Positions 1-64,000 of a stretch of DNA of 64,000 nucleotides are shown piece by piece. Each line of letters begins with the position of its first letter. Positions within the stretch are counted from its first letter, which is position 1. The notes beneath the pieces are model-generated. The model worked only from the letters and a program-made list of their open reading frames with translations. It was not told where the DNA came from and ran no database searches. A program made the position numbers and the translations under genes. The stretch is from Anoxybacter fermentans. GTDB taxonomy: Bacteria > Bacillota > Halanaerobiia > DY22613. Location of the stretch: contig NZ_CP016379.1 in the NCBI RefSeq assembly GCF_003991135.1, positions 2,976,001 to 3,040,000 on the forward strand. The letters are read 5' to 3'.

Positions 1-1285
1 TTAAATCTATAGTCACAAAATCATGTGGCATATTAGCTTTAAAACTTTCTTTTGCTTTATTTAAACTCTGTAAAGCATCTTCTAAAGCCCGTTGGTGTCT
101 AAGATTTGTAACAATCGTTTCATCTGTAGAAACCACTTCACCTTGAAAAACTAATTCCAAAATTGCATCCCTTAACTCATCCAGACCTTCTTCTTCAACC
201 ATAGAAGTTCGGACAATCTTCTGGTCAGGAAATATCTTTTGTAATTGAAATTGATCAATTTTAGCATCCAGATCTGTCTTATTAACTACTACAATTGTCT
301 TTTTATTACGGATCATTTCGATAATTTTAAAATCTTCATCAGTTAATTCCTGGCTTACATCCAGAACCAGTAATACCAGATCTGCTTTATTTAAAAGCTC
401 TTTACTCCGTTCTACTCCAAGACGTTCAACTAAATCCTCTGTATCCCTGATTCCAGCAGTATCTATCAGTTTTAACGGAACTCCTTGAAGATTTATCATC
501 TCTTCAATTACATCCCGGGTTGTACCTGGAATATCAGTTACGATGGCCCTTTGTTCCCTTAATAATGCATTTAAAAGACTTGATTTACCCACATTTGGTC
601 GTCCGACTATAATTGTCCGTACTCCCTCTCTGTAAATTTTTCCAGTCTGACTTGTCTTTAAAAGTTTTTCTACTTCTGATATAACTTCAGAAATTATTTT
701 TCCTATCTCTCCTTCTGAAAAACCCTCAATTTCATCTTCAGGGAAATCCAATGCAGCTTCCAGATGAGCCAGAACTCGAATCAATTTTTGCCTAAGATTG
801 CTGATTTTTCTTGAAAGTCCACCCTCCAACTGCTGCACAGCAATTTCCATTCCTTTTTCCGTTCTTGAAGTTATAATTTGAATAATAGCTTCTGCCTGGG
901 CCAGATCAATTCGGCCATTTAAAAAAGCTCTTTTGGTAAATTCCCCAGGTTCAGCAAGTCTAGCACCAGCATCCAAAATCGAATTCAAAATCCTTCTTAA
1001 AGGTACAATTCCACCATGACAACCGACTTCCACCACATCTTCTGTTGTAAAAGAATGTGGGGAACGCATTAAAAGACATATTACTTCATCAATTTTTTTT
1101 CCACTCTTAAAATCTATAATATATCCATATCTGGCCTGATAAGTATCTGTATCTTTTAGCCTCTTTTTACCACGAAAAATCCGATCTACAATATCAACTG
1201 CCTGATCTCCACTAACCCTTATTATACCAAGTCCTGCTTCACCAATAGGGGTGGAAATAGCAGCTATAGTATCATGCACATACAA
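1..1285 (-). CDS. mnmE: tRNA modification GTPase MnmE (3' end outside window)
   Basis: MnmE works with MnmG to install the 5-carboxymethylaminomethyl group on U34 of certain tRNAs. The reading frame starts at a TTG (1283-1285) preceded by AGGAGGAG and opens with the folate-binding N-terminal segment (STPIGEAGLGIIRVSG). The GTPase domain shows G1 GRPNVGKSSL, the switch motif DIPGTTRD, G3 DTAGIRDTED and G4 NKTD. The frame runs off the window edge about 30 residues before the expected C-terminal CIGK tail that carries the catalytic Cys, so completeness cannot be judged. It is the most distal visible gene of the leftward jag-yidC-yidD-rnpA series, but a palindromic repeat separates it from jag, so it may have its own promoter. 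Confidence 0.95.
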   Translation of the reverse strand, partial: MYVHDTIAAISTPIGEAGLGIIRVSGDQAVDIVDRIFRGKKRLKDTDTYQARYGYIIDFKSGKKIDEVICLLMRSPHSFTTEDVVEVGCHGGIVPLRRILNSILDAGARLAEPGEFTKRAFLNGRIDLAQAEAIIQIITSRTEKGMEIAVQQLEGGLSRKISNLRQKLIRVLAHLEAALDFPEDEIEGFSEGEIGKIISEVISEVEKLLKTSQTGKIYREGVRTIIVGRPNVGKSSLLNALLREQRAIVTDIPGTTRDVIEEMINLQGVPLKLIDTAGIRDTEDLVERLGVERSKELLNKADLVLLVLDVSQELTDEDFKIIEMIRNKKTIVVVNKTDLDAKIDQFQLQKIFPDQKIVRTSMVEEEGLDELRDAILELVFQGEVVSTDETIVTNLRHQRALEDALQSLNKAKESFKANMPHDFVTIDL

Positions 1286-1333
1286 TTTTCTTCTCCTCCT
1301 CTAAAGATAAGATAACCATAGAAAAAACGATTT

Positions 1334-1560
1334 ATGATTTTACTGCAAAAAGCTAATTTTTCACTTCAAAAAAAAATTTTTCGAACCATACTAAATTTCG
1401 ATTTCAGTCGAAATAAGGCACACTAATCAATGGGTTATCCTGACCCTTGATTAGCTCATCACATCCTGTGATGAGGACTTATTTCGACTGAAATCTCATT
1501 AAGATGGTTTAACGAAAAATTTCTATGGCACTCAAAATTAGCTTTTTGCAGTTTAATCAT
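1334..1560 (-). repeat. Palindromic MITE-like repeat, copy 1 (long form)
   Basis: Terminal arms ACTGCAAAAAGCTAATTTT and its complement enclose a nested inverted repeat; two small hairpins sit at the tip (one on the TCATCACA stem, one on the CTAATCAA stem). Counting the element from ATTTTACTGC, it is flanked by ATTTATG (1330-1336) and ATTTATA (1559-1565). Orientation is called minus because the GCTAATTTTTCRCTTC arm comes first. It fills the mnmE-jag gap. Confidence 0.9.
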
Positions 1561-1597
1561 TTATAAACTATATAAAGTCTCAATTTTAATGTATTGA

Positions 1598-1625
1598 AAC
1601 CCAGTAGAAATAATCCTACTGGGTT
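1598..1625 (-). terminator. Possible hairpin terminator after jag
   Basis: Stem AACCCAGTAG / CTACTGGGTT with a short loop lies just beyond the jag stop codon. The following T-tract on the minus strand is weak, so efficiency is uncertain. Confidence 0.4.
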
Positions 1626-1641
1626 CTCATCGTTGAATTAT

Positions 1642-2274
1642 TTAATTGGCCACAATAATTACTTTACGATAAGGCTCACGTCCTTCACTATATGTCTTGA
1701 TACCTTCTTCATCCTGTAGAGCGAGATGAATTATTCTACGTTCATGTGGTGGCATTGGTTCTAAAACAACTTTTCTGCCAGTTGTTTTAGCTTTTTGTGC
1801 CAATCTTTTAGCTAATTGGCATAATGTCTTCTTTCTTCTTTCTCTATAACCTTCAGCATCAAGAATTACTCTTACATAGTTATCACCAATCCCACGATTA
1901 GCAACAAGTGTAGTCAAATATTGAAGAGAATCAAGTGTATTACCCCGGTGTCCAATCAAAAGTCCTAAATTTTCTCCAACCAGATTTAAAGTAATTTGTT
2001 CATCATTTGTCTCTTCTTCTATAACTTCAATCTTTACATCCAATCCAATAGCTTTAACTACTTTAAGTAAAAAATTTATTGCTCTTTCCAATTTAGTCTC
2101 TTTCAACTTAACTTCAACAACAGCATCTCTAGCACCAAATAGACCAAAAAACCCCCTTTGACCTTTATCAATAACATTTATTTCTACCTTATCCCGTGTA
2201 ACCCCCAGTTTACGTAAAGCACTTTCAATAGCATCATCAACAGTTTTCCCTCTCTCTCTGATAATATTGCTCAT
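1642..2274 (-). CDS. jag: Jag/KhpB RNA-binding protein (SpoIIIJ-associated)
   Basis: A 210-residue protein with the three expected domains: an N-terminal Jag_N domain (about residues 1-60, motif GFFGLFG), a KH domain around 90-135 with the GxxG loop IGHRGN, and a C-terminal R3H domain (ERRIIH, about 178-183). KhpB partners with KhpA as a broad RNA-binding protein affecting cell-wall synthesis and division. ATG follows a G-rich ribosome binding site; the yidC stop codon lies one base upstream of the start, indicating translational coupling in the rnpA-yidD-yidC-jag operon. Confidence 0.95.
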   Translation of the reverse strand: MSNIIRERGKTVDDAIESALRKLGVTRDKVEINVIDKGQRGFFGLFGARDAVVEVKLKETKLERAINFLLKVVKAIGLDVKIEVIEEETNDEQITLNLVGENLGLLIGHRGNTLDSLQYLTTLVANRGIGDNYVRVILDAEGYRERRKKTLCQLAKRLAQKAKTTGRKVVLEPMPPHERRIIHLALQDEEGIKTYSEGREPYRKVIIVAN

Positions 2275-2275
2275 T

Positions 2276-2941
2276 TTATTTTGTTTCCCCCTTCGAGACT
2301 GGCTCTTTATAGTTTATAAACTGTTGAATAGTCATCACCAGGGTTGAGGTAAACCAATATAAAAGTACACCAGCTGGGAGTCCTTTACCAATCAATATAA
2401 TTAATATAGGCATCATATACATCATTATATTATTTTGATTTCCTGGATTAATATTAGCTGTCATTTTTTGTTGGAGATAAGATTGTGCAAAAGTAACAGC
2501 CCCTGTCAAAATAATAAGTAAAAGATCTCCTGTTTTAGTCAAACTGTCTAACCAGAGAAAACTGGCATTTTCTAATTCTTCCAAATTTCTAATTGATTGA
2601 AAGAGTGCAATTAATATTGGCATCTGAATCAACAGCGGCAAACAACCTGCAGCAGGATTAATACCTCTTTCTTTATATAATTCCATCAGTTTAGTCTGTA
2701 ATTGTTGTTGATCATTTTTATATTTTTTTCTAAGTTTTTCTACTTCTGGTTGAATTTCTTGCATAGCCTTTACCGAATCCATCTGTTTCTTATTTAAAGG
2801 ATGTAGTACTAAGCGAATTAATAAAGTAAAAACTATAATAGCCAAACCCCAATTTTGGGTAAAGGAATATATAAATCTTAATGCATCAGACATCAAATTA
2901 CCTAACCATCCAATAATTCCTATTGTCGTATAAATTTCCAA
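2276..2941 (-). CDS. yidC: Membrane protein insertase YidC/Oxa1 (SpoIIIJ type)
   Basis: YidC inserts and folds membrane proteins alone or with SecYEG. The 221-residue product has five hydrophobic segments and the conserved hydrophilic-groove arginine in the second (TLLIRLVLHPL), followed by the cytoplasmic coiled loop (KAMQEIQPEVEKLRKKY) and the family signature GCLPLLIQMPILIALFQ. It is short for a Gram-positive YidC (about 250-280): there is no evident lipoprotein signal with lipobox Cys, so the N-terminus starts almost directly at the first helix. Start is a TTG with AAAGGAGG nine bases upstream. An alternative longer start was not seen. Confidence 0.93.
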   Translation of the reverse strand: MEIYTTIGIIGWLGNLMSDALRFIYSFTQNWGLAIIVFTLLIRLVLHPLNKKQMDSVKAMQEIQPEVEKLRKKYKNDQQQLQTKLMELYKERGINPAAGCLPLLIQMPILIALFQSIRNLEELENASFLWLDSLTKTGDLLLIILTGAVTFAQSYLQQKMTANINPGNQNNIMMYMMPILIILIGKGLPAGVLLYWFTSTLVMTIQQFINYKEPVSKGETK

Positions 2942-2955
2942 AACAAAAACCTCCT

Positions 2956-3192
2956 TTATTTTAACGGATCATACCCTCCCGGATGGAAAGGGTGACATTT
3001 CAGTATCCTTTTTATTCCTAAAATCAAACCTTTAAAAGGACCATATTTTTCGATAGCTTGAAGCATATATTGTGAACAGGTTGGATAAAATCGACATTTA
3101 CCGGGTTTGACGGGAGATATAAATTTTTGGTAAAATCGTATTAGAAAAATCATTATCTTTCTCATAATTTTTCTCAACTCTTCTCTATCCAT
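2956..3192 (-). CDS. yidD: Membrane protein insertion efficiency factor YidD
   Basis: Small amphipathic protein of 78 residues with the complete family signature: FYQKFISP near the N-terminus, then [10 protein letters not shown], and the C-terminal [11 protein letters not shown]. YidD assists YidC-dependent insertion and is nearly always between rnpA and yidC, as here. ATG at 3192 is preferred over the TTG one codon earlier. Its ribosome binding region lies inside the rnpA 3' end, so translation is probably coupled. Confidence 0.93.
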
Positions 3193-3201
3193 CAAATATA
3201 G

Positions 3202-3552
3202 TTATATATCTTTCTTTAAAATTCCTGCTTTTGAAAATAATTTTATCATCCCTTTTTCAATCTCTCTAAAATTTGCACCTAAAATTCTTTTTCTGGGGAT
3301 AATAATTAAATCAATACCTTCCATTAAACGATGTTTATTTAATCGATAGGCTTCTTTTAATAATCGCTTAACTCTATTTCTTTTCACAGCTTTACCAATT
3401 TTTTTACTTACCGAAAATCCTACCCGTTGTACAGGATCTTCTGGATGTTTTAGTATATAAAGTACTAATATATTATTAGCGTAAGAATTCCCCATTTTAT
3501 ACACACGTTGAAATTGATAATTTTTTCTTAACTTTTCCCCAGACCTATTCAC
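3202..3552 (-). CDS. rnpA: Ribonuclease P protein component
   Basis: Protein subunit of RNase P, which with the RNA subunit matures tRNA 5' ends. 116 residues; shows the RNR motif in context (KRNRVKRLLKEAYR) and an upstream aromatic/basic cleft segment (NYQFQRVYKMG). Start is a GTG with TAGGAGG at the correct spacing. First gene of the leftward operon. rpmH, which normally precedes it, is absent here although a second unused Shine-Dalgarno (GAAAGGAGG) remains in the leader. Confidence 0.94.
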   Translation of the reverse strand: MNRSGEKLRKNYQFQRVYKMGNSYANNILVLYILKHPEDPVQRVGFSVSKKIGKAVKRNRVKRLLKEAYRLNKHRLMEGIDLIIIPRKRILGANFREIEKGMIKLFSKAGILKKDI

Positions 3553-3640
3553 AGAAACACTTCCTCCTAACCAATTCTTCTATTACTAATACAGTTTTCC
3601 TCCTTTCAGTTAGATATATACCGTTTATAACCTATTTAAA

Positions 3641-3670
3641 ATTATAGGCCAGACTTGCTTATAATGTCAA
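3641..3670 (-). promoter_or_regulatory. Sigma-A promoter for rnpA operon
   Basis: On the minus strand TTGACA and TATAAT, both exact consensus, are separated by 18 bases. The leader to rnpA is about 85 nt and contains two Shine-Dalgarno-like sequences, only the second of which precedes an open frame. Confidence 0.85.
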
Positions 3671-3672
3671 GT

Positions 3673-4110
3673 TGTTACTTACCATAGTTTAAGTTATCAA
3701 CAGAAGAATATTCCACAATTATCTCTGAAAAAATTGTTGATTACCGTAAATTAATTGTTGATAATGTGTGAATAATCTGTTATGATTAAAGTGGTTTACT
3801 TCTTATTTTGACCAGGTTCAATACTTATTAACCCAGAAATTATCCACAGTATGTTAATAAAATTGTGAATAAGTTTATTTTGGAGGGTTTTTTGTGAATA
3901 AATTTTTTTATCCACAAAAAGCCTTTATTTTGTCAACAAGCTGTGGATAACTTTTATCTTAAACGTGGGTTTGTGGATTAGTTGTGAGATTTTTATGGGA
4001 TAAATTTTGTTCAAAGAGAATAAATTTGTTATTCCTGCCCAATATTCTAACCATTATAGAATTATTTATTTATACACAACAAGTTATCCACAGATTGTGA
4101 ATAACCTTGT
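3673..4110. other. oriC: oriC, part upstream of dnaA
   Basis: AT-rich intergenic stretch with many DnaA boxes. Exact TTATCCACA occurs at 3840-3848, 3908-3916 and 4084-4092; its complement TGTGGATAA at 3942-3950; TGTGAATAA-type boxes near 3868, 3893 and 4097-4105; looser boxes near 3690 and 3757. Long T/A runs between boxes could serve as the unwinding element. With the second cluster after dnaA it matches the bipartite oriC of Bacillus. The dnaA promoter must also lie here but could not be chosen with confidence. Confidence 0.9.
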
Positions 4111-4153
4111 GGAAAGAAATTTCAAATAGCACTATTAATAGGAGGATCAATCT

Positions 4154-5521
4154 ATGTTTGAAAAAGAACGCATTTCAATCATTTGGGAGGAAACATTAAA
4201 GATAATTAAATCTAAACTTAGCAAACCCAGTTTTGATACTTGGTTAAAATCAACAGAAGCAATATCAATTGATGAAAACCAAATTATCGTACAAGCTCCT
4301 AACGAATTTTCCCGGGAATGGTTGGAAGCCCGATATGTAGAACTGATTAAAGATACTCTCTACCAGGTTACCCAAAAAGAGTTTGATGTTAAATTTGTTA
4401 CCCCTCAAAGCAAGGATAATCTTCAAGAAAGTCATCAGTACAGACAAAACTTTTTTAAGAAGAATCCGGATGACCAAACAAATACCAGTAGCACAATCTC
4501 TTCTTTAAATCCAAAGTACACTTTTGATACTTTTGTCGTTGGAAATAGTAACCGTTTTGCCCATGCAGCATCACTGGCTGTTGCAGAAGCTCCTGCAAAA
4601 GCTTATAATCCTTTATTTATTTACGGTGATGTTGGTTTAGGTAAAACCCACTTAATGCAGGCTATTGGTCATTATATTTTAAATCATTATCCTGAAATGA
4701 ATGTAGTCTATATTTCTTCTGAAACCTTTACCAACGAGCTAATCAATGCCATTCGTGATGATAAGACAACAGAATTTCGTAATAAATATCGTAATATCGA
4801 TGTTCTTTTGGTAGACGATATTCAATTTGTTGCTGGTAAAGAACGGACTCAGGAAGAGTTTTTCCATACATTTAACGCACTTCATGAAGCAAATAAACAG
4901 ATTATACTTTCCAGTGATCGACCACCAAAAGAAATCCCTACATTAGAAGACAGACTTCGTTCTCGATTTGAATGGGGATTGATCACTGATATACAAAAAC
5001 CTGATTTTGAAACCAGAATGGCTATTTTACGTAAAAAAGCTAATCTAGAAAATTTACAGATACCCGATGACGTCATTGCATATATTGCAAAACAGATTAA
5101 GTCAAACATCCGTGAATTAGAAGGAGCCTTAATCCGTGTTGTAGCTTACTCTTCACTTACTAACAAAAGGATTACTAAAGAATTAGCGCAGGATGCTTTA
5201 AAAGACATTTTACCAGCTGCTAAACCACGTGAAATATCCATTAGACTAATTCAGGAAGTTGTCACCGAATATTATGGTCTTAAACTTAAAGATATGACTT
5301 CCAAATCACGTATCCAGTCTATAGCTTTTCCACGCCAGGTTGCTATGTATCTTTCTAGAGAATTAACAGATGCATCTTTACCTCAAATAGGTGAAGAATT
5401 TGGCGGACGTGATCATACAACAGTAATTCATGCCCATAATAAAATTGCTGAAAAAATAGAAAAGGATAGTTCATTTAGAAACACAATCAATAAAATTATT
5501 GAAAAAATAAAAAACGGCTAA
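4154..5521 (+). CDS. dnaA: Chromosomal replication initiator DnaA
   Basis: AAA+ ATPase that binds DnaA boxes and opens oriC. 455 residues: domain I (1-80), a short linker, AAA+ core with Walker [10 protein letters not shown] at 158-166 and Walker B LLVDDIQF near 218-225, then domain IV with the DNA-binding signature [15 protein letters not shown] near 420-434. ATG follows AGGAGG. It sits between two DnaA-box clusters, suggesting autoregulation by box occupancy upstream. Confidence 0.98.
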
Positions 5522-5763
5522 CTGCCAGTTATCGATGTGAATAAATCCAGGAATAAAATGTTTGTGGATTGTGAATAACTTTTTTCTGATTTAAAAACTC
5601 TGAATATGTGGATAACTGTCTATCTCCTTTTCACATTTTATAAACATGTCTGAGACCTTATCAAATTGGGAGATAGAGGGTTTTCCACATTTTTAACAAC
5701 CTCTATTACTTATACTACTTATTAAGATAAAAATAACTTAATAATAATTAGAGGGCTCCTTTT
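5522..5763. other. oriC, second DnaA-box cluster between dnaA and dnaN
   Basis: Contains TGTGAATAA near 5535, GTGGATTGTGAATAAC near 5564, an exact TGTGGATAA near 5608 and a reversed TTTTCCACA near 5680, then an A/T-rich tract. This is the dnaA-dnaN gap that forms the second half of bipartite origins in Firmicutes; it must also hold the dnaN promoter. Confidence 0.8.
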
Positions 5764-5793
5764 TTGTGGAAAAAACATAAGGAGGTTTTGAGT

Positions 5794-6900
5794 GTGAAAT
5801 TTATCGTTTCACAAAAAGAATTTCTAGAAGGGTTACAAACGGTTCAACGAGCAGTCTCTAATAAAAACACTCTTCCTATTTTATCGGGAGTTTTGATCAA
5901 AGCAGAAGATACCCAATTAAAATTAGTGGCAACAGATTTAGAAATAGGTATAGAGTGTTATATAAATGCAAAAATTATAACTAAAGGTGAATTAGTTTTA
6001 CCTGCATCTCATCTTTCCAGCATCGTTCGAGAACTTCCATCAATGGATGTCGAAGTAAGCTGTAATTTAGAAACCAAGTCAGCAGAAATTATTTGTGGAA
6101 ACTCGCGTTTTAACATTAATGGTTTTCCAGCTGATGATTTTCCGATTTTACCCAAGTTAGAAGAAGGTGTTCAACTTACTATCTGTCAACCTTTATTTAA
6201 AGAAGTAATTGAACAGGTAAAAATAGCTACTTCTACAGACGAAACTCAGCCATTCTTAAATGGTGCATTATTAAAAATTACTGGAAATGAATTAATTATG
6301 GCATCTACCAATTCTTATCGTTTAGCTCATAGAATGATTCAGTTAGAAAACGGTATAGATGGACAGGTTGAAGTTATTATTCCGAATAAAACTTTAGATG
6401 AAATGGTCAGAATTTTAGGCGATGATGAGGATAGCAGTATCAGAATTCAGATTACAGATAACCAGATTCTTTTTGAAATAGAAAATATAATTATTATTTC
6501 ACGTCTAATTGAAGGAAGATTTCCTAACTATGAACCGGTTATACCTAAGAATTCAAATACATTTATTAGAGTAAATAGAAAAGAGCTACTTCAGGCAGCT
6601 AAACGTGTTTCATTAATAGCTATTTCCAACTCTAATATAATTAAAGCAACAATTGATAATGGAGTAACTATATTAGAGTCTACAAATTCTGAAATAGGAC
6701 ACGCCCAGGAAAAACTTTTAGTAAATATGGAAGGGCCTGGAATTGAGATCTCCTTTAATTCTGTATATTTAATGGACGGTCTTAAGGTGATCAATAGTGA
6801 TGAAGTGAAGCTTTGTTTTGGAGGTAAACTGAGTCCATTAATTCTAAAACCGGTAGATGAGACTAATTATATCTATGTAATAAGTCCAATTCGTTCGTAA
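5794..6900 (+). CDS. dnaN: DNA polymerase III beta sliding clamp
   Basis: Ring-shaped processivity clamp. The start is placed at GTG 5794 (KFIVSQKEFLEGLQTVQRAV), eight bases after AAGGAGG; the frame is open 10 codons further upstream but that extension is outside the family pattern. 368 residues, normal length, with the three-fold repeated clamp fold, the internal LPILSG segment near the start and the C-terminal YVISPIRS, similar to the usual MPIR-type ending. Confidence 0.97.
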   Translation: MKFIVSQKEFLEGLQTVQRAVSNKNTLPILSGVLIKAEDTQLKLVATDLEIGIECYINAKIITKGELVLPASHLSSIVRELPSMDVEVSCNLETKSAEIICGNSRFNINGFPADDFPILPKLEEGVQLTICQPLFKEVIEQVKIATSTDETQPFLNGALLKITGNELIMASTNSYRLAHRMIQLENGIDGQVEVIIPNKTLDEMVRILGDDEDSSIRIQITDNQILFEIENIIIISRLIEGRFPNYEPVIPKNSNTFIRVNRKELLQAAKRVSLIAISNSNIIKATIDNGVTILESTNSEIGHAQEKLLVNMEGPGIEISFNSVYLMDGLKVINSDEVKLCFGGKLSPLILKPVDETNYIYVISPIRS

Positions 6901-6935
6901 TGAAAATTTTTAATGAAAAAGCGGGGGATAATTTT

Positions 6936-7151
6936 ATGGAAGAGGTTAGCATTAAAACTGAATCTATCAAATTAGATCAATTTCTTAAATGGGCTAGATT
7001 GGCTCATACCGGAGGAGAAGCTAAATTAATGGTTCAGGAAGGAATTGTGTCAGTTAATGGCGAATTAGAAACAAGAAGAGGTAGAACTTTAGTTCCTGGT
7101 GATGTAGTGGAAGTAAAAGGTCAGGGTAAATTTAGGGTCACCAGGGCATAG
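6936..7151 (+). CDS. rlbA: S4-domain protein RlbA/YaaA
   Basis: 71-residue RNA-binding S4 domain protein (motif LDQFLKWARLAHTGGEAK, then VSVNGELETRRGRTL and GDVVEV). The family is 71 residues in B. subtilis, which favours the ATG at 6936 with a GGGGGA site just upstream over the ATG at 6900 that overlaps the dnaN stop and lacks a ribosome binding site. Conserved between dnaN and recF in Firmicutes; a role in ribosome assembly or binding is likely from the family name. Confidence 0.9.
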   Translation: MEEVSIKTESIKLDQFLKWARLAHTGGEAKLMVQEGIVSVNGELETRRGRTLVPGDVVEVKGQGKFRVTRA

Positions 7152-7164
7152 TTGGTGATCAGTT

Positions 7165-8289
7165 TTGTATGTAAAGAGAATTTATTTAAAAAATTATCGT
7201 AATATTAAAGAGGCAGATTTGAGTTTTGATTCATCTTTAAATCTTTTTATTGGGGCCAATGCACAGGGAAAAACAAATATATTAGAGTCCATTTATCTTT
7301 TAGGGACAGGGACTTCACATAGAACTAATCGTGATATCAATTTAATTCATTGGGGTAAAGATTACTTTTATATCAAATCCAGTATCATAAAAAGAAATAG
7401 GGAGATAACCATTAGTTTTGGCTATGACGGTTCGAAAAAGGAGATTAAGGTTGATAACAATCCTATTCATCGAATCAGTGATCTTATGGGTTATGTAAAT
7501 GTTGTAATCTTTTCCCCTGAAGATTTACAGCTGGTTAAAGGAGGTCCCATTTTCCGGCGTCGATTTTTAAATTTAGATATTTCACAGGTTAACCCATATT
7601 ATTTTCATAATCTCCAGAAATACAACCAGGTTGTTAAACAGAGGAATCTTCTTTTAAAAGAAATTCGGGAAGGAAAAAAGGTAGTAGATTTACTCTTTGT
7701 TTGGAATCAACAGTTAACCGATCTGGGGAGCCGTTTGATTAAAAAAAGGCTTGAAGTAGTTGAAAAAATTGATATATTGGCCAGATTGGTACACAGAAGA
7801 ATCACAGATGGTCGGGAAAATCTTAAATTGAAATATGAATCATCTATTGGGGAAATTTCAAATCAAATGACCCGTGAAGAGATTAAAGAGATATTTGAAA
7901 ATCGGTTAAAAAAAGAACAGGAAAATGAGATTAGTCGTGGTGTTAGTTTGTTTGGTCCCCATCGGGATGATCTTGAATTGACAGTAAATGGAATCAACGT
8001 TCGACAATTCGGTTCTCAAGGTCAGCAGAGAACTACAGCTCTGGCCTTAAAGATTGCCGAATTGGAATATATGAAATCAGAAATGGGTGAATACCCTATT
8101 TTATTGCTTGATGATGTTTTTTCAGAATTAGATGCTGTAAGAAAAAGTCAGCTTTTAGAGGTAATTAGAGATAAAATCCAAACTTTTATTACCAGTACAG
8201 ACCTGGATAGTTTAGAGGAAATTAACGGCAAATATCGTCTGTTTTATATCAATGATGGCCAGGTTGTACAAAAAAAGGGGAGTGAATAA
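7165..8289 (+). CDS. recF: DNA replication and repair protein RecF
   Basis: SMC-like ATPase that helps load RecA at gaps. 374 residues: Walker A GANAQGKTNILE (near residue 31-42), RecF-specific SHRT and FSPEDLQLVKGGP motifs, ABC signature FGSQGQQRT near 290, Walker B PILLLDDVFSELD. Start is TTG at 7165 (YVKRIYLKNYRN), chosen because the family begins with MYV/MYI; the ribosome binding site is weak, so coupling to rlbA 13 bases upstream is likely. Confidence 0.95.
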   Translation: MYVKRIYLKNYRNIKEADLSFDSSLNLFIGANAQGKTNILESIYLLGTGTSHRTNRDINLIHWGKDYFYIKSSIIKRNREITISFGYDGSKKEIKVDNNPIHRISDLMGYVNVVIFSPEDLQLVKGGPIFRRRFLNLDISQVNPYYFHNLQKYNQVVKQRNLLLKEIREGKKVVDLLFVWNQQLTDLGSRLIKKRLEVVEKIDILARLVHRRITDGRENLKLKYESSIGEISNQMTREEIKEIFENRLKKEQENEISRGVSLFGPHRDDLELTVNGINVRQFGSQGQQRTTALALKIAELEYMKSEMGEYPILLLDDVFSELDAVRKSQLLEVIRDKIQTFITSTDLDSLEEINGKYRLFYINDGQVVQKKGSE

Positions 8290-8291
8290 AA

Positions 8292-8543
8292 ATGTTATTA
8301 CATATTGGTAATGGTCATTTGATTCCAACAAAGGATGTAGTTATGATTGCTGATTATAAAAGTAGTATGTCGTCTAAAGATACTCAAAATTTTTTAAAAA
8401 TCGCTAATGAAGAAGGATTTGTTAAAGATTATTCAGAGGGATCACCCAAATCTTTTATCGTAACTAATGAGACGATTTATCTATCTTTAATCTCCTCAGC
8501 GACGCTGGCCAAACGGATTAATTTTATAAATCAGTTAAAATAA
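8292..8543 (+). CDS. remB: RemB/YaaB-type small regulator (DUF370)
   Basis: 83-residue protein of the extracellular-matrix regulator family (starts LLHIGNGHLIPTKDVVMIADY). In B. subtilis remB (yaaB) occupies the same place between recF and gyrB and its paralogue RemA activates matrix genes. Role here inferred from position and N-terminal match. It begins two bases after the recF stop and is followed by a hairpin. Confidence 0.85.
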   Translation: MLLHIGNGHLIPTKDVVMIADYKSSMSSKDTQNFLKIANEEGFVKDYSEGSPKSFIVTNETIYLSLISSATLAKRINFINQLK

Positions 8544-8556
8544 AACTACTGACTAA

Positions 8557-8582
8557 AAACCGTGATCTCTGGTCACGGTTTT
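8557..8582 (+). terminator. Hairpin after remB
   Basis: AAACCGTGA / TCACGGTTT with a seven-base loop, ending in a short TTTT. Probably an attenuating terminator between remB and gyrB. Confidence 0.6.
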
Positions 8583-8592
8583 CATCAGTTAA

Positions 8593-10518
<1,926 letters not shown>

Positions 10519-10544
10519 TGTTAATTGAAAGGTAGGTATAGCTT

Positions 10545-13103
10545 ATGTCCATGGAAGGGATACAGAATGACCATGTAAAATTGGTTGGTATTGAAGATCA
10601 GATGAAAAATGCTTATCTAGATTATGCCATGAGTGTTATAGTAGGCCGTGCATTACCTGATGTCCGTGATGGTTTAAAACCGGTTCACCGGAGAATTCTT
10701 TATGCTATGTATGAATTGGGAATGTATCCTAATAAACCCTATAAAAAATCTGCGAGAATTGTTGGTGAAGTACTTGGTAAATACCATCCGCACGGAGATA
10801 GTGCTGTCTATGACACTATGGTTCGGATGGCCCAGGATTTTTCATATCGATATCCGTTGATTGATGGCCACGGTAATTTCGGTTCCATTGATGGTGATGC
10901 AGCTGCTGCCATGCGTTATACTGAGGCAAGAATGTCTCAAATAACTATGGAACTCTTGTCTGATATTGACAAAAACACAGTTGATTTCCGTCCAAATTTT
11001 GACGATTCATTAAAGGAACCGGAAGTTTTGCCAGCGCGTTTGCCAAATTTATTAATTAACGGTGCATCAGGTATTGCGGTTGGTATGGCTACTAATATAC
11101 CACCTCATAATTTGGGTGAGGTGATTGACGGAATTATTATGTTGATTGATAATCCTGAGGTTAGTATAGAAAAATTAATGAAGGTAATCAAAGGCCCTGA
11201 TTTTCCAACCGGTGGAATAATTATGGGTAGAAATCGGATTAAAAAAGCGTATAAAACCGGTCGCGGGCATCTAAAAGTTAGGGCCAGAACTAATATTGAA
11301 GAGATGAAAAATGGAAAACATAGAATTGTTGTTACCGAAATTCCATACCAGGTCAATAAAGCTAAGTTGATTGAAAAGATTGCAGAACTGGTACGGGAAG
11401 GTAAAATAAAAGGTATTACAGATTTACGCGACGAATCAGACCGTGAAGGTCTGCGGATTGTCATTGAATTGAGAAAAGATGTTGTTCCTAAAATTGTTTT
11501 AAACCAATTGTTTAAACATACTCGGTTGCAGGTTACTTTTGGGGTTATTAATCTGGTTTTAGTTAACAATGAGCCAAAAGTTTTAAACTTAAAGGAACTT
11601 CTTCAGGAATATATTTCACACCAAAAAGAAGTAGTAACCAGAAGAATCAAATATGATCTTAAAAAAGCAGAGGATAAAGCCCATATTCTTGAGGGTTTAC
11701 GGATTGCTCTTGCTGATATTGATCGGGTTATTCAGTTAATCCGTAGTTCAAAGGACACAGCGATCGCCAAAGAGCGTTTGATTGATACTTTTAAAATGAC
11801 AGAACGGCAGGCTCAGGCGATTTTAGATATGCGCTTGCAACGTTTAACAGGTTTAGAGCGGGAAAAGATTGAAATTGAATACAAAGAACTTCTTGAAAAG
11901 ATTGCTTTTTATAAAGATGTTTTGAATGATGAAAAGAAATTATATGGTATTATTAAAGAAGAGTTACTAGAGCTTAAAGAAAAGTATGCTGATGAAAGAA
12001 GGACTGAGATTGTCCAGGACTATTCTTCTCTGGATGCAGAAGATTTAATTCCTCAGAAAGATTCAGTAATTACTCTAACTCATCAAGGTTATATCAAACG
12101 GATGCCCCTCGATCTTTATCGAAGTCAACGTCGGGGTGGCCGTGGGATTACTGGTATGAGTACAAAAGAAGAAGATTTTGTTGAGTGCATGATAACAGCC
12201 ACAACACATGATTATTTCCTCTTTTTTACCAATAAGGGTCTTGTCTATCGGTTAAAAGGATACCAGATCCCTGAAGCTTCTCGACAATCCCGAGGTACAG
12301 CTATTGTTAACTTATTGGAACTTCAACCTGATGAACGAGTTACCGCTGTAATACCTGTTAGGAATTTCTCGGAAAATAAATATTTAGTTACTATTACAAA
12401 GAATGGATTAATTAAGAAGACACCACTTGTTGACTATGAATCCAAATATACCAGTTTGATTGGAGTTACTTTACGTGAAGGGGATGAATTGATCTCTGTA
12501 AGACTTGCAGAGGAAGGTCAGGATATTATTGTCGGTACTGCTCATGGTAAAGCAATTCGCTTTAGTGAAAGAGAAGTACGTTCGATGGGACGTTCTGCTC
12601 AGGGAGTCAAGGCAATTACTTTAGATCCTCAAGATTATGTAGTTGGTATGGGTGTGATTAGTGAAGGTAGCCGGATTCTGACGGTTACTAACAAAGGTTA
12701 TGGTAAATTAACTCTGGAATCTGAGTATCGTCCTCAAACTCGTGGAGGTAAAGGTCTTATTACTATACGACTTACTGAAAAGAATGGTCATTTAATTACA
12801 TTGCGCGTAGTGAACAAAGAAAAAGAGATTATGATGATTTCTTCAGGTGGAATCATGATCCGTATTCCTATCGAAGAAATTTCTGTTCTAGGTCGGAATA
12901 CTCTTGGTGTTAAGATGATGCGTCTTGATCCAGAGGATGAAGTAGTCTCTGTTGCGTTGATTGATCCAGAAGATGAAAAAGAGATAGAAGAACCAGAGAA
13001 AAACGATACAGATATCGATGAAATAGATGATTTAGATAATGACAAAGTTGATTATCCTGATTTTATAGATCAAGAATATGATGAAGATATAGGAGACGAT
13101 TAA
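10545..13103 (+). CDS. gyrA: DNA gyrase subunit A
   Basis: Breakage-reunion subunit, 852 residues. Catalytic Tyr is Y125 ([10 protein letters not shown]). The quinolone-determining region carries the sensitive-type residues S86 and D90 in [10 protein letters not shown]. The GyrA-box that distinguishes gyrase from topoisomerase IV is intact (QRRGGRG) and six beta-propeller blades follow. The tail from about residue 805 is strongly acidic (runs of D and E), as in other gyrases that tune wrapping. Confidence 0.98.
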
Positions 13104-13104
13104 T

Positions 13105-13152
13105 TGTTGATAACTTTTGATTTATCCACCACTTATCCACAATTGTGAATAA
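13105..13152. other. Third DnaA-box cluster, just after gyrA
   Basis: Within 48 bases: TGTTGATAA (13105-13113), TTATCCACC (13122-13130), TTATCCACA (13133-13141), TGTGAATAA (13144-13152). Four boxes of mixed orientation, 8 kb from the main origin. Confidence 0.75.
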
Positions 13153-13190
13153 CTATTAATGAATACTGCTAATTTATTAGCATTATTACG

Positions 13191-13226
13191 GCTGTTGACA
13201 AAGTCAAAACGGTCAACAGCTTTTTT
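13191..13226 (+). terminator. Rho-independent terminator of gyrA
   Basis: Perfect nine-base stem GCTGTTGAC / GTCAACAGC followed by six T. Confidence 0.88.
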
Positions 13227-13474
13227 ATGTTAAAGAAATTTATGGACGGGTTATAGGAATCAGGGCGCATACGACTGTGAGTTTAGATTTGATAAGCGTG
13301 GTATAGAGCGGGGTGAACAATTTGCTTAATATGCAAAAGGGTAAGCAGTAAGAATTATCAAAAAAATGCTAAAAGCAGTTTCCATGGCTTTGGATCAGAT
13401 TAAGTACCATTGAAGTGCAAGATGGTAAGCTTATTTTAGGTAGATAAATAGATTTAAAAGGGAGAGGGTGAAAT
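13227..13474 (+). other. Intergenic stretch with possible gene debris
   Basis: No intact frame. Two short coding-like pieces in different frames (MLKAVSMALDQIKYH, then IEVQDGKLILGR and a stop) could be a decayed gene, but I do not recognise it and the call is weak. A GGGAGAGGG ribosome binding site for the next gene ends the stretch. Confidence 0.25.
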
Positions 13475-13481
13475 ATGAGTT

Positions 13482-14120
13482 ATGAGTAGAGTAGAATTAA
13501 GCATAATTGGTGTTTTTGTAGGGGTTATGTGTCCCCTATCGTTATTTGTTTTCGGATGGTGGCTTGTTGCACTGCTTAGTGTCTATAACATTTTAAATAT
13601 ATCGGATAACGTAATAGTTGGTATAGCTTTTGCTGGTTTAGGTGTTGGCATTATTCTTGATATTTTAGGCTTGAAAAACTTGATAAGCAGATTCTATACT
13701 TTGGAATTAAGGTGGCTAGTGTTGGTCTATATATTTTGGTCGTGTATAGCAGTTGCTTTCTTTATGGGGCTACCATTCGGTAATATCGTTCTTGGAATAA
13801 TCGCCGGGGTGTATATCGGTCGGAAACATTATTATGCCGGAACATCGAAAGATCTCTTTGCAATGAGCGCAAGGTATGTCGGTATATTTGCTGCGTTAAT
13901 CACAGGTATATTGGCGTCAGCTATAGGGTTCATGGCACTGAATGATCGTTATACACTGCGAATGATATACTCAAGTGTGGGACTAAAGCCAAGTAGCATA
14001 ACGGATGTGGCTAATGCCATCTTGGTAGGTATGGGGTGTGTGGTTCTAGTAGTGCTCCAATTTTGGTGTACAAAGTTTGCGGCTATGTTTGCATTCCGGC
14101 TGGGTAAGAGGGTTACTTAA
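13482..14120 (+). CDS. Multi-pass membrane protein, unknown function
   Basis: 212 residues with about six hydrophobic helices (near 8-30, 42-60, 74-96, 98-112, 131-155 and 178-200) and no recognised domain. The ribosome binding site GGGAGAGGG sits closest to an ATG at 13475 that opens only a four-codon frame overlapping this start, so translation may be coupled to that mini-frame, or the gene may have suffered a small shift at its start. It stands alone between the gyrA terminator and a palindromic repeat. Confidence 0.6.
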   Translation: MSRVELSIIGVFVGVMCPLSLFVFGWWLVALLSVYNILNISDNVIVGIAFAGLGVGIILDILGLKNLISRFYTLELRWLVLVYIFWSCIAVAFFMGLPFGNIVLGIIAGVYIGRKHYYAGTSKDLFAMSARYVGIFAALITGILASAIGFMALNDRYTLRMIYSSVGLKPSSITDVANAILVGMGCVVLVVLQFWCTKFAAMFAFRLGKRVT

Positions 14121-14130
14121 TGGTTTATTG

Positions 14131-14345
14131 ATGCTAAAAAACTAATTTTTCGCTTCATAAAGAAATTTTTCGAATCATCTAAAGTTCGATTTCAGTTGAA
14201 ATAAAGCATCCTAATCAATGGGGCGTCCTGGCCCTTGATTAGCTCATCACATCCTCATTATGAGGCCATTTTTTTCAATCTCACTAAGATGGTTTAACGA
14301 AAAATTTCAATAGCGCTCAAAATTAGCTTTTTGCAGTTTAATCAT
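14131..14345 (-). repeat. Palindromic MITE-like repeat, copy 2 (long form)
   Basis: Same family as at 1334. The left terminal arm is decayed (CTAAAAAACTAATTTTTCGC); the right arm ends GCAGTTTAATC. Flanked by ATTGATG (14127-14133) and ATTGAAG (14344-14350). Confidence 0.88.
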
Positions 14346-14367
14346 TGAAGAATTTTAAAAATTATGC

Positions 14368-14599
14368 TTGATATTTTCGAAATGATTTGTTAAAATAATA
14401 AATGTCGTTTGCAAGAGTTTGATTTGGATTGTAAGTTTTGTACTTCAATCTGGAGGTTAAAAACTCGATTTAATGTGTGTTAAAAAAATTCTTGACTTTG
14501 TTTAAATAATCTGTTAAAATAACTAACGTTGTTTAACAAAAAATTATTTTTCTAGATTTGAAGTTAAGACTTGACAAGATAGTTAAGAGATGATAAGAT
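14368..14599 (+). promoter_or_regulatory. Three tandem rrn promoters
   Basis: P1 TTGATA-17-TAAAAT (14368-14396), P2 TTGACT-17-TAAAAT (14492-14520), P3 TTGACA-17-TAAGAT (14571-14599). All have 17-base spacers. P1 and P2 share the surrounding CTGTTAAAATAA-type sequence and look like a local duplication. Confidence 0.85.
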
Positions 14600-14716
14600 A
14601 ATGGATGTCGCGATGATAGCGACAGAAAATGACCTTTGAAAAGTGAACAGCAATCAGCCAGAAGATTTCCTTTGAGTTAAGGAAATTAAGCACTTTAAAG
14701 TGCTTAAGATAGATTT

Positions 14717-19369
<4,653 letters not shown>

Positions 19370-19413
19370 TATCGAAGACCCCAGTATGCAGTTTTGAAAG
19401 TATAGATAAGTGT

Positions 19414-19489
19414 GGGCCATTAGCTCAGTTGGCAGAGCACCTGACTTTTAATCAGGGTGTCGATGGTTCGAATCCATCATGGCTCACCA
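19414..19489 (+). tRNA. tRNA-Lys (TTT)
   Basis: 76 nt cloverleaf; anticodon loop CTTTTAA between CTGA/TCAG arms; acceptor GGGCCAT pairs ATGGCTC; CCA encoded. First of seven tRNAs between 23S and 5S. Confidence 0.95.
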
Positions 19490-19494
19490 TTTAT

Positions 19495-19586
19495 GCGAAG
19501 GTGGCGGAATTGGCAGACGCGCTAGATTCAGGTTCTAGTGGGCAATAAAAACGCCCGTGGGGGTTCGAATCCCTTCCTTCGCACCA
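19495..19586 (+). tRNA. tRNA-Leu (CAG)
   Basis: 92 nt class II tRNA with a long variable arm; anticodon CAG; acceptor GCGAAGG/CCTTCGC; CCA encoded. Confidence 0.94.
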
Positions 19587-19602
19587 GCTAGCTTATAGTC
19601 AT

Positions 19603-19677
19603 GCGAGAGTAGCTCAGTGGTAGAGCATCACGTTGCCAACGTGAGGGTCGCGGGTTCAAGTCCCGTCTCTCGCTCCA
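19603..19677 (+). tRNA. tRNA-Gly (GCC)
   Basis: 75 nt; anticodon stem CACGT/ACGTG with loop TGCCA; acceptor GCGAGAG/CTCTCGC; CCA encoded. Confidence 0.95.
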
Positions 19678-19678
19678 T

Positions 19679-19754
19679 GCTCCCATCGTCTAGCGGCCTA
19701 GGACACCAGGTTTTCAACCTGGCGGCACGGGTTCAAATCCCGTTGGGAGTGCCA
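19679..19754 (+). tRNA. tRNA-Glu (TTC)
   Basis: 76 nt; anticodon TTC in CAGGTTTTCAACCTG; acceptor GCTCCCA/TGGGAGT; discriminator G and encoded CCA. One base after tRNA-Gly. Confidence 0.93.
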
Positions 19755-19758
19755 TTTA

Positions 19759-19834
19759 GGGCGCATAGCTCAGTTGGGAGAGCACCTGCCTTACAAGCAG
19801 GGGGTCATAGGTTCGAGTCCTGTTGCGCCCACCA
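19759..19834 (+). tRNA. tRNA-Val (TAC)
   Basis: 76 nt; anticodon TAC in CTGCCTTACAAGCAG; acceptor GGGCGCA/TGCGCCC; CCA encoded. Confidence 0.95.
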
Positions 19835-19840
19835 TTTTGC

Positions 19841-19917
19841 GGAGACGTGGTGTAGTTGGTTAACATATCGGCCTGTCACGCCGAAGATCGCGGGTTCGAG
19901 TCCCGTCGTCTCCGCCA
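19841..19917 (+). tRNA. tRNA-Asp (GTC)
   Basis: 77 nt; anticodon GTC in GGCCTGTCACGCC; acceptor GGAGACG/CGTCTCC, G discriminator, CCA encoded. Confidence 0.95.
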
Positions 19918-19925
19918 TTATTTAT

Positions 19926-20001
<76 letters not shown>

Positions 20002-20020
20002 GTGAAAAGTGAATAAAGTT

Positions 20021-20136
<116 letters not shown>

Positions 20137-20151
20137 TTTTTTAAGTAACGC

Positions 20152-20227
20152 TCCCCAATAGCTCAGCTGGTAGAGCAACTGGCTGTTAACCAGTGGGTCG
20201 CAGGTTCGAGTCCTGCTTGGGGAGCCA
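20152..20227 (+). tRNA. tRNA-Asn (GTT)
   Basis: 76 nt; anticodon GTT in ACTGGCTGTTAACCAGT; acceptor TCCCCAA/TTGGGGA; CCA encoded. Its last bases belong to a repeat that recurs inverted at 29.3 kb. Confidence 0.95.
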
Positions 20228-20377
20228 TTTTGATGTCTGTTTCAAACTTTTTCAAAGTATCCTTCCGTCTTTCCCGCACAAGAGAGAAGGCAGGAAAAAT
20301 GAAAATCCCTCTTTCTCCAATTTTGGAATGACAATGAAGCCCACCCACACCCGTCCCAAAAGGAAATTTTTTTTGAA
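20216..20377 (+). repeat. Inverted repeat, left copy, beginning in tRNA-Asn 3' end
   Basis: From GGGGAGC of tRNA-Asn through CTGTTTCAAAC, ATCCTTCCGTC, CTCTTTCTCC, ATTTTGGAATGA and AAGCCCACCC, this stretch is about 80 percent identical by eye to the reverse complement of 29183-29346. The match is cut at about 20377 and resumes at 22102. Confidence 0.85.
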
Positions 20378-20587
20378 GCTTTTTGCGTTGTGCGTCTTTT
20401 TTTATTAAAAAACAAAAAATTACTCTCTTAATTTTCTTAATAAAAATTGGTAATTTTCTTTATTGTTACCTAATAACCAGTCATTGTATATTATTACAAA
20501 AAGAAAGTTCTAATTTTGGGTATACCTACCCCCTTATAATTCGAGAAGTCTTTTTTAAAATCTAAACTAAATCCTTAATTTGTATCA
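20378..20587. other. AT-rich stretch, no gene seen
   Basis: No supported coding frame or RNA. It lies between the point where the inverted repeat is interrupted and the transposase stop codon, so at least part should be the end of the inserted element; clear terminal inverted repeats were not found. Confidence 0.4.
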
Positions 20588-21884
20588 TTAAGCCGGTTTA
20601 ACCAGACTTCTCATCTTGTCTCTCTGGTTTTCTTTAATACGGCCTACTGCCATCGTCAGCATTATTATCAATGCCAGAAAACAGCGCATTTTCATCTTTT
20701 TCAAACCACGAATAGTATGTCTTTCAAAACCATAACATACATCCAGACGGCTATTTATTCTTTCTATCGCTGTCCGTCCTTTATATTCCCTTTCCCAACG
20801 ATAACTGGAACGCGCTATCGGTGTAAATATTCTCCTATCTTCCGATAATTTTATCCTTATACAATTTGATACCTTGCATTCGCATTCTTTTTGCCCTTTA
20901 CATTCTATCCCATAGTGAACAGCCGGACAACGATATTTTAATGTCTCTCTATCCTTTTCAAATCCTCCATATGCCATTTGTCGTCTTTTTGCTGTTTCTA
21001 GACAATAACAATATACTGTTCCGCGATAGTCATACACTATATTATCATAATTAGACAACAACTTTGTTTTTTCTCCATCTCGCCACATATTTCTTATATC
21101 TATTACAGGTTTTATTTTATAGTCATCTCACAATTTTTTTATCAATTTGCTATCATCATAACCTCTGTCTGCCAGAAATATCTCACAGTCTTTTATTATT
21201 TCTGGATGTTTTTCTTCCACTTCTCTTAAAAGTTTATGCGCCACCGGAACCTCGTGAACTGAAGCTTTTGTAACTTCAAATTCTACTGGCAATTCATAAT
21301 CAGCATCTACTATCAAATGAAGTTTATAACCAAACCAATTTTTTATCTTCTTCCACAAAGTGCCGTCTTCATGTTCGCCTTGATATACCTTTCTTCCAAA
21401 GTCTGCATCAACATCCCTGCGTCCATCTCTTTTTTTCTTATTCTTGCAAAACTTTCGATTTCTTTTCCATCTATCGCCAGTCTTTTCCCATAATCAGGTA
21501 GCAATTCTTTTAGCTGATCTACTAAATAATCAAATATCTTATCTATCTCTTCCTGGTTTTCCATTATCTTTTTTAAAAATCGAGAGTAAACCCAGGAGGG
21601 TGGTACTTTATTACTAAAACCACACATAGCCCTTAATTGGCCGTTTCTAGATAATTCTCGCCTTAAACTCTCAATTGTTTCATGTTGATAAACAATCCCA
21701 GCCAGGATTGAATTCCACATTGCTCTTATCTCATAATCATTTCTTCCTTTGCCACGTTCCCTTTCTAATTTTTTCATTAACTCTTCATCAGGCATATATT
21801 CTATAACCAACCGCAGCCTTTCCAGATCGCCTAAATTTTCAATTTCAGTGTAGCAAAATAATCTTTGTTTGGTATAATAGCCAT
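20588..21884 (-). pseudogene. Decayed IS4/IS5-superfamily DDE transposase
   Basis: Three consecutive pieces of one transposase. N-terminal piece (21343-21810, IEYMPDEELMKKLERERGKG...) reads until a run of seven A, after which the reading frame continues in -1 (DGRRDVDADFGRKVYQGEHEDGTLW, then GYKLHLIVDADYELP and the DDE residue region FLADRGYDDS). An in-frame TGA at 21128-21130 then separates it from the C-terminal piece with the catalytic-Glu region GRTAIERINSRLDVCYGFERH. The 5' end is also shifted: ATG at 21882-21884 with AGGAGG leads into a different frame from the YTEIENLGDLERLRL segment. The frame change at A7G could be programmed, but the TGA makes an active product unlikely. Family name is from motif memory. 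Confidence 0.8.
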
Positions 21885-22101
21885 AGGGTGATTCCTCCTT
21901 TCGTGTGATTTTCTTGGCTAATTACTATTATATTACAAAATCACGGAGGTTCACCCTACTTTTTTTATTCTGGGGGCAATTTTTAATATCTTTACGATTT
22001 ACCCTAATAAAACCGGTATTTTAATATGTTTTTTGGGGTAAAGAAGTTTCCATTAACTCTATTTTTGTTGATATATCAAGACTTATTTACTACGCAAAAT
22101 A

Positions 22102-22190
22102 CTCTTTTTGAAAAGGAACTTGACTTTTTGCTTTTTTTTTGCTATATTATACATGATTATGTAATGTTAAACAGTGATAAATTTTGGCAG
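22102..22190 (+). promoter_or_regulatory. Stranded promoter, continuation of left inverted-repeat copy
   Basis: TTGACT (22120-22125), 17 bases, TATATT (22143-22148), then a leader. The stretch closely matches, in inverse, the promoter and leader of the small HTH gene at 28937-29095, but the coding part is gone here. It marks where the left repeat copy resumes after the insertion. Confidence 0.65.
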
Positions 22191-22254
22191 GTAGTGTCAA
22201 AAGATCTATGAAAAAATAAAAATGAGTCTATTTAAGGTAAGATAAGCGATTAAT

Positions 22255-22410
22255 CGACGCTATCGCCCTTGACAAACACCATCCAAATGGTGTTTAGAAG
22301 TTACCGAGGGCGAAGGGAACAGATATAAAGGCATGACAAATCAGTCCACCCTCGCAAATCCAGTTTACCATTTAGCTGGTTCGGTTTGTCAAGGGTGCGC
22401 TTCGCCGATA
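22255..22410. other. Structured 150-bp palindrome, unassigned
   Basis: CCCTTGACAAAC (22266 on) pairs with GTTTGTCAAGGG (near 22385-22396), and GCTATCG at 22259 recurs as CGATAGC at 22406. Between them is an inner hairpin AACACCAT/ATGGTGTT. The direct repeat ACAGATATAAAGG occurs at 22319 and 22447. Could be the end of the adjacent transposon or a decayed recombination site; no coding frame. Confidence 0.45.
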
Positions 22411-22461
22411 GCTGGTTTTAGTATTTTTTGCCTCAGGCTCTGCTAAACAGATATAAAGGTG

Positions 22462-23898
22462 TTATGCTGCTTGATATTGTAAGATAAATTCCTTAGCCAT
22501 CTGTATTAGTTTAGACCATCTGGCAGGCATATGAGGTAAGTCATTTAATTCAGGAATTACAACAGGTACAGAATTTTCAAGAGCTGAATGAGGTCTTAGG
22601 AAGTTGAAATAAGCAGTAAAGAGAACAGCGAAAGTTACAGAACCATCTAAGGACTTGAAGCCGTGAGTAGACCTATAGTTAGCTTTAAAAGTTCTGTGGA
22701 GGCGTTCAATAATTTGCTTAAGAGGTCTATATTCAGCAGAAATAGGGTCTTCATTGGTAAGTCCAATGACCTGATTAATATCAAAGTAAATGCCGTATTG
22801 AGCAAAGTACTGTTGAGCCAGAAAATAAATAGGGTTGCCATCAACAACGAAGGATAAATTATCAGGGATGGTTTTAAGTTTGGATAGAACATCATCTATA
22901 GCTTTGATGGCAGAAAGAGTGTCTTTATTAGGTGAGACGCGATAAGAGAGAATGATCTTTTTTACGGCATCGAAGAAGAAGAAAATATATTGCCATTTGG
23001 CATCGACTTTGATATAAGTTTCGTCTCCACAAAAGGAGTTGGAGAGTTGATAAGGGTAATGATCGACAAAAGGCTTGATAAGGCAAGCGACAGATTCAGC
23101 GTAGTTTAGTACGGTTTGATGAGATATTTTAATACCATGGATATCTTCCATCAAGGAAGCAGTATTTCTGGAAGAGAGTCCGTAGTTAACGTAATAAGTA
23201 AGAATCAAGCCCAGAGTATGAGGAGAAGCGTGAATTTTAGAGATATCTACATCAGGTATGGCAGGGCTGGATTTACTCAAAGGTTTGTAATCGAAGTTGA
23301 ACTGACGATAGATATAACGAACTTTAAACTCATGAGGAGCGATTTTAAATCTCTTTTTCTGTTCTTTAGACATAGAAGCAAGATTATTCAAATAGAAAGG
23401 GCAATTATCATTTTTGCATTTAAAGATAAAGTAGTCCTTACGTTCCTTAATTTTTTCGAGTCGTTTGGAGCAATGAGGGCATTTAAGAATGGCAGCCTTA
23501 GAATAGTAATTTTTAAAGTTGAAATTACAGGAACAGACTTTACATTTAAACTGTCCTCTGCCACCATTGTTATCATACAAATATTGATGAGGAGCGCCAC
23601 ATTGTGGGCATACAAGGTTATTGGGTATTTTAACTTTTTTGTTTTTATGACGTTTGATAGGTTTAAGAGGTTTACCATGTGAGTTTTGATAATCGATTAG
23701 AAGTTGGTTAAAGTTCAGTTTTTCAGGGATTTCAATAATGGGCATTTGATCAACCTGAAGTTTTCGGTAGGGTTTGTCAATCAATTTATCATGAGCTTTA
23801 AGAGTAATATGCTTACCAAGCAAAGAGCTGATGAGGAAAACAATGATTTTTTGTTGAATTTGAATGTATAACAGTAATATTTGAATTAATTTAATCAA
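22462..23898 (-). CDS. DDE transposase with N-terminal zinc ribbons
   Basis: 478 residues, intact. Two zinc-ribbon-like CxxC pairs: CPQCG...CKVCSC (about 97-126) and CPHCSKRL...CKNDNC (about 140-167). An HTH-like region follows, then an IS6-like catalytic core: first Asp in GDETYIKVDAKWQY, second in VVDGNPIYF, Glu in IIERLHRTFKANYR. Sits alone without an accessory ORF. Terminal inverted repeats were not identified, so element ends are unknown. Its insertion probably removed the start boundary of the first gene cassette downstream. The family assignment is approximate. Confidence 0.8.
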   Translation of the reverse strand: MIKLIQILLLYIQIQQKIIVFLISSLLGKHITLKAHDKLIDKPYRKLQVDQMPIIEIPEKLNFNQLLIDYQNSHGKPLKPIKRHKNKKVKIPNNLVCPQCGAPHQYLYDNNGGRGQFKCKVCSCNFNFKNYYSKAAILKCPHCSKRLEKIKERKDYFIFKCKNDNCPFYLNNLASMSKEQKKRFKIAPHEFKVRYIYRQFNFDYKPLSKSSPAIPDVDISKIHASPHTLGLILTYYVNYGLSSRNTASLMEDIHGIKISHQTVLNYAESVACLIKPFVDHYPYQLSNSFCGDETYIKVDAKWQYIFFFFDAVKKIILSYRVSPNKDTLSAIKAIDDVLSKLKTIPDNLSFVVDGNPIYFLAQQYFAQYGIYFDINQVIGLTNEDPISAEYRPLKQIIERLHRTFKANYRSTHGFKSLDGSVTFAVLFTAYFNFLRPHSALENSVPVVIPELNDLPHMPARWSKLIQMAKEFILQYQAA

Positions 23899-24068
23899 GG
23901 TTTGCTACCCCCTTCTTTTTTTGGTGATTTGGTTTGGTTAATTCAAATATACCTTAAAAAAAAGGGGTGGCAAGTTTTAAATAAAAAAAAATTAGTAATA
24001 TCAAGGGGTTATGGTCAAAAACTTAAAAAAACTTTTGACAATACGCTTTGGCAAAAAGGAGGGTAAAA

Positions 24069-24797
24069 ATGAGTGATTCAGAAATAAGAATCAAGCCAAA
24101 AGCGGGAGCTGGAGATGTGGCCTACACAGCCTTAAAGGCAGGTCTTTCAACGATACCGGTTATTGATGGGCTAGCCGCAGAGATTTTCTCGGCAATTATT
24201 GTTCCTCCACTTTCTAAGCGGCGTAATGAATGGATAGAATCAATCGCCAAAGGTCTCAAGGCGCTAGAAGAAAAAGTTGATGATTTTAATATTGAAGCTC
24301 TTTCTCAGAACGAGATGTTCATCACAACAGTTATGCACGCGAGTCAAGCAGCGATTCGCAATCATCAAAAAGAAAAACTTGAAGCTTTGCGCAATGCGGT
24401 TCTAAATGCAGCTTTACCAAATGCTCCAGAAGAAGATATTCAACTTATGTTTCTTAACTTTGTTGATACTCTTACGCCATGGCATTTGAGAATATTGAAA
24501 TTCTTTGACAACCCCCAAGAATGGGGGCGAAGAAACAGTATTACATATCCAAACTGGTCAATGGGCGTCCCATCAACCGTTTTAGAACACACCTTTCCAG
24601 AATTGAGAGGGCGACGCGATTTTTACGATCAGATTGTGAAAGACCTATTTGTTCGGGGATTAATGAACATAGAGTCTTTGCATGTTACTATGACTTCACA
24701 AGAGATGTTTGCTTCTCGTACAACGGATATGGGAAAGCAATTTATTAACTTTATTACATCACCAATTGAGAGTGATGATGAAAAACAACAAAGTTAG
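24069..24797 (+). CDS. Cassette 1: hypothetical protein
   Basis: 242 residues. ATG 24069 directly follows AAAGGAGGGTAAAA; an in-frame TTG further upstream is not needed. I do not recognise a family. The N-terminal third has a hydrophobic stretch (TALKAGLSTIPVIDGLAAEIFSA) that could insert into or lie on a membrane; the middle is helical and charged (LKALEEKVDDFN; HQKEKLEALRNAV); the C-terminal half looks globular. The stop lies 12 bases before an attC-like site, the usual spacing in integron cassettes. The cassette's own 5' boundary (expected GTTAGCC) is missing, apparently lost at the transposon side. Confidence 0.7.
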   Translation: MSDSEIRIKPKAGAGDVAYTALKAGLSTIPVIDGLAAEIFSAIIVPPLSKRRNEWIESIAKGLKALEEKVDDFNIEALSQNEMFITTVMHASQAAIRNHQKEKLEALRNAVLNAALPNAPEEDIQLMFLNFVDTLTPWHLRILKFFDNPQEWGRRNSITYPNWSMGVPSTVLEHTFPELRGRRDFYDQIVKDLFVRGLMNIESLHVTMTSQEMFASRTTDMGKQFINFITSPIESDDEKQQS

Positions 24798-24809
24798 GAA
24801 GCCGACTTC

Positions 24810-24892
24810 GGCTAACATGGTGTATGCGGTTCGCTACGCTCACCAAATGCTAGGCTTTACCTCGCACTTCGCATACACCGAGAACGTTAAGT
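24810..24892 (+). other. attC-like recombination site 1
   Basis: R'' GGCTAAC at 24810-24816, R' GTTAAGT at 24886-24892. Inner arms GGTGTATGCG and CGCATACACC pair; unpaired GAGAAC-type bases flank the R' side. 83 bp. All features match the RYYYAAC...GTTRRRY layout of integron attC sites. Confidence 0.85.
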
Positions 24893-24930
24893 GAAATTGT
24901 GCTTAGAATGTTAATAAAGGAGCAATAGGT

Positions 24931-27775
24931 ATGGGAAAATTAAAAATATTAGCAAGTGGGGATTCTCCACAGGCTCAAGCTCAGGCAAGGGGGAAACTGT
25001 TTGAAAAGTTGATGGCAGAAGTCCTACGACAGTTAGGTTATGAAATCGATCGCATCCCCAATATTAACTATGCAGGGATGGAAATTGACATAGAAGGGAA
25101 ATCAACTACTACACATGGTTCCACTTTATGCTGAATGTAAATATTCTGAAGCAAGTATTGATTCACCTAAGTTACAAGCTTTTTTTGGAAAATATATGAC
25201 ACGTTGGTTTAAAGATAAACGAAGTCAAGCTTTATTTATCGCACTGCCCGGCATTAACAGCCATGCTAAGGGGTTTTATAGGGAGAACATTGAGAGTAAT
25301 TCAGGCATTACGTTTCGTATTCTAGAAGAAGATGATGTGCTTGAAAAACTTTTTAGATTTACGGACATTGCGCAACCAGAAATTATTGCTAAAAACATTC
25401 CAACAAATATTGGTTCACCAGGAGATTGGTCTTTAATTTACACAGATAAAGGAATGTTTTGGGTTCAATATATTATCCCTACAGGTGGAGGAATACCTAA
25501 CAAAATCGCAGTCTTTGATGCAAAAGGAAATCCCATATCAGACAGAGCAACTGTAGATTACTTAATACAACTCTACCCTGAAATTGGTGACTTTGAAATA
25601 ATCACTATTGAGAATGTTACCATATCGCAGACATCAAGGGTTCAAAAAGAAGCAGAGCAAATTGTGGAGGTTAAAGGGAGTTCTACATGCTTTGAGTACC
25701 AATTCCCAGCTTCACCAGAATATTTTGTTGGCAGGCAAGAGGTTTTAAGTGAAGTGTATTCATATACAGAAGCAGTAATAGGTAAAAAAACTTCCTCCAG
25801 GGGTCTTCTATTTGAGGCTAATTCAGGATGGGGGAAAAGTTCGGTTGTTCTTGCCTGTGTGGACCGTCTCAGACAAAAGGGGCATTTTGCCATTGCTATA
25901 GACTCTCGTTCAGCATCATCTTCTCAATTTATTCTGCACGTGGTAGATTACGCTCTTTCAAAGTTTGGAGATTTTGATGGCTTGCTTTCCGAAGGGCAAA
26001 TAACCAAAATAATTACAGGCTTTGAGGGTGCTGTAAAAACTCTTGTAAACATAGGACAAATTCTTGAACAACATAACAAAGTTATGTTTATATTCCTTGA
26101 TCAATTTGAGAATCTCTTCTTTTCGCATGAGGCTTTGGTGAAAATTAGAGATCTATTTTTAAAAATTCAGGATGCTCAAACAAATGTGGTGTTAGGGTTT
26201 TCTTGGAAAACGGATCTTGTTGGTGTAACTAGTGAATTCCCTTATCGAATACGAGATAACATTCGAGATTCAAGCAAGCAAATAAACTTAAGTACCTTTT
26301 CTAATGTAGAAACTGATGCACTTCTAGATAAACTGAAAGAAGAATTGGGTATACGAACACTGAGGAAGGATCTTAGGTTTTTTCTTTCCGAATTTTCTCA
26401 AGGTTATCCTTGGCTGCTAAAGAAACTCTGTGCTCATGTCAAAACTCAAATAGAAAATGGTACTCCTCAGGCAGACATAGCCTATAGCCTTCTAAACATT
26501 GAGGAACTTTTCCAAGAAGACTTACGAGGTTTATCTCCGGAGGAGGAAGACGTATTACGGCGAATAGCTAAATTAGCACCAATTAGTGTTCAAGAATTGG
26601 GAGAAGAATTTAAACCTGAAGTAATTCAAAGCCTGGTTCATCGTCGGTTGTTAGTGAGAATCGGCAATAAATATGATGTGTACTGGGACATCTTCCGTGA
26701 TTATTTGAATTCAAGCCGTGTTCCCGTCCAAGAAAATTATATCTTACGTACGCAGGTTGGAAGTGTTTTAAGGGCTATCAAATTGCTAGTTGAAGCGGGT
26801 GGTAACCTTTCAACTTCGGATTTCCAGGAACGTACAAATCTATCGGAGAAATCACTTTACAATGTTTTGCGAGATATGAGGTTGCTTGGTTTTATAAAAG
26901 TCGATAAAGATAATATTGCTCTCTTAATCGATCTTCCTAAAGAAACAGAAGCTTTTGAGGAAGCTTTAAGAAATCATTTGCGAGAGAGGCTTAAACGCAA
27001 TCGCTTGATTTGGCGTATCTTGAAGACATTGGAAGACAGAGAAAAATTAACAATAAGTGAAGTATCAGAATTACTTGAGAATTCTTGTCCGTACATCTCC
27101 GCTACAGAAAAAACTTGGCAAACGTACGCACATAGTTTTGCAAAATGGATGCATTTTACTGTCTTGGTAATATACAATAGTAGGGAAAAGGTACTTTCTC
27201 GCTATACACTTGGAGCAACAGAAGTTCGTGACCTTCGTCCTTTCCTAGCCAAGCGACGAGGTGGGATAGTAGCTCCTCCTATTCAATTTACACCTATTGA
27301 AAGGGTAGCAATTAGACTGGTCGATGCCCGCAGGCAAGGAGGCAGAGTGAACTGGAGTGGGTTTAAAAGGAGTACTGTCAAGAAATCTCTAGTAGCTCTT
27401 GAAGAACTGGGTTTTATTCGTCGCAATCCAAGTTCTATTAGCTTGCTTCCAGATATTGAAGGTTTCGTAAACTCTCCAGAAAAGCGCCCCGAGATATTTG
27501 CAAAAGCTGCCTTAAATATACATTCATTTGCTATATTCATTGATATACTTCAAGAAAACAAAGACAAAAAGTTATCTCTTGCTGAACTTGGAATGAAACT
27601 CAAGGAAAAACTTGGCACGGATTGGAAAGAAGGTACTGCTAAAACAAATGCTAAAATAATGCTTGATTGGGCACGCCATGCAAATCTTGCACCTGGGGTT
27701 TGGTCATATAAGTGGAGAAGAAAAAGTATAATTTCTCAACCGACTTTATTTTCTGATTTTGAAAAGGAGGAGTGA
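24931..27775 (+). pseudogene. Cassette 2: restriction-endonuclease-STAND NTPase (frameshifted)
   Basis: N-terminal piece (24931-25134) ends prematurely; deleting one G near 25117-25118 joins STTTH to VPLYAECKY and restores a nuclease domain of PD-(D/E)xK type: helix GKLFEKLMAEVLRQLGY, Asp in GMEIDIEGK, then AECK. The long piece (25115-27775) continues with a STAND-type NTPase: FVGRQEVL at about 205-211 of that piece, Walker A EANSGWGKSS (234-243), Walker B IFLDQFEN (326-333). The C-terminal 400 residues look like repeated winged-helix domains rather than TPRs. This architecture resembles Avs-like antiviral STAND proteins with a nuclease effector; the defence role is inference. ATG 24931 has GGAG upstream. 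The single-base shift may be a sequencing error or real decay. Confidence 0.75.
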
Positions 27776-27799
27776 AAATAATTTGGAAAGCACAACTTC

Positions 27800-27884
27800 A
27801 CTTAACAGCGGGTATGCGGTTCGCTATCGCTCATCCAAACCTTTCGCTACGTTCAGGGCTTCGCATACCCGCGGAATGTTGTGC
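27800..27884 (+). other. attC-like recombination site 2
   Basis: R'' ACTTAAC (27800-27806) is the exact reverse complement of GTTAAGT, the R' that opens this cassette at 24886. R' GTTGTGC at 27878-27884. Arms GCGGGTATGCG and CGCATACCCGC pair. 85 bp. Confidence 0.85.
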
Positions 27885-27906
27885 GCAATCAGGAGGATGG
27901 TTAAAA

Positions 27907-28663
27907 ATGGATAGGAGTAGAATAGATCCCAAAGAATTTCAAGAGTCTATCACAAAAGAGCTGGATACTATCAGGAATAGAGTAAGAAATTTAATAGGGA
28001 CTTCCCATTGGGGAGAAGAGGGGCAATATAAGGAAGCTATCTTGAAAAATGTGATAAGAAGATTTCTACCGAGCAATTTATATTGGAACAGGTTTTGTAA
28101 TTAAGAGAAATAACAACGAAACTCAAATTTCTAATCAGATTGATATAATAATCTACGATAATACAATTCCCGTCTTCTTTTCAGAAGGAGATTTTGTCAT
28201 TACAACATATAAAAATGTAAAAGGAATTATTGAGGTGAAGACTAAAATAAGAAATAGCGAATTGGAAGAAGTTATAAGAAAGGCAGAGGATAATGGAAGA
28301 TTGATTGGAAGGGAAATATTTAATGGGATTTTTAGCTATGAGTACGACAAGAATATAGAGTCAAGAAGTGTATATCGCGCTTTAAAAAATGCAAGAGGTT
28401 ATGTGAACCATATATCATTGGGGAAGGATGTGTTTATTAGATTCTGGAGAAAAGAGGATAGAAACAGATTAAATCCTCCAGTTGAGAACTGTGAAAGTGA
28501 CTTTTACAATATTTATGAACTTAGAGGTTTATCGTTTTCTTACTTTATATCAAACTTACTGGAACTAACTTGTTCTTCAAAGCTTGATGATAGATGGTGG
28601 TTTTTATATCCTATCGTGGGAACTAAAGAAAGACACAGGGTGAGAACAATATGTTTGGATTGA
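27907..28663 (+). pseudogene. Cassette 3: DUF6602-like nuclease (frameshifted)
   Basis: ATG 27907 with CAGGAGG upstream. The first part (DRSRIDPKEFQESITKEL...FLPSNLY) is followed, after a one-base frame change near 28070-28085, by IGTGFVIKRNNNE, SNQIDIIIYDNTIPVFF, GDFVITTYKNVKGIIEVKT and onward to the stop at 28661-28663. The IDIIIYD and IIEVKT segments form the D...ExK core of a PD-(D/E)xK nuclease as in DUF6602 proteins, which are common in defence islands. Frame break may be an error or decay. Stop lies 10 bases before the next attC site. Confidence 0.7.
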
Positions 28664-28673
28664 GCCTGACTGC

Positions 28674-28767
28674 GCACAACAGGTGGATATGTGGTTTCGC
28701 CCTTATGGGCTACGCCCAAATTTGCCCACGAAGTGGGCAAACTTCACATATCCCCGAAACGTTATAG
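28674..28767 (+). other. attC-like recombination site 3
   Basis: R'' GCACAAC (28674-28680) is the reverse complement of GTTGTGC at 27878, closing cassette 3. R' GTTATAG at 28761-28767. Outer arms GGATATGTG/CACATATCC pair, and inner hairpins GGGCTACGCCC and TTTGCCCAC/GTGGGCAAA add structure. 94 bp. No partner CTATAAC box was found for the next cassette, so the array seems to be cut after this site. Confidence 0.85.
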
Positions 28768-28936
28768 GGAAATTTTTAAATAAAAAATCAGCGGAGAAGC
28801 CCGCATCTTCATAAATACCAAAAAGTTCCCAGCCCTTAAACTTTCGGCTTTTAAGAAAATTTAGAAAGGATAAGAATAGAGAACAGATTTATTTTTCTTT
28901 ATTGGTAAAAATTTCTTTATTTCTTATTTCCTACAA

Positions 28937-29095
28937 CTACTTATCAATATCTTCTTTTCTAAATCTCCATTGATTAGCAATTTTCACAACAGGGATTTTG
29001 CCTTCCCTTGCCATTTTATAAAGAGTAGATTTTCCTATTTTTAGATATTTTCCGGTCTCCTCAAGGGTCATTATTTCAGAACACCCTTCCATCAT
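28937..29095 (-). CDS. Excisionase-like helix-turn-helix protein (HTH_17 type)
   Basis: 52 residues: LEETGKYLKIGKSTLYKMAREGKIPVVKI then WRFRKEDID, the classic single wHTH of Xis/MerR-like DNA-binding domains. ATG 29095 has AAAGGAG upstream and a good promoter. Such proteins regulate or direct excision of mobile elements. No integrase is adjacent. It belongs to a duplicated segment whose other copy (22.1 kb) has lost the gene. Confidence 0.8.
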   Translation of the reverse strand: MMEGCSEIMTLEETGKYLKIGKSTLYKMAREGKIPVVKIANQWRFRKEDIDK

Positions 29096-29346
29096 GGGTT
29101 AACTCCTTTTTTGCCCGCCAAAGTTTATCACCATTTAACATCACATAATAATATATAGCAAAGAAAAGCAAAAAGTCAAGTCCATTTTCAAAAAAATTTT
29201 CTTTTTTGAGCGGGTGCGGGTGGGCTTATTATCATTCCAAAATAGGAGAAAGAGAAATTTTTATTTTCCCGCCTTCTCCCTTGTGTGGGTGAGACGGAAG
29301 GATGTTCTGAAAGAGTTTGAAACAGCTATTAAAATTGCTCCCCTAA
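29096..29346 (-). repeat. Inverted repeat, right copy (tRNA-flank homologue plus HTH promoter)
   Basis: Its reverse complement matches 20216-20377 followed by 22102-22190. Contains on the minus strand TTGACT (29174-29179) and TATATT (29150-29155), the promoter of the HTH gene. The outer end (GGGGAGC at about 29338-29344, minus strand) resembles the acceptor end of tRNA-Asn. Confidence 0.8.
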
Positions 29347-29653
29347 TTGACGGCTCTTTCAAAATTTGAATAGGGTCTTTTTGGGTAAGTTCTGGAAATT
29401 CAAGAAATTCAACATCTATCCTGAATCCGTGACACTTTTTTAAATTTAGTACTTTCTGAACTTTTTTCTAGACATCTATGAGACAAAATACAGCAATAAA
29501 GTAATTTGATTATTAATAAATATATATTACTATTTTATTAGCCTTAAAAAAGACAATAAAATACTACCTCTTTCCGAAATCTATAAAAGATCCAGAAAAA
29601 GTTAATTTCTAACTTTATCTGCTTGTTATATATCAACAATAAGATATATTTAC
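29347..29653. other. Intergenic stretch, no gene seen
   Basis: AT-rich; no supported frame, RNA or clear promoter. Lies between the right inverted-repeat copy and a short palindromic repeat. Confidence 0.5.
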
Positions 29654-29793
29654 ATGATTATACTGCAAAAAGCTAATTTTTCGCTTCATAAAGAAATTTT
29701 TCGAACCATCTAAAGTTCGACTGAAATCTTACTAAGATGGTTTAACGAAAAATTTCTATGTCGTTCAAAATTAGCTTTTTGTAGTATGATCAT
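29654..29793 (-). repeat. Palindromic MITE-like repeat, copy 3 (short form)
   Basis: Both terminal arms are present (ATGATTATACTGC ... GTAGTATGATCAT) but the central cloverleaf hairpins are deleted: the TCTAAAGTTCGA arm runs straight into CTGAAATCTTACTAAGATGG. Confidence 0.88.
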
Positions 29794-29832
29794 AGTATAT
29801 ATAAAATTAAAAGTGAGGTTATCAAGTTTGTC

Positions 29833-31071
29833 ATGAATCCAATTAAGAGCTATGATTTTAACATAAAGTTATATAAATATTATATTATTTTATCCAGGGC
29901 CCTATTTATATGGCCAATAATGGTGGTTTTTTTAAGGAGTAAGGGCTTATATTTTACCGAAATCATGTTGTTGAATTCAATAAGTGGTTTTTTAACATTA
30001 GTTTTTGAGGTTCCGACAGGAGTATATGCTGATAAAGTGGGAAGGAAAAACAGTGTTATAATAGGATTATTCTTTAACATACTTAGTTTTTTAGTTTTTG
30101 TATTGACAAATGATTTTAAAATTTTACTTTTATCCAGTCTTTTTGGAGCCTTATCAGATGCTTTTATTTCAGGTGCAGATTCGGCATTACTTTATGAATC
30201 AATGAAATACGCTAATAGATTAGAGGAGTATGATAAGACTATTTCTAATATTCATTCATTGTGTTTTTATGCTTCAGCAATAACAGCTATAACTTCCAGT
30301 TTACTTTATGATTTAAATAAGTACTTTCCTATGTATTTATCAATTATATTTTTAACAGTTGCTATGATCATTAGTTTTTCTTTTAAAGAACCTCCGAAAG
30401 AAGAGAAGAAATCTGCTGAAGTTAAATTGGATATAAAGACTCAGTTTGTATCGTATTTTCAACATATACAGGAAAGTTTCAAATATGTTTATAGTAACAG
30501 GGATGTACTGTATACAATATTTTTGTACTTTATTTTTATGTTATATATTTCAAATATGAACTATCTTTCACAACCTTATATGCAAGACATTGGAATTCCC
30601 GTTATTTATTTTGGAATAATCTTTTTTGTGTTTAATATTATTGCAGCAAATTCAGCAAAGTTAAGTCACCTCTTTAAAAATCGTTTTAAAGATACTTCAT
30701 TTAACATAATAATTATCCAAATGGTTATATGTTTTCTTTTGCTAGGTTTGACACGTAATTGGTATGGTGTATTATTATTGATGTTCGGTAGAATAGCTAC
30801 AGGATTGACATGGCCATTATTGGATAGTCGCTTAAATAATCAGATACCATCTAAGCAGAGAGCAACTATAATTTCTCTTAAAAGTTTTGTTGTTAGTTTA
30901 TCTTTTGTGATTTTTGATCCGATTATTGGATTTTTGATAGATTGTTTTAATATTTTTACGACATATTTAATTTTGGGTGTATCATTATTATCGGTCTATA
31001 TTGTTGTTAAGCTAACTGGAATAAGACGTATAAAATCTAAGTTCTTCAGGTTGAAAGAGCAATTAAGATAA
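29833..31071 (+). CDS. MFS transporter, drug-efflux type
   Basis: 412 residues with about 12 hydrophobic segments. The loop 2-3 signature of the major facilitator superfamily is visible (GVYADKVGRKNSVIIG). Substrate unknown; related proteins export drugs or small metabolites. ATG 29833 with a modest GTGAGG site. The last codons overlap, in another frame, the beginning of a protein-kinase remnant, so the native C-terminus may have been replaced. Located in the accessory region without partners. Confidence 0.85.
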   Translation: MNPIKSYDFNIKLYKYYIILSRALFIWPIMVVFLRSKGLYFTEIMLLNSISGFLTLVFEVPTGVYADKVGRKNSVIIGLFFNILSFLVFVLTNDFKILLLSSLFGALSDAFISGADSALLYESMKYANRLEEYDKTISNIHSLCFYASAITAITSSLLYDLNKYFPMYLSIIFLTVAMIISFSFKEPPKEEKKSAEVKLDIKTQFVSYFQHIQESFKYVYSNRDVLYTIFLYFIFMLYISNMNYLSQPYMQDIGIPVIYFGIIFFVFNIIAANSAKLSHLFKNRFKDTSFNIIIIQMVICFLLLGLTRNWYGVLLLMFGRIATGLTWPLLDSRLNNQIPSKQRATIISLKSFVVSLSFVIFDPIIGFLIDCFNIFTTYLILGVSLLSVYIVVKLTGIRRIKSKFFRLKEQLR

Positions 31072-31292
31072 TAAAAACATCCAAACCAGAAGAATTTGTT
31101 AAAGCATTTAAGGAAGCATAAATACTTGAAAAATGTCGTCATAACCATATTGTTGATGTTAAAAATGCTGATATAGAATTTATTAATTCTCAACCTAAAG
31201 CGTTTATTGTTATGGAATATTTGCAAAAAGGGTCAGTTCAAAAGTATCTAGAAGAAAATTTTATTTCTGTAAAAAGTGTTGTCAGTTTGTAA
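31053..31292 (+). pseudogene. Ser/Thr protein kinase fragment
   Basis: Frame RAIKIIKTSKPEEFVKAF, TAA at 31119-31121, then ILEKCRHNHIVDVKNADIEF and AFIVMEYLQKGSVQKYLEEN corresponds to kinase subdomains II to V (AIK lysine, hinge MEYLQKGS). Both ends are missing: no glycine loop and no catalytic HRD or DFG. One in-frame stop replaces a Lys-like codon. A dead fragment next to an attC site. Confidence 0.75.
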
Positions 31293-31383
31293 CGGGAGCA
31301 CTTTGGGGAAAGCTAAAATTGAGAGTTTACAACCAAATTTTTATTTTAAAGGAGCATTCCTGTAATAAATAAATTTGGAGTTA

Positions 31384-31462
31384 GATAAAAAAAGGAGAAT
31401 GCTTAGTATGCGGTTTAGAACTATCAGAAGACGAATTGAAAGTACTCAGGTTGTTGGAATAA
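31384..31462 (+). pseudogene. 3' remnant of a cassette gene
   Basis: The frame KKGECLVCGLELSEDELKVLRLLE ends with TAA at 31460-31462, 10 bases before attC site 4, the spacing seen in the intact cassettes. There is no start codon in frame. A longer frame on the same strand runs through the attC site and is not credible. Confidence 0.4.
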
Positions 31463-31472
31463 CTGCAATGGC

Positions 31473-31557
31473 GGCTAACAGCGGGTATACGGTTCGCTAT
31501 CGCTCATTCAAATGCTCGGCTTTGCCTCGCACTTCGCATGCCCGCAGAACGTTATCT
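31473..31557 (+). other. attC-like recombination site 4
   Basis: R'' GGCTAAC (31473-31479), R' GTTATCT (31551-31557); arms GCGGGTAT/ATGCCCGC. Its internal part (GGTTCGCTATCGCTCAT, CTCGCACTTCGCAT) is close to sites 1 and 2. 85 bp. Confidence 0.85.
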
Positions 31558-31597
31558 GAAATGCTATTGTATTTCTTAGAATTAAGGGGAGATTTAA

Positions 31598-32134
31598 TTG
31601 GGAGAGAAAAACTTAGCTAAGAAAAAAGTCCTTTTTATAGTATATATCATTTTTTTAGCTTATCTAATAATGCTAGTAATATATCCTTTTTTTCATGAAT
31701 TAGGGCATCTAATGTCTGCAAAATTTTTTGGTGGAAAAATTAACGGTATGAAATTAGCTTTTTTTCAAGCAAAAGCTTTTTTTCAAGGTACATTTAATTC
31801 ATTTCAATCAGCAATAATTCATATTTCTGGTTTTGCTTTACCATTTATAATTTGGTTAGTTTTTATTTTGATTGTACCAAAGAAAGCACATCCTTTATTT
31901 GAAATTTTTAAAATATTATTTTCGGGAACAGTTATAGGGTCTATGTTAGCTTGGATTGTTATACCAATTATATTTGAATATAAGAAAGCACCAGTTGGTG
32001 ATGATGTAACAAGATTTATGGAGAAAATAAATGTGAGTGGCTTCTGGATAAGTGGCATTTTTTTAATAATATTTTTATTTAGTATATTTCTTTTTATGAA
32101 GAAACTAGGAGATATTAAAGATATCTTTAAATAA
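31598..32134 (+). CDS. Cassette: membrane-embedded metalloprotease-like protein (M50)
   Basis: 178 residues, four or five hydrophobic segments. Zinc motif H33-E-L-G-H37 lies at the end of the first helix, as in site-2 protease/M50 proteins; a later Asp that would be the third ligand is not obvious (GDDV near residue 135 is a candidate), so activity is uncertain. TTG start at 31598 with AAGGGGAG upstream. Flanked by attC sites 4 and 5, whose boxes GTTATCT and AGATAAC are exact complements. Confidence 0.75.
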   Translation: MGEKNLAKKKVLFIVYIIFLAYLIMLVIYPFFHELGHLMSAKFFGGKINGMKLAFFQAKAFFQGTFNSFQSAIIHISGFALPFIIWLVFILIVPKKAHPLFEIFKILFSGTVIGSMLAWIVIPIIFEYKKAPVGDDVTRFMEKINVSGFWISGIFLIIFLFSIFLFMKKLGDIKDIFK

Positions 32135-32157
32135 AAAATGTAACAAGGTAGCACTTC

Positions 32158-32303
32158 AGATAACATGATATTTCCGTAACGCCTAGTGGCTACCCTACGG
32201 GATGCCCTCTGTCACAAAGCTTGCAGTGAGCTAAGTTAGTGAGGGGCAAGCTTTGCACCAGGCCTTTGGCACAGGCACATCGAAAATACCCGGAACGTTA
32301 GCC
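32158..32303 (+). other. attC-like recombination site 5 (long)
   Basis: R'' AGATAAC (32158-32164) complements GTTATCT at 31551. R' GTTAGCC at 32297-32303. 146 bp with large inner inverted repeats (AAAGCTTGCAGTGAG / GGGCAAGCTTTG), longer than sites 1-4 but similar to site 6. Confidence 0.82.
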
Positions 32304-32329
32304 GAAATTGGCTTTTAGGAGGGGGATTT

Positions 32330-33361
32330 ATGCCACAAGAAATGAGATTATGGAAAATTGAATCTAATGACAGATTGAAGGAAATTAACATATCTAGATT
32401 GGATTTAGAAGAAAGAATAGAAAATTGGCTTGAAAATGATATTAGTATGATATCAGATAACCTATTGGTTATTGGTCGTCAAGTTAAAACGGATTATGGT
32501 AAATTTATTGATCTTCTTTGTTTAGATATTAATGGAGATGCCGTAATTATTGAACTTAAACGAGATAAAACCCCTAGAGATGTAATAGCCCAGGTATTAG
32601 ATTATGCAAGTTGGGTTAAAGAATTATCTAATAAAGAAATAACAGACATAGCTAATAAATATTTATCTAAAAAAAACATGGTTTTGGATGAGGCATTTGA
32701 AAACAAATTTAATATAGAGTTGCCAGATGTTTTAAATGAAAATCATAAAATGTTTATAGTAGCATCTGAAATGGATAGTAGTACCGAGAGAATTATTAAT
32801 TATCTTTCTGGCGAATATGGTATAGGTATAAATGTAATAACATTTCAATATTTTCAAGATGAAAATCAAAATGAATATATAGGAAGAGTATTTTTAATTG
32901 AACCAGAACAAGTAGACTATAATATTAAAATTAAATCTGGTAGTAAAAGGAGAAGGAATTTATCTTTTGAAGAATTAGAAAAAATGGCTGAAGATAATGG
33001 AGTTTTAGAACTATACAAAAATCTTACGGGTAGGTTACAACATTACTTTGATAGGCAAAGTTCCACTATGAGTTCTACAACCTTTATAGGAAAAATGGAA
33101 GGAAGTAATAAAACTATACTGGGTGTATATCCAGAGAAAAGTAGTAGTGAAAAAGGTTTATATTTTTCAATATATATAGAAAGATTAGCCAAATATCTTA
33201 ATGTAAGTAGAGATGAAATAATAAATCACTTACCAAAACGGTTCAAGGAAAAGAATTTAAAAGAAGCATGGTCCGGAGGCCCATTAATGTTATCAGGCTT
33301 TCTTAAAGATAATAATGAAATTAATAATTTTATTGATTGGATTGAAGAGATAAAAAAATAA
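32330..33361 (+). CDS. Cassette: NucS/DUF91-like PD-(D/E)xK nuclease
   Basis: 343 residues. The N-terminal half has the DUF91/NucS-type core: IGRQVKTDYGKFIDLLCLD with Asp61, then AVIIELKRDKTPRDVIAQVL with Glu75 and Lys77. The C-terminal half (SFEELEKMAEDNGVLELYKNL onward) resembles a nucleic-acid or substrate-recognition domain not recognised further. ATG 32330 with TAGGAGGGGG. Likely acts on DNA; defence or repair role is inference. Bounded by attC sites 5 and 6 with matching boxes. Confidence 0.8.
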   Translation: MPQEMRLWKIESNDRLKEINISRLDLEERIENWLENDISMISDNLLVIGRQVKTDYGKFIDLLCLDINGDAVIIELKRDKTPRDVIAQVLDYASWVKELSNKEITDIANKYLSKKNMVLDEAFENKFNIELPDVLNENHKMFIVASEMDSSTERIINYLSGEYGIGINVITFQYFQDENQNEYIGRVFLIEPEQVDYNIKIKSGSKRRRNLSFEELEKMAEDNGVLELYKNLTGRLQHYFDRQSSTMSSTTFIGKMEGSNKTILGVYPEKSSSEKGLYFSIYIERLAKYLNVSRDEIINHLPKRFKEKNLKEAWSGGPLMLSGFLKDNNEINNFIDWIEEIKK

Positions 33362-33370
33362 GCTAATTTC

Positions 33371-33525
33371 GGCTAACAGGGTATTTCCTCTACGGCCTGT
33401 TGGCCTGCCTAACGGACATGCTCTTTGTCATAAAGCTTGCAATAAGTGAGGTGAGTGTGGGAGAGGGCAAGTTTTACGCCAGACCTGACGGTACGGGCAC
33501 GTTGGAAATACCCAGAACGTTAGGC
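33371..33525 (+). other. attC-like recombination site 6 (long)
   Basis: R'' GGCTAAC (33371-33377) complements GTTAGCC at 32297. R' GTTAGGC at 33519-33525. Outer arms GGGTATTTCC/GGAAATACCC pair exactly. 155 bp. It opens a further cassette (start MKRRK at 33558) that is cut after a few codons by an IS256-type element. Confidence 0.85.
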
Positions 33526-33572
33526 GAAATCATCTTTTCATTTTTGAGGTGTTAAATATGAAAAGGAGAAAA

Positions 33573-34913
33573 GATGATGTCAAGAATTTTGTGTAAATGA
33601 ATTCTCAAGATCTATAACGCTCTTTGAAAAGTTGTTGTAATTGTTCTTTAGCACTTAAAAAACCTTTCATTTTTTGGTTACTCCATTTGGTATTATAATC
33701 AATAACTTTCAAGTAAATAATCTTCTCAGCTGCTGTCTCAGTTGGTAAGCTGTTAACTGGATTTAACCTTTTACGAAGCTCTTTAATAGCTCTTTTTATC
33801 CAGTTGGTAGTATAGATTGCCTTACGAATCTCAGATGGATACTTATAGAAGGTCAGAAGTTCGTTTTATTCATTCCACCAACTTTGAGTAATTTTAGGGT
33901 AGATTTGTCCCCATTTATCGCAAAATTCCTTTAATGCCTTTTTGGCATACTCCGTGTCAGGAGCATTATAAATGGTTTTTAAATCTTCTATTATTTCATT
34001 CAAATGCTTTTTACGTACTTTGGTTATAGTGTTTCTAACTCTATGTACAATACACCGTTGTACGTCGGCTTTAGGATAAACTTTGAGAAATGCATCTTTT
34101 AATTCCGAAAGACTATCCATGACACCCAATAAAACTTCTTCCAGTCCCCTGGACTTTAAGTTTAACAAAACTTCTTCCCAGAGAGCAGAAGATTCTGAAG
34201 CGCCTATATAGAAATCAAGAATCTCTCTATAACCTTCTTCATCGATGCCAATGCTCATATATACAAGTTCATTGTCAACATACTCACGAAGCAACTTTAC
34301 ACTCATACCATAAATGTATAGAACGCTTAACGTCTTTTGAATTTTCGTTGATGTCATTTATTCAGTTCTTCTAAAGCAACATCTGTTAAATTGCTGACAG
34401 AGGATGCGCTATATTTGGTATCGTACATTTTTTCAATAGTTTCAGCAATATCTCTGGCACTGAGACCTTTGGCATACATGTTAATGATCATTTCTTCTAA
34501 CCAATTGTCACAACGCTGATGAGGCTCAAAAAGAACAGTTTTAAATTCACCATTTCGATCTCGTGGCATCTTTAAATCCTAAATATTACCATATTTAGTT
34601 TTAAGGTTGCGAGTATAATAACCATTGCGACTATTACCTGAATTTTTACTTTTAGGGTCATATTTTTCATAGTTTAAAAACTCAATCAGTTCAGCCTTGA
34701 GGAGTTTTTGAATAAATTCCTTAATCAAATCAGTTAATAAACTATCTAAATCTAATTGACCTGTCAATAACTTTTGAAGTATAAAGTGGAATTCTCCTTT
34801 AGGTTGAGATTTTTGTTAGGCAAACAATTACTTCAACCTTTCAAAGAGGATTCCCTTTTTTTATTTATGTGAGATCTCACAAAAGCCATCTATACAAAAT
34901 ATTATACACTACT
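33573..34913 (-). mobile_element. IS256-family insertion sequence, transposase broken
   Basis: Transposase pieces on the minus strand within 33605-34767: IKEFIQKLLKAELIEFLNYEKYD...NSRNGYYTRNL, PRDRNGEFKTVLFEPHQR..MYAKGLSARDIAE, SIGIDEEGYREILDFYIGASES..GVMDSLSELKDAF..VQRCIVHRVRNTI (mutator signature), and SEIRKAIYTTNWIKRAIKELRKRLNP to the stop. Several stops and shifts (near 34570, 34355 and 33866) break it. The left end GATGATGTCAAGAATTTTGT at 33573 resembles IS256-type ends; the right end is placed near 34913 by a weaker match (ACAAAAT...ACTC). Confidence 0.8.
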
Positions 34914-35106
34914 CATAGAAATTTTTCGTTAAACCATCTTAGTGAGATTTTAGTCGAAATAAGGCCTTATCACAGAATGTGATGAGCTAATCAGGGGCCA
35001 GGATGGCCCATTGATTAGTGTGCCTTATTTCGGCTGAAATCGAACTTTAGATGGTTCGAAAAATTTCTTCATGAAGTGAAAAATTAGCTTTTTGCAGTAA
35101 AATCAT
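34914..35106 (+). repeat. Palindromic MITE-like repeat, copy 4 (left end missing)
   Basis: Starts abruptly at CATAGAAATTTTTCG exactly where the IS256 element ends, lacking the ACTGCAAAAAGCTAATTTT arm; the right end GCAGTAAAATCAT is complete. The missing arm is not found on the other side of the IS, so a deletion accompanied or followed insertion. Confidence 0.88.
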
Positions 35107-35156
35107 ATCTTCTTTTGAGAAAAAGTAATCCCCTGTTATTAATATGTGGATGAATG

Positions 35157-35178
35157 GTGCCTTAAGGGCACTTTTTTT
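35157..35178 (+). terminator. Hairpin terminator
   Basis: GTGCC/GGCAC with a short loop followed by seven T. No intact gene precedes it on this strand. Confidence 0.6.
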
Positions 35179-35241
35179 CTTTATATGAATCACCAATTCA
35201 TAAATTTAAGAATAAGATAATAAAAAAGGTGGTGATTTATA

Positions 35242-35496
35242 ATGATCATAAAATATCTATCCATAATTCGGGATGTTCTTCACTTAATTTTAATAGGAAT
35301 TACTATTGTAGAACGTCCAGGTGAAGGGCCAACAAAGAAAAAAGAAGCAATCCAACTCATACAGAATCTTGCAGGAGATTTTCTACCAAATTGGATTATT
35401 AGAATTCTCTTAAATGAAACCACATTAGGTATTCTGATTGACTATATTGTAAATAGATTGAACAAAGAAGAGATTTTTATTCACTCTAAAGAATAA
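35242..35496 (+). CDS. Small hypothetical protein
   Basis: 84 residues, with a hydrophobic N-terminus (YLSIIRDVLHLILIGITIV) and a C-terminal amphipathic stretch (LPNWIIRILLNETTLGILIDYIVNRLNK). It vaguely recalls phage-holin-like small proteins (GEGPTKKKEAIQLIQ) but that is not secure. ATG follows AAAGGTGGTG; a strong terminator follows, so it is monocistronic. Confidence 0.65.
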   Translation: MIIKYLSIIRDVLHLILIGITIVERPGEGPTKKKEAIQLIQNLAGDFLPNWIIRILLNETTLGILIDYIVNRLNKEEIFIHSKE

Positions 35497-35529
35497 AAAC
35501 TGTTTCCCATTTAGGAAACAGTTTTTTTT
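35497..35529 (+). terminator. Rho-independent terminator
   Basis: AAACTGTTTCC / GGAAACAGTTT followed by T-run; ends the 84-residue gene. Confidence 0.88.
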
Positions 35530-35603
35530 ATAAAAAAATTTGAAAAATTAAAGGGTTTATCGAAGAGAAGACGAAGAAATACTAAAGAAGGGGGATTGAA
35601 TTT

Positions 35604-35876
35604 ATGTCAAAAAAAGAAATAAAGAAAGATTTAATAAATCGTATTCGAACTATTAAGGGACACCTTGGTGGAATTGAGAAAATGATTGAAGAAGGTAAAA
35701 GTTGTGAACAGATTCTAATTCAGATTAATGCTGTTAAAGCTGCAATGAATAAAATTGGAATGGCAATAATAGAAAATTATACAGAAGAATGTATAATGGA
35801 TGCAATAAATTCACCGGAAAATTTGCAGAAGAAAGTTAGAGATATTATTGAAAGTTTAGTTAAATTCTCTAGATAA
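35604..35876 (+). CDS. CsoR/CstR-family transcriptional repressor (DUF156)
   Basis: 90-residue all-helical repressor. The two family cysteines are present as C34 (GKSCEQ) and C63 (EECIMDAI), spaced 29 apart. The copper-ligand His that sits four residues before the second Cys in CsoR is replaced by Tyr (Y59), and no other His is nearby, so copper sensing is unlikely; a persulfide-sensing CstR-like role is possible, which would fit the rhodanese-TusA fusion 1.8 kb downstream. ATG with GAAGGGGG. Confidence 0.8.
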   Translation: MSKKEIKKDLINRIRTIKGHLGGIEKMIEEGKSCEQILIQINAVKAAMNKIGMAIIENYTEECIMDAINSPENLQKKVRDIIESLVKFSR

Positions 35877-36072
35877 ATCATGAAATCATAATCAGGTTCA
35901 TATATTTTGATAAAAAAATTATAGACTCAAAAAAAGGGGTTTTAAAGGTTTTTTTTATTTTATTTTTAACAAATTAAGAAAAAAAAGTTGATATTATAAT
36001 TTGCCAACAAAATAATCTACAAAGGGTATTAAACATAAAAAAATGAAATGATCTTGTTTAGATAAAGAGACA

Positions 36073-36101
36073 TTGATTTTACTAATTTTTTATGTTAAAA
36101 T
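36073..36101 (+). promoter_or_regulatory. Sigma-A promoter for TPR gene
   Basis: TTGATT, 17-base spacer, TAAAAT, about 75 bases before the ATG. Confidence 0.55.
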
Positions 36102-36176
36102 AAAAGTATCTAATTTTTACAAATGAAAGGAAATCATATTTAAAAATGGAGGGGTGTTTTTTCTGGGGGGGATATA

Positions 36177-37208
36177 ATGCGTGAAAAGATTAAGCAGCTT
36201 TTAAAAAAGTATAATGCCATTGGAAGAAAGAAACTTTATAAGGAGAGAAAATATGAAGAGGCTCTTGAATATATAATTAGAGCTATTCAATGTGCAGAAT
36301 TGTTAGATGATTGGGATGGAATTGTACAGAACAGATTATTATTGGGACATGTTTATCTTAATTCAATGAAAGATTTAAATTATGCTGCTGAAATTTATAC
36401 TAAAATTTTAAAAATGTTTGAAGAAAAACAATCTGAAGAAGTAATAGAAAAGAGTGAAGAGTATTTTAAATGTAAATATGCTTTAGCAAGAACTCTACGC
36501 AAATTGGGAAAGCTAGATCAAGCGATTTCTATTTTAGAGGATATTGAATCAAAATTCCATGATAATGAAACCAGAATTAATGTTTTTAATGATCTAGGTT
36601 TAACTTACTGGCGTAAAGCCAGTGTAACACAAAATAAAATTTATTTAGATGAAGCAATTCGGATTTATGATCTTGCGATTGAGCTATGTAATGAGGAAGT
36701 TTTACATAAATCAAAAGCTATGGTTTTAAATAATAAGGGAATGGCCTATTATGATCAACAACAATATGACCTGGCTATTAATACTTTTAATGAAGCTTTA
36801 TCTTTAACTAATGATGAATTTTATATTGCTTGTATAAGTAATGAAATTGCTAAAACCTATTTAAAACTGGGTAACTTTCATATGGCTAAAAAGTTTATTA
36901 ACAAAGCTAATCAAATTCTTTTAGATTATGATGAAAAGGCCGGTGAAATTGAACTATTACGGAACCTGGCTATTGAAGGATTATACCAGAGGAAGATAGG
37001 TAATTTTGAAGATGCCGTAAATTACTTCGAAATGGCAGCAACGAAATTAGAAGATAGAGAATTAAAAATAGAAGCTGCCGAAACTTTTCATCAGTTATCT
37101 CTTATGCTAAAAGAGCGTGGTGATATTCGTTCTGGTCGCTATGCGCTTAAATTTGAGGAATTGGCAAAAGAGATTGAAGAACAGGAACAAAGGTTAATTT
37201 CAAGTTAG
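36177..37208 (+). CDS. TPR-repeat protein, Rap-like length
   Basis: 343 residues made of about seven to eight tetratricopeptide repeats (for example EALEYIIRAIQCAE, DQAISILEDIE, YDLAINTFNEALSL, EDAVNYFEMAATKL) with no recognisable HTH, enzyme or signal sequence. Cytoplasmic. TPR proteins of this size without an HTH include the Rap phosphatases that bind exported peptides. The next gene, 35 bases downstream and apparently in the same transcript, encodes an exported small repeat protein. Function unknown; pairing is inference. Confidence 0.75.
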   Translation: MREKIKQLLKKYNAIGRKKLYKERKYEEALEYIIRAIQCAELLDDWDGIVQNRLLLGHVYLNSMKDLNYAAEIYTKILKMFEEKQSEEVIEKSEEYFKCKYALARTLRKLGKLDQAISILEDIESKFHDNETRINVFNDLGLTYWRKASVTQNKIYLDEAIRIYDLAIELCNEEVLHKSKAMVLNNKGMAYYDQQQYDLAINTFNEALSLTNDEFYIACISNEIAKTYLKLGNFHMAKKFINKANQILLDYDEKAGEIELLRNLAIEGLYQRKIGNFEDAVNYFEMAATKLEDRELKIEAAETFHQLSLMLKERGDIRSGRYALKFEELAKEIEEQEQRLISS

Positions 37209-37243
37209 TAATACTTTTATAATAATGAAAGGGGGAAGTTGTA

Positions 37244-37558
37244 ATGGGGAGGGTATTTAAAGGTCTAGTATTGATGTTGGGAGTTTTCCTGTTGGTCTGG
37301 TTGCCATGTGCTTTCGCTAATGGTCCTATTGAAGAGCCATTAGCACTTAGTGGACCAATTGAGCAGCCGATGGAACTTGACGGACCAATTGAGCAGCTAA
37401 TAGGATTTGACGGACCAATTGGGCAGCCAATGGAACTTGGTAGATTAATTGAGCAGCTAATAAGACTTGGCTGGCCAATTGAGCAGCTAATAGGACTTGG
37501 CGGTCCGATTGAGCAACCAATGATGCTAGAAGGTCCGATTGAGGAACCAATTCAATAA
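37244..37558 (+). CDS. Small exported decapeptide-repeat protein
   Basis: 104 residues: signal peptide (basic start, hydrophobic LVLMLGVFLLVWLP, likely cleavage after AFA), then eight near-tandem 10-residue units of the form GPIEQPMELD, the last truncated (GPIEEPLALS, GPIEQPMELD, GPIEQLIGFD, GPIGQPMELG, RLIEQLIRLG, WPIEQLIGLG, GPIEQPMMLE, GPIEEPIQ). The DNA repeats with a 30-base period. ATG follows AAGGGGG. No homologous family recognised. It could be a peptide-pheromone precursor or a small surface protein. Confidence 0.75.
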   Translation: MGRVFKGLVLMLGVFLLVWLPCAFANGPIEEPLALSGPIEQPMELDGPIEQLIGFDGPIGQPMELGRLIEQLIRLGWPIEQLIGLGGPIEQPMMLEGPIEEPIQ

Positions 37559-37567
37559 ACATAAAAT

Positions 37568-37601
37568 AAAAGATACACCTTTAATAAAGGTGTATCTTTT
37601 T
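37568..37601 (+). terminator. Rho-independent terminator
   Basis: AAAGATACACCTTT / AAAGGTGTATCTTT with tetraloop AATA, then T-run; closes the TPR-repeat protein pair. Confidence 0.9.
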
Positions 37602-37635
37602 AATGTTTATCATTCCACAAAATAAGCTGTAGTGT

Positions 37636-40122
37636 TTAGATAAAGAGGTTAACATTGGATTCCTCGGCTGCTCCTAGATAATTTGCAACTCCACCAATTT
37701 CTACACCATCGATTAACTCTTCTTTTTTAATACCCATTACATCCATTGACATTTGACAGGCTACAAGGCGAACACCTGCCATTTTTGCCTGGCCAATTAA
37801 GGCTTCTAAGGAATCAACACCTTTCTTTTTCATAACATAACGAATCATTTTTGGACCAATACCCATCATGTTCATTTTTGAAAGACCGAGTTTTTTGCTT
37901 CCCCTGGGCATCATCATACCGAACATTTTATCTAAAAAGCCTTTTTTAACTTTTACTTTTTGATTTTTTCTTAGAATATTTAATCCCCAGAAGGTAAAGA
38001 ACATGGTAACTTTACGTCCCATTGAAGCAGCACCGTTAGCGATAATAAAGGAAGCAATGGCCTTATCCAGATCTCCACTGAATATAATTATAGTTTTATC
38101 CTGCGGTAGATTTGTCACCTGATTTGTCATTTCCTGATTCTTTCCACCACCTTTTTGAATATATGCAATAAAACAGTTATCGGTTTTTTCTTGTTTGAGC
38201 AATTTATTACCAGTACGTTTGCACCAGGCAGGGATGTCGGTAACAAAACCAGGGTCTGTAGCCCTTACTTCAAGAACCTGACCATCTTTTAAATGTTTCA
38301 TCTTTTGATAGACCTGCATAATTGGTCCAGGACATTGAAGGCCGCAGGCATCTAATTTAACTGTTTCCTGTGTTGATATTACAGCTTCTTTTGCGTTGAC
38401 GGTTTCTTTCTCTACAACATTACAGCAGGAAGAACCGGATGTTGAGTTAGTTGAATCATTTTGAAGGTTCAATTCCTTAATTACGGTTTTATAGGTCTTA
38501 TAGCCACCACTTAAATTTTTGACTTTAGTAAAACCGTGTTGTTTAAGAATTCGGCTAGCAATATAGCCACGCAAACCAACCTGACAGTAAATAATAATTT
38601 CTTTATCTTTAGGTAATTCATTTAAGCGATCTCTTAATTCATCGACAGGAATGAGAATAGCACCCTCAATAGCTCCTAAATTCCATTCCATTTTTGTTCT
38701 TACATCGACGAGAACAGATTTATTAAGATCTAGTTTAGGAATTTCATGCCAATGGATGATGTCAGTATCCCCATTGATAATATTACCTGCAGCATAGCCA
38801 GCCATGTTAACAGGGTCTTTAGCAGAGGAGAATGGTGGAGCATAGGCCAATTCTAATTCTTGTAAGTCAAAGACGGTCTTACCGAAGCGGATTGCGGTTG
38901 CCAATACATCAATCCGTTTATCAACACCTTTATAACCGACAATCTGGGCTCCTAAAAGTTTGCCTTCGGGAGTAAAGAGTATCTTTATTGACATAGGGAT
39001 TGCACCTGGATAATAACCGGCATGAGATCCAGAGTGAGTAATGGAAGCTATATATTTAATTCCTTCACGCTTTAGAGTTTTTTCATTGGCACCTGTTGAT
39101 GCTACAGTAAGATCGAAGACTTTGGCAATGGCCGTACCTTGAGTTCCTTTATAAGTTTCTGGACGTCCAGCGATATTATTGGCAACAATACGTCCTTGTT
39201 TATTGGCTGGCCCAGCCAATGGAATTAATGTATTCTTTTTTGTAATGAAATCTTCAACTTCAATAGCATCACCAATAGCGTAAATGGATGGATCAGAAGT
39301 TTGTAAATATTCGTTTACTTTAATACCGCCCCGTTTACCCAGTTCAAGACCACACGATTTAGCAAGGGTTGTATCGGGACGAACACCGATGGCTAAAATA
39401 ACTAAATCAGCAGTGATCTCTTTACCGCTTTGAAGAGTGACCTGGACCTGACCGGACCGGTCTTTGAAAGATTTGACACCATCTTTCAGGATTAAATTGA
39501 CATTTTTGGAGCGAATATGCTCATGAACAATGGCAGCCATTTCAAAATCAAGGGGAGCCATTACCTGGTCGGCCATTTCCACTATAGTTACATTAAGACC
39601 TCTGTGATGCAAGTTTTCTGCCATTTCAAGACCAATAAATCCACCACCCACAACAATAGCTGATTTTGGTTTTTTGTTGTCAATATATCCCTTAATTTTA
39701 TCCATATCCGGAATATTGCGTAATGTGAAAATATTTGGATGATCTATGCCGGGAATGGGTGGTTTAACAGGGTTAGCGCCGGGTGAGAGTATTAAATAAT
39801 CATAGCTTTCAGTATAAGTCTCACCTGTTTTGTGATTTTTAATTTTTACAACTTTATTTTCACGATCAATAGCAATAACTTCATTAAGAACTCTGACATC
39901 AATATTAAAACGTTTTTTCATAGCTTCAGGAGTCTGAACCAGAAGTTTGCTTCTTTCAGTGATTACTTCACCAATGTGATATGGGAGACCACAATTGGCA
40001 AAGGAGATATGCTCGCCGCGTTCCAGTAAAATAATTTCTGCGTTTTCATCAATTCGTCTAAGCCTAGCAGCAGCACTGGCTCCACCGGCTACACCACCAA
40101 CAATGACAACCTTTTTACCCAT
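37636..40122 (-). CDS. CoA-disulfide reductase / rhodanese / TusA / DsrE fusion
   Basis: 828 residues. (1) FAD/NAD-dependent CoA-disulfide or polysulfide reductase, about 1-450: VGGVAGGASAAARLRR, redox Cys44 in FANCGLPYHIG, NAD site VVGGGFIGLEMAENL, FAD site YAIGDAIEV. (2) Rhodanese domain, about 460-555, active loop CQVGLRGY (Cys near 513). (3) TusA-type sulfur carrier, about 588-660, CGLQCPGPIMQV. (4) DsrE/F-like domain, about 670-828, ending in conserved ACQMSMDVMGI. The fusion joins persulfide reduction, transfer and carriage in one chain, so it likely handles zero-valent sulfur or persulfides in the cytoplasm. Preceded by a palindromic operator and an ArsR gene in the same direction. ATG with GGGGGT. 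Confidence 0.9.
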   Translation of the reverse strand: MGKKVVIVGGVAGGASAAARLRRIDENAEIILLERGEHISFANCGLPYHIGEVITERSKLLVQTPEAMKKRFNIDVRVLNEVIAIDRENKVVKIKNHKTGETYTESYDYLILSPGANPVKPPIPGIDHPNIFTLRNIPDMDKIKGYIDNKKPKSAIVVGGGFIGLEMAENLHHRGLNVTIVEMADQVMAPLDFEMAAIVHEHIRSKNVNLILKDGVKSFKDRSGQVQVTLQSGKEITADLVILAIGVRPDTTLAKSCGLELGKRGGIKVNEYLQTSDPSIYAIGDAIEVEDFITKKNTLIPLAGPANKQGRIVANNIAGRPETYKGTQGTAIAKVFDLTVASTGANEKTLKREGIKYIASITHSGSHAGYYPGAIPMSIKILFTPEGKLLGAQIVGYKGVDKRIDVLATAIRFGKTVFDLQELELAYAPPFSSAKDPVNMAGYAAGNIINGDTDIIHWHEIPKLDLNKSVLVDVRTKMEWNLGAIEGAILIPVDELRDRLNELPKDKEIIIYCQVGLRGYIASRILKQHGFTKVKNLSGGYKTYKTVIKELNLQNDSTNSTSGSSCCNVVEKETVNAKEAVISTQETVKLDACGLQCPGPIMQVYQKMKHLKDGQVLEVRATDPGFVTDIPAWCKRTGNKLLKQEKTDNCFIAYIQKGGGKNQEMTNQVTNLPQDKTIIIFSGDLDKAIASFIIANGAASMGRKVTMFFTFWGLNILRKNQKVKVKKGFLDKMFGMMMPRGSKKLGLSKMNMMGIGPKMIRYVMKKKGVDSLEALIGQAKMAGVRLVACQMSMDVMGIKKEELIDGVEIGGVANYLGAAEESNVNLFI

Positions 40123-40147
40123 TTAAATAATACCCCCTTTTATTTAT

Positions 40148-40167
40148 ATATTGTAATATTACGATAT
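40148..40167. promoter_or_regulatory. Probable ArsR operator before the sulfur fusion gene
   Basis: ATATTGTAATATTACGATAT, a near-perfect 20-base palindrome 26 bases before the start codon; a matching site lies before arsR. Confidence 0.65.
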
Positions 40168-40176
40168 ATTTTTGAT

Positions 40177-40207
40177 AAAAAAACATTAAGTCTTGTTAAC
40201 AAGACTT
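40177..40207 (-). terminator. Terminator after arsR gene
   Basis: AAGTCTTG-TTAA-CAAGACTT followed, on the minus strand, by AATGTTTTTTT. Separates the regulator from the fusion gene, which therefore needs its own promoter. Confidence 0.75.
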
Positions 40208-40210
40208 ATT

Positions 40211-40501
40211 TTATTTCTCAAAAAGGGCTTTAATGATCTTTCTGGCATCTTTATTAACAACAGAATAGTTAATTTTGACTCCTTCACGTTTTCCTTCAAT
40301 AATTCCTGCTGCTTTAAGTTTGGTTAGATGTTGAGAAATAGTAGATTGTGGAATTTCAAGACATGATTGCATTTTGGTTACATTACAAAATTCTGTTTCG
40401 ATAAGCCCTTTCACAATACATAGGCGAACAGGATGAGCCAGGGCCTTTAAAATTTCACTTTTAGCTTCTAAAATTTCCATTTGATTTGTTAAATCTTGCA
40501 C
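40211..40501 (-). CDS. ArsR-family transcriptional repressor
   Basis: 96 residues: winged-helix fold with recognition region IPQSTISQHLTKLKAAGII and LAHPVRLCIVKGL upstream. Cysteines at about 28, 39 and 47 of this start (RLCIVK, EFCNV, QSCLE) could bind a soft metal or sense sulfane sulfur. GTG 40501 is chosen with GGGAGG nine bases before; the TTG three codons earlier abuts the ribosome binding site. Probably controls the sulfur fusion gene and itself through the shared palindrome. Confidence 0.88.
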   Translation of the reverse strand: MQDLTNQMEILEAKSEILKALAHPVRLCIVKGLIETEFCNVTKMQSCLEIPQSTISQHLTKLKAAGIIEGKREGVKINYSVVNKDARKIIKALFEK

Positions 40502-40527
40502 GAAAAACAACCTCCCAAACCCTGCTT

Positions 40528-40547
40528 ATATTATAATATTACAATAA
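40528..40547. promoter_or_regulatory. Probable ArsR operator before arsR gene
   Basis: ATATTATAATATTACAATAA, the same core (TAATATTAC) as at 40148-40167. Confidence 0.6.
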
Positions 40548-40660
40548 ATTAATGTATCTGTCAAATTCTTTTTTTAAAATTTACAATTAAAAGAACGGAA
40601 ATTAGCAGAATAAATGAGATTAAATACAAAAAGAAGTATTAAAGCTTGATTTTAATAAAA

Positions 40661-40786
40661 GATTTTACTGCAAAAAGCTAATTTTGAGCGCTATAGAAAT
40701 TTTTCGTTAAACCATCTTACTTAATGAAATTGAAAAAGAATGGCCTCATATGAGGGGGTGATGAGCTAATCAAGGTTCAGGAGGGC
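40661..40786 (+). repeat. Palindromic MITE-like repeat, copy 5 (right half missing)
   Basis: Left arm GATTTTACTGCAAAAAGC through GATGAGCTAATCAAGG and CAGGAGGGC is present, then homology stops. The rest of 40502-40906 shows only promoter-like AT-rich sequence for the next gene. Confidence 0.85.
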
Positions 40787-40906
40787 TTAAATAAACAAAG
40801 ATTTTAAATTCACTGAAAATTTAGAGGAAAAAGAAGACTTATATCTAATATATATTTAGAGAAATATTCATCGATGTATAAAAATTAAATAAAGGAGTGA
40901 TTTATT

Positions 40907-41947
40907 TTGGCAAAAGTGAGGGTTATTAGCTGGGGTTTAGGTGCAATGGGCCAGGGAATGGCTAAATTAATTTTATCCAAAAAAGGAATGGAACTCATAG
41001 GAGCTATAGAACGTGATCCTCAAAAAATCGGTAAAGATGTAGGTGAACTTTTGGGCCAGGAGAAGATTGGTATAGAGATTAAATCCAGTCTAAGTGAAGC
41101 ATTAGCAAATAAAGAAGCAGATTTACTTCTTATTGCTACCAGTTCCTTTACAAAAGAAGTATTTCCCCAAATCAAAGAGGGTATTGAAGCTGGTTTGAAT
41201 GTAATTACCATCGCTGAAGAGATGTCTTATCCTGAAGCTCAAGAACCTGAATTGGCGGCTGAAATTGATAGATTGGCAAAAGAAAAGGGAGTAACTGTTC
41301 TGGGTACCGGTATTAACCCAGGTTTTGTACTGGATACATTAATTCTTGCTTTAACTGGTGTATGTCTGGATGTAAAAGAAATTAGAGCAGCCCGGATTAA
41401 TGATTTATCACCATTCGGTCCAACTGTAATGAGAACCCAGGGTGTAGGTACTACTCCTGAAGAGTTTGAAGCTGGTCTAAAATCTGGCGAAATTGTAGGT
41501 CATATTGGATTTAAAGAGTCTATTACTATGATTGCTTCCAGAATGGGTTGGGAATTGGATGAGATTGAAGAGATAAGAGAACCTATTATTTCCAATGTTT
41601 ATCGTGAAACTCCATACGTAAAAGTTGAAAAAGGTCAGGTAGCAGGTTGCCGTCATATAGCTTATGGAAAGAAAAACGGTAAAACATTGATTACTCTTGA
41701 ACATCCTCAGCAGATTCATCCCCATCTGGAAGGTGTTGAAACAGGTGATTATATTGAAATCATTGGTGATCCACATATTAAATTGGCTATTACTCCAGAG
41801 ATTCCTGGCGGTAAAGGAACGATGGCCTGTGCTGTAAATATGATTCCTGCTGTAATCAATGCAGAACCTGGCCTGGTTCATATGTCTGAATTACCAGTAC
41901 CTGCATATATCGCCCGGGATTTGAAAAACTTAATACAGGATAAATAA
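40907..41947 (+). CDS. ord: 2,4-diaminopentanoate dehydrogenase
   Basis: 346 residues, N-terminal Rossmann fold ([17 protein letters not shown]) of the dihydrodipicolinate-reductase-like superfamily. Oxidative deamination of 2,4-diaminopentanoate to 2-amino-4-oxopentanoate with NAD(P), the third step of oxidative ornithine fermentation. The call rests strongly on the neighbours (ortAB, oraSE follow). TTG start 40907 with AAAGGAGTGA upstream. First gene of the ornithine operon. Confidence 0.92.
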
Positions 41948-41970
41948 GATCAAAAAGGGGGTTTTTGGGT

Positions 41971-42270
41971 ATGAAAGTACCCAAAGGAACATGGGTTCAG
42001 ATTCGTCAAATTGTCCTTAAGCCAGAAGAGCGTGCCCCTCAGGTGCCCAATGATACTAAAAAAGTACCCCTGGAATTGAGGGTTAAAGGATTTTTAGAAG
42101 AAGATGCTTCCATTGGTGATGAAGTGACCATTACAACTTTGATTGGTCGTAAATTAAAAGGACGTTTAGAGGCTGTGAATCCGCGCTATGAGCATGATTT
42201 TGGTGAGCCCATTCCTGAGCTTTTGACCATTGGTCAAAAGCTGCGTCAATTTCTCTTTGAGGAGGAATAG
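41971..42270 (+). CDS. ortA: 2-amino-4-oxopentanoate thiolase, alpha subunit OrtA
   Basis: 99 residues. The small subunit pairs with OrtB to split 2-amino-4-oxopentanoate with CoA into acetyl-CoA and alanine. Recognised by VPKGTWVQI, the segment LPL-like ELRVKGFLEED and C-terminal NPRYEHDFGEPIPELL. ATG 41971 with AAAGGGGG is preferred over the TTG two codons earlier. Six bases separate it from ortB. Confidence 0.93.
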   Translation: MKVPKGTWVQIRQIVLKPEERAPQVPNDTKKVPLELRVKGFLEEDASIGDEVTITTLIGRKLKGRLEAVNPRYEHDFGEPIPELLTIGQKLRQFLFEEE

Positions 42271-42275
42271 AGCTA

Positions 42276-43694
42276 ATGAAGGATATGAGTTATGAAAAGG
42301 TGATGGAGCGGAAAAATGAGATTATGAAACAGGCGATTGGGATTGATTATGGTAAGTTTGAATTAACCTCCATTGCCTTTGACTATGAGCGAATGATGGA
42401 AGAAGTAGGCTATAGTTTGGATGAAATCCGGCGAATTCAAAAGGAAACTGGGGTAGGAAATACTCCTTTACTGGAACTTAAGAATATAACCCGTCTGGTA
42501 CGTAAAACTGCCAGACCGGGGTACGGTGCCCGGATTTTCATAAAAGATGAAGCCTGTAACCCATCAGGAAGTTTTAAAGCGCGCAGAGCATCTGTTTCTG
42601 TATATCATGCTCAGAAGCACGGTTATAAAGGAGTTGTAGCTGCCACTAGTGGTAACTATGGTGCTGCTGTTGCTTCTCAGGCAGCTATACGAGGTTTAAA
42701 ATGTATCATTGTTCAGGAGGTTTTTGATAGTACAGGTTTAGGTCAACCTGAGATTTTGGAAAAGGGACGTAAATGTGAGGCATATGGTGCTGAGGTTTTA
42801 CAGTTAAGTGTAGGCCCTGAACTATTTTATACTTTTTTAAGAGTGTTGGAAGAGACTAGGTATTTTAATGCTTCTTTGTACACACCTTTTGGGATTGCTG
42901 GTGTAGAGACTCTTGGTTATGAAATAGTAGAGGAGATTCGTGAACGGGAAGGGCGGGACCCGGATGCTATCGTGATTACCCATGCAGGAGGCGGAAATCT
43001 AACAGGAACGGCCAGAGGTGTATTAAAGGCAGGAGCTAAAGATACAAAGATTATCGGAGCCAGTGTGAATTTAGTCGGTTTGCATATGGCCAGTGATAAA
43101 GCTTTTAATCGGAAGTCTTTTACCACAGGTCATACCGGATTTGGAATGCCATTTGCCACCTGGCCAGATAGAGCGGATGTACCTCGGAATGCGGCCCGGG
43201 CATTGAGGTATATGGATAGGTATGTAACTGTTACACAAGGAGAGGTATTTTATGTAACCGAAGCTTTAGCTCAATTGGAGGGACTGGAACGGGGACCAGC
43301 GGGGAATACTTCTCTGGCAGCAGCTATTTCTATTGCCCGGGAAATGAGAGAAGATCAGATTGTGGTGGTTCAGGAAACCGAATATACTGGAGCTGGTAAA
43401 CATCCGACTGCCCAGTTAACTCTGGCCAAAAAAATGGGTATAGAAGTACGGCTGGGTAATCCAGCAGATGATAAACCAGGTGAAAGGATCATTATCCCTG
43501 AGCATCCTGCCCAGATTAAAGCTAAGGATGTGGATATGGATAAGGTACGTAGATCTTATTTAAAGAATGTGATAGAAAAGACCGGTGTAACTTCAATTAA
43601 TGATGTAGAATTAGCTTTTCTTGCTGCTGAAGTTAAAGAGAGTGAAGAATATGTAAAACAGGTTATGCAGGAATTAGGAGTAATAGTTAGTTAA
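42276..43694 (+). CDS. ortB: 2-amino-4-oxopentanoate thiolase, beta subunit OrtB
   Basis: 472 residues, PLP-dependent fold-type II (threonine synthase-like). PLP lysine near residue 100 in NPSGSFKARRAS; phosphate-binding glycine-rich loop in TSGNYGAAVASQ; HAGGGNLTGTARG near the middle. Catalyses the CoA-dependent thiolysis with OrtA. ATG follows GAGGAGGAA. Downstream Nudix gene in the same direction. Confidence 0.95.
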   Translation: MKDMSYEKVMERKNEIMKQAIGIDYGKFELTSIAFDYERMMEEVGYSLDEIRRIQKETGVGNTPLLELKNITRLVRKTARPGYGARIFIKDEACNPSGSFKARRASVSVYHAQKHGYKGVVAATSGNYGAAVASQAAIRGLKCIIVQEVFDSTGLGQPEILEKGRKCEAYGAEVLQLSVGPELFYTFLRVLEETRYFNASLYTPFGIAGVETLGYEIVEEIREREGRDPDAIVITHAGGGNLTGTARGVLKAGAKDTKIIGASVNLVGLHMASDKAFNRKSFTTGHTGFGMPFATWPDRADVPRNAARALRYMDRYVTVTQGEVFYVTEALAQLEGLERGPAGNTSLAAAISIAREMREDQIVVVQETEYTGAGKHPTAQLTLAKKMGIEVRLGNPADDKPGERIIIPEHPAQIKAKDVDMDKVRRSYLKNVIEKTGVTSINDVELAFLAAEVKESEEYVKQVMQELGVIVS

Positions 43695-43715
43695 ATGTTG
43701 TGATAGGAGGAAGGA

Positions 43716-44153
43716 TTGTTGGAAGTAAAATTTTATTCATTAAAGGAAATACCTTTAGAAAAGATGCTGTATGCTGTGATAATGGCCAGATTTAAAGGAA
43801 AATGGATTTTTGTTCAACATCGGAACCGGAATACATGGGAATTACCTGGAGGGCGGGTCGAACCAGATGAATCTGTTTTTGATTGTGCTGGTCGTGAATT
43901 AATGGAAGAGACAGGAGCAATTAAATTTGCCCTTTTTCCTGTGGCTATCTATTCTGTTATAGAGGATAGTTCAAAGGAAAGCTATGGAATGCTCTTTTTT
44001 GCTGATGTTCATGAGTTAGGGCCATTACCAGCGGAATCTGAAATGGCACAACAGAAGCTGTATTTGGAATTACCGCAAAAGCTGACATATCCTGAGATTA
44101 TACCCCCTTTATTTTATCGGACATTGGAATTTATTATAAAACGGGGAATTTAA
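43716..44153 (+). CDS. Nudix hydrolase
   Basis: 145 residues with the complete Nudix box: G-G-R-V-E-P-D-E...R-E-L-M-E-E-T-G-A (near residues 45-68). MutT/NudX-like hydrolase of nucleoside diphosphate derivatives; substrate unknown. TTG start with ATAGGAGG. Inserted between ortB and oraS, so perhaps repairs a cofactor or nucleotide by-product used in the pathway; that is speculative. Confidence 0.88.
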   Translation: MLEVKFYSLKEIPLEKMLYAVIMARFKGKWIFVQHRNRNTWELPGGRVEPDESVFDCAGRELMEETGAIKFALFPVAIYSVIEDSSKESYGMLFFADVHELGPLPAESEMAQQKLYLELPQKLTYPEIIPPLFYRTLEFIIKRGI

Positions 44154-44175
44154 GTTAACAGGAGGTTGAGGAAAT

Positions 44176-44547
44176 ATGGCAGAGGAAAGACGGGATGATT
44201 TTCAAGAACGTCGTAAACATCTGGCTAATTTAAGTGATGAAGAACTTCATCAACGTTTCTGGGAGTTGGCGGAGAAGATTGTCGATCCGCTGATAGATCT
44301 GGCTTATAAGCATACTTCCCCATCTATTGAGAGGTCTGTGCTTCTAAGGATGGGTTTGAGTAGTCTGGAAGCTAAGGACCTGGTACAGATGATCTCTGAA
44401 AGAGACCTATTAGGTAAAGGTGCAGGACATATTGTCTGGAAAATTGCAAAAGAAAAAGGCTTAGGAATCCGTGAAGCAGGTCAGGCTTTAATTGAGGGTA
44501 AATATTGGGATGATGTAGAGGCAATCTTTAGAGGAGGTGGAAAGTGA
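44176..44547 (+). CDS. oraS: D-ornithine 4,5-aminomutase, S subunit
   Basis: 123-residue small subunit; recognised by RRKHLANLSDEELHQRFWELAEKIVDPLIDLAY and the YWDDVEAIF ending. Forms the alpha2beta2 enzyme with OraE to convert D-ornithine to 2,4-diaminopentanoate using adenosylcobalamin and PLP. ATG with ACAGGAGG. Stop TGA overlaps the OraE start. Confidence 0.95.
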   Translation: MAEERRDDFQERRKHLANLSDEELHQRFWELAEKIVDPLIDLAYKHTSPSIERSVLLRMGLSSLEAKDLVQMISERDLLGKGAGHIVWKIAKEKGLGIREAGQALIEGKYWDDVEAIFRGGGK

Positions 44548-46745
44548 TGAAGTTAGATCCAAATAAAAAGATTAATATTGATGAACTGTTGCAGGATCTG
44601 GAAAACTATAGGCCGCGGCGTAAAGGCTGGACCTGGCGTAAAAAAACAGATAAGCCAGTAAAAAAAGGACCTTTTACTTACTATCAGGTATCTGAAGATT
44701 TAAAAAATAGTATTCCATTACCTGCTGCCAAAAGCTTTGGCAATATTGATCCACAACCTGATTGTGTTATTACTACAGAGATTGCTTCCGGTAGATTTGA
44801 AGATGATATTCGTCGAATGCGGATGGCTGCCTGGCATGGTGCAGACCATATAATGGTTATCAGAACAATGGGCCAGAGCCATTTCGATGGTTTAATTGAA
44901 GGTACTCCAGAAGGAGTTGGTGGTGTACCCATAAGTCGTAAGCAGATTAGAGCCAGCCGGAAAGCTCTGGATATGATTGAAGATGAAGTAGGTCGGCCGA
45001 TTAATTTCCACTCTTACGTCAGTGGTGTAGCGGGGCCAGAGGTAGCTACTCTTTTTGCTGAAGAAGGAGTAAATGGGGCTCATCAGGACCCGCAATATAA
45101 TGTTCTTTACCGGAATGTAAACATGATTCGTTCCTTTGTAGATGCAGCGGTAGCTAAAAAATTAATGGCAGGGGCTAATATGCTCCAGATTGATGGTGCT
45201 CATAATGCCAATGCCACTGCACGTGAAGCATGGAAGGTTATGCCTGAACTTTTAGTTCAGCACGCAATAAATTCGATGTTTTCTATAAAGGCTGGAATGA
45301 AGAAAGAGAATATTGCTCTTTCAACTGTACCACCAACAGCTCCTCCGGCACCATGTATGAGGTTAGATTTACCTTATGCAGTTGCTTTAAGAGAACTTTT
45401 TAAAGGGTTTAAATTTAGGGCCCAGATGAACACCAAATATATGGAGTCCTGTACCCGGGAAGCTACTGTAACCCATGTGCTAAATCTGATGATTTCACGG
45501 TTAACTTCTGCTGATATACAAAGTACCATTACCCCTGATGAAGGGCGAAATGTGCCCTGGCATTATAATAACATCCATGCTATCAATACTGCTAAACAGG
45601 CATTAATTGGTATGGATGGTTTAATGGAGATGATTGAACTTAAAAAAGATGGATATCTCCGTGAAAAGGTAAGAGAAATTAAAGAAAGGGCTGTTCTCTT
45701 CTTAGAAGAAATTTTAGAAAAAGGCGGATATTTCAAGGCAGTAGAAGATGGCTTTTTTGTAGATTCTGGTTATTATCCTGAGCGAAATGGTGACGGAATT
45801 TCCCGTCAAATTGATGGCGGTGTAGGTGCTGGTACTGTTGTACCGCGGGATGATGATTATATGGCACCGGTCTGTGACCATTTTGGTTACAATAACCTGC
45901 CTGAAAATATTGAAAATCCCTGTGATTTGATTGATGGATGTACTCTCTGTAAACCAGAAAAGATTGTCTTTATTGATGAACTTGACCCAGAGGATAATGT
46001 TTATAAACGTTTAGAGAAAACAAAGGGTGTTCGCGGTGATGATTGTCTGATTAAACCGGAGGTAGAATGGGCCGGTGATGGTTGGGTAAATATAGTTCTC
46101 TTCTTACCTGTAGAAGAACGGATTGCAGAAGCAGCAGCTTTAGAGATAGCAAAGAAGATGGGCTTAAAGAATGTAGAAGTAATTCATAAACAGCAAATGC
46201 ATCCATCTGAAGGTACTTTTCTTGAGGTCAAAGGTCAGATAGAGTTTACCATTGATCCAAAAGAACTGGTAATTCCAGAAGAAGAAGAATTATTGGATGA
46301 TGATACAATTAGAGCCAATATTAAGGCAAAACCAATGCGCGTTGTTGCTGCAACTGTTGGGGAAGATGAGCATTCTGTAGGTATGAGAGAGATTATTGAT
46401 ATTAAACATGGTGGTATTGAAAAATATGGTATTAAGTGTACCTATCTGGGAACTTCTGTACCCATCGAAAAAGTTGTAAATGCCGCCATTGAAGTGAATG
46501 CAGAAGCAATTCTTATCAGTACCATTATTACCCATAATGATGTTCACCGTACAAATATGAAGAAACTTCACGATCTCTGTGTAGAAAAAGGAATCAGGGA
46601 TAAAGTCTGTCTGATTGCTGGCGGTACTCAGGTGACCAATGATATTGCTATTGAGTGTGGTATGGATGCTGGTTTTGGTCGCGGTACTAAAGGACATCAT
46701 GTAGCAAGCTTCCTTGTTAAACATCGTATGGAGAAAAAGAAGTAA
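44547..46745 (+). CDS. oraE: D-ornithine 4,5-aminomutase, E subunit
   Basis: 732 residues. Large subunit with the PLP/TIM-barrel part (N-terminal two thirds) and a C-terminal cobalamin domain showing DEHSVG (the DxHxxG base-off/His-on motif) near residues 606-611 and LIAGGTQVTNDIA at the end. ATG 44547 overlaps the oraS stop (TGATG) and has GAGGAGG upstream; a GTG one codon earlier is the alternative. Needs reactivation, probably by the next gene. Confidence 0.96.
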   Translation: MKLDPNKKINIDELLQDLENYRPRRKGWTWRKKTDKPVKKGPFTYYQVSEDLKNSIPLPAAKSFGNIDPQPDCVITTEIASGRFEDDIRRMRMAAWHGADHIMVIRTMGQSHFDGLIEGTPEGVGGVPISRKQIRASRKALDMIEDEVGRPINFHSYVSGVAGPEVATLFAEEGVNGAHQDPQYNVLYRNVNMIRSFVDAAVAKKLMAGANMLQIDGAHNANATAREAWKVMPELLVQHAINSMFSIKAGMKKENIALSTVPPTAPPAPCMRLDLPYAVALRELFKGFKFRAQMNTKYMESCTREATVTHVLNLMISRLTSADIQSTITPDEGRNVPWHYNNIHAINTAKQALIGMDGLMEMIELKKDGYLREKVREIKERAVLFLEEILEKGGYFKAVEDGFFVDSGYYPERNGDGISRQIDGGVGAGTVVPRDDDYMAPVCDHFGYNNLPENIENPCDLIDGCTLCKPEKIVFIDELDPEDNVYKRLEKTKGVRGDDCLIKPEVEWAGDGWVNIVLFLPVEERIAEAAALEIAKKMGLKNVEVIHKQQMHPSEGTFLEVKGQIEFTIDPKELVIPEEEELLDDDTIRANIKAKPMRVVAATVGEDEHSVGMREIIDIKHGGIEKYGIKCTYLGTSVPIEKVVNAAIEVNAEAILISTIITHNDVHRTNMKKLHDLCVEKGIRDKVCLIAGGTQVTNDIAIECGMDAGFGRGTKGHHVASFLVKHRMEKKK

Positions 46746-46828
46746 TCTAAGGCTCATTTAAAATCATGGTCTGGTGATAATGCCAGGCCTTATTTTCAAA
46801 TACCTGATTTTAAGAGAGGGAGATATTA

Positions 46829-48181
46829 ATGAAGGTAGATGTATTAGTTGCTGAGATTGGAAGTACAACTACAGTAGTTAATGCTTTTACAGATTTACAT
46901 ACTCCTGATCCCATTTTTCTGGGTCAGGGCCAGGCGCCAACAACAGTGTTAGAGGGAGATGTTACTATTGGTTTAAATAACGCTATTGAGGATTTAAAGG
47001 CCAATCTGGGGGTTTTAGAGCTGACCTGGGGAGAGATGCACGCCACCAGCAGTGCCGCTGGAGGCCTGAAAATGACTGTTCATGGTCTGGTATATGATAT
47101 GACCGTTAAAGCAGCGAGAGAGGCTGCTTTAGGTGCTGGAGGTGTTATTAGAGAAGTTACGGCAGGCCGGATAAAAGAACGGCACTTAAAAAAGATTTTA
47201 AAGATTAATCCCAATATAATTCTTCTGGCTGGAGGTGTAGATTACGGAGAAGAAGAAGTCATCCTGGATAATGCGGAAATGCTGGCAAAGCTGGAACTTG
47301 ATGTACCAGTTATCTATGCAGGAAATAAAGCGATTCAGGAAGATGTAAAAGAGATTTTAGAAGATGGAGGAAAAAAGGTATTTATAGTTGATAATGTCTA
47401 TCCCAATATTGATGAGTTTAATATTCTCCCTACCCGCAGGGTTATTCAGCAGGTATTTGAAGAACATATTGTCCGTGCACCAGGGATGTCTAAGATTAAG
47501 GATTTGATTGATGGGCCAATGATGCCCACTCCGGGTGCTGTGATGGAGGCAGCTCAACTATTATATGACCATATTGGTGATCTTATGGTATTAGATGTGG
47601 GTGGTGCTACTACAGATGTTCATTCTGTAACTGAGGGTTCGGGAGAGATACGGGATATTATGATCAGTCCTGAACCTACCGCCAAACGTACAGTAGAAGG
47701 GGATCTGGGAGTATTTGTAAATGCAATAAATTTGATTGAGCTGATAGGAAAAGAAGAGGTTGAGAAGGAATTAGGTGTTGAACTGGATCAACTTTTGGAA
47801 GAACGTAAGCCGATTCCCAGAACAAAAGAGGAAATTGAGCTGATTCAAATTCTAACCCGGGAGGCTGTTAATATTGCGGTGGATCGCCATGTGGGGCAGA
47901 TGAAGGACCTTTATGGTCCGACCGGGCGGGTTAAGGTAGCGGAAGGCAAAGATTTGACCAGAGTGAAGTGGATTATTGGTACAGGTGGGGCTTTGACACG
48001 GTTAAAAGCTGGCCCAGAGATATTGGGTAATTTACGCAGAGATAGAGGTAAAAAGTTATTACCTCCTCTGGATGCAGAAGTTTTAATTGATCATGATTAT
48101 ATCATGGCGTCTATGGGTGTAATGAGTAAGAGATTTCCGGAAGCTGCGTTAAAATTAATGCTAAAGAGTATGAAGTATTGA
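46829..48181 (+). CDS. Aminomutase-reactivating ATPase (GlmL/MutL-like)
   Basis: 450 residues, ASKHA-fold protein: LVAEIGSTTTVVNAF near the start and MVLDVGGATTDVHSV near residue 255, then IIGTGGALTRL. This family (MutL/GlmL, also annotated as OraS/OraE-associated reactivase) helps restore B12-dependent mutases whose cofactor is damaged. It directly follows oraE. Ends the ornithine operon, followed by a palindromic repeat. A role with OraE is inferred from position. ATG with GAGAGGGAG. Confidence 0.85.
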   Translation: MKVDVLVAEIGSTTTVVNAFTDLHTPDPIFLGQGQAPTTVLEGDVTIGLNNAIEDLKANLGVLELTWGEMHATSSAAGGLKMTVHGLVYDMTVKAAREAALGAGGVIREVTAGRIKERHLKKILKINPNIILLAGGVDYGEEEVILDNAEMLAKLELDVPVIYAGNKAIQEDVKEILEDGGKKVFIVDNVYPNIDEFNILPTRRVIQQVFEEHIVRAPGMSKIKDLIDGPMMPTPGAVMEAAQLLYDHIGDLMVLDVGGATTDVHSVTEGSGEIRDIMISPEPTAKRTVEGDLGVFVNAINLIELIGKEEVEKELGVELDQLLEERKPIPRTKEEIELIQILTREAVNIAVDRHVGQMKDLYGPTGRVKVAEGKDLTRVKWIIGTGGALTRLKAGPEILGNLRRDRGKKLLPPLDAEVLIDHDYIMASMGVMSKRFPEAALKLMLKSMKY

Positions 48182-48216
48182 TTTTATAAGATTGGTTTTT
48201 CTAGAAAATTAATAGT

Positions 48217-48438
48217 TGATTAAACTGTAAAAAGCTAATTTTGAGAGCCATTAAAATTTTTCGTTTAACCATCTTAGTGAGATTGAAGGAGAAATAAGGC
48301 CTCATATGAGGAGGTGATGAACTAATCAAGGGTCAGGAGGACCCATTGATTAGTGTGCCTTATTTCGACTGAAATCAAACTTTAGATGGTTCGAAAAATT
48401 TTTTATGAAGTGAAAAATTAACTTTTCGCAGTAAAATA
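48217..48438 (+). repeat. Palindromic MITE-like repeat, copy 6 (long form)
   Basis: TGATTAAACTGTAAAAAGC ... CGCAGTAAAAT with the two tip hairpins; located after the ornithine operon. Confidence 0.88.
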
Positions 48439-48443
48439 TAATA

Positions 48444-48473
48444 AAAGAGATCAGGCTAACACCTGATCTCTTT
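48444..48473. terminator. Bidirectional hairpin terminator
   Basis: AAAGAGATCAGG / CCTGATCTCTTT, T-run on the plus side and A-run before it, so it can serve the ornithine operon and, on the other strand, transcription from the MFS gene. Confidence 0.7.
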
Positions 48474-48625
48474 ATCCGAATATAGATTATATTCTTTCTT
48501 TAGTTTCCCTTTGGATATTCTCTGTAAAATCACTTAGATTTATTTCTCATATATTATCCTGAAGAACGATGACAAGCAGATATGGTATTTGTTATTTCTA
48601 TGCTTTCCAGATTTTTTTAAGGCTT

Positions 48626-49885
48626 TTACTCAACGCAATATATGTTTTTTATCACTTTTTTTGTTTCTATATTTTTTATAATAATTGATATTGGAGCAGC
48701 TATAATAGCAATTATTCCACAAAGTATCCAGGATATTCTTATTGGTAGTTGATTCGAAGATAAATCTATAAAGTTGCTTGAAATAATCCCTGTAATAAAC
48801 AATCCCAGGATCATACCCATTTGTGAAACGGCTGATTGAAAAGATAGTATAGTTGCTCTTTTATCAGATGGAATTCGATAATTTAAGAAAGTTTGTTTTG
48901 CAGGATTATACATGCCCCGTCCTATTTCATAAATTAAGAAAACAGTCAATACTGAAGCAAACGAATTAAATACACCACTTAAAATAAGCCAAAAGCCTGT
49001 CATAAAACAGGAATAAAATATCAGTTGATAATGATCTTTATGCTTTTTACTTAAATAACCGATTAACCAACTTCCAGACATTAAAAATATAGAATATATG
49101 CCTTTAATCCATCCAAAAATCCATATACCATGTCCAGAGAGGCTGACCAATCTTGGTTGTTGAAATGTGTTTCCTGCTGAATTAGAAAAACTAATTAATA
49201 TTTCAATAATGAAAAATATTAGTATTGGTTTGTTCATCATTCCATAGTTGATACTATCTTTTATAATTATCTTCATTGAACTGAGGGTATTTTTAAAATT
49301 GACAGACTTCTTTTTAAAATAAGGTTCTTTCATTATAGCTAATGTAAAAAAAGTTATGAGCAGACATAATATTATACTTACAATCCACGGAAGTTCATAT
49401 TTAAAATTGGCAAGATATGCCCCCAACAGCCCGCAAAAAAAGCCGGCAAAATATCTGATCATACCTGCCCGGGAAAATAAAAGTTCAAGCTTTATATTTT
49501 CTTTATTGAAAAATTTTAAATTGTCGACGACCCATGCTTCCAGGGCTCCTGACTGTAATGTTGCCCCTATAGCAGCTAAAATTTCAGCGACAATGAAGCC
49601 AGAAAAAGAGTTTGATTTTAAAAATATAATTCCAGATATAGAAAAACACAAAAATCCTAAAGAAACAGAGATGCGTCTACCATATAAATCTGCTATAATT
49701 CCTGTAGGTATTTCCATAATAAGTATTGTAGCAAAAAATACAGTTACTACAATATTAACATGGAAAAGATTCAACCCTTTATATAGTAAATATAATACAA
49801 AAGTAGTTCCTGTAATTTCAGTTATAAACAACTGGAAAAATACAATAATATAGTAATATTTTTTTATATTGCTTGATTCGCTCAC
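48626..49885 (-). CDS. MFS transporter, efflux type
   Basis: 419 residues with 11-12 hydrophobic segments and the MFS loop GIIADLYGRRISVSLG. Its start is a GTG with AGAGAGGTGA upstream. It resembles the transporter at 29.8 kb in length and motif layout (PTGxxADxxGR). Substrate unknown. Divides two catabolic gene groups and faces away from both. The 555 bases upstream hold a fitting promoter. Confidence 0.85.
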   Translation of the reverse strand: MSESSNIKKYYYIIVFFQLFITEITGTTFVLYLLYKGLNLFHVNIVVTVFFATILIMEIPTGIIADLYGRRISVSLGFLCFSISGIIFLKSNSFSGFIVAEILAAIGATLQSGALEAWVVDNLKFFNKENIKLELLFSRAGMIRYFAGFFCGLLGAYLANFKYELPWIVSIILCLLITFFTLAIMKEPYFKKKSVNFKNTLSSMKIIIKDSINYGMMNKPILIFFIIEILISFSNSAGNTFQQPRLVSLSGHGIWIFGWIKGIYSIFLMSGSWLIGYLSKKHKDHYQLIFYSCFMTGFWLILSGVFNSFASVLTVFLIYEIGRGMYNPAKQTFLNYRIPSDKRATILSFQSAVSQMGMILGLFITGIISSNFIDLSSNQLPIRISWILCGIIAIIAAPISIIIKNIETKKVIKNIYCVE

Positions 49886-50194
49886 TTAAATCACCTCTCT
49901 GGATAAAATATTTCTTACATATCATTATTTTTTAGCCATATCGATTAATTCATGATAACTCTATTGTATTTATTCAGAGAATCAGTGGAAGTGTTAAGAA
50001 TCTAGAACATGGAGTAATTTCTCCATTTTTTCTTACTGAAATATTCCGTCTATTATATGAGCATAAATGTATTGATTCATCTTGATAACATAGTTTTACT
50101 TTCTTAAATTTATAACTTAGCTATCTGTAATAGTTTGCATTTTATCAAATATTTCAAAATTTAGCAATTTATTTTTTATCACTTTTTAGCTTTG

Positions 50195-50223
50195 ATATTA
50201 CCATAATAAACAATCAAAGTCAA
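50195..50223 (-). promoter_or_regulatory. Candidate promoter for leftward MFS gene
   Basis: TTGACT, 17 bases, TAATAT on the minus strand, about 310 bases from the start codon. The rest of 49886-50440 shows no supported gene; a long leader would need to be real for this to drive the MFS gene. Confidence 0.4.
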
Positions 50224-50440
50224 TATTTTTATTTGTGGAAAACTTCTAATAGATTTTATTACTATAATAATTATTTAAAAATGGCGGAAAATAGAAGCAG
50301 AACTATGTAATCTGTTTTGGATGCAGTCAACGAAGTATATGATAAGGTAATTTTCAAAAGCCATATATCTATATTTGGGGCTCGAAACTGTCCTTTAAGA
50401 GATTCGATAATTCTGAATCAAGGTAGGAGGTGTAGAAGTT

Positions 50441-51688
50441 ATGAAAAAAAAACATTTATTATTTAGAAATAAAAATTTCTTTTTATTATGGTCGGGTCAA
50501 TTAATATCTAATATCGGAACAATATTTTATCGAATAGCATATATGTGGTGGATAACCAGAGCGAGTGGGTCCCCGTTGATTGTGAGTCAGATTGTTTTAT
50601 TATCAATTTTACCTGGTATTTTTTTTGGAATGATTGCTGGGAAATTTTCAGACAAGTTTAATCAAAAATGGATTATTGTTATTACTGATTTATTACAAGG
50701 TCTGGTTATTCTCTGGATTACAATTGTAGCCTTCAGGAGAAAATTGCATTTATATCATTTTTATATTACAGCCATGTTATCCAGTTTATTGATCTCTTTT
50801 TTTAGACCTGCTATATTTACTGCTATTCCTCGTTTAGTTGCTAAAGAAGATCTGGTTGTGGCCAATTCTTTACATTCATTAAGTAAGAACTTCAGTAATA
50901 TTCTTGGCCCTGCTTTGAGCGGTATTATTGTTGCTACTTTGGGTGTAGAGATTGCATTTTTAATTAATGCTTTATCTTTTTTAATTTCAGCTTTTGCTGA
51001 ACTTTTTATCCAAATGCCAGAAAGTCAAAGAAAACACAAAGAAGAGAAAAAGAACAAATCTTTTATTGCAGATATTAAAGAATCATTTGTTCAGGTATTA
51101 AATATACCCATTGCAAGATATGGTATTATTATCTTTGGAATGGTCAACTTTTTACTTACACCATTAAATTTGATTACTTTTGTGGCTGAAAAACTGAATG
51201 TGGGTGCTAATGGATATGGAATTTTGCAAACAAGTGAGGGTATTGGATTAATGGGAATTAGTATGATTCTCGGTACAGAATTTGTGAAAAAAAGATTGAA
51301 ACCTGGAAGAATGAATGTTTTAGCCATCTCTCTTCTTGCTGGTTCTATTATAATTGTGGGGCTCTCTAATATTTTTATATTAACCTGTCTGGCTCAATTA
51401 TTGATAGGTATAGCAGTTGGAATGGCAGCTATCTTATTAAATAGTTCTTTACAGACTCATATTGATAAAGAATGTTTAGGAATGTTTGTGGGGATAAGGA
51501 ATATGGTGATGGATTTCTTAATGCCATTAGGCCTTTTATTGAATGGTTTTTTTGCAAATTTATATTCAGTCAACCTGATTTTAGTGGTATCAGGTATTCT
51601 TATGTTTTCAAATTTAGTATGGATTTTAAAATTTAATGGTGCGATTTCTAAAAAAGAGAGTCAAAATGTTGACACTATTGAAGCATAG
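50441..51688 (+). CDS. MFS transporter, EntS/MacB-partner-like efflux type
   Basis: 415 residues, about 12 hydrophobic segments. N-terminus FLLWSGQLISNIGTIFYRIA and RFFRPAIFTAIPRLV-like RPAIFTAIPRLV are typical of the EntS/antibiotic-efflux MFS_3 group. ATG with GTAGGAGG. Monocistronic or read toward kdd 168 bases downstream. Could export a fermentation product; unsupported. Confidence 0.85.
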   Translation: MKKKHLLFRNKNFFLLWSGQLISNIGTIFYRIAYMWWITRASGSPLIVSQIVLLSILPGIFFGMIAGKFSDKFNQKWIIVITDLLQGLVILWITIVAFRRKLHLYHFYITAMLSSLLISFFRPAIFTAIPRLVAKEDLVVANSLHSLSKNFSNILGPALSGIIVATLGVEIAFLINALSFLISAFAELFIQMPESQRKHKEEKKNKSFIADIKESFVQVLNIPIARYGIIIFGMVNFLLTPLNLITFVAEKLNVGANGYGILQTSEGIGLMGISMILGTEFVKKRLKPGRMNVLAISLLAGSIIIVGLSNIFILTCLAQLLIGIAVGMAAILLNSSLQTHIDKECLGMFVGIRNMVMDFLMPLGLLLNGFFANLYSVNLILVVSGILMFSNLVWILKFNGAISKKESQNVDTIEA

Positions 51689-51856
51689 GGTCAAAATCCC
51701 TTAATAATTAAACTTTTGTAGTACTTTAATAGTGTTAACGTTCTAAGTTTAGGTTAACAAAAATATTCTTTAAAATTAGTAAATAGAGGACTAATATAAA
51801 ATATGGCGAAATATATAAAGATTGGAGATTAATATCTAAAAAAGGGGGTTATGTTG

Positions 51857-52891
51857 ATGAAAAAAGGATGTCCGTATGGAACACATCGGGTTATTGAGCC
51901 GAAGGGAACATTACCACAGCCTGCCTGGAAGATTGACAACACCATGGAGATTTATGACAACGAAATTTTAATCGATGTTCAGACCTTAAACATTGATTCG
52001 GCTAGCTTTACTCAGATCAAGGAAGAGGCCGGGGGAGATGTAGAAAAGATCAAAGCCAGGATGATGGAGATTGTAGAAGAAAGAGGCAAACATCACAATC
52101 CTGTGACCGGTTCTGGCGGTATGCTTATTGGTCGGGTTGCACAGATTGGAGAAAAATTGAAAGATCGGGATTTAAAAGTAGGTGACCGGATCGCAACATT
52201 GGTTTCTTTATCCTTGACTCCGCTTAGAATTGATAAAATTAAGGAAGTGCGTCCTGAGATTGATCAGGTTGATATTGAGGGCCAGGCTATTTTATTCGAA
52301 AGCGGGATATATGCTAAACTGCCTGATGATATGAGTGATACTCTGGCATTGGCGGTATTAGATGTGGCAGGAGCTCCTGCTCAGACTGCTAAATTGGTTA
52401 AACCCGGTGATACTGTGTTGATTATCGGTGCAGGTGGTAAGTCTGGTATGCTATGTCTTCATGAAGCGAAGAAACGTGCTGGTGTGACCGGTACAGTTAT
52501 CGGTATGGGTCATAGTGATGCCAGTTGTAATCGAATTCGTGAATTGGGTCTTGCTGATATTGTTCTTCAAGGTGATGCTACTAGACCTGTCGAGGTTTTA
52601 AGAATGGTTGAGGAAGCTACAGGTGGTAAACAGGTGGATGTGACTATTAACTGTGTAAATATTCCCGATACTGAAATGGCCAGTATTTTACCAACCAGGG
52701 ATGGTGGTATAATCTATTTCTTCAGTATGGCTACCAGCTTTACTAAAGCAGCTTTAGGTGCTGAAGGAGTTGGCAAAGATGTGATTATGATAATCGGTAA
52801 TGGTTATACAAAAGATCATGCTGAGATTGCTCTACATACTTTAAGGGAGAATCAGAAGTTAAAGGATATTTTTGAACGGTTATATGGTTAA
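51857..52891 (+). CDS. kdd: L-erythro-3,5-diaminohexanoate dehydrogenase
   Basis: 344 residues. NAD-dependent enzyme of lysine fermentation turning 3,5-diaminohexanoate into 5-amino-3-oxohexanoate. Recognised by the start KKGCPYGTHRVIEPKG, the medium-chain reductase-like Rossmann fold TVLIIGAGGKSGMLCLHEAK and the C-terminal NGYTKDHAEIAL. ATG 51857 is spaced correctly from AAAGGGGG; ATG 51851 lies too close. Partner enzymes of the lysine route (KamD/KamE, Kce, Kal) are not in the window; kamA is 2 kb away on the other strand. Confidence 0.93.
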   Translation: MKKGCPYGTHRVIEPKGTLPQPAWKIDNTMEIYDNEILIDVQTLNIDSASFTQIKEEAGGDVEKIKARMMEIVEERGKHHNPVTGSGGMLIGRVAQIGEKLKDRDLKVGDRIATLVSLSLTPLRIDKIKEVRPEIDQVDIEGQAILFESGIYAKLPDDMSDTLALAVLDVAGAPAQTAKLVKPGDTVLIIGAGGKSGMLCLHEAKKRAGVTGTVIGMGHSDASCNRIRELGLADIVLQGDATRPVEVLRMVEEATGGKQVDVTINCVNIPDTEMASILPTRDGGIIYFFSMATSFTKAALGAEGVGKDVIMIIGNGYTKDHAEIALHTLRENQKLKDIFERLYG

Positions 52892-52948
52892 AAGAGTTTT
52901 TTGGCCATTTTAATTTCTGACAAATAGTTTTTTTTGAAAAAGAATATT

Positions 52949-53171
52949 TGATTAAACTGCAAAAAGTTAATTTTGAGCGATATAGAAATTTTTCATTAAA
53001 CCATCTTAGTGAGATTTCATCGAAATAAGGCCTCATTACAGGATGTGATGAGTTAATTAAGGGCCAGGAAGGTCCATTGATTAGTGTGCTTTATTTCGAT
53101 TGAAATCGAACTTTAGATGGTTCGAAAAATTTCTCTTGAAGCGAAAAATTAGCTTTTTGCAGTAAAATCAT
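52949..53171 (+). repeat. Palindromic MITE-like repeat, copy 7 (long form)
   Basis: TGATTAAACTGCAAAAAG ... GCAGTAAAATCAT. Flanking heptamers ATATTTG and ATACTTA agree at five of seven positions. Confidence 0.9.
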
Positions 53172-53183
53172 ACTTAGAAATTA

Positions 53184-53227
53184 AAAGAGTTAACCGGGTG
53201 TGTAAAACTGCTGGTTAACTCTTTTTT
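53184..53227 (+). terminator. Rho-independent terminator
   Basis: AAAGAGTTAACC / GGTTAACTCTTT followed by TTTTTT; serves kdd beyond the repeat. Confidence 0.8.
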
Positions 53228-53390
53228 AATAACATGAAATTATACGGCTGTGAATAACTTTTATCTCTAGGTATCAACAAATTTTCCTTATAAAATATTA
53301 TAGCCGAAGGCCAGTTTGTTTTATAAAGGATTTTTAAGAGAATTAGTAGAAATGTAAAAGCATACAAGAAAATTTGAAAGGATGATATAT

Positions 53391-54113
53391 ATGATGGTTA
53401 TTTTTGACCTGGATGATACATTACTCGATCATAGTGGAGCAGTACAGGCAGCAATTTTGGAATTTTACCGATCACATAAGGTCTTACAGAGAATATCTGA
53501 AGAAGAATTTCTTTATCACTGGCATAAAGAATCCGAGCGATTTTATCAGCTTTATTTGCAGGGAAAATATAGTTTTAAAGATCAGCGGATCTATAGGGTA
53601 AAAAGTATTTTTGCTATGGTGGGAAAAGAGATAGATGACGAGAGGGCGTGGGTTTATTTTAGTGAATATCTAAAATATTATCAAAATAATTGGAGATGTT
53701 TTTCTGATGTAGATGGGTGTTTAAGAAGTTTACAGGGAAGGTACCGATTAGGAATCCTCTCCAACGGAGATGGAGAACAGCAGCGAAATAAATTGAATTG
53801 TATGGGGTTATATGGAAAATTTGATTTAATGGTATTTTCCGGTGATGTAGGAGTAGCCAAACCATCTCCTGAGATTTTTCAAGTTCTTTTAAAGAAAGCT
53901 GGATTATCTCCAGAGCAGGTAGTATATGTAGGAGATGATCTAAAAACTGATATTCTAGCTGCCATTGAGGTTGGTATTAATGGAATTTTGATTGACCGGA
54001 AAGGACGGTATAAGGAGACCATTGAGCAGATGGATGAGGTAAATTTTAAAGTTACAGGTTCTTTGGAGAGAATTCCAGATATAGTAGATTCGTTTTTAAG
54101 GGCGGAAAGATAA
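53391..54113 (+). CDS. HAD-superfamily phosphatase
   Basis: 240 residues with all four HAD motifs: DLDDT (I), SNGD (II), the Lys in AKPSPEIF (III) and GDDLKTD (IV), helical cap between I and II (subclass I). Resembles YjjG-type nucleotidases or phosphoglycolate-like phosphatases; substrate not resolvable. Start set at ATG 53391 after GAAAGGATG. Confidence 0.88.
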   Translation: MMVIFDLDDTLLDHSGAVQAAILEFYRSHKVLQRISEEEFLYHWHKESERFYQLYLQGKYSFKDQRIYRVKSIFAMVGKEIDDERAWVYFSEYLKYYQNNWRCFSDVDGCLRSLQGRYRLGILSNGDGEQQRNKLNCMGLYGKFDLMVFSGDVGVAKPSPEIFQVLLKKAGLSPEQVVYVGDDLKTDILAAIEVGINGILIDRKGRYKETIEQMDEVNFKVTGSLERIPDIVDSFLRAER

Positions 54114-54180
54114 GTTAAAGAAGATGATGTAGTGGAAGGTAGTAAATGAAATTTTAAAGGAGGATGAAAGATGCAACTGA

Positions 54181-54746
54181 AGATGTTTTTTAAATGTAAC
54201 AGACGCAGCAGACTATCTGGTAATAAAAGACTTACCTTTCTGTCAGGCTCATGAGATTGTTGGCAAATTAGTTTTATACTGTATTAAAGAAGGTAAATGT
54301 TTAGATGGTCTAACTCTTTAGGAGCGGAAGAAGTTCAGCTTATTTTTTACAGAAAATATCTATGGTTAAACTGCAAAAAGCTAATTTTTCGCTTTTTGAG
54401 AAATTTTTCGAATCATCTAAAGCTCGATTTCCGCTGAAATAAGGCTTCCTAATCAAAGGGCCCTCTTAGCCCTTGACTAGCTCATTACATCCTTTAATGA
54501 GGTCTTATTTTGTTGAAAATCTCGCTAAGATGATTTGGCGAAAAATTTCTATGTCGCTCAAAATTAGCTTTTTGCAGTATAATCATTTATGAAAAAATTT
54601 CTATAGAATATGTTGTAAATTAGCGAAAAAGTTACGGCGGTATGGTAGAGAACCAGGTGATAAAACAAATTGAATATGCAAAAGCCAGATTTAAGAAAAA
54701 ACTTATACATATTTTATCTGTTTTGCCAATAAAAGTAGATAAATAG
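54181..54746 (+). pseudogene. argH: argH (argininosuccinate lyase) 3' remnant, interrupted by MITE
   Basis: Left part reads [34 protein letters not shown], then TAG, then FSLFFTENIY: the ArgH C-terminal region. The palindromic repeat copy 8 follows. After it the frame resumes as YEKISIEYVVN, TAG, RKSYGG, ENQVIKQIEYAKARFKKKL, the rest of ArgH. The parts rejoin in frame across the repeat (ENIY + EKIS). Two internal stops and absence of the N-terminal 80 percent show it is dead. Arginine biosynthesis from this gene is lost here. Confidence 0.8.
54362..54586 (-). repeat. Palindromic MITE-like repeat, copy 8 (long form, inside argH)
   Basis: GTTAAACTGCAAAAAGC ... GCAGTATAATC. Flanked by ATCTATG (54358-54364) and ATTTATG (54585-54591), both encoding IY of the interrupted argH reading frame. 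Confidence 0.9.
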
Positions 54747-54772
54747 AATAAATTGATCTTCGTTCTTAGGAT

Positions 54773-54807
54773 TAAAAAGACCCCTGTCAAGGTTAACTGA
54801 CGGGGGT
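54773..54807 (-). terminator. Rho-independent terminator of kamA
   Basis: ACCCCTGTCA / TGACGGGGGT with a T-run on the minus strand. Confidence 0.88.
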
Positions 54808-54829
54808 TTATGTTTAAAAAGAGGAAAGT

Positions 54830-56044
54830 TTATTCTTGCTCCAGACTATATATATCAGTATGGAGTAGTTTTTCGATGCCGATGTGTTTTTCTTCTTTAC
54901 AGAGTCCGCATTCCTGGCAGTGACTGATTTTATCTTTGGGCTCGGTGTATGCACAAATAACGCCTTCATAGTTTCTTAAAATAACCTTTCTGTCGGATTG
55001 GGAGATCAGATATTGTGGACCTACTGGAATCTTACCGCCACCACCGGGGGCATCAACTACAAAAGTTGGTACTGCGAAACCGGAAGTATGACCTCGAAGG
55101 GATTCGATGATCTCAATTCCCTTAGCTACAGAAGTTCTGAAGTGTTCGATTCCCTGAGAAAGATCACATTGATAGATGTAATATGGACGAACCCGATTTT
55201 TTACCAGTATATGAACCAATTTTTTCATAATAAATGGACAATCATTAACACCTTTTAGAAGTACACTCTGATTTCCCAGAGGGATTCCCGCATCAGCCAG
55301 TAAAGCGAGGGCTTTTTCACTTTCCGGAGTCATTTCCTTTGGATGATTGAAGTGAGTATTAAGCCAGATGGGATGATATTTTTTTAACATATTTACTAGT
55401 TTTGGTGTAATTCGCTGTGGTAGAACAACGGGAGTTCTGGTGCCGATACGGATAATTTCAACGTGAGAAATGGTTCTTAATTCACTAATGATCTCTTCAA
55501 GCCACTCATCAGAGATTAAGAGTCCGTCACCGCCGGAGATCAAAACATCTCTGATTGCGGGAGTGTTGCGGATATATTCAATGGCCTTTTTAACCTGTTC
55601 TTTAGGCATAGCTGTATCATGGGTTCCTGCCAGACGGCGGCGGGTACAATGGCGGCAGTACATGGAGCATTGATCTGTTACTAAAAGTAATACACGATCT
55701 GGATAGCGATGGGTTAGTCCGGGAGTAGGTGAATCTTTATCTTCATGGAGAGGATCTTCTAAGTCAAATTTACCTTTAATTAATTCTTTTATAGTAGGTA
55801 CTGCCTGTTTCCGCACCGGACAGTTGGGGTTATCAGGATCCATTAAAGTTGCATAATAAGGAGTGATGGCCATCCGTAGAGTTTTTAAGGATTTGCGGAT
55901 ACCTTCTTCTTCTTCAGGAGTCAAATTAATAACTTTTTTTAAAGCCTCAACATCTGTTATCCGATTGCGGATCTGCCATTGCCAATCATTCCACTCCTTA
56001 GGAGTAACATCTTTCCAGAGGGGGATGGAATGGTAATCACGCAT
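54830..56044 (-). CDS. kamA: L-lysine 2,3-aminomutase
   Basis: 404 residues. Radical SAM enzyme turning L-lysine into beta-lysine: cluster motif C126-xxx-C130-xx-C133 (CSMYCRHC), PLP lysine K338 in the GGGGKIP motif, and C-terminal zinc-type CQECGLC. First step of lysine fermentation (or beta-lysine osmolyte synthesis). ATG with AAAGGAGG. Preceded by a sigma-54 promoter and, beyond that, by the gene for its likely activator. No kamD/kamE in the window. Confidence 0.96.
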
Positions 56045-56094
56045 TAATTTTTCCTCCTTTAACGGTCAGATTAGTTTTCACATTCATGATATAA

Positions 56095-56110
56095 TGCAAA
56101 AAATGTGCCA
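56095..56110 (-). promoter_or_regulatory. Sigma-54 (-24/-12) promoter of kamA
   Basis: TGGCACATTTTTTGCA on the minus strand, exactly the TGGCAC-N5-TTGCW consensus, about 50 bases before the ATG. Confidence 0.88.
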
Positions 56111-56145
56111 TATATATTATTTAGGAATTTTTTTACCCATTATTA

Positions 56146-56276
56146 ATTAAACTGCAAAAAGCCAATTTTGAGCGACATAGAAATTTTTCGTTAAACCTTC
56201 TTATTTGGGCTCGAACTTTAGGTGGTTCGAAAAATTTCTTTTGAAGCGAAAAACTAGCTTTTTGTAGTAAAATCAT
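56146..56276 (+). repeat. Palindromic MITE-like repeat, copy 9 (short form)
   Basis: ATTAAACTGCAAAAAGCC ... GTAGTAAAATC. Flanked by a perfect 7-bp direct repeat ATTATTA (56139-56145 and 56275-56281). It lies between the sigma-54 promoter and the upstream activator sites. Confidence 0.9.
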
Positions 56277-56343
56277 TATTATGATGAATCAGCGGAATAT
56301 AGGGGATTTTAAAATAAATTTGGGGAGGGGGGAAGAATAAAGA

Positions 56344-56387
56344 AAAGTGCAAAAATTATTGCACTTTGATTGCAAAAAATTTTGCAC
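56344..56387. promoter_or_regulatory. Two palindromes, probable activator-binding sites
   Basis: Site A (56344-56367): arms AAAGTGCAA and TTGCACTTT. Site B (56370-56387): TTGCAAAAAATTTTGCAC. They lie 235-290 bases upstream of the sigma-54 promoter, suitable for an enhancer-binding protein. Site A may double as the terminator of the regulator gene. Confidence 0.6.
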
Positions 56388-56393
56388 ATTAAT

Positions 56394-57830
56394 TTATAAC
56401 CCATATTTTTTTATTTTGTACTGTAAAGTCTGTCGCTTGATTTGTAGAATTCTAGCTGCCTTACTGATATTGCCATCGGCTGTTTGTAATGCTTTTTTGA
56501 TTAATTTGCGTTCTAATTGTTCAACTGCAGCAGGCAGAGATTGTCCAGAGAAATTTTCAAAAGTATTGTTATTTTGATAGTCCTGATTTTGCACTCTTTG
56601 TTTAAGATACTGGGGAATATGTTCGATTTGGATCTGCTTCTTAGATCCGATTAGATTAAAAGCTCCTTCAATAACATGTTGGAGTTCCCGGACATTTCCC
56701 GGCCAATGATATTGGTAAAAAATTTTCATTACCGAATTGGTAATTCCCTGAACATTTTTTTTAAATTTTCGGTTATAATAGTGGATAAAATATTGTACCA
56801 GGTCTTTTAAGTCGTAATCAATTCGTTCCCGTAAAGGAGGAATTCGAATAAGCACAACACTAAGGCGGTAAAAAAGGTCTTCACGAATCTGTTTTTCTTT
56901 TAGAGCTTTTTCCGGGGGTACATTGGATGTGGCAATTATCCGAACATTGATTTCTTTTTCTTTGTTACCTCCAATCCGACGGATTCGGTTGTCCTGTAGT
57001 ACTCGCAGTAATTTGGCCTGTAGATCTATACTCATGGAATTGATCTCATCTAAAAGCAGTGTTCCACCATTAGCCTGTTCAAAAAGGCCCGGCCTACTGA
57101 CGGCTCCTGTAAATCCTCCTTTTTCGGTCCCAAAAAGAAGACTTTCCAGTAAATCTCTGGGCAAAGCAGCACAGTTTTGAGCTATGAATGGTTTGTTTTT
57201 ACGCGGGCTGGCATTGTGAATGCTTTGTGCAAAAACTTCCTTACCCGTTCCAGTTTCACCATAAAGGAGGATAGAAGATGAGGTTTCTGCTGCTTTTTTT
57301 GCATAATCAATGGCTTTGATAAAGTCAGGATGTTTTCCGATGATCTGATCAAATGAGTAACGGGTTCCCGGGGCCAGAGATATGGGCTTATTTGTTCGTT
57401 CAAGGTGGAGCTGGCTTTGTAAATGAGAAATTTTGTTTACTAATTCTTGAAGTTGGGTAATTTCCCGGGAAATTTCCAGAGCGCCAATGGATTGATCATC
57501 CAGTCTTACAGGAATGGTTTTATTGATTGTGGTAATTTTTTTACCTTTTTTATTGATGAATGTTTGTTGTCTTTCTTCTATCGGTTCTCCTGTGCGGAGT
57601 GTTCTGATTAAAGTACTGGTTTCTTCTGTCAGTGATGGGTAGACTTCAAGGATATGTTTTCCCAGAACTTCTTCTGGTTCAAAGCCATCGATTTCTGCTG
57701 CTCTATGATTGTAAAATATGGTCTTACCCTCACTATTTACTACATGAATTCCCTCATCAATGGAGTTTAAAATGGTCTCTAATAATGTCGATTTTAATGT
57801 CGATTTGGCCTTATGGTGATAGGATTTCAT
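56394..57830 (-). CDS. Sigma-54-dependent activator, PAS-AAA-Fis (RocR-like)
   Basis: 478 residues: PAS sensor (about 15-125, VNSEGKTIFYNHRAAEIDGFEPEEVLGKHI), AAA+ core with Walker A GETGTGKE and Walker B GGTLLLDEIN, arginine-containing REDLFYRLSV, and C-terminal Fis-type HTH (GNISKAARILQIKRQTLQYKI). The sigma-54 contact loop reads GGFTGA instead of the consensus GAFTGA. Same architecture as RocR/BkdR regulators of amino-acid catabolism. Located upstream of kamA with matching palindromes, so control of kamA is likely, possibly ligand-sensed by PAS. Confidence 0.92.
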   Translation of the reverse strand: MKSYHHKAKSTLKSTLLETILNSIDEGIHVVNSEGKTIFYNHRAAEIDGFEPEEVLGKHILEVYPSLTEETSTLIRTLRTGEPIEERQQTFINKKGKKITTINKTIPVRLDDQSIGALEISREITQLQELVNKISHLQSQLHLERTNKPISLAPGTRYSFDQIIGKHPDFIKAIDYAKKAAETSSSILLYGETGTGKEVFAQSIHNASPRKNKPFIAQNCAALPRDLLESLLFGTEKGGFTGAVSRPGLFEQANGGTLLLDEINSMSIDLQAKLLRVLQDNRIRRIGGNKEKEINVRIIATSNVPPEKALKEKQIREDLFYRLSVVLIRIPPLRERIDYDLKDLVQYFIHYYNRKFKKNVQGITNSVMKIFYQYHWPGNVRELQHVIEGAFNLIGSKKQIQIEHIPQYLKQRVQNQDYQNNNTFENFSGQSLPAAVEQLERKLIKKALQTADGNISKAARILQIKRQTLQYKIKKYGL

Positions 57831-57864
57831 TCAATCACCTTCTTTTTTTGAGTTATTTTTTCAC

Positions 57865-58000
57865 GATCTTACTGTAAAAAGCTAATTTTTCGCTTCATAA
57901 AGAAATTTTTCGAACTATCTAAAGTTCGAATGAAATCTCACTAAGATGGTTTGACGAAAAATTTCTATGTCGCTCAGAATTGGCTTTTTGCAGTTTAATA
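57865..58000 (-). repeat. Palindromic MITE-like repeat, copy 10 (short form)
   Basis: GATCTTACTGTAAAAAGC ... GCAGTTTAATA, centre deleted; close to copies 3 and 11. Confidence 0.88.
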
Positions 58001-58061
58001 CTTCATTATTTTTAATATTGGGCATAATAAAGCTTAAATCCTTTCTAGGTATTGTAATTAA

Positions 58062-58078
58062 CGCAAAAAATTTTGCAC
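58062..58078. promoter_or_regulatory. Third palindrome matching the kamA upstream sites
   Basis: CGCAAAAAATTTTGCAC, nearly identical to site B near 56370; upstream of the regulator gene, so possible autoregulation or control of sppA. Confidence 0.45.
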
Positions 58079-58193
58079 TTAATTAATGAATAGGTGATTT
58101 TAATGTTTTGTACAAAGGAATTTTTCATTAAATTAAGGAATAAGTATGTAAATACTTAAAAATATTCTGAGGGTTTTAAGGGGAGGGTATGGT

Positions 58194-59165
58194 ATGAAGA
58201 AAAATCACTTTTTCCTATATTTATTTGGAGGGGCATTTGTTATATTATTCCTGGTTGGAGTACTTGCATCATTGATGGCAGGAAATTTTGGGGATGGGAT
58301 TAAATCAAAAGAAAGAATTGCTGTAGTTGAGGTTAAGGGGTTTATTACGGGTGGTGAGAGTGGTAGTAATATTTTTGGAGAGAAGTTTGCCGGATCAGAT
58401 ACGTTGATGCGTTATATCAGAAAAGCAGCAGCTGACACATCGATTAAGGCATTGCTTTTACATATTAATAGCCCGGGTGGTAGTGTTTCTGCAACAGAGG
58501 CGGTATATAGAGAAGTTTTACGTTTTAAGGAGAAAACAGGAAAACCGGTTTTAGCGGTAATGGAGGATGTTGCTGCTTCTGGTGGGTATTATATTGCGGT
58601 AGGAGCAGATGAAATCTATGCCAACCCGGCAACAGTGACGGGGAGTATCGGTGTTATCATGCAGTTTAGAAATTATCAAGAGTTATACGATAAATATGGA
58701 ATTAAGATTGAAACTATCAAAAGCGGTAAGTATAAAGATATAGGTAATCCTGCCCGGGGGTTGACTAAAGATGAACGGGAATTGTTACAGACCTTGGTAG
58801 ATCAGATGTATGAGCGGTTTGTGAAGGCGGTGATGGAAGGTAGGGGTATGTCTAAAGAAGAGGTTTTGAAGCTGGCCCAGGGCCAGATTTATAGTGGAAT
58901 TCAGGCTCAAGAACTGAATCTGGTAGATCATCTTGGAAACTTTTATGATGCGGTAGATTATCTTGCTAAAAAAGTAGGAATTAAGGGAGAGCCGGTTTTA
59001 GTATATTATACAAAACCTTCGCCTTTAGAGCGGTTATTTAGCGGATTGGCAAAGGCAATTATATCAGTTCTGGGGGAATCGGTAAATGATGCTGGTCCCG
59101 GGATGATGTTAATAGAGAAAAGTTTGCAAATGCCAGGAGCGGGTAATCTTCAACTAATTTATTAA
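58194..59165 (+). CDS. sppA: Signal peptide peptidase SppA
   Basis: 323 residues, membrane-anchored serine protease that degrades signal peptides. N-terminal anchor (about 8-29), catalytic Ser in VAASGGYYIA and Lys in KSGKYKDIG, Ser-Gly motif LLLHINSPGGSV upstream. Short single-domain Gram-positive form. ATG with GGGGAGGG. Monocistronic, followed by a palindromic repeat. Confidence 0.94.
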   Translation: MKKNHFFLYLFGGAFVILFLVGVLASLMAGNFGDGIKSKERIAVVEVKGFITGGESGSNIFGEKFAGSDTLMRYIRKAAADTSIKALLLHINSPGGSVSATEAVYREVLRFKEKTGKPVLAVMEDVAASGGYYIAVGADEIYANPATVTGSIGVIMQFRNYQELYDKYGIKIETIKSGKYKDIGNPARGLTKDERELLQTLVDQMYERFVKAVMEGRGMSKEEVLKLAQGQIYSGIQAQELNLVDHLGNFYDAVDYLAKKVGIKGEPVLVYYTKPSPLERLFSGLAKAIISVLGESVNDAGPGMMLIEKSLQMPGAGNLQLIY

Positions 59166-59292
59166 TGGTTGAACTGCAAAAAGCTAATTTTTAGCTTAAA
59201 GAGAAATTTTTCGAACTATCTGAAATCTCGCTAAGATGGTTTGGCGAAAAATTTCTATGTCGCTCAAAATTAGTTTTTTGTAGTTTAATCAT
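59165..59292 (-). repeat. Palindromic MITE-like repeat, copy 11 (short form)
   Basis: GTTGAACTGCAAAAAGC ... GTAGTTTAATC; flanks ATTAATG (59161-59167) and ATTAATT (59291-59297). Abuts the sppA stop codon. Confidence 0.88.
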
Positions 59293-59365
59293 TAATTATT
59301 TGTGTATAATTAGGCTCTTTTCACTCAAGACTAAGAAAAAAATCTGAAGTAAGGGGTGAAAAGAG

Positions 59366-59560
59366 ATGTATTCACGAATTGTTAAAATTATTCCTGTGAC
59401 ATCTCAGGGGGAAGATGAGGAGGATATTCAATACGGTATCTTAGATGAAAAGCGAAATGTCATCATGTCTGGTTTTAATACCTATGAAGAAGCTGAAGAT
59501 GAACTTCGATATCAAAAAGAAGAGGTTAAAAAGATTGGTGATTTTGGAGGAGATGCTTGA
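59366..59560 (+). CDS. Small acidic hypothetical protein
   Basis: 64 residues, rich in Asp and Glu (GEDEEDIQYGILDEKRN; YEEAEDELRYQKEE), no membrane segment, no recognised family. ATG preceded by GGGGTGAAAAGAG. Stands alone before the T-box leader of serS. Confidence 0.6.
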   Translation: MYSRIVKIIPVTSQGEDEEDIQYGILDEKRNVIMSGFNTYEEAEDELRYQKEEVKKIGDFGGDA

Positions 59561-59605
59561 CTTGAATCATTTTAAAGAGTATAATATTTAATAAAAAAAT
59601 ATCTG

Positions 59606-59852
59606 GAAAAACGATGAGCAGGAGTAGTAGGATGAAAAGCTTTTTCAGAGAGTCAGTGGTTGGTGCGAACTGACAAAGCTTGATTCCGAATCCGCCTGTG
59701 AGTGGTGAGCTGAAATTATCAGTAGGCCATCCGGATGACCTCCGTTAAAACATATAATGAAGTGAAAACGGCTTTTGTCGTTTTAACCAGGGTGGCACCG
59801 CGGGAAGGTAAACCTCTCGTCCCTGATTTAATTCAGTGGCGGGAGGTTTTTT
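59606..59852 (+). promoter_or_regulatory. T-box riboswitch before serS
   Basis: Contains the T-box core AGGGTGGCACCGCGG (59789-59803) that pairs with the uncharged tRNA 3' end, followed by a hairpin (CCTCTCG/CGGGAGG) and T-run terminator. Stem I region holds AGTGGTTGGTGCGAACTGAC; the specifier is probably TCC (Ser) near 59691. Terminates transcription when tRNA-Ser is charged. Confidence 0.9.
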
Positions 59853-59870
59853 GACTTTATCAAAATTTAA

Positions 59871-61169
<1,299 letters not shown>

Positions 61170-61237
61170 TATTTACATGAAGGAGGGGAGAGTTTTAAAT
61201 AAATTCTTTCCTCCTTTTAATTTGAATAAATTGGGAG

Positions 61238-61357
61238 TTGACATTATAAAAAAAATATATTAACATATTTATATGAGTTATGGAAACAATCTTTCAGAAA
61301 GATTTTTTGAAAAAATAAATTTAGATACTTGACAGTTTCAAGATAATATGATATATT
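61238..61357 (+). promoter_or_regulatory. Two promoters for the tRNA-Arg/Ser/Ser cluster
   Basis: TTGACA-17-TAACAT (61238-61266) and TTGACA-17-TATATT (61329-61357). The second is 33 bases before tRNA-Arg. Confidence 0.75.
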
Positions 61358-61390
61358 TGTAGATGCTGTGAGAATTAATGTTTAATATCT

Positions 61391-61467
61391 GCGCCCGTAG
61401 CTCAACCGGATAGAGTAACTGACTACGAATCAGGAGGTTGGAGGTTCGAGTCCTCCCGGGCGCGCCA
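61391..61467 (+). tRNA. tRNA-Arg (ACG)
   Basis: 77 nt; anticodon ACG in TGACTACGAATCA; acceptor GCGCCCG/CGGGCGC; CCA encoded. A34 would be deaminated to inosine. Confidence 0.95.
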
Positions 61468-61477
61468 TTTTCATTGT

Positions 61478-61570
61478 GGAGAGGTGCCCGAGTGGCTTAA
61501 GGGGCGCGCCTGGAGAGCGCGTGTAGGTACATTACACCTACCGTGGGTTCAAATCCCACCCTCTCCGCCA
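61478..61570 (+). tRNA. tRNA-Ser (GGA)
   Basis: 93 nt class II tRNA with long variable arm (GTGTAGGTACATTACACCTACC); anticodon GGA; acceptor GGAGAGG/CCTCTCC; CCA encoded. Confidence 0.94.
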
Positions 61571-61581
61571 TTTTAATACAC

Positions 61582-61668
61582 GGAGGGATGTCCGAATTGG
61601 CAAGGGGCCGGACTTGAAATCCGGTGAAGGCGCAAGCCGTGTGGGTTCGAGTCCCACTCCCTCCGCCA
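61582..61668 (+). tRNA. tRNA-Ser (TGA)
   Basis: 87 nt class II tRNA; anticodon stem CCGGA/TCCGG with loop CTTGAAA, so TGA; acceptor GGAGGGA/TCCCTCC; CCA encoded. Confidence 0.93.
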
Positions 61669-61685
61669 TAAATATGATAAGCATT

Positions 61686-61718
61686 CACGACCTGTTAAAT
61701 GCCGGGTCGTGTTTTTTT
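61686..61718 (+). terminator. Terminator of tRNA cluster
   Basis: CACGACC / GGTCGTG followed by seven T. Confidence 0.88.
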
Positions 61719-61780
61719 ATGTTTAGGAAATTATTATACATTTTGCAGGTTGTGGATAACATTTGTCATAGATATATCTA

Positions 61781-61977
61781 AATAAACTGTAAAGAGCTAA
61801 TTTTTGAGTAACATAGAAATTTTTTGTTAAACCATCTTAATAAGATTGAAAAGAATGGCTTCATCACAGGATGTGATGAGCTAATCAAGGGCCAGGAGGG
61901 CTCGTTGATTAGAGTGCCTTATTTCGGCTGAAATTGAACATTTTATAAAGCGAAAAATTAGCTTTGTACAGTAAGAT
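61781..61977 (+). repeat. Palindromic MITE-like repeat, copy 12 (long, right arm shortened)
   Basis: AATAAACTGTAAAGAGC ... AGCTTTGTACAGTAAGAT; the GATGGTTCGAAAAATTT part of the right arm is deleted. More diverged than other copies. Just upstream, at 61751-61759, is an isolated DnaA-box-like TGTGGATAA. Confidence 0.82.
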
Positions 61978-61986
61978 AAGATTAAG

Positions 61987-62007
61987 TGCCCGAAGGGCAT
62001 TTTGTTC
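61987..62007 (+). terminator. Small hairpin terminator
   Basis: TGCCC-GAA-GGGCA then TTTTGTTCTT. No gene on this strand precedes it directly. Confidence 0.45.
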
Positions 62008-62134
62008 TTATTCATTTAAAGGGTAACTTTTCTAATTTCTATTCAAAATGAATAATAAACCGGATGTTTTCTTGTTTTAGTCTTTCTGGCAGGAGTCTTT
62101 TATATAATTATCGAAAAAAGTATTATAAAAATCA

Positions 62135-62334
62135 ATGATTAAACTACAAAAAACTAATTTTGAGCGATATAAAAATTTTTCGTTAAACCATCTTAGTGAG
62201 ATTGAAAAGAATGGCCTCATCACAGAATGTTATGAGCTAATCAAGGGCCAGAAGGGCCTATTGATTAGTGTGCCTTAGTTCGACTGAAATCGAACTTTAG
62301 ATGGTTCGAAAAGTTTCATTTTGAAGCGAAAAAT
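62135..62334 (+). repeat. Palindromic MITE-like repeat, copy 13 (right end missing)
   Basis: ATGATTAAACTACAAAAAAC ... GAAGCGAAAAATA, then the right terminal arm is lost. It ends 25 bases before the SbcD-like start codon, so the repeat forms the leader of that gene. Confidence 0.87.
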
Positions 62335-62358
62335 ACATTTGATAGAAGGTGAAATAAA

Positions 62359-63717
62359 ATGGGAGGAAAAGTCCGCTTTATTCATGCTGCGGATATCCAT
62401 CTGGGAAGTCTTTTGCATAGTACCGGGAGAGCTCCTCAAGAGATTTCTAATTTAATTAAAAGAGTTACTTATGAAGCCTTTGTACGGATTTGTAATGCAG
62501 CAATAAAATATAGTGTAGACTTCGTTCTTCTGGCTGGAGACCTTTATGATCATAAATCCCGCTCAGTTGCAGCTAATCAGTTTTTTGTTCATCAATGTCA
62601 ACGGTTAGAGAAAGAGAATATCCCTGTTTATATCATTGCCGGAAACCATGATCCTCTACAGGAACAGGGTGAATTATTTGATTTACCGAAAAATGTATTT
62701 ATTTTCGACAGTGAACAGGTTGAGGTTCAGGAAGTAGTAAATAAAGAGGGAGAACTTATAGCCCGCATTTTGGGTCAATCCTACCGAGGTAGATCTGAGT
62801 CACGAAAGATGTACAGTTCTTTTACGGTTCCCGATACAGGGGTATGTAATATCGGTATATTACATACTCAGCTAGACCCTACGAATAACAACTATGTTCC
62901 CTGTTCGTTAAATGATCTTATTTGCAAAAATGATATTCATTATTGGGCTTTAGGACATATTCATCAACCCCGGATTTTACATAGAACTCATCCTGTTATT
63001 GCTTATTCTGGTATTCCCCAGGGCCGGGATTTTGGTGAAGAAGGAGTAGGCGGCTGTTTTCTGGTAGAGATGACTCCTCAGAATGAACCTGAAATATGGT
63101 TTATTCCTACTTCATCTGTGGTCTGGAAGAGAGTTGAAATTGCTATAGATGAGGATGAGAAGAATGTACCGGAAAATTTTACCTGTTTAGAAAATTTGAT
63201 TCTCAATAAAGCTGAAGATATTTTAAATAAAGTTCCGCCAATTCCAGAAGGTTTTAAATTGGCTCAGGATAATAATTGGCCTGATTTCTTTCAGGGTTAT
63301 ATTATTCAGTGGATTCTAACGGGGCGAGGAGAGATCCATGATTTACTGGTGGAACAAGAGGAAGAAGCTATACGGCTATTGGTGGAAAATTTACAGGATA
63401 GGCTTAAAGATAGAAAACCTTTTTTATGGACTGAATCAGTAGTAGTCCGGACCGGCAAACCTCTTCCACATCTGAAAAGTTTAAAAGAACAGAATCCTAT
63501 CTTTGCTGAAATAGAAGAGATAGTACATTTGTCCTTGACTGATGCTCAATTCAAAAAAGATTTAGTAAGTGAGTTAGGTCAAATTTGGGAAGATCGGGTT
63601 GACCATGAGAATATCAATGAACAGAAGTTTCAGCTTGATGAAGAGACTTTACAGGCGATTGTTAAACAGGCAGAAGAGATCGTTATTGAGAAACTTATTG
63701 AGGGGAGGGAGCTATAG
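62359..63717 (+). CDS. SbcD/YhaO-like DNA repair metallophosphoesterase
   Basis: 452 residues. Calcineurin-type nuclease motifs in order: FIHAADIHLGS (metal Asp/His), LLAGDLYDH, IAGNHDP, ILHTQLD, and GHIHQPRI. Closer to YhaO than SbcD by its extra C-terminal region and the YhaN-like gene that starts inside its stop codon. Probably Mre11-like nuclease paired with an ABC-type ATPase for double-strand break processing. ATG with GAAGGTG. Confidence 0.88.
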   Translation: MGGKVRFIHAADIHLGSLLHSTGRAPQEISNLIKRVTYEAFVRICNAAIKYSVDFVLLAGDLYDHKSRSVAANQFFVHQCQRLEKENIPVYIIAGNHDPLQEQGELFDLPKNVFIFDSEQVEVQEVVNKEGELIARILGQSYRGRSESRKMYSSFTVPDTGVCNIGILHTQLDPTNNNYVPCSLNDLICKNDIHYWALGHIHQPRILHRTHPVIAYSGIPQGRDFGEEGVGGCFLVEMTPQNEPEIWFIPTSSVVWKRVEIAIDEDEKNVPENFTCLENLILNKAEDILNKVPPIPEGFKLAQDNNWPDFFQGYIIQWILTGRGEIHDLLVEQEEEAIRLLVENLQDRLKDRKPFLWTESVVVRTGKPLPHLKSLKEQNPIFAEIEEIVHLSLTDAQFKKDLVSELGQIWEDRVDHENINEQKFQLDEETLQAIVKQAEEIVIEKLIEGREL

Positions 63718-64000
63718 TGAGGATTAAGCGAATATATATTGGGGATTTTGGAATTTTCCGCAACCAGACTCTGGATGAGATTGGCCCGGGGATTGTGGTT
63801 ATAGGAGGACTTAATCGGGCCGGTAAGTCAACATTTCTTAAAATTCTCCGCTATTTAGGGTATGGTTTTCCCCAAAGTGACTCCCTCCCTCCGGCTGTAA
63901 GAAAATATGAAGTTGAGAGTGATGTAATCCTTGATTCTGGAGATATTTTCAATATTCGTTTAACCGGTTATGGAGAACCTATTGTAAATTGTATAGTGGG
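63717..64000 (+). CDS. YhaN/SbcC-like ATPase, N-terminus (runs off window)
   Basis: GTG overlaps the last base of the upstream stop (TAGTG). Begins RIKRIYIGDFGIFRNQTLDE with Walker A GGLNRAGKSTFLKIL near residues 30-44, as in the AAA_27/YhaN family of SMC-like partners of YhaO. Only 94 residues are visible, so coiled-coil and Walker B parts cannot be assessed. Confidence 0.85.
   Translation, partial: MRIKRIYIGDFGIFRNQTLDEIGPGIVVIGGLNRAGKSTFLKILRYLGYGFPQSDSLPPAVRKYEVESDVILDSGDIFNIRLTGYGEPIVNCIV

What the first reader, a model, noticed from the sequence alone, without database searches (positions are those of the whole stretch)
24810..33525. Integron-type attC sites with self-consistent cassette boundaries
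Six sites (24810-24892, 27800-27884, 28674-28767, 31473-31557, 32158-32303, 33371-33525) show RYYYAAC...GTTRRRY boxes and paired inner arms. The bookkeeping is decisive: each cassette's opening R' should be the complement of its own closing R''. GTTAAGT (24886)/ACTTAAC (27800), GTTGTGC (27878)/GCACAAC (28674), GTTATCT (31551)/AGATAAC (32158) and GTTAGCC (32297)/GGCTAAC (33371) all match exactly, four of four testable cases. All cargo genes point the same way, with stops 10-25 bases before the site. No integrase is in the window, so it would be a CALIN in what looks like an anaerobic Firmicute, where integrons are rarely reported.
Basis: partly seen in the sequence, partly recalled or inferred. 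Interest (0 to 1): 0.95.

Follow-up and report, generated by a model that had tools for sequence, protein, structure and literature searches.

The report
Gene-cassette arrays of a different integron
The six DNA hairpins mark real mobile gene cassettes, leftovers of a gene-collecting system that resembles the integron but has differently built hairpins and, in related genomes, an enzyme without the part thought essential for this reaction.

Summary
The six sites are real. A covariance model trained only on sites of other genomes ranks them as the top six of the window (44.7 to 32.6 bits; next separate hit 12.9). Four of five neighbouring pairs pass the cassette bookkeeping. They are not canonical attC sites: the spacer is one base on one arm and five on the other, and five of six stems lack an extrahelical base. 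A stand-in class-1 attC model misses them; my model misses class-1 attC. The same architecture forms arrays of up to 49 sites in related genomes. At the head of many, in the same orientation, lies a tyrosine recombinase that lacks the insert of integron integrases, has an extra N-terminal domain and falls outside the IntI clade. In 17 of 22 such loci the complement of the first site's R'' box lies within 160 bp after the recombinase stop, against 3 of 428 mismatched controls: a downstream attI. The window's genome shows neither this recombinase nor IntI, so its array, between two transposases, looks like a relic. Best reading: a separate integron-like class; single-strand recombination is inferred, not shown.

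The parts
24810..24892 (+). attC-like site 1 (83 bp), GGCTAAC ... GTTAAGT
   Evidence: R2 44.7 bits; fold
27800..27884 (+). attC-like site 2 (85 bp), ACTTAAC ... GTTGTGC; R'' is the complement of site 1's R'
   Evidence: R2 41.3 bits; bookkeeping
28674..28767 (+). attC-like site 3 (94 bp), GCACAAC ... GTTATAG; the only one of six with a bulged base in the stem
   Evidence: R2 42.9 bits; fold
31473..31557 (+). attC-like site 4 (85 bp), GGCTAAC ... GTTATCT
   Evidence: R2 43.0 bits
32158..32303 (+). attC-like site 5 (146 bp), AGATAAC ... GTTAGCC; its minimum-energy fold does not form the expected stem
   Evidence: R2 32.6 bits; fold
33371..33525 (+). attC-like site 6 (155 bp), GGCTAAC ... GTTAGGC
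   Evidence: R2 39.3 bits
24048..24797 (+). cargo gene before site 1 (249 aa, no Pfam or PADLOC match); the start of its cassette is not found
24931..27775 (+). cargo of cassette 1: 67-aa frame, then 886-aa frame with nSTAND1 and AAA_assoc_C matches; looks like an interrupted reading frame
27904..28663 (+). cargo of cassette 2: DUF6602 / PD-DExK-like gene split over two frames
28768..31472 (+). stretch that fails the bookkeeping (MFS gene 29833-31071, kinase-like remnant by eye): probably an insertion or a deletion between cassettes
31598..32134 (+). cargo of cassette 4: M50-like membrane peptidase, 178 aa
32330..33361 (+). cargo of cassette 5: NucS_C-like protein, 343 aa, matches candidate defence model PDC-S11 (243.5 bits)
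22462..23898 (-). transposase with a DDE_Tnp_IS240 match, left of the array
33866..34357 (-). Mutator-family transposase piece, right of the array; similar DNA at L233 and L234

Best explanation
The window holds a relic array of mobile gene cassettes from an integron-like system that is distinct from the known IntI integrons. In relatives that still have it, a tyrosine recombinase without the I2 insert, but with an extra N-terminal domain, inserts circular cassettes at an attI site about 40 to 150 bp past its own stop codon. Each cassette carries one attC-like hairpin site, cut next to the GTT of its R' box, so a cassette starts with TTNNNN and ends with the matching NNNNAAC half-site. The site is probably read by its folded shape: an 11-bp stem whose sequence varies while its pairing is kept, and a fixed asymmetric spacer (one base on the R'' arm, five on the R' arm) that marks polarity. 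Shown by sequence: sites, bookkeeping, covariation, attI position, linkage and orientation. Inferred: that this recombinase does the reaction, and that it acts on folded single strands. In the window's genome no such recombinase was found, so the array and the scattered further sites are leftovers, or were made in trans or before a loss. The confidence is for the separate class; the single-strand step alone I hold at about 0.6.
For: R2 (97 matches from other genomes) puts the six window sites on top. 11 of 11 L-stem pairs change on both sides; 93.8% of cells paired, 35.1-42.4% when slid by one or two columns (the alignment is model-fitted). Adjacent sites under 1500 bp apart: 93 of 131 pairs match 7 of 7, permuted mean 25.6, maximum 41 in 5000. 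attI: own R'' complement within 160 bp after the recombinase stop in 17 of 22 loci, other loci's boxes 3 of 428. Of 21 genomes (of 398) whose recombinase match is at least 389 bits, five contigs end within 1 kb after the gene; of the other 16, 13 have sites downstream on the same strand (some at weak E-values), one a single weak site, two none. Near-identical cassettes occur at two places or in two genomes. The recombinase lacks the insert: GKG-to-HxxR 66-67 residues in the 11 of 24 rows of this type that could be measured, 107-108 in IntI rows, and by alignment. IntI rows are one branch with 100% SH-aLRT, these lie outside. IntI above cut-off in 2 of 398 genomes, neither among the 44 with R2 sites.
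Against: No activity test. R1 was made from the window's own sites and found the rows of R2, so R2 is independent of the window only in its training rows (one of the 97 is an antisense echo). attI box not found within 160 bp in 5 of 22 loci (L065, L073, L226, L115, L218). 34 of the other 377 genomes have R2 sites without a strong recombinase match. Two recombinase loci with sequence to search have no sites (G126, G012). The small inverted repeat before attI is only modestly enriched (6 of 16 against 10.7% of 460 controls). The N-terminal HARP match is below Pfam's cut-off (14.9 and 13.1 bits, cut-off 25). Support among recombinases outside IntI is low, and two rows of the type sit nearer IntI. 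The minimum-energy fold of site 5 does not form the expected stem.
Confidence: 0.83

Rival explanations
1. An ordinary CALIN: attC sites once served by an IntI that was lost or acted in trans.
For: Cassette bookkeeping and co-oriented cargo are as in integrons. G311 and G124 show that IntI exists in the phylum sample.
Against: Site architecture differs from class-1 and Kovacikia attC; R3 finds none of the sites, R2 none of the canonical ones; no IntI over the NCBIfam cut-off in the 44 genomes with R2 sites; the recombinase next to arrays is not IntI.
Confidence: 0.07
2. The system is integron-like in outcome but recombines duplex DNA: a Xer-type enzyme acts on the sites as double-stranded palindromes, which would explain the missing I2. 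This is compatible with a separate class; it denies only the single-strand step.
For: I2 is said to be needed for cassette capture and to confer single-strand recombination (PMC7790495, passages); in the fold comparison the top rows are archaeal Xer, XerA and VchIntIA.
Against: The stem sequence changes while pairing is kept, and the asymmetric spacer recurs across genomes, which suggests reading of shape rather than of duplex sequence.
Confidence: 0.25
3. The hairpins are not recombination sites but transcription terminators, RNA elements or small transposons that happen to sit after genes.
For: They lie 9-24 bases after stops in five of six cases.
Against: Complementarity of neighbouring boxes, the attI result and moved cassettes have no reason under this view; no Rfam family matched the sites at E<=1.
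Confidence: 0.02

Closest known systems
Integrons with IntI, attI and attC (class 1, chromosomal integrons)
   Same: Tyrosine recombinase, attI next to its gene, arrays of co-oriented cassettes each ending in a folded-palindrome site, AAC/GTT boxes, cassette bookkeeping.
   Different: No insert in the recombinase; extra N-terminal domain; recombinase outside the IntI clade; the unpaired extra bases lie on the R' arm next to the R box, where canonical sites carry an extrahelical base on the R''-L'' arm.
CALIN elements
   Same: Cluster of cassette sites with no integrase nearby; IntegronFinder 2.0 reports a few CALIN in Firmicutes (PMC9024848, passages).
   Different: The sites here are of the other architecture; whether the published Firmicute CALIN are of this type was not tested.
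Archaeal integrons (PMC9668308, passages)
   Same: attI immediately downstream of the integrase gene.
   Different: The paper says that archaeal IntIs have the IntI-specific additional domain.
Integron-like subgroup of simple tyrosine recombinases (PMC8138268, passages) and NCBIfam NF040815
   Same: Sequence class; [quoted passage not shown] against NF040815 (cut-off 220) L077 scores 228.3, L065 215.9, L073 212.2 bits.
   Different: The passages seen describe no cassette arrays or sites for members without the insert.
XerA / XerC / XerD
   Same: Catalytic core and lack of the insert; 4a8e Z 23.3, 5hxy Z 21.2.
   Different: Extra N-terminal domain, attI and cassette arrays; C-terminal SPLD motif shared with IntI.

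Membership tests
Integron (IntI-attI-attC) | Integron integrase with the IntI-specific insert | tested here: not met
   None found in G000 (best piece 53.3 bits, cut-off 265); the ten aligned recombinases lack the insert (distances)
Integron (IntI-attI-attC) | attC architecture: R and L boxes with an unpaired central spacer and an extrahelical base on the R''-L'' arm | tested here: not met
   Spacer one base against five by sequence in all six; five of six bottom-strand folds show it as a 4-base bulge on the R' arm, site 5 folds otherwise; bulged base in one of six. Canonical comparison; definition from PMC2727003, passages
Integron (IntI-attI-attC) | Each cassette's opening R' is the complement of its closing R'' | tested here: met
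   4 of 5 in the window; 93 of 131 in relatives at gaps under 1500 bp
Integron (IntI-attI-attC) | attI beside the integrase gene, sharing the cut box | tested here: met
   In relatives 17 of 22 loci against 3 of 428 controls; none in the window, where no recombinase is present
Integron (IntI-attI-attC) | Recognised by attC covariance models | tested here: inconclusive
   R3 from five class-1 sites finds none here at E<=2, but it is narrow: it missed two of three Kovacikia sites; IntegronFinder's and HattCI's models not available
Integron (IntI-attI-attC) | Recombination of the folded bottom strand | not testable with these tools
   Needs a strand-specific assay
CALIN | Two or more cassette sites without an integrase nearby | tested here: met
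   Six sites in 8.7 kb; no IntI and no A6-type recombinase found in the genome; but the sites are not canonical attC
HARP domain (PF07443) | Match over the curated cut-off | tested here: not met
   14.9 and 13.1 bits, cut-off 25; the domain was not folded or searched alone
Xer recombinases | Core fold without insert | tested here: met
   a dif-like role was not tested

The most novel reading that the evidence does not exclude
[quoted passage not shown] either an ancestor of IntI systems or an independent invention.
Probability: 0.5. Interest if true: 0.96.

Novelty: new variant of a known kind. Interest (0 to 1): 0.92.

Why it matters
Integrons are described as very abundant in Gamma- and Betaproteobacteria and only occasional in Firmicutes (PMC9024848, passages), and the I2 helix is held to be necessary for cassette capture and to be found in no other protein (PMC7790495, passages; the same paper names the lack of intermediates as a limit). 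Arrays of dozens of cassettes with a recombinase that lacks I2 would give such an intermediate or an independent solution, could explain integrase-less clusters in Gram-positive genomes, and would open a cassette pool (with candidate defence genes) that the comparison here suggests class-1-type attC models miss. It is directly testable in E. coli laboratory strains with existing assays.

Tried and rejected
Ordinary IntI CALIN: rejected for the reasons under the first rival. The strict RYYYAAC/GTTRRRY scan found nothing, because the boxes are looser; replaced. Rfam: two sub-cut-off matches, both outside the sites. Aligning whole sites by MAFFT misplaced the two long ones, so N-padded copies were used. 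Single-sequence structure prediction was poor (pLDDT 37) and was not used; the aligned one (29 rows, pLDDT 81) was. The rows of the fold comparison cover mainly residues 119-381; the N-terminal domain has no assigned fold and was not searched alone; a missing match is no evidence.

The attI inverted repeat looked convincing by eye but gave only 6 of 16 against 10.7% of controls, so it is not used as proof. Between 20 and 40 kb of the window, no second copy of the box that would open the cassette before site 1 or site 4 was found, none of the box that would close 33519 except one inside site 6, and the box that would close 28761 occurs four times at places with no site. Canonical folds: seven of nine canonical sites folded showed an extra base on the R''-L'' arm; the minimum-energy folds of the DIM and OXA-4 sites did not form the expected stem. 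R3 also found nothing in five other IntI loci given to it (L175, L176, L180, L184, L185), where I do not know whether attC sites are present. Phage records: three weak relatives. Literature: 10 searches listed no paper whose title or abstract start describes this class; no preprints and few subscription papers are held, so this is no proof that it is unpublished. Organism name: I suspect Anoxybacter fermentans (recalled, from genome size and the small order); no call names it.

Rows dropped or chosen before counts: one antisense echo each. One search used the 150 best of the 182 matches (those in A4) and 47 of the 75 matches, picked by hand from nine loci; the other 28 were left out (antisense echoes, G000's own sites, L225, L226, L236, minus-strand rows of L227, a site cut off at a contig end, two rows with E over 0.1 and one with E 0.06). 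The 22 loci were chosen because they have both a recombinase and a detected downstream site.
Full report
What is in the window. Six sites at 24810-24892, 27800-27884, 28674-28767, 31473-31557, 32158-32303 and 33371-33525 share one plan on the top strand: R''(NNNYAAC), a single A, an arm of about 11 bases, a variable loop, the complementary arm, five bases (mostly RGAAC), R'(GTTNNNN). In five of six bottom-strand minimum-energy folds one of the five pairs with the single base and a 4-base bulge stays on the R' arm; site 5 folds otherwise. Site 6 has a 10-base arm, sites 4 and 5 have mismatches, and only site 3 has a bulged base. The window is G000:C1:2976001-3040000 of a one-contig genome of 3,557,532 bases.

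Chance. Neighbouring boxes match 7 of 7 in 4 of 5 pairs; the fifth pair (28761/31473) matches 4 of 7 and brackets a stretch with an MFS gene and a kinase-like remnant, so something was probably inserted or lost there. Model R1, made from the six sites, was used to find relatives. Model R2 was made from 97 matches in other genomes, one of them an antisense echo. R2 puts the six window sites first, at 44.7, 43.0, 42.9, 41.3, 39.3 and 32.6 bits; the next hit that does not overlap them has 12.9 bits. In those 97 rows all 11 L-stem pairs change on both sides, with 292 double-changed cells against a shuffled mean of 91.5, and 93.8% of cells are paired against 20.6-42.4% when slid by 1 to 3 columns (the alignment leans to its structure).

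More in the same genome. R2 finds further sites in G000: 667613-667670(-) at 52.1 bits, 1769182-1769247(-) at 41.3, 3063791-3063943(+) at 36.8, a second cluster of six hits at 1.9336-1.9397 Mb, all on the minus strand and some weak, and a marginal one at 2667939. In that cluster one of five neighbouring pairs matches exactly, so it looks decayed. The single sites at 667, 1769 and 1937 kb lie just after a GTPase-like, a methyltransferase-like and a CPBP-like gene (names by my reading). G000 shows neither IntI nor the recombinase described below: its best match to A6 is 111.4 bits, the Xer-like protein.

Arrays in relatives. Of 398 genomes sampled from the window's phylum, R2 finds sites at E<=0.001 in 44 (strict filters, ten candidates scored per genome). 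G387 has 49 sites over about 56 kb in the rows used. Over 26 stretches (five with a single site), 93 of 131 neighbouring pairs less than 1500 bp apart match 7 of 7, against a permuted mean of 25.6 and a maximum of 41 in 5000; at larger gaps 14 of 39 match, as expected if sites between were missed. An earlier count with R1 hits, the window included, gave 46 of 96 against a permuted mean of 16.6 and a maximum of 28 in 2000. Near-identical cassettes recur: L062:7697-8678 and L064:2187-3169 are 98.8% alike within one array, G082 and G343 share 780 bp at 96.3%, G387 and G125 share 840 bp at 85%.

Geometry without a model. Counting strong stems between AAC and GTT boxes on one strand, the spacer pair (1,5), or (5,1) when the array lies on the other strand, makes up 38 of 79 in 12 array loci, 10 of 38 in 21 recombinase loci and 9 of 53 in 31 mostly Bacteroidota loci, and 0 of 6 in 14 IntI loci; one shuffle of each set gave 1, 0, 0 and 0. 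Seven of nine class-1 and cyanobacterial attC sites folded show an extra base on the R''-L'' arm, as described for attC (PMC2727003, passages). R2 finds nothing in the three canonical integron stretches at E<=0.2. R3, made from five class-1 sites, finds those, further copies of them, one site near the DIM cassette and one of the Kovacikia sites, but none in the window or in the five array loci given to it, at E<=2. R3 is narrow and missed two Kovacikia sites that I had identified by eye, so it is a stand-in for IntegronFinder, not a replacement.

The recombinase. TIGR02249 first pointed to sub-cut-off recombinases beside arrays. The family (A6, ten rows, 45-55% identity to the first) has conserved tyrosine-recombinase motifs, an N-terminal extension, a C-terminal SPLD motif shared with IntI, and no IntI insert. 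From GKG to HxxR, the 11 of 24 rows of this type that could be measured give 66-67 residues; IntI rows give 107-108 where measurable. In a quick tree of 58 rows the 14 IntI rows form one branch with SH-aLRT 100 (with a Treponema and a Coriobacteriia row that also measure 107), and the others lie outside it; 15 rows of the window's-phylum type, one archaeal row among them, have 90, and two rows that I had put in the group (L113, L128) sit nearer IntI with weak support. Solved relatives: VchIntIA 2a3v (E 8.1e-59, in two stretches), archaeal Xer 4a8e and XerA 5hxy; by fold 4a8e Z 23.3 (rmsd 9.3), 5hxy Z 21.2 (rmsd 14.8), 2a3v Z 20.6 (rmsd 2.9, 255 aligned).

Linkage. With A6, 36 of 398 genomes match at E<=1e-75; I took the 21 with at least 389 bits as members of the type. 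Ten of the 21 have R2 sites in the strict search, against 34 of the other 377. Reading the loci themselves raises this: five contigs end within 1 kb after the gene (G280, G104, G343, G132, G313); of the other 16, sites follow downstream on the same strand in 13 (G364, G040, G118, G281, G048, G067, G322, G275, G256, G082, G053, G006, G336), in G098 one weak site, in G126 and G012 none. For G281 and G067 the hits are weak (E 0.00055-0.03). Fragmentary copies stand at the head of arrays in G387, G383 and G182.

attI. If the recombinase inserts cassettes beside itself, the complement of the first site's R'' should lie between its stop and the first cassette. It does within 160 bp in 17 of 22 loci, against 3 of 428 when other loci's boxes are looked for in the same stretches (19 of these loci with surroundings). 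The five failures are L065, whose box is degenerate and lies at 159, L073 and L226, whose first detected site is far away, L115, where it lies at 861 bp, and L218.

Beyond the phylum. R2 finds 7 sites in these at E<=0.5, all on the recombinase's strand and downstream of it: three in Flavobacterium aciduliphilum DSM 25663 (L117) and one each in L120 Algoriphagus ornithinivorans, L124, L128 and L186. In a smaller search L118 Rufibacter adds one (E 0.0021), and L115 Aquiflexum has one by geometry. Two Chryseobacterium plasmids and one of Rufibacter tibetensis carry relatives, in part followed by co-oriented genes; R2 finds two sites on one of them (L246, E 8.1e-5 and 0.052) and none on L247 and L248, although L248 has hairpins between genes that look like a further variant by eye.

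How it probably works. Shown: cassette structure, attI position, linkage and shared orientation, kept pairing with changing sequence. Inferred: the neighbouring recombinase cuts at GTT; the folded strand is the substrate; the asymmetric spacer gives polarity; the N-terminal domain helps to hold the folded DNA. The last point rests on a sub-cut-off HARP match and on the recalled role of HARP domains in binding junction DNA. The published view is that I2 is necessary for cassette capture and that I2 and single-strand recombination occur only in integron integrases (PMC7790495, passages), which is why this matters.

Place among the known. It works like an integron. It fails two defining features of the IntI integron that could be tested (integrase insert, attC architecture), so I do not file it as a member; I call it a separate integron-like class and the window array a CALIN-like relic of it. 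IntegronFinder 2.0 found one complete integron in Firmicutes (Limnochorda pilosa) and a few CALIN (PMC9024848, passages); those CALIN may be of this class, which I could not test. A 2008 survey found no intI in 103 complete Firmicute genomes (PMC2426708, passages).

Noticed in passing
window 24931-25134 / 25115-27775 and 27904-28104 / 28136-28663: Two cassette genes appear to have interrupted reading frames, which fits an array no longer maintained.
   Followed up: partly
window 31081-31350 and L013:2860-3058: By eye, a similar kinase-like remnant and upstream stretch precede both site 4 of the window and the gene of the single cassette at 667 kb.
   Followed up: no
window 29686-29761: An A+T-rich palindrome of about 76 bp in the stretch that fails the bookkeeping; weak R2 score on both strands (11.0 and 11.5 bits), function unknown.
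   Followed up: no
window 34916-35069: Sub-cut-off match to the TwoAYGGAY RNA family (36.3 bits, cut-off 43).
   Followed up: no
window 19414-20227: The array lies a few kb downstream of a cluster of eight tRNA genes; what precedes it looks like rRNA genes by eye (not searched).
   Followed up: no
L226:2246-12513 (G151): A block of about 2 kb occurs three times at 99.7-99.9% identity around the sites near a recombinase remnant.
   Followed up: no
L066-L068 (G125), L069 (G256 C13): Long arrays with no recombinase of the family in the fetched stretches; G256 has one on another contig with its own sites (L224); G125 has a shorter match at 666773-667609 (356.9 bits) with one site some 7 kb after it.
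   Followed up: partly
L109:8454-9596 and 9917-11035: An Undinarchaeales contig carries two tandem copies of the recombinase family.
   Followed up: no
L248:12946-18053: Rufibacter tibetensis plasmid: co-oriented small genes after the recombinase, with short hairpins between them that R2 does not find; possibly a third site architecture.
   Followed up: partly

Follow-up and report, generated by a model that had tools for sequence, protein, structure and literature searches.

The window analysed here, a stretch of 64,000 nt from Anoxybacter fermentans (a member of the Halanaerobiales), carries a gene for an HTH-less TPR protein and, 35 bp downstream, a gene for a small protein that is predicted to be exported (Table 1). 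G-rich Shine–Dalgarno-like sites precede the start codons of both ORFs. An earlier sequence-only reading had described a Rap-length TPR protein without HTH domain, a small gene 35 bases behind it encoding 104 residues with a signal peptide and eight near-tandem 10-residue units, and a strong terminator. All of these elements were recovered, and the units proved to be exactly contiguous.

Table 1. Features of the TPR/peptide locus and of related loci. Positions are those of the window unless a locus (L) is named.
Feature	Position	Strand	Basis or remark
Short ORFs resembling broken transposase fragments	33866-34767	-	upstream of the locus
CsoR-family repressor gene	35604-35876		flanks the pair
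Possible promoter of the pair (TTGATT, 17 nt, TAAAAT; TG precedes the second hexamer)	36073-36101	+	consensus match only
HTH-less TPR protein gene, 343 aa	36177-37208	+	ORF, Pfam TPR_12, AlphaFold2, structural matches
Putative multi-copy peptide precursor gene, 104 aa, predicted exported	37244-37558	+	sequence, period-10 test
Signal peptide, residues 1-25, likely AFA^N cut	37244-37318	+	sequence, hydropathy rule, AlphaFold2 helix 2-25
Eight units without gaps (core GPI[EG][EQ]P[LMI]), GPIEEPIQ being the C-terminal one	37322-37555	+	period-10 test, dN/dS
Intrinsic terminator, 15-bp perfect stem, bidirectional	37568-37600	.	common to the pair and the convergent gene
CoA-disulfide reductase-rhodanese-TusA-DsrE fusion gene	37636-40122		convergent; flanks the pair
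XRE / ~90-aa neighbours of TPR loci	L033 2569-3090, 2049-2321
XRE / ~90-aa neighbours of TPR loci	L034 1961-2500, 3929-4471
XRE / ~90-aa neighbours of TPR loci	L035 4207-4716, 4906-5178
XRE / ~90-aa neighbours of TPR loci	L116 1244-1756, 745-1107
XRE / ~90-aa neighbours of TPR loci	L109
Two small ORFs, predicted exported	L037 3373-3513, 3517-3699		follow one TPR gene
116-aa repeat protein, predicted exported	L044 4103-4453		sister genus (G001)

In the 343-aa protein, Pfam matched TPR-type models alone (TPR_12, E 3.4e-25) and no HTH domain; the Rap subfamily likewise lacks one. The length of the protein lies within the 250-500 aa of TPR-containing RRNPPA receptors. An AlphaFold2 model computed from a two-row alignment (mean pLDDT 89) shows sixteen long helices in a TPR superhelix. 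Compared with the PDB by Foldseek, the model was closest to eukaryotic LGN (TM 0.74), and its bacterial matches included NprR, RapI and Rap of pLS20 (TM about 0.6); Rap structures aligned with an rmsd of about 8. A profile search listed generic TPR proteins, with Rap absent from the best 60 PDB chains, and the protein failed to show any Rap-specific homology beyond the generic TPR. Rap proteins join an N-terminal three-helix bundle to a C-terminal TPR domain; in the 343-aa protein, a TPR_12 match begins near residue 21. We consider the 343-aa protein likely to be a cytosolic peptide receptor.

The 104-aa protein begins with a Sec-type signal peptide, MGRVFKGLVLMLGVFLLVWLPCAFA, recognised from the sequence and a simple hydropathy rule. 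Together with the Shine–Dalgarno-like site, this gives the adjacent small ORF with a Sec signal that is expected of RRNPPA systems, an arrangement that is rare beside other genes. The remainder comprises seven full decamers and a final octamer (GPIEEPLALS GPIEQPMELD GPIEQLIGFD GPIGQPMELG RLIEQLIRLG WPIEQLIGLG GPIEQPMMLE GPIEEPIQ). The core GPI[EG][EQ]P is intact in five of the eight units and degenerate in three (GPIEQL, RLIEQL, WPIEQL). Identities at period 10 numbered 37, compared with a maximum of 19 in 20,000 shuffles. Codon comparison showed purifying selection on the GPIEQP core (dN/dS 0.21 for positions 1-6 of the eight units) and none on the linker (dN/dS 0.94 for positions 7-10, counted over the seven full decamers). 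No family was found for the protein in NCBIfam, Pfam or PHROGs.

The genome of the window (G000) is a single contig of 3.56 Mb. A first search gave one other genome of its family, G001, which belongs to a different genus. There, a CsoR-like gene, a TPR gene, a small ORF predicted to be exported, a hairpin equivalent to the terminator of the window and a CoA-disulfide reductase gene follow each other in this order. The two TPR proteins are 66% identical. The small protein of G001 has 63 aa and reads MRKVIVCLVLSLVVGLFFASVVSA-GPIQKPV-GAEAYSCVVSQSVVENSNDAPVVIM-GPIQRPV; it resembles its G000 counterpart essentially only in the signal peptide and in GPI[EQ]xP plus a hydrophobic residue. Instead of eight tandem units, it carries two separated copies, GPIQKPV at the likely signal-peptidase cut, where the mature protein would start, and GPIQRPV at the C terminus. 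The score of the shared core was reached by 98 of 20,000 shuffles, which, taken alone, is modest support. Conservation of the core between the genera, along with the dN/dS contrast, is the pattern expected of RRNPPA precursors, in which the peptide is kept and the rest diverges. The locus is found in two genomes only, as the G000 and G001 types, and the sole further locus in a scan of genome contigs, in the MAG Halothermothrix sp. B5_bin.9, is of the G001 type. No TPR orthologue was present among 300 genomes of the phylum, the single outside match being a 678-aa HTH-TPR protein, and viral contigs held no relatives.

Similar pairs recur around related TPR genes. In the stretches of G000 and G001 fetched around TPR relatives, rather than the whole genomes, a small ORF predicted to be exported adjoins 20 of 38 TPR relatives, as opposed to 7 of 231 other ORFs of similar size (Fisher p 2.3e-14), and three of these seven controls are themselves more divergent TPR pairs. 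The sequence-only reading had named, as what would speak against it, TPR homologues consistently lacking a small exported neighbour; the orthologue in G001 keeps one, and so do about half of the relatives. Many of these exported ORFs are unrelated in sequence although their TPR neighbours are related. TPR genes with a peptide neighbour are mostly lineage-specific, whereas those without one are mostly 1:1 orthologues between the two genera, as expected for fast-changing signal pairs.

Most precursors of the family have 41-74 aa, and their tails are rich in Pro, Gly and Asp (e.g. TTNGPLPIADED, NGPTWPGDS, TTNNWPDPDEN, TTSNWPGFSED). One orthologous pair, L034/L046, conserves little but GP[TN]WPxD (GPTWPGD and GPNWPPD; score reached by 22 of 20,000 shuffles), and in a further pair the likeness is weaker (TTDPFLP and TTDPGIP; 429 of 20,000). 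The search for other TPR/repeat-peptide pairs that had been proposed yielded, besides the G001 orthologue, a 116-aa protein at the non-orthologous locus L044, built of about six 14-aa units, DPQNGGDEPFRTEG, whose gene precedes a TPR gene by 167 bp. Judged by its sequence, it is a second putative multi-copy precursor of the TPR/peptide family. At L037, the two small ORFs end in ...TPSPDPAD and ...TTDGPSPAPSEGW, and they may represent two signals for one receptor.

XRE-type HTH proteins of about 170 aa flank several TPR loci of G000, though not the GPIEQP pair. Four of these XRE/TPR loci also encode a conserved protein of about 90 aa (MxxYYLLLxNGT...HGDExYWxKVLELL) with no Pfam match. This arrangement suggests a recurring cassette of XRE protein, TPR protein, peptide and 90-aa protein in G000, and the separate XRE neighbours suggest that DNA binding can reside in a protein of its own.

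Altogether, these observations support the peptide-signalling pair proposed from the sequence, and we think it quite probable that the two genes form a Rap–Phr-like (RRNPPA-type) system with a multi-copy precursor. The precursor would leave the cell via Sec, and proteases outside the cell would release from it several copies of a short peptide, roughly GPI[EQ]xP followed by a hydrophobic residue, which an oligopeptide permease would re-import and which would then bind in the groove of the TPR protein. Since this protein has no DNA-binding domain, it would need to act on a partner, for example a response regulator or an XRE-type regulator encoded by another gene. We infer export, processing, import, binding and target from Rap–Phr biology. 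The G000 genome encodes nine SBP_bac_5 oligopeptide-binding proteins. It also encodes Spo0A, so that a Rap-like action of the TPR protein on the phosphorelay would be possible. Against the signalling model stand the generic TPR profiles, LGN as the best structural match, the TPR_12 match near residue 21 where Rap would have its three-helix bundle, the restriction to two genomes, the three degenerate units and the modest shuffle support for the shared core.

The pair resembles Rap–Phr in its HTH-less TPR protein of similar length, the predicted exported precursor directly downstream and the putative signal at the C terminus, and differs from it in having no specific sequence relationship to Rap and in its eight exactly tandem decamer units with GPI[EQ]xP. 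That multi-copy precursors exist elsewhere had been stated correctly; that none were known in this form had to be amended. RRNPPA propeptides of the NprR, AimR, PlcR and Rap subfamilies carry up to six identical or pseudo-repeated pheromone copies (PMC9765709), as opposed to eight contiguous units, five with intact core, in the present case. Tandem copies are functional in Phr105 and Phr3T of Bacillus Rap–Phr, where internal copies are kept and spacers are not, as here (PMC11343458). The HTH-less pair as such is likewise not new, because RRNPPA subfamily 17, which by its description also has HTH-less TPR receptors with adjacent precursors, has been predicted in Anoxybacter fermentans (PMC12700828). 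The kind of system is therefore already known from multi-copy RRNPPA precursors and HTH-less pairs; what is new is the eight-copy variant with the GPIEQP core. Paenibacillus genomes similarly hold many receptor/peptide pairs each (PMC7425212), but the receptors described here lack an HTH domain, with XRE proteins encoded as separate genes beside several relatives. The locus points to a large expansion, for the most part undescribed, of such HTH-less pairs within a single Halanaerobiia family, the two genomes having about 8 and about 15 of them. By default, RRNPP_detector keeps precursors of 10-100 aa (PMC10075063), a setting rather than a biological limit. It accommodates the orthologue in G001 but would pass over the 104-aa precursor, so surveys with this tool may have missed the pair. 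The precursor with eight tandem copies is thus a case that a length cut-off would hide.

A genome-wide codon scan for GPI[EQ]xP gave five matches in G000 and six in G001; the precursor gene accounts for four of the former and its orthologue for two of the latter. Only three of the matches outside the precursor genes fall in recognisable proteins. One, GPIEVP, belongs to a signal-peptidase-I-like protein of G001 and is presumably a chance match. The other two lie in one secreted S8 subtilase per genome, at an aligned prodomain position that reads IVFSGPIEEPMKAW in G000 and VVMDGPIQRPVSAE in G001. These two subtilases have an overall identity of 69%, and among solved structures SubHal and KP-43-type proteases are closest to them. 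Each subtilase heptamer, GPIEEPM in G000 and GPIQRPV in G001, is a variant of the precursor of its own genome (G000 units GPIEEPL, GPIEQPM and GPIEEPI; G001 copies GPIQKPV and GPIQRPV). Local alignments of precursor and subtilase scored 43 and 44 within genomes, 36 and 33 across genomes and 12-26 with homologous prodomains elsewhere; compared with sampled ORFs, the subtilase scored 36 against 28 for the next match, and 38 against 20. GPI[EQ]xP is not the usual motif of subtilase prodomains: homologues read GPVRDSW, GPVQENW or DVIKDEW, and Pro at position 6 with loss of Trp at 7 is therefore particular to this family.

About one match to the motif is expected per proteome by chance, and the two subtilases are orthologues. 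What carries weight is therefore the agreement of positions 4, 5 and 7 with the variant of the same genome, for which a rough estimate puts the chance near one in a thousand. A looser pattern gave matches only below the control level. A parallel search of exported proteins for GP[NTK]WP, the motif of another pair, found nothing comparable, and the subtilase link therefore does not hold generally. We treat it as an unproven lead drawn from sequence comparison. If it holds, it would be a rare instance of one peptide code used by both a pheromone gene and the prodomain of a protease. We regard as unlikely, though worth stating, the extension that the TPR protein would read both, monitoring protease secretion via the discarded prodomain, with all three components co-evolving.

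The same motif could instead mean that the small protein mimics a prodomain segment and modulates the protease as inhibitor, folding helper or competing substrate, with no signalling to the TPR protein. The genome-specific variant in one KP-43-type subtilase per genome fits such a role, which nevertheless leaves the tight TPR linkage and the pairs with other peptides unexplained and finds no parallel in the GP[NTK]WP search. Moreover, in subtilase prodomains it is the C-terminal tail, and not the segment corresponding to GPI[EQ]xP, that fills the active site. We judge this explanation improbable. A signal peptide followed by a tandem repeat is also what a structural repeat protein, secreted or at the surface, would show, its TPR neighbour being coincidental or a chaperone. 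This alternative, raised in the sequence-only reading, is disfavoured by the variation in copy number and length (eight tandem units in 104 aa against two separated copies in 63 aa), by the absence of any anchor motif that we could see in the 104-aa protein, by repeats for which AlphaFold2, run without an alignment, gave no confident fold, and by the unrelated exported ORFs beside many related TPR genes; we give it little credence.

Finally, a small precursor with predicted export in a two-gene operon might yield an antimicrobial, bacteriocin-like product, with the TPR protein as regulator or immunity factor. The locus showed neither a modification enzyme nor a dedicated transporter, and nothing in it matched a bacteriocin family; on either side lie genes for a metal-type repressor and a persulfide-reductase-like fusion. 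We consider this reading highly improbable. The Rap–Phr-like signalling pair remains the interpretation that we favour.

The CsoR-family and CoA-disulfide reductase fusion genes flank the pair in both genera and are reminiscent of persulfide-response loci; they may be functionally linked to it. Elsewhere in the genome of the window, L103, L104 and L105 (G000:C1:2686000-2728500) form a cluster whose membrane-anchored TPR proteins closely resemble each other, begin with MKFIWKYKKMIILLLIILIYIGYRLTLNPEE and apparently arose by recent duplications.
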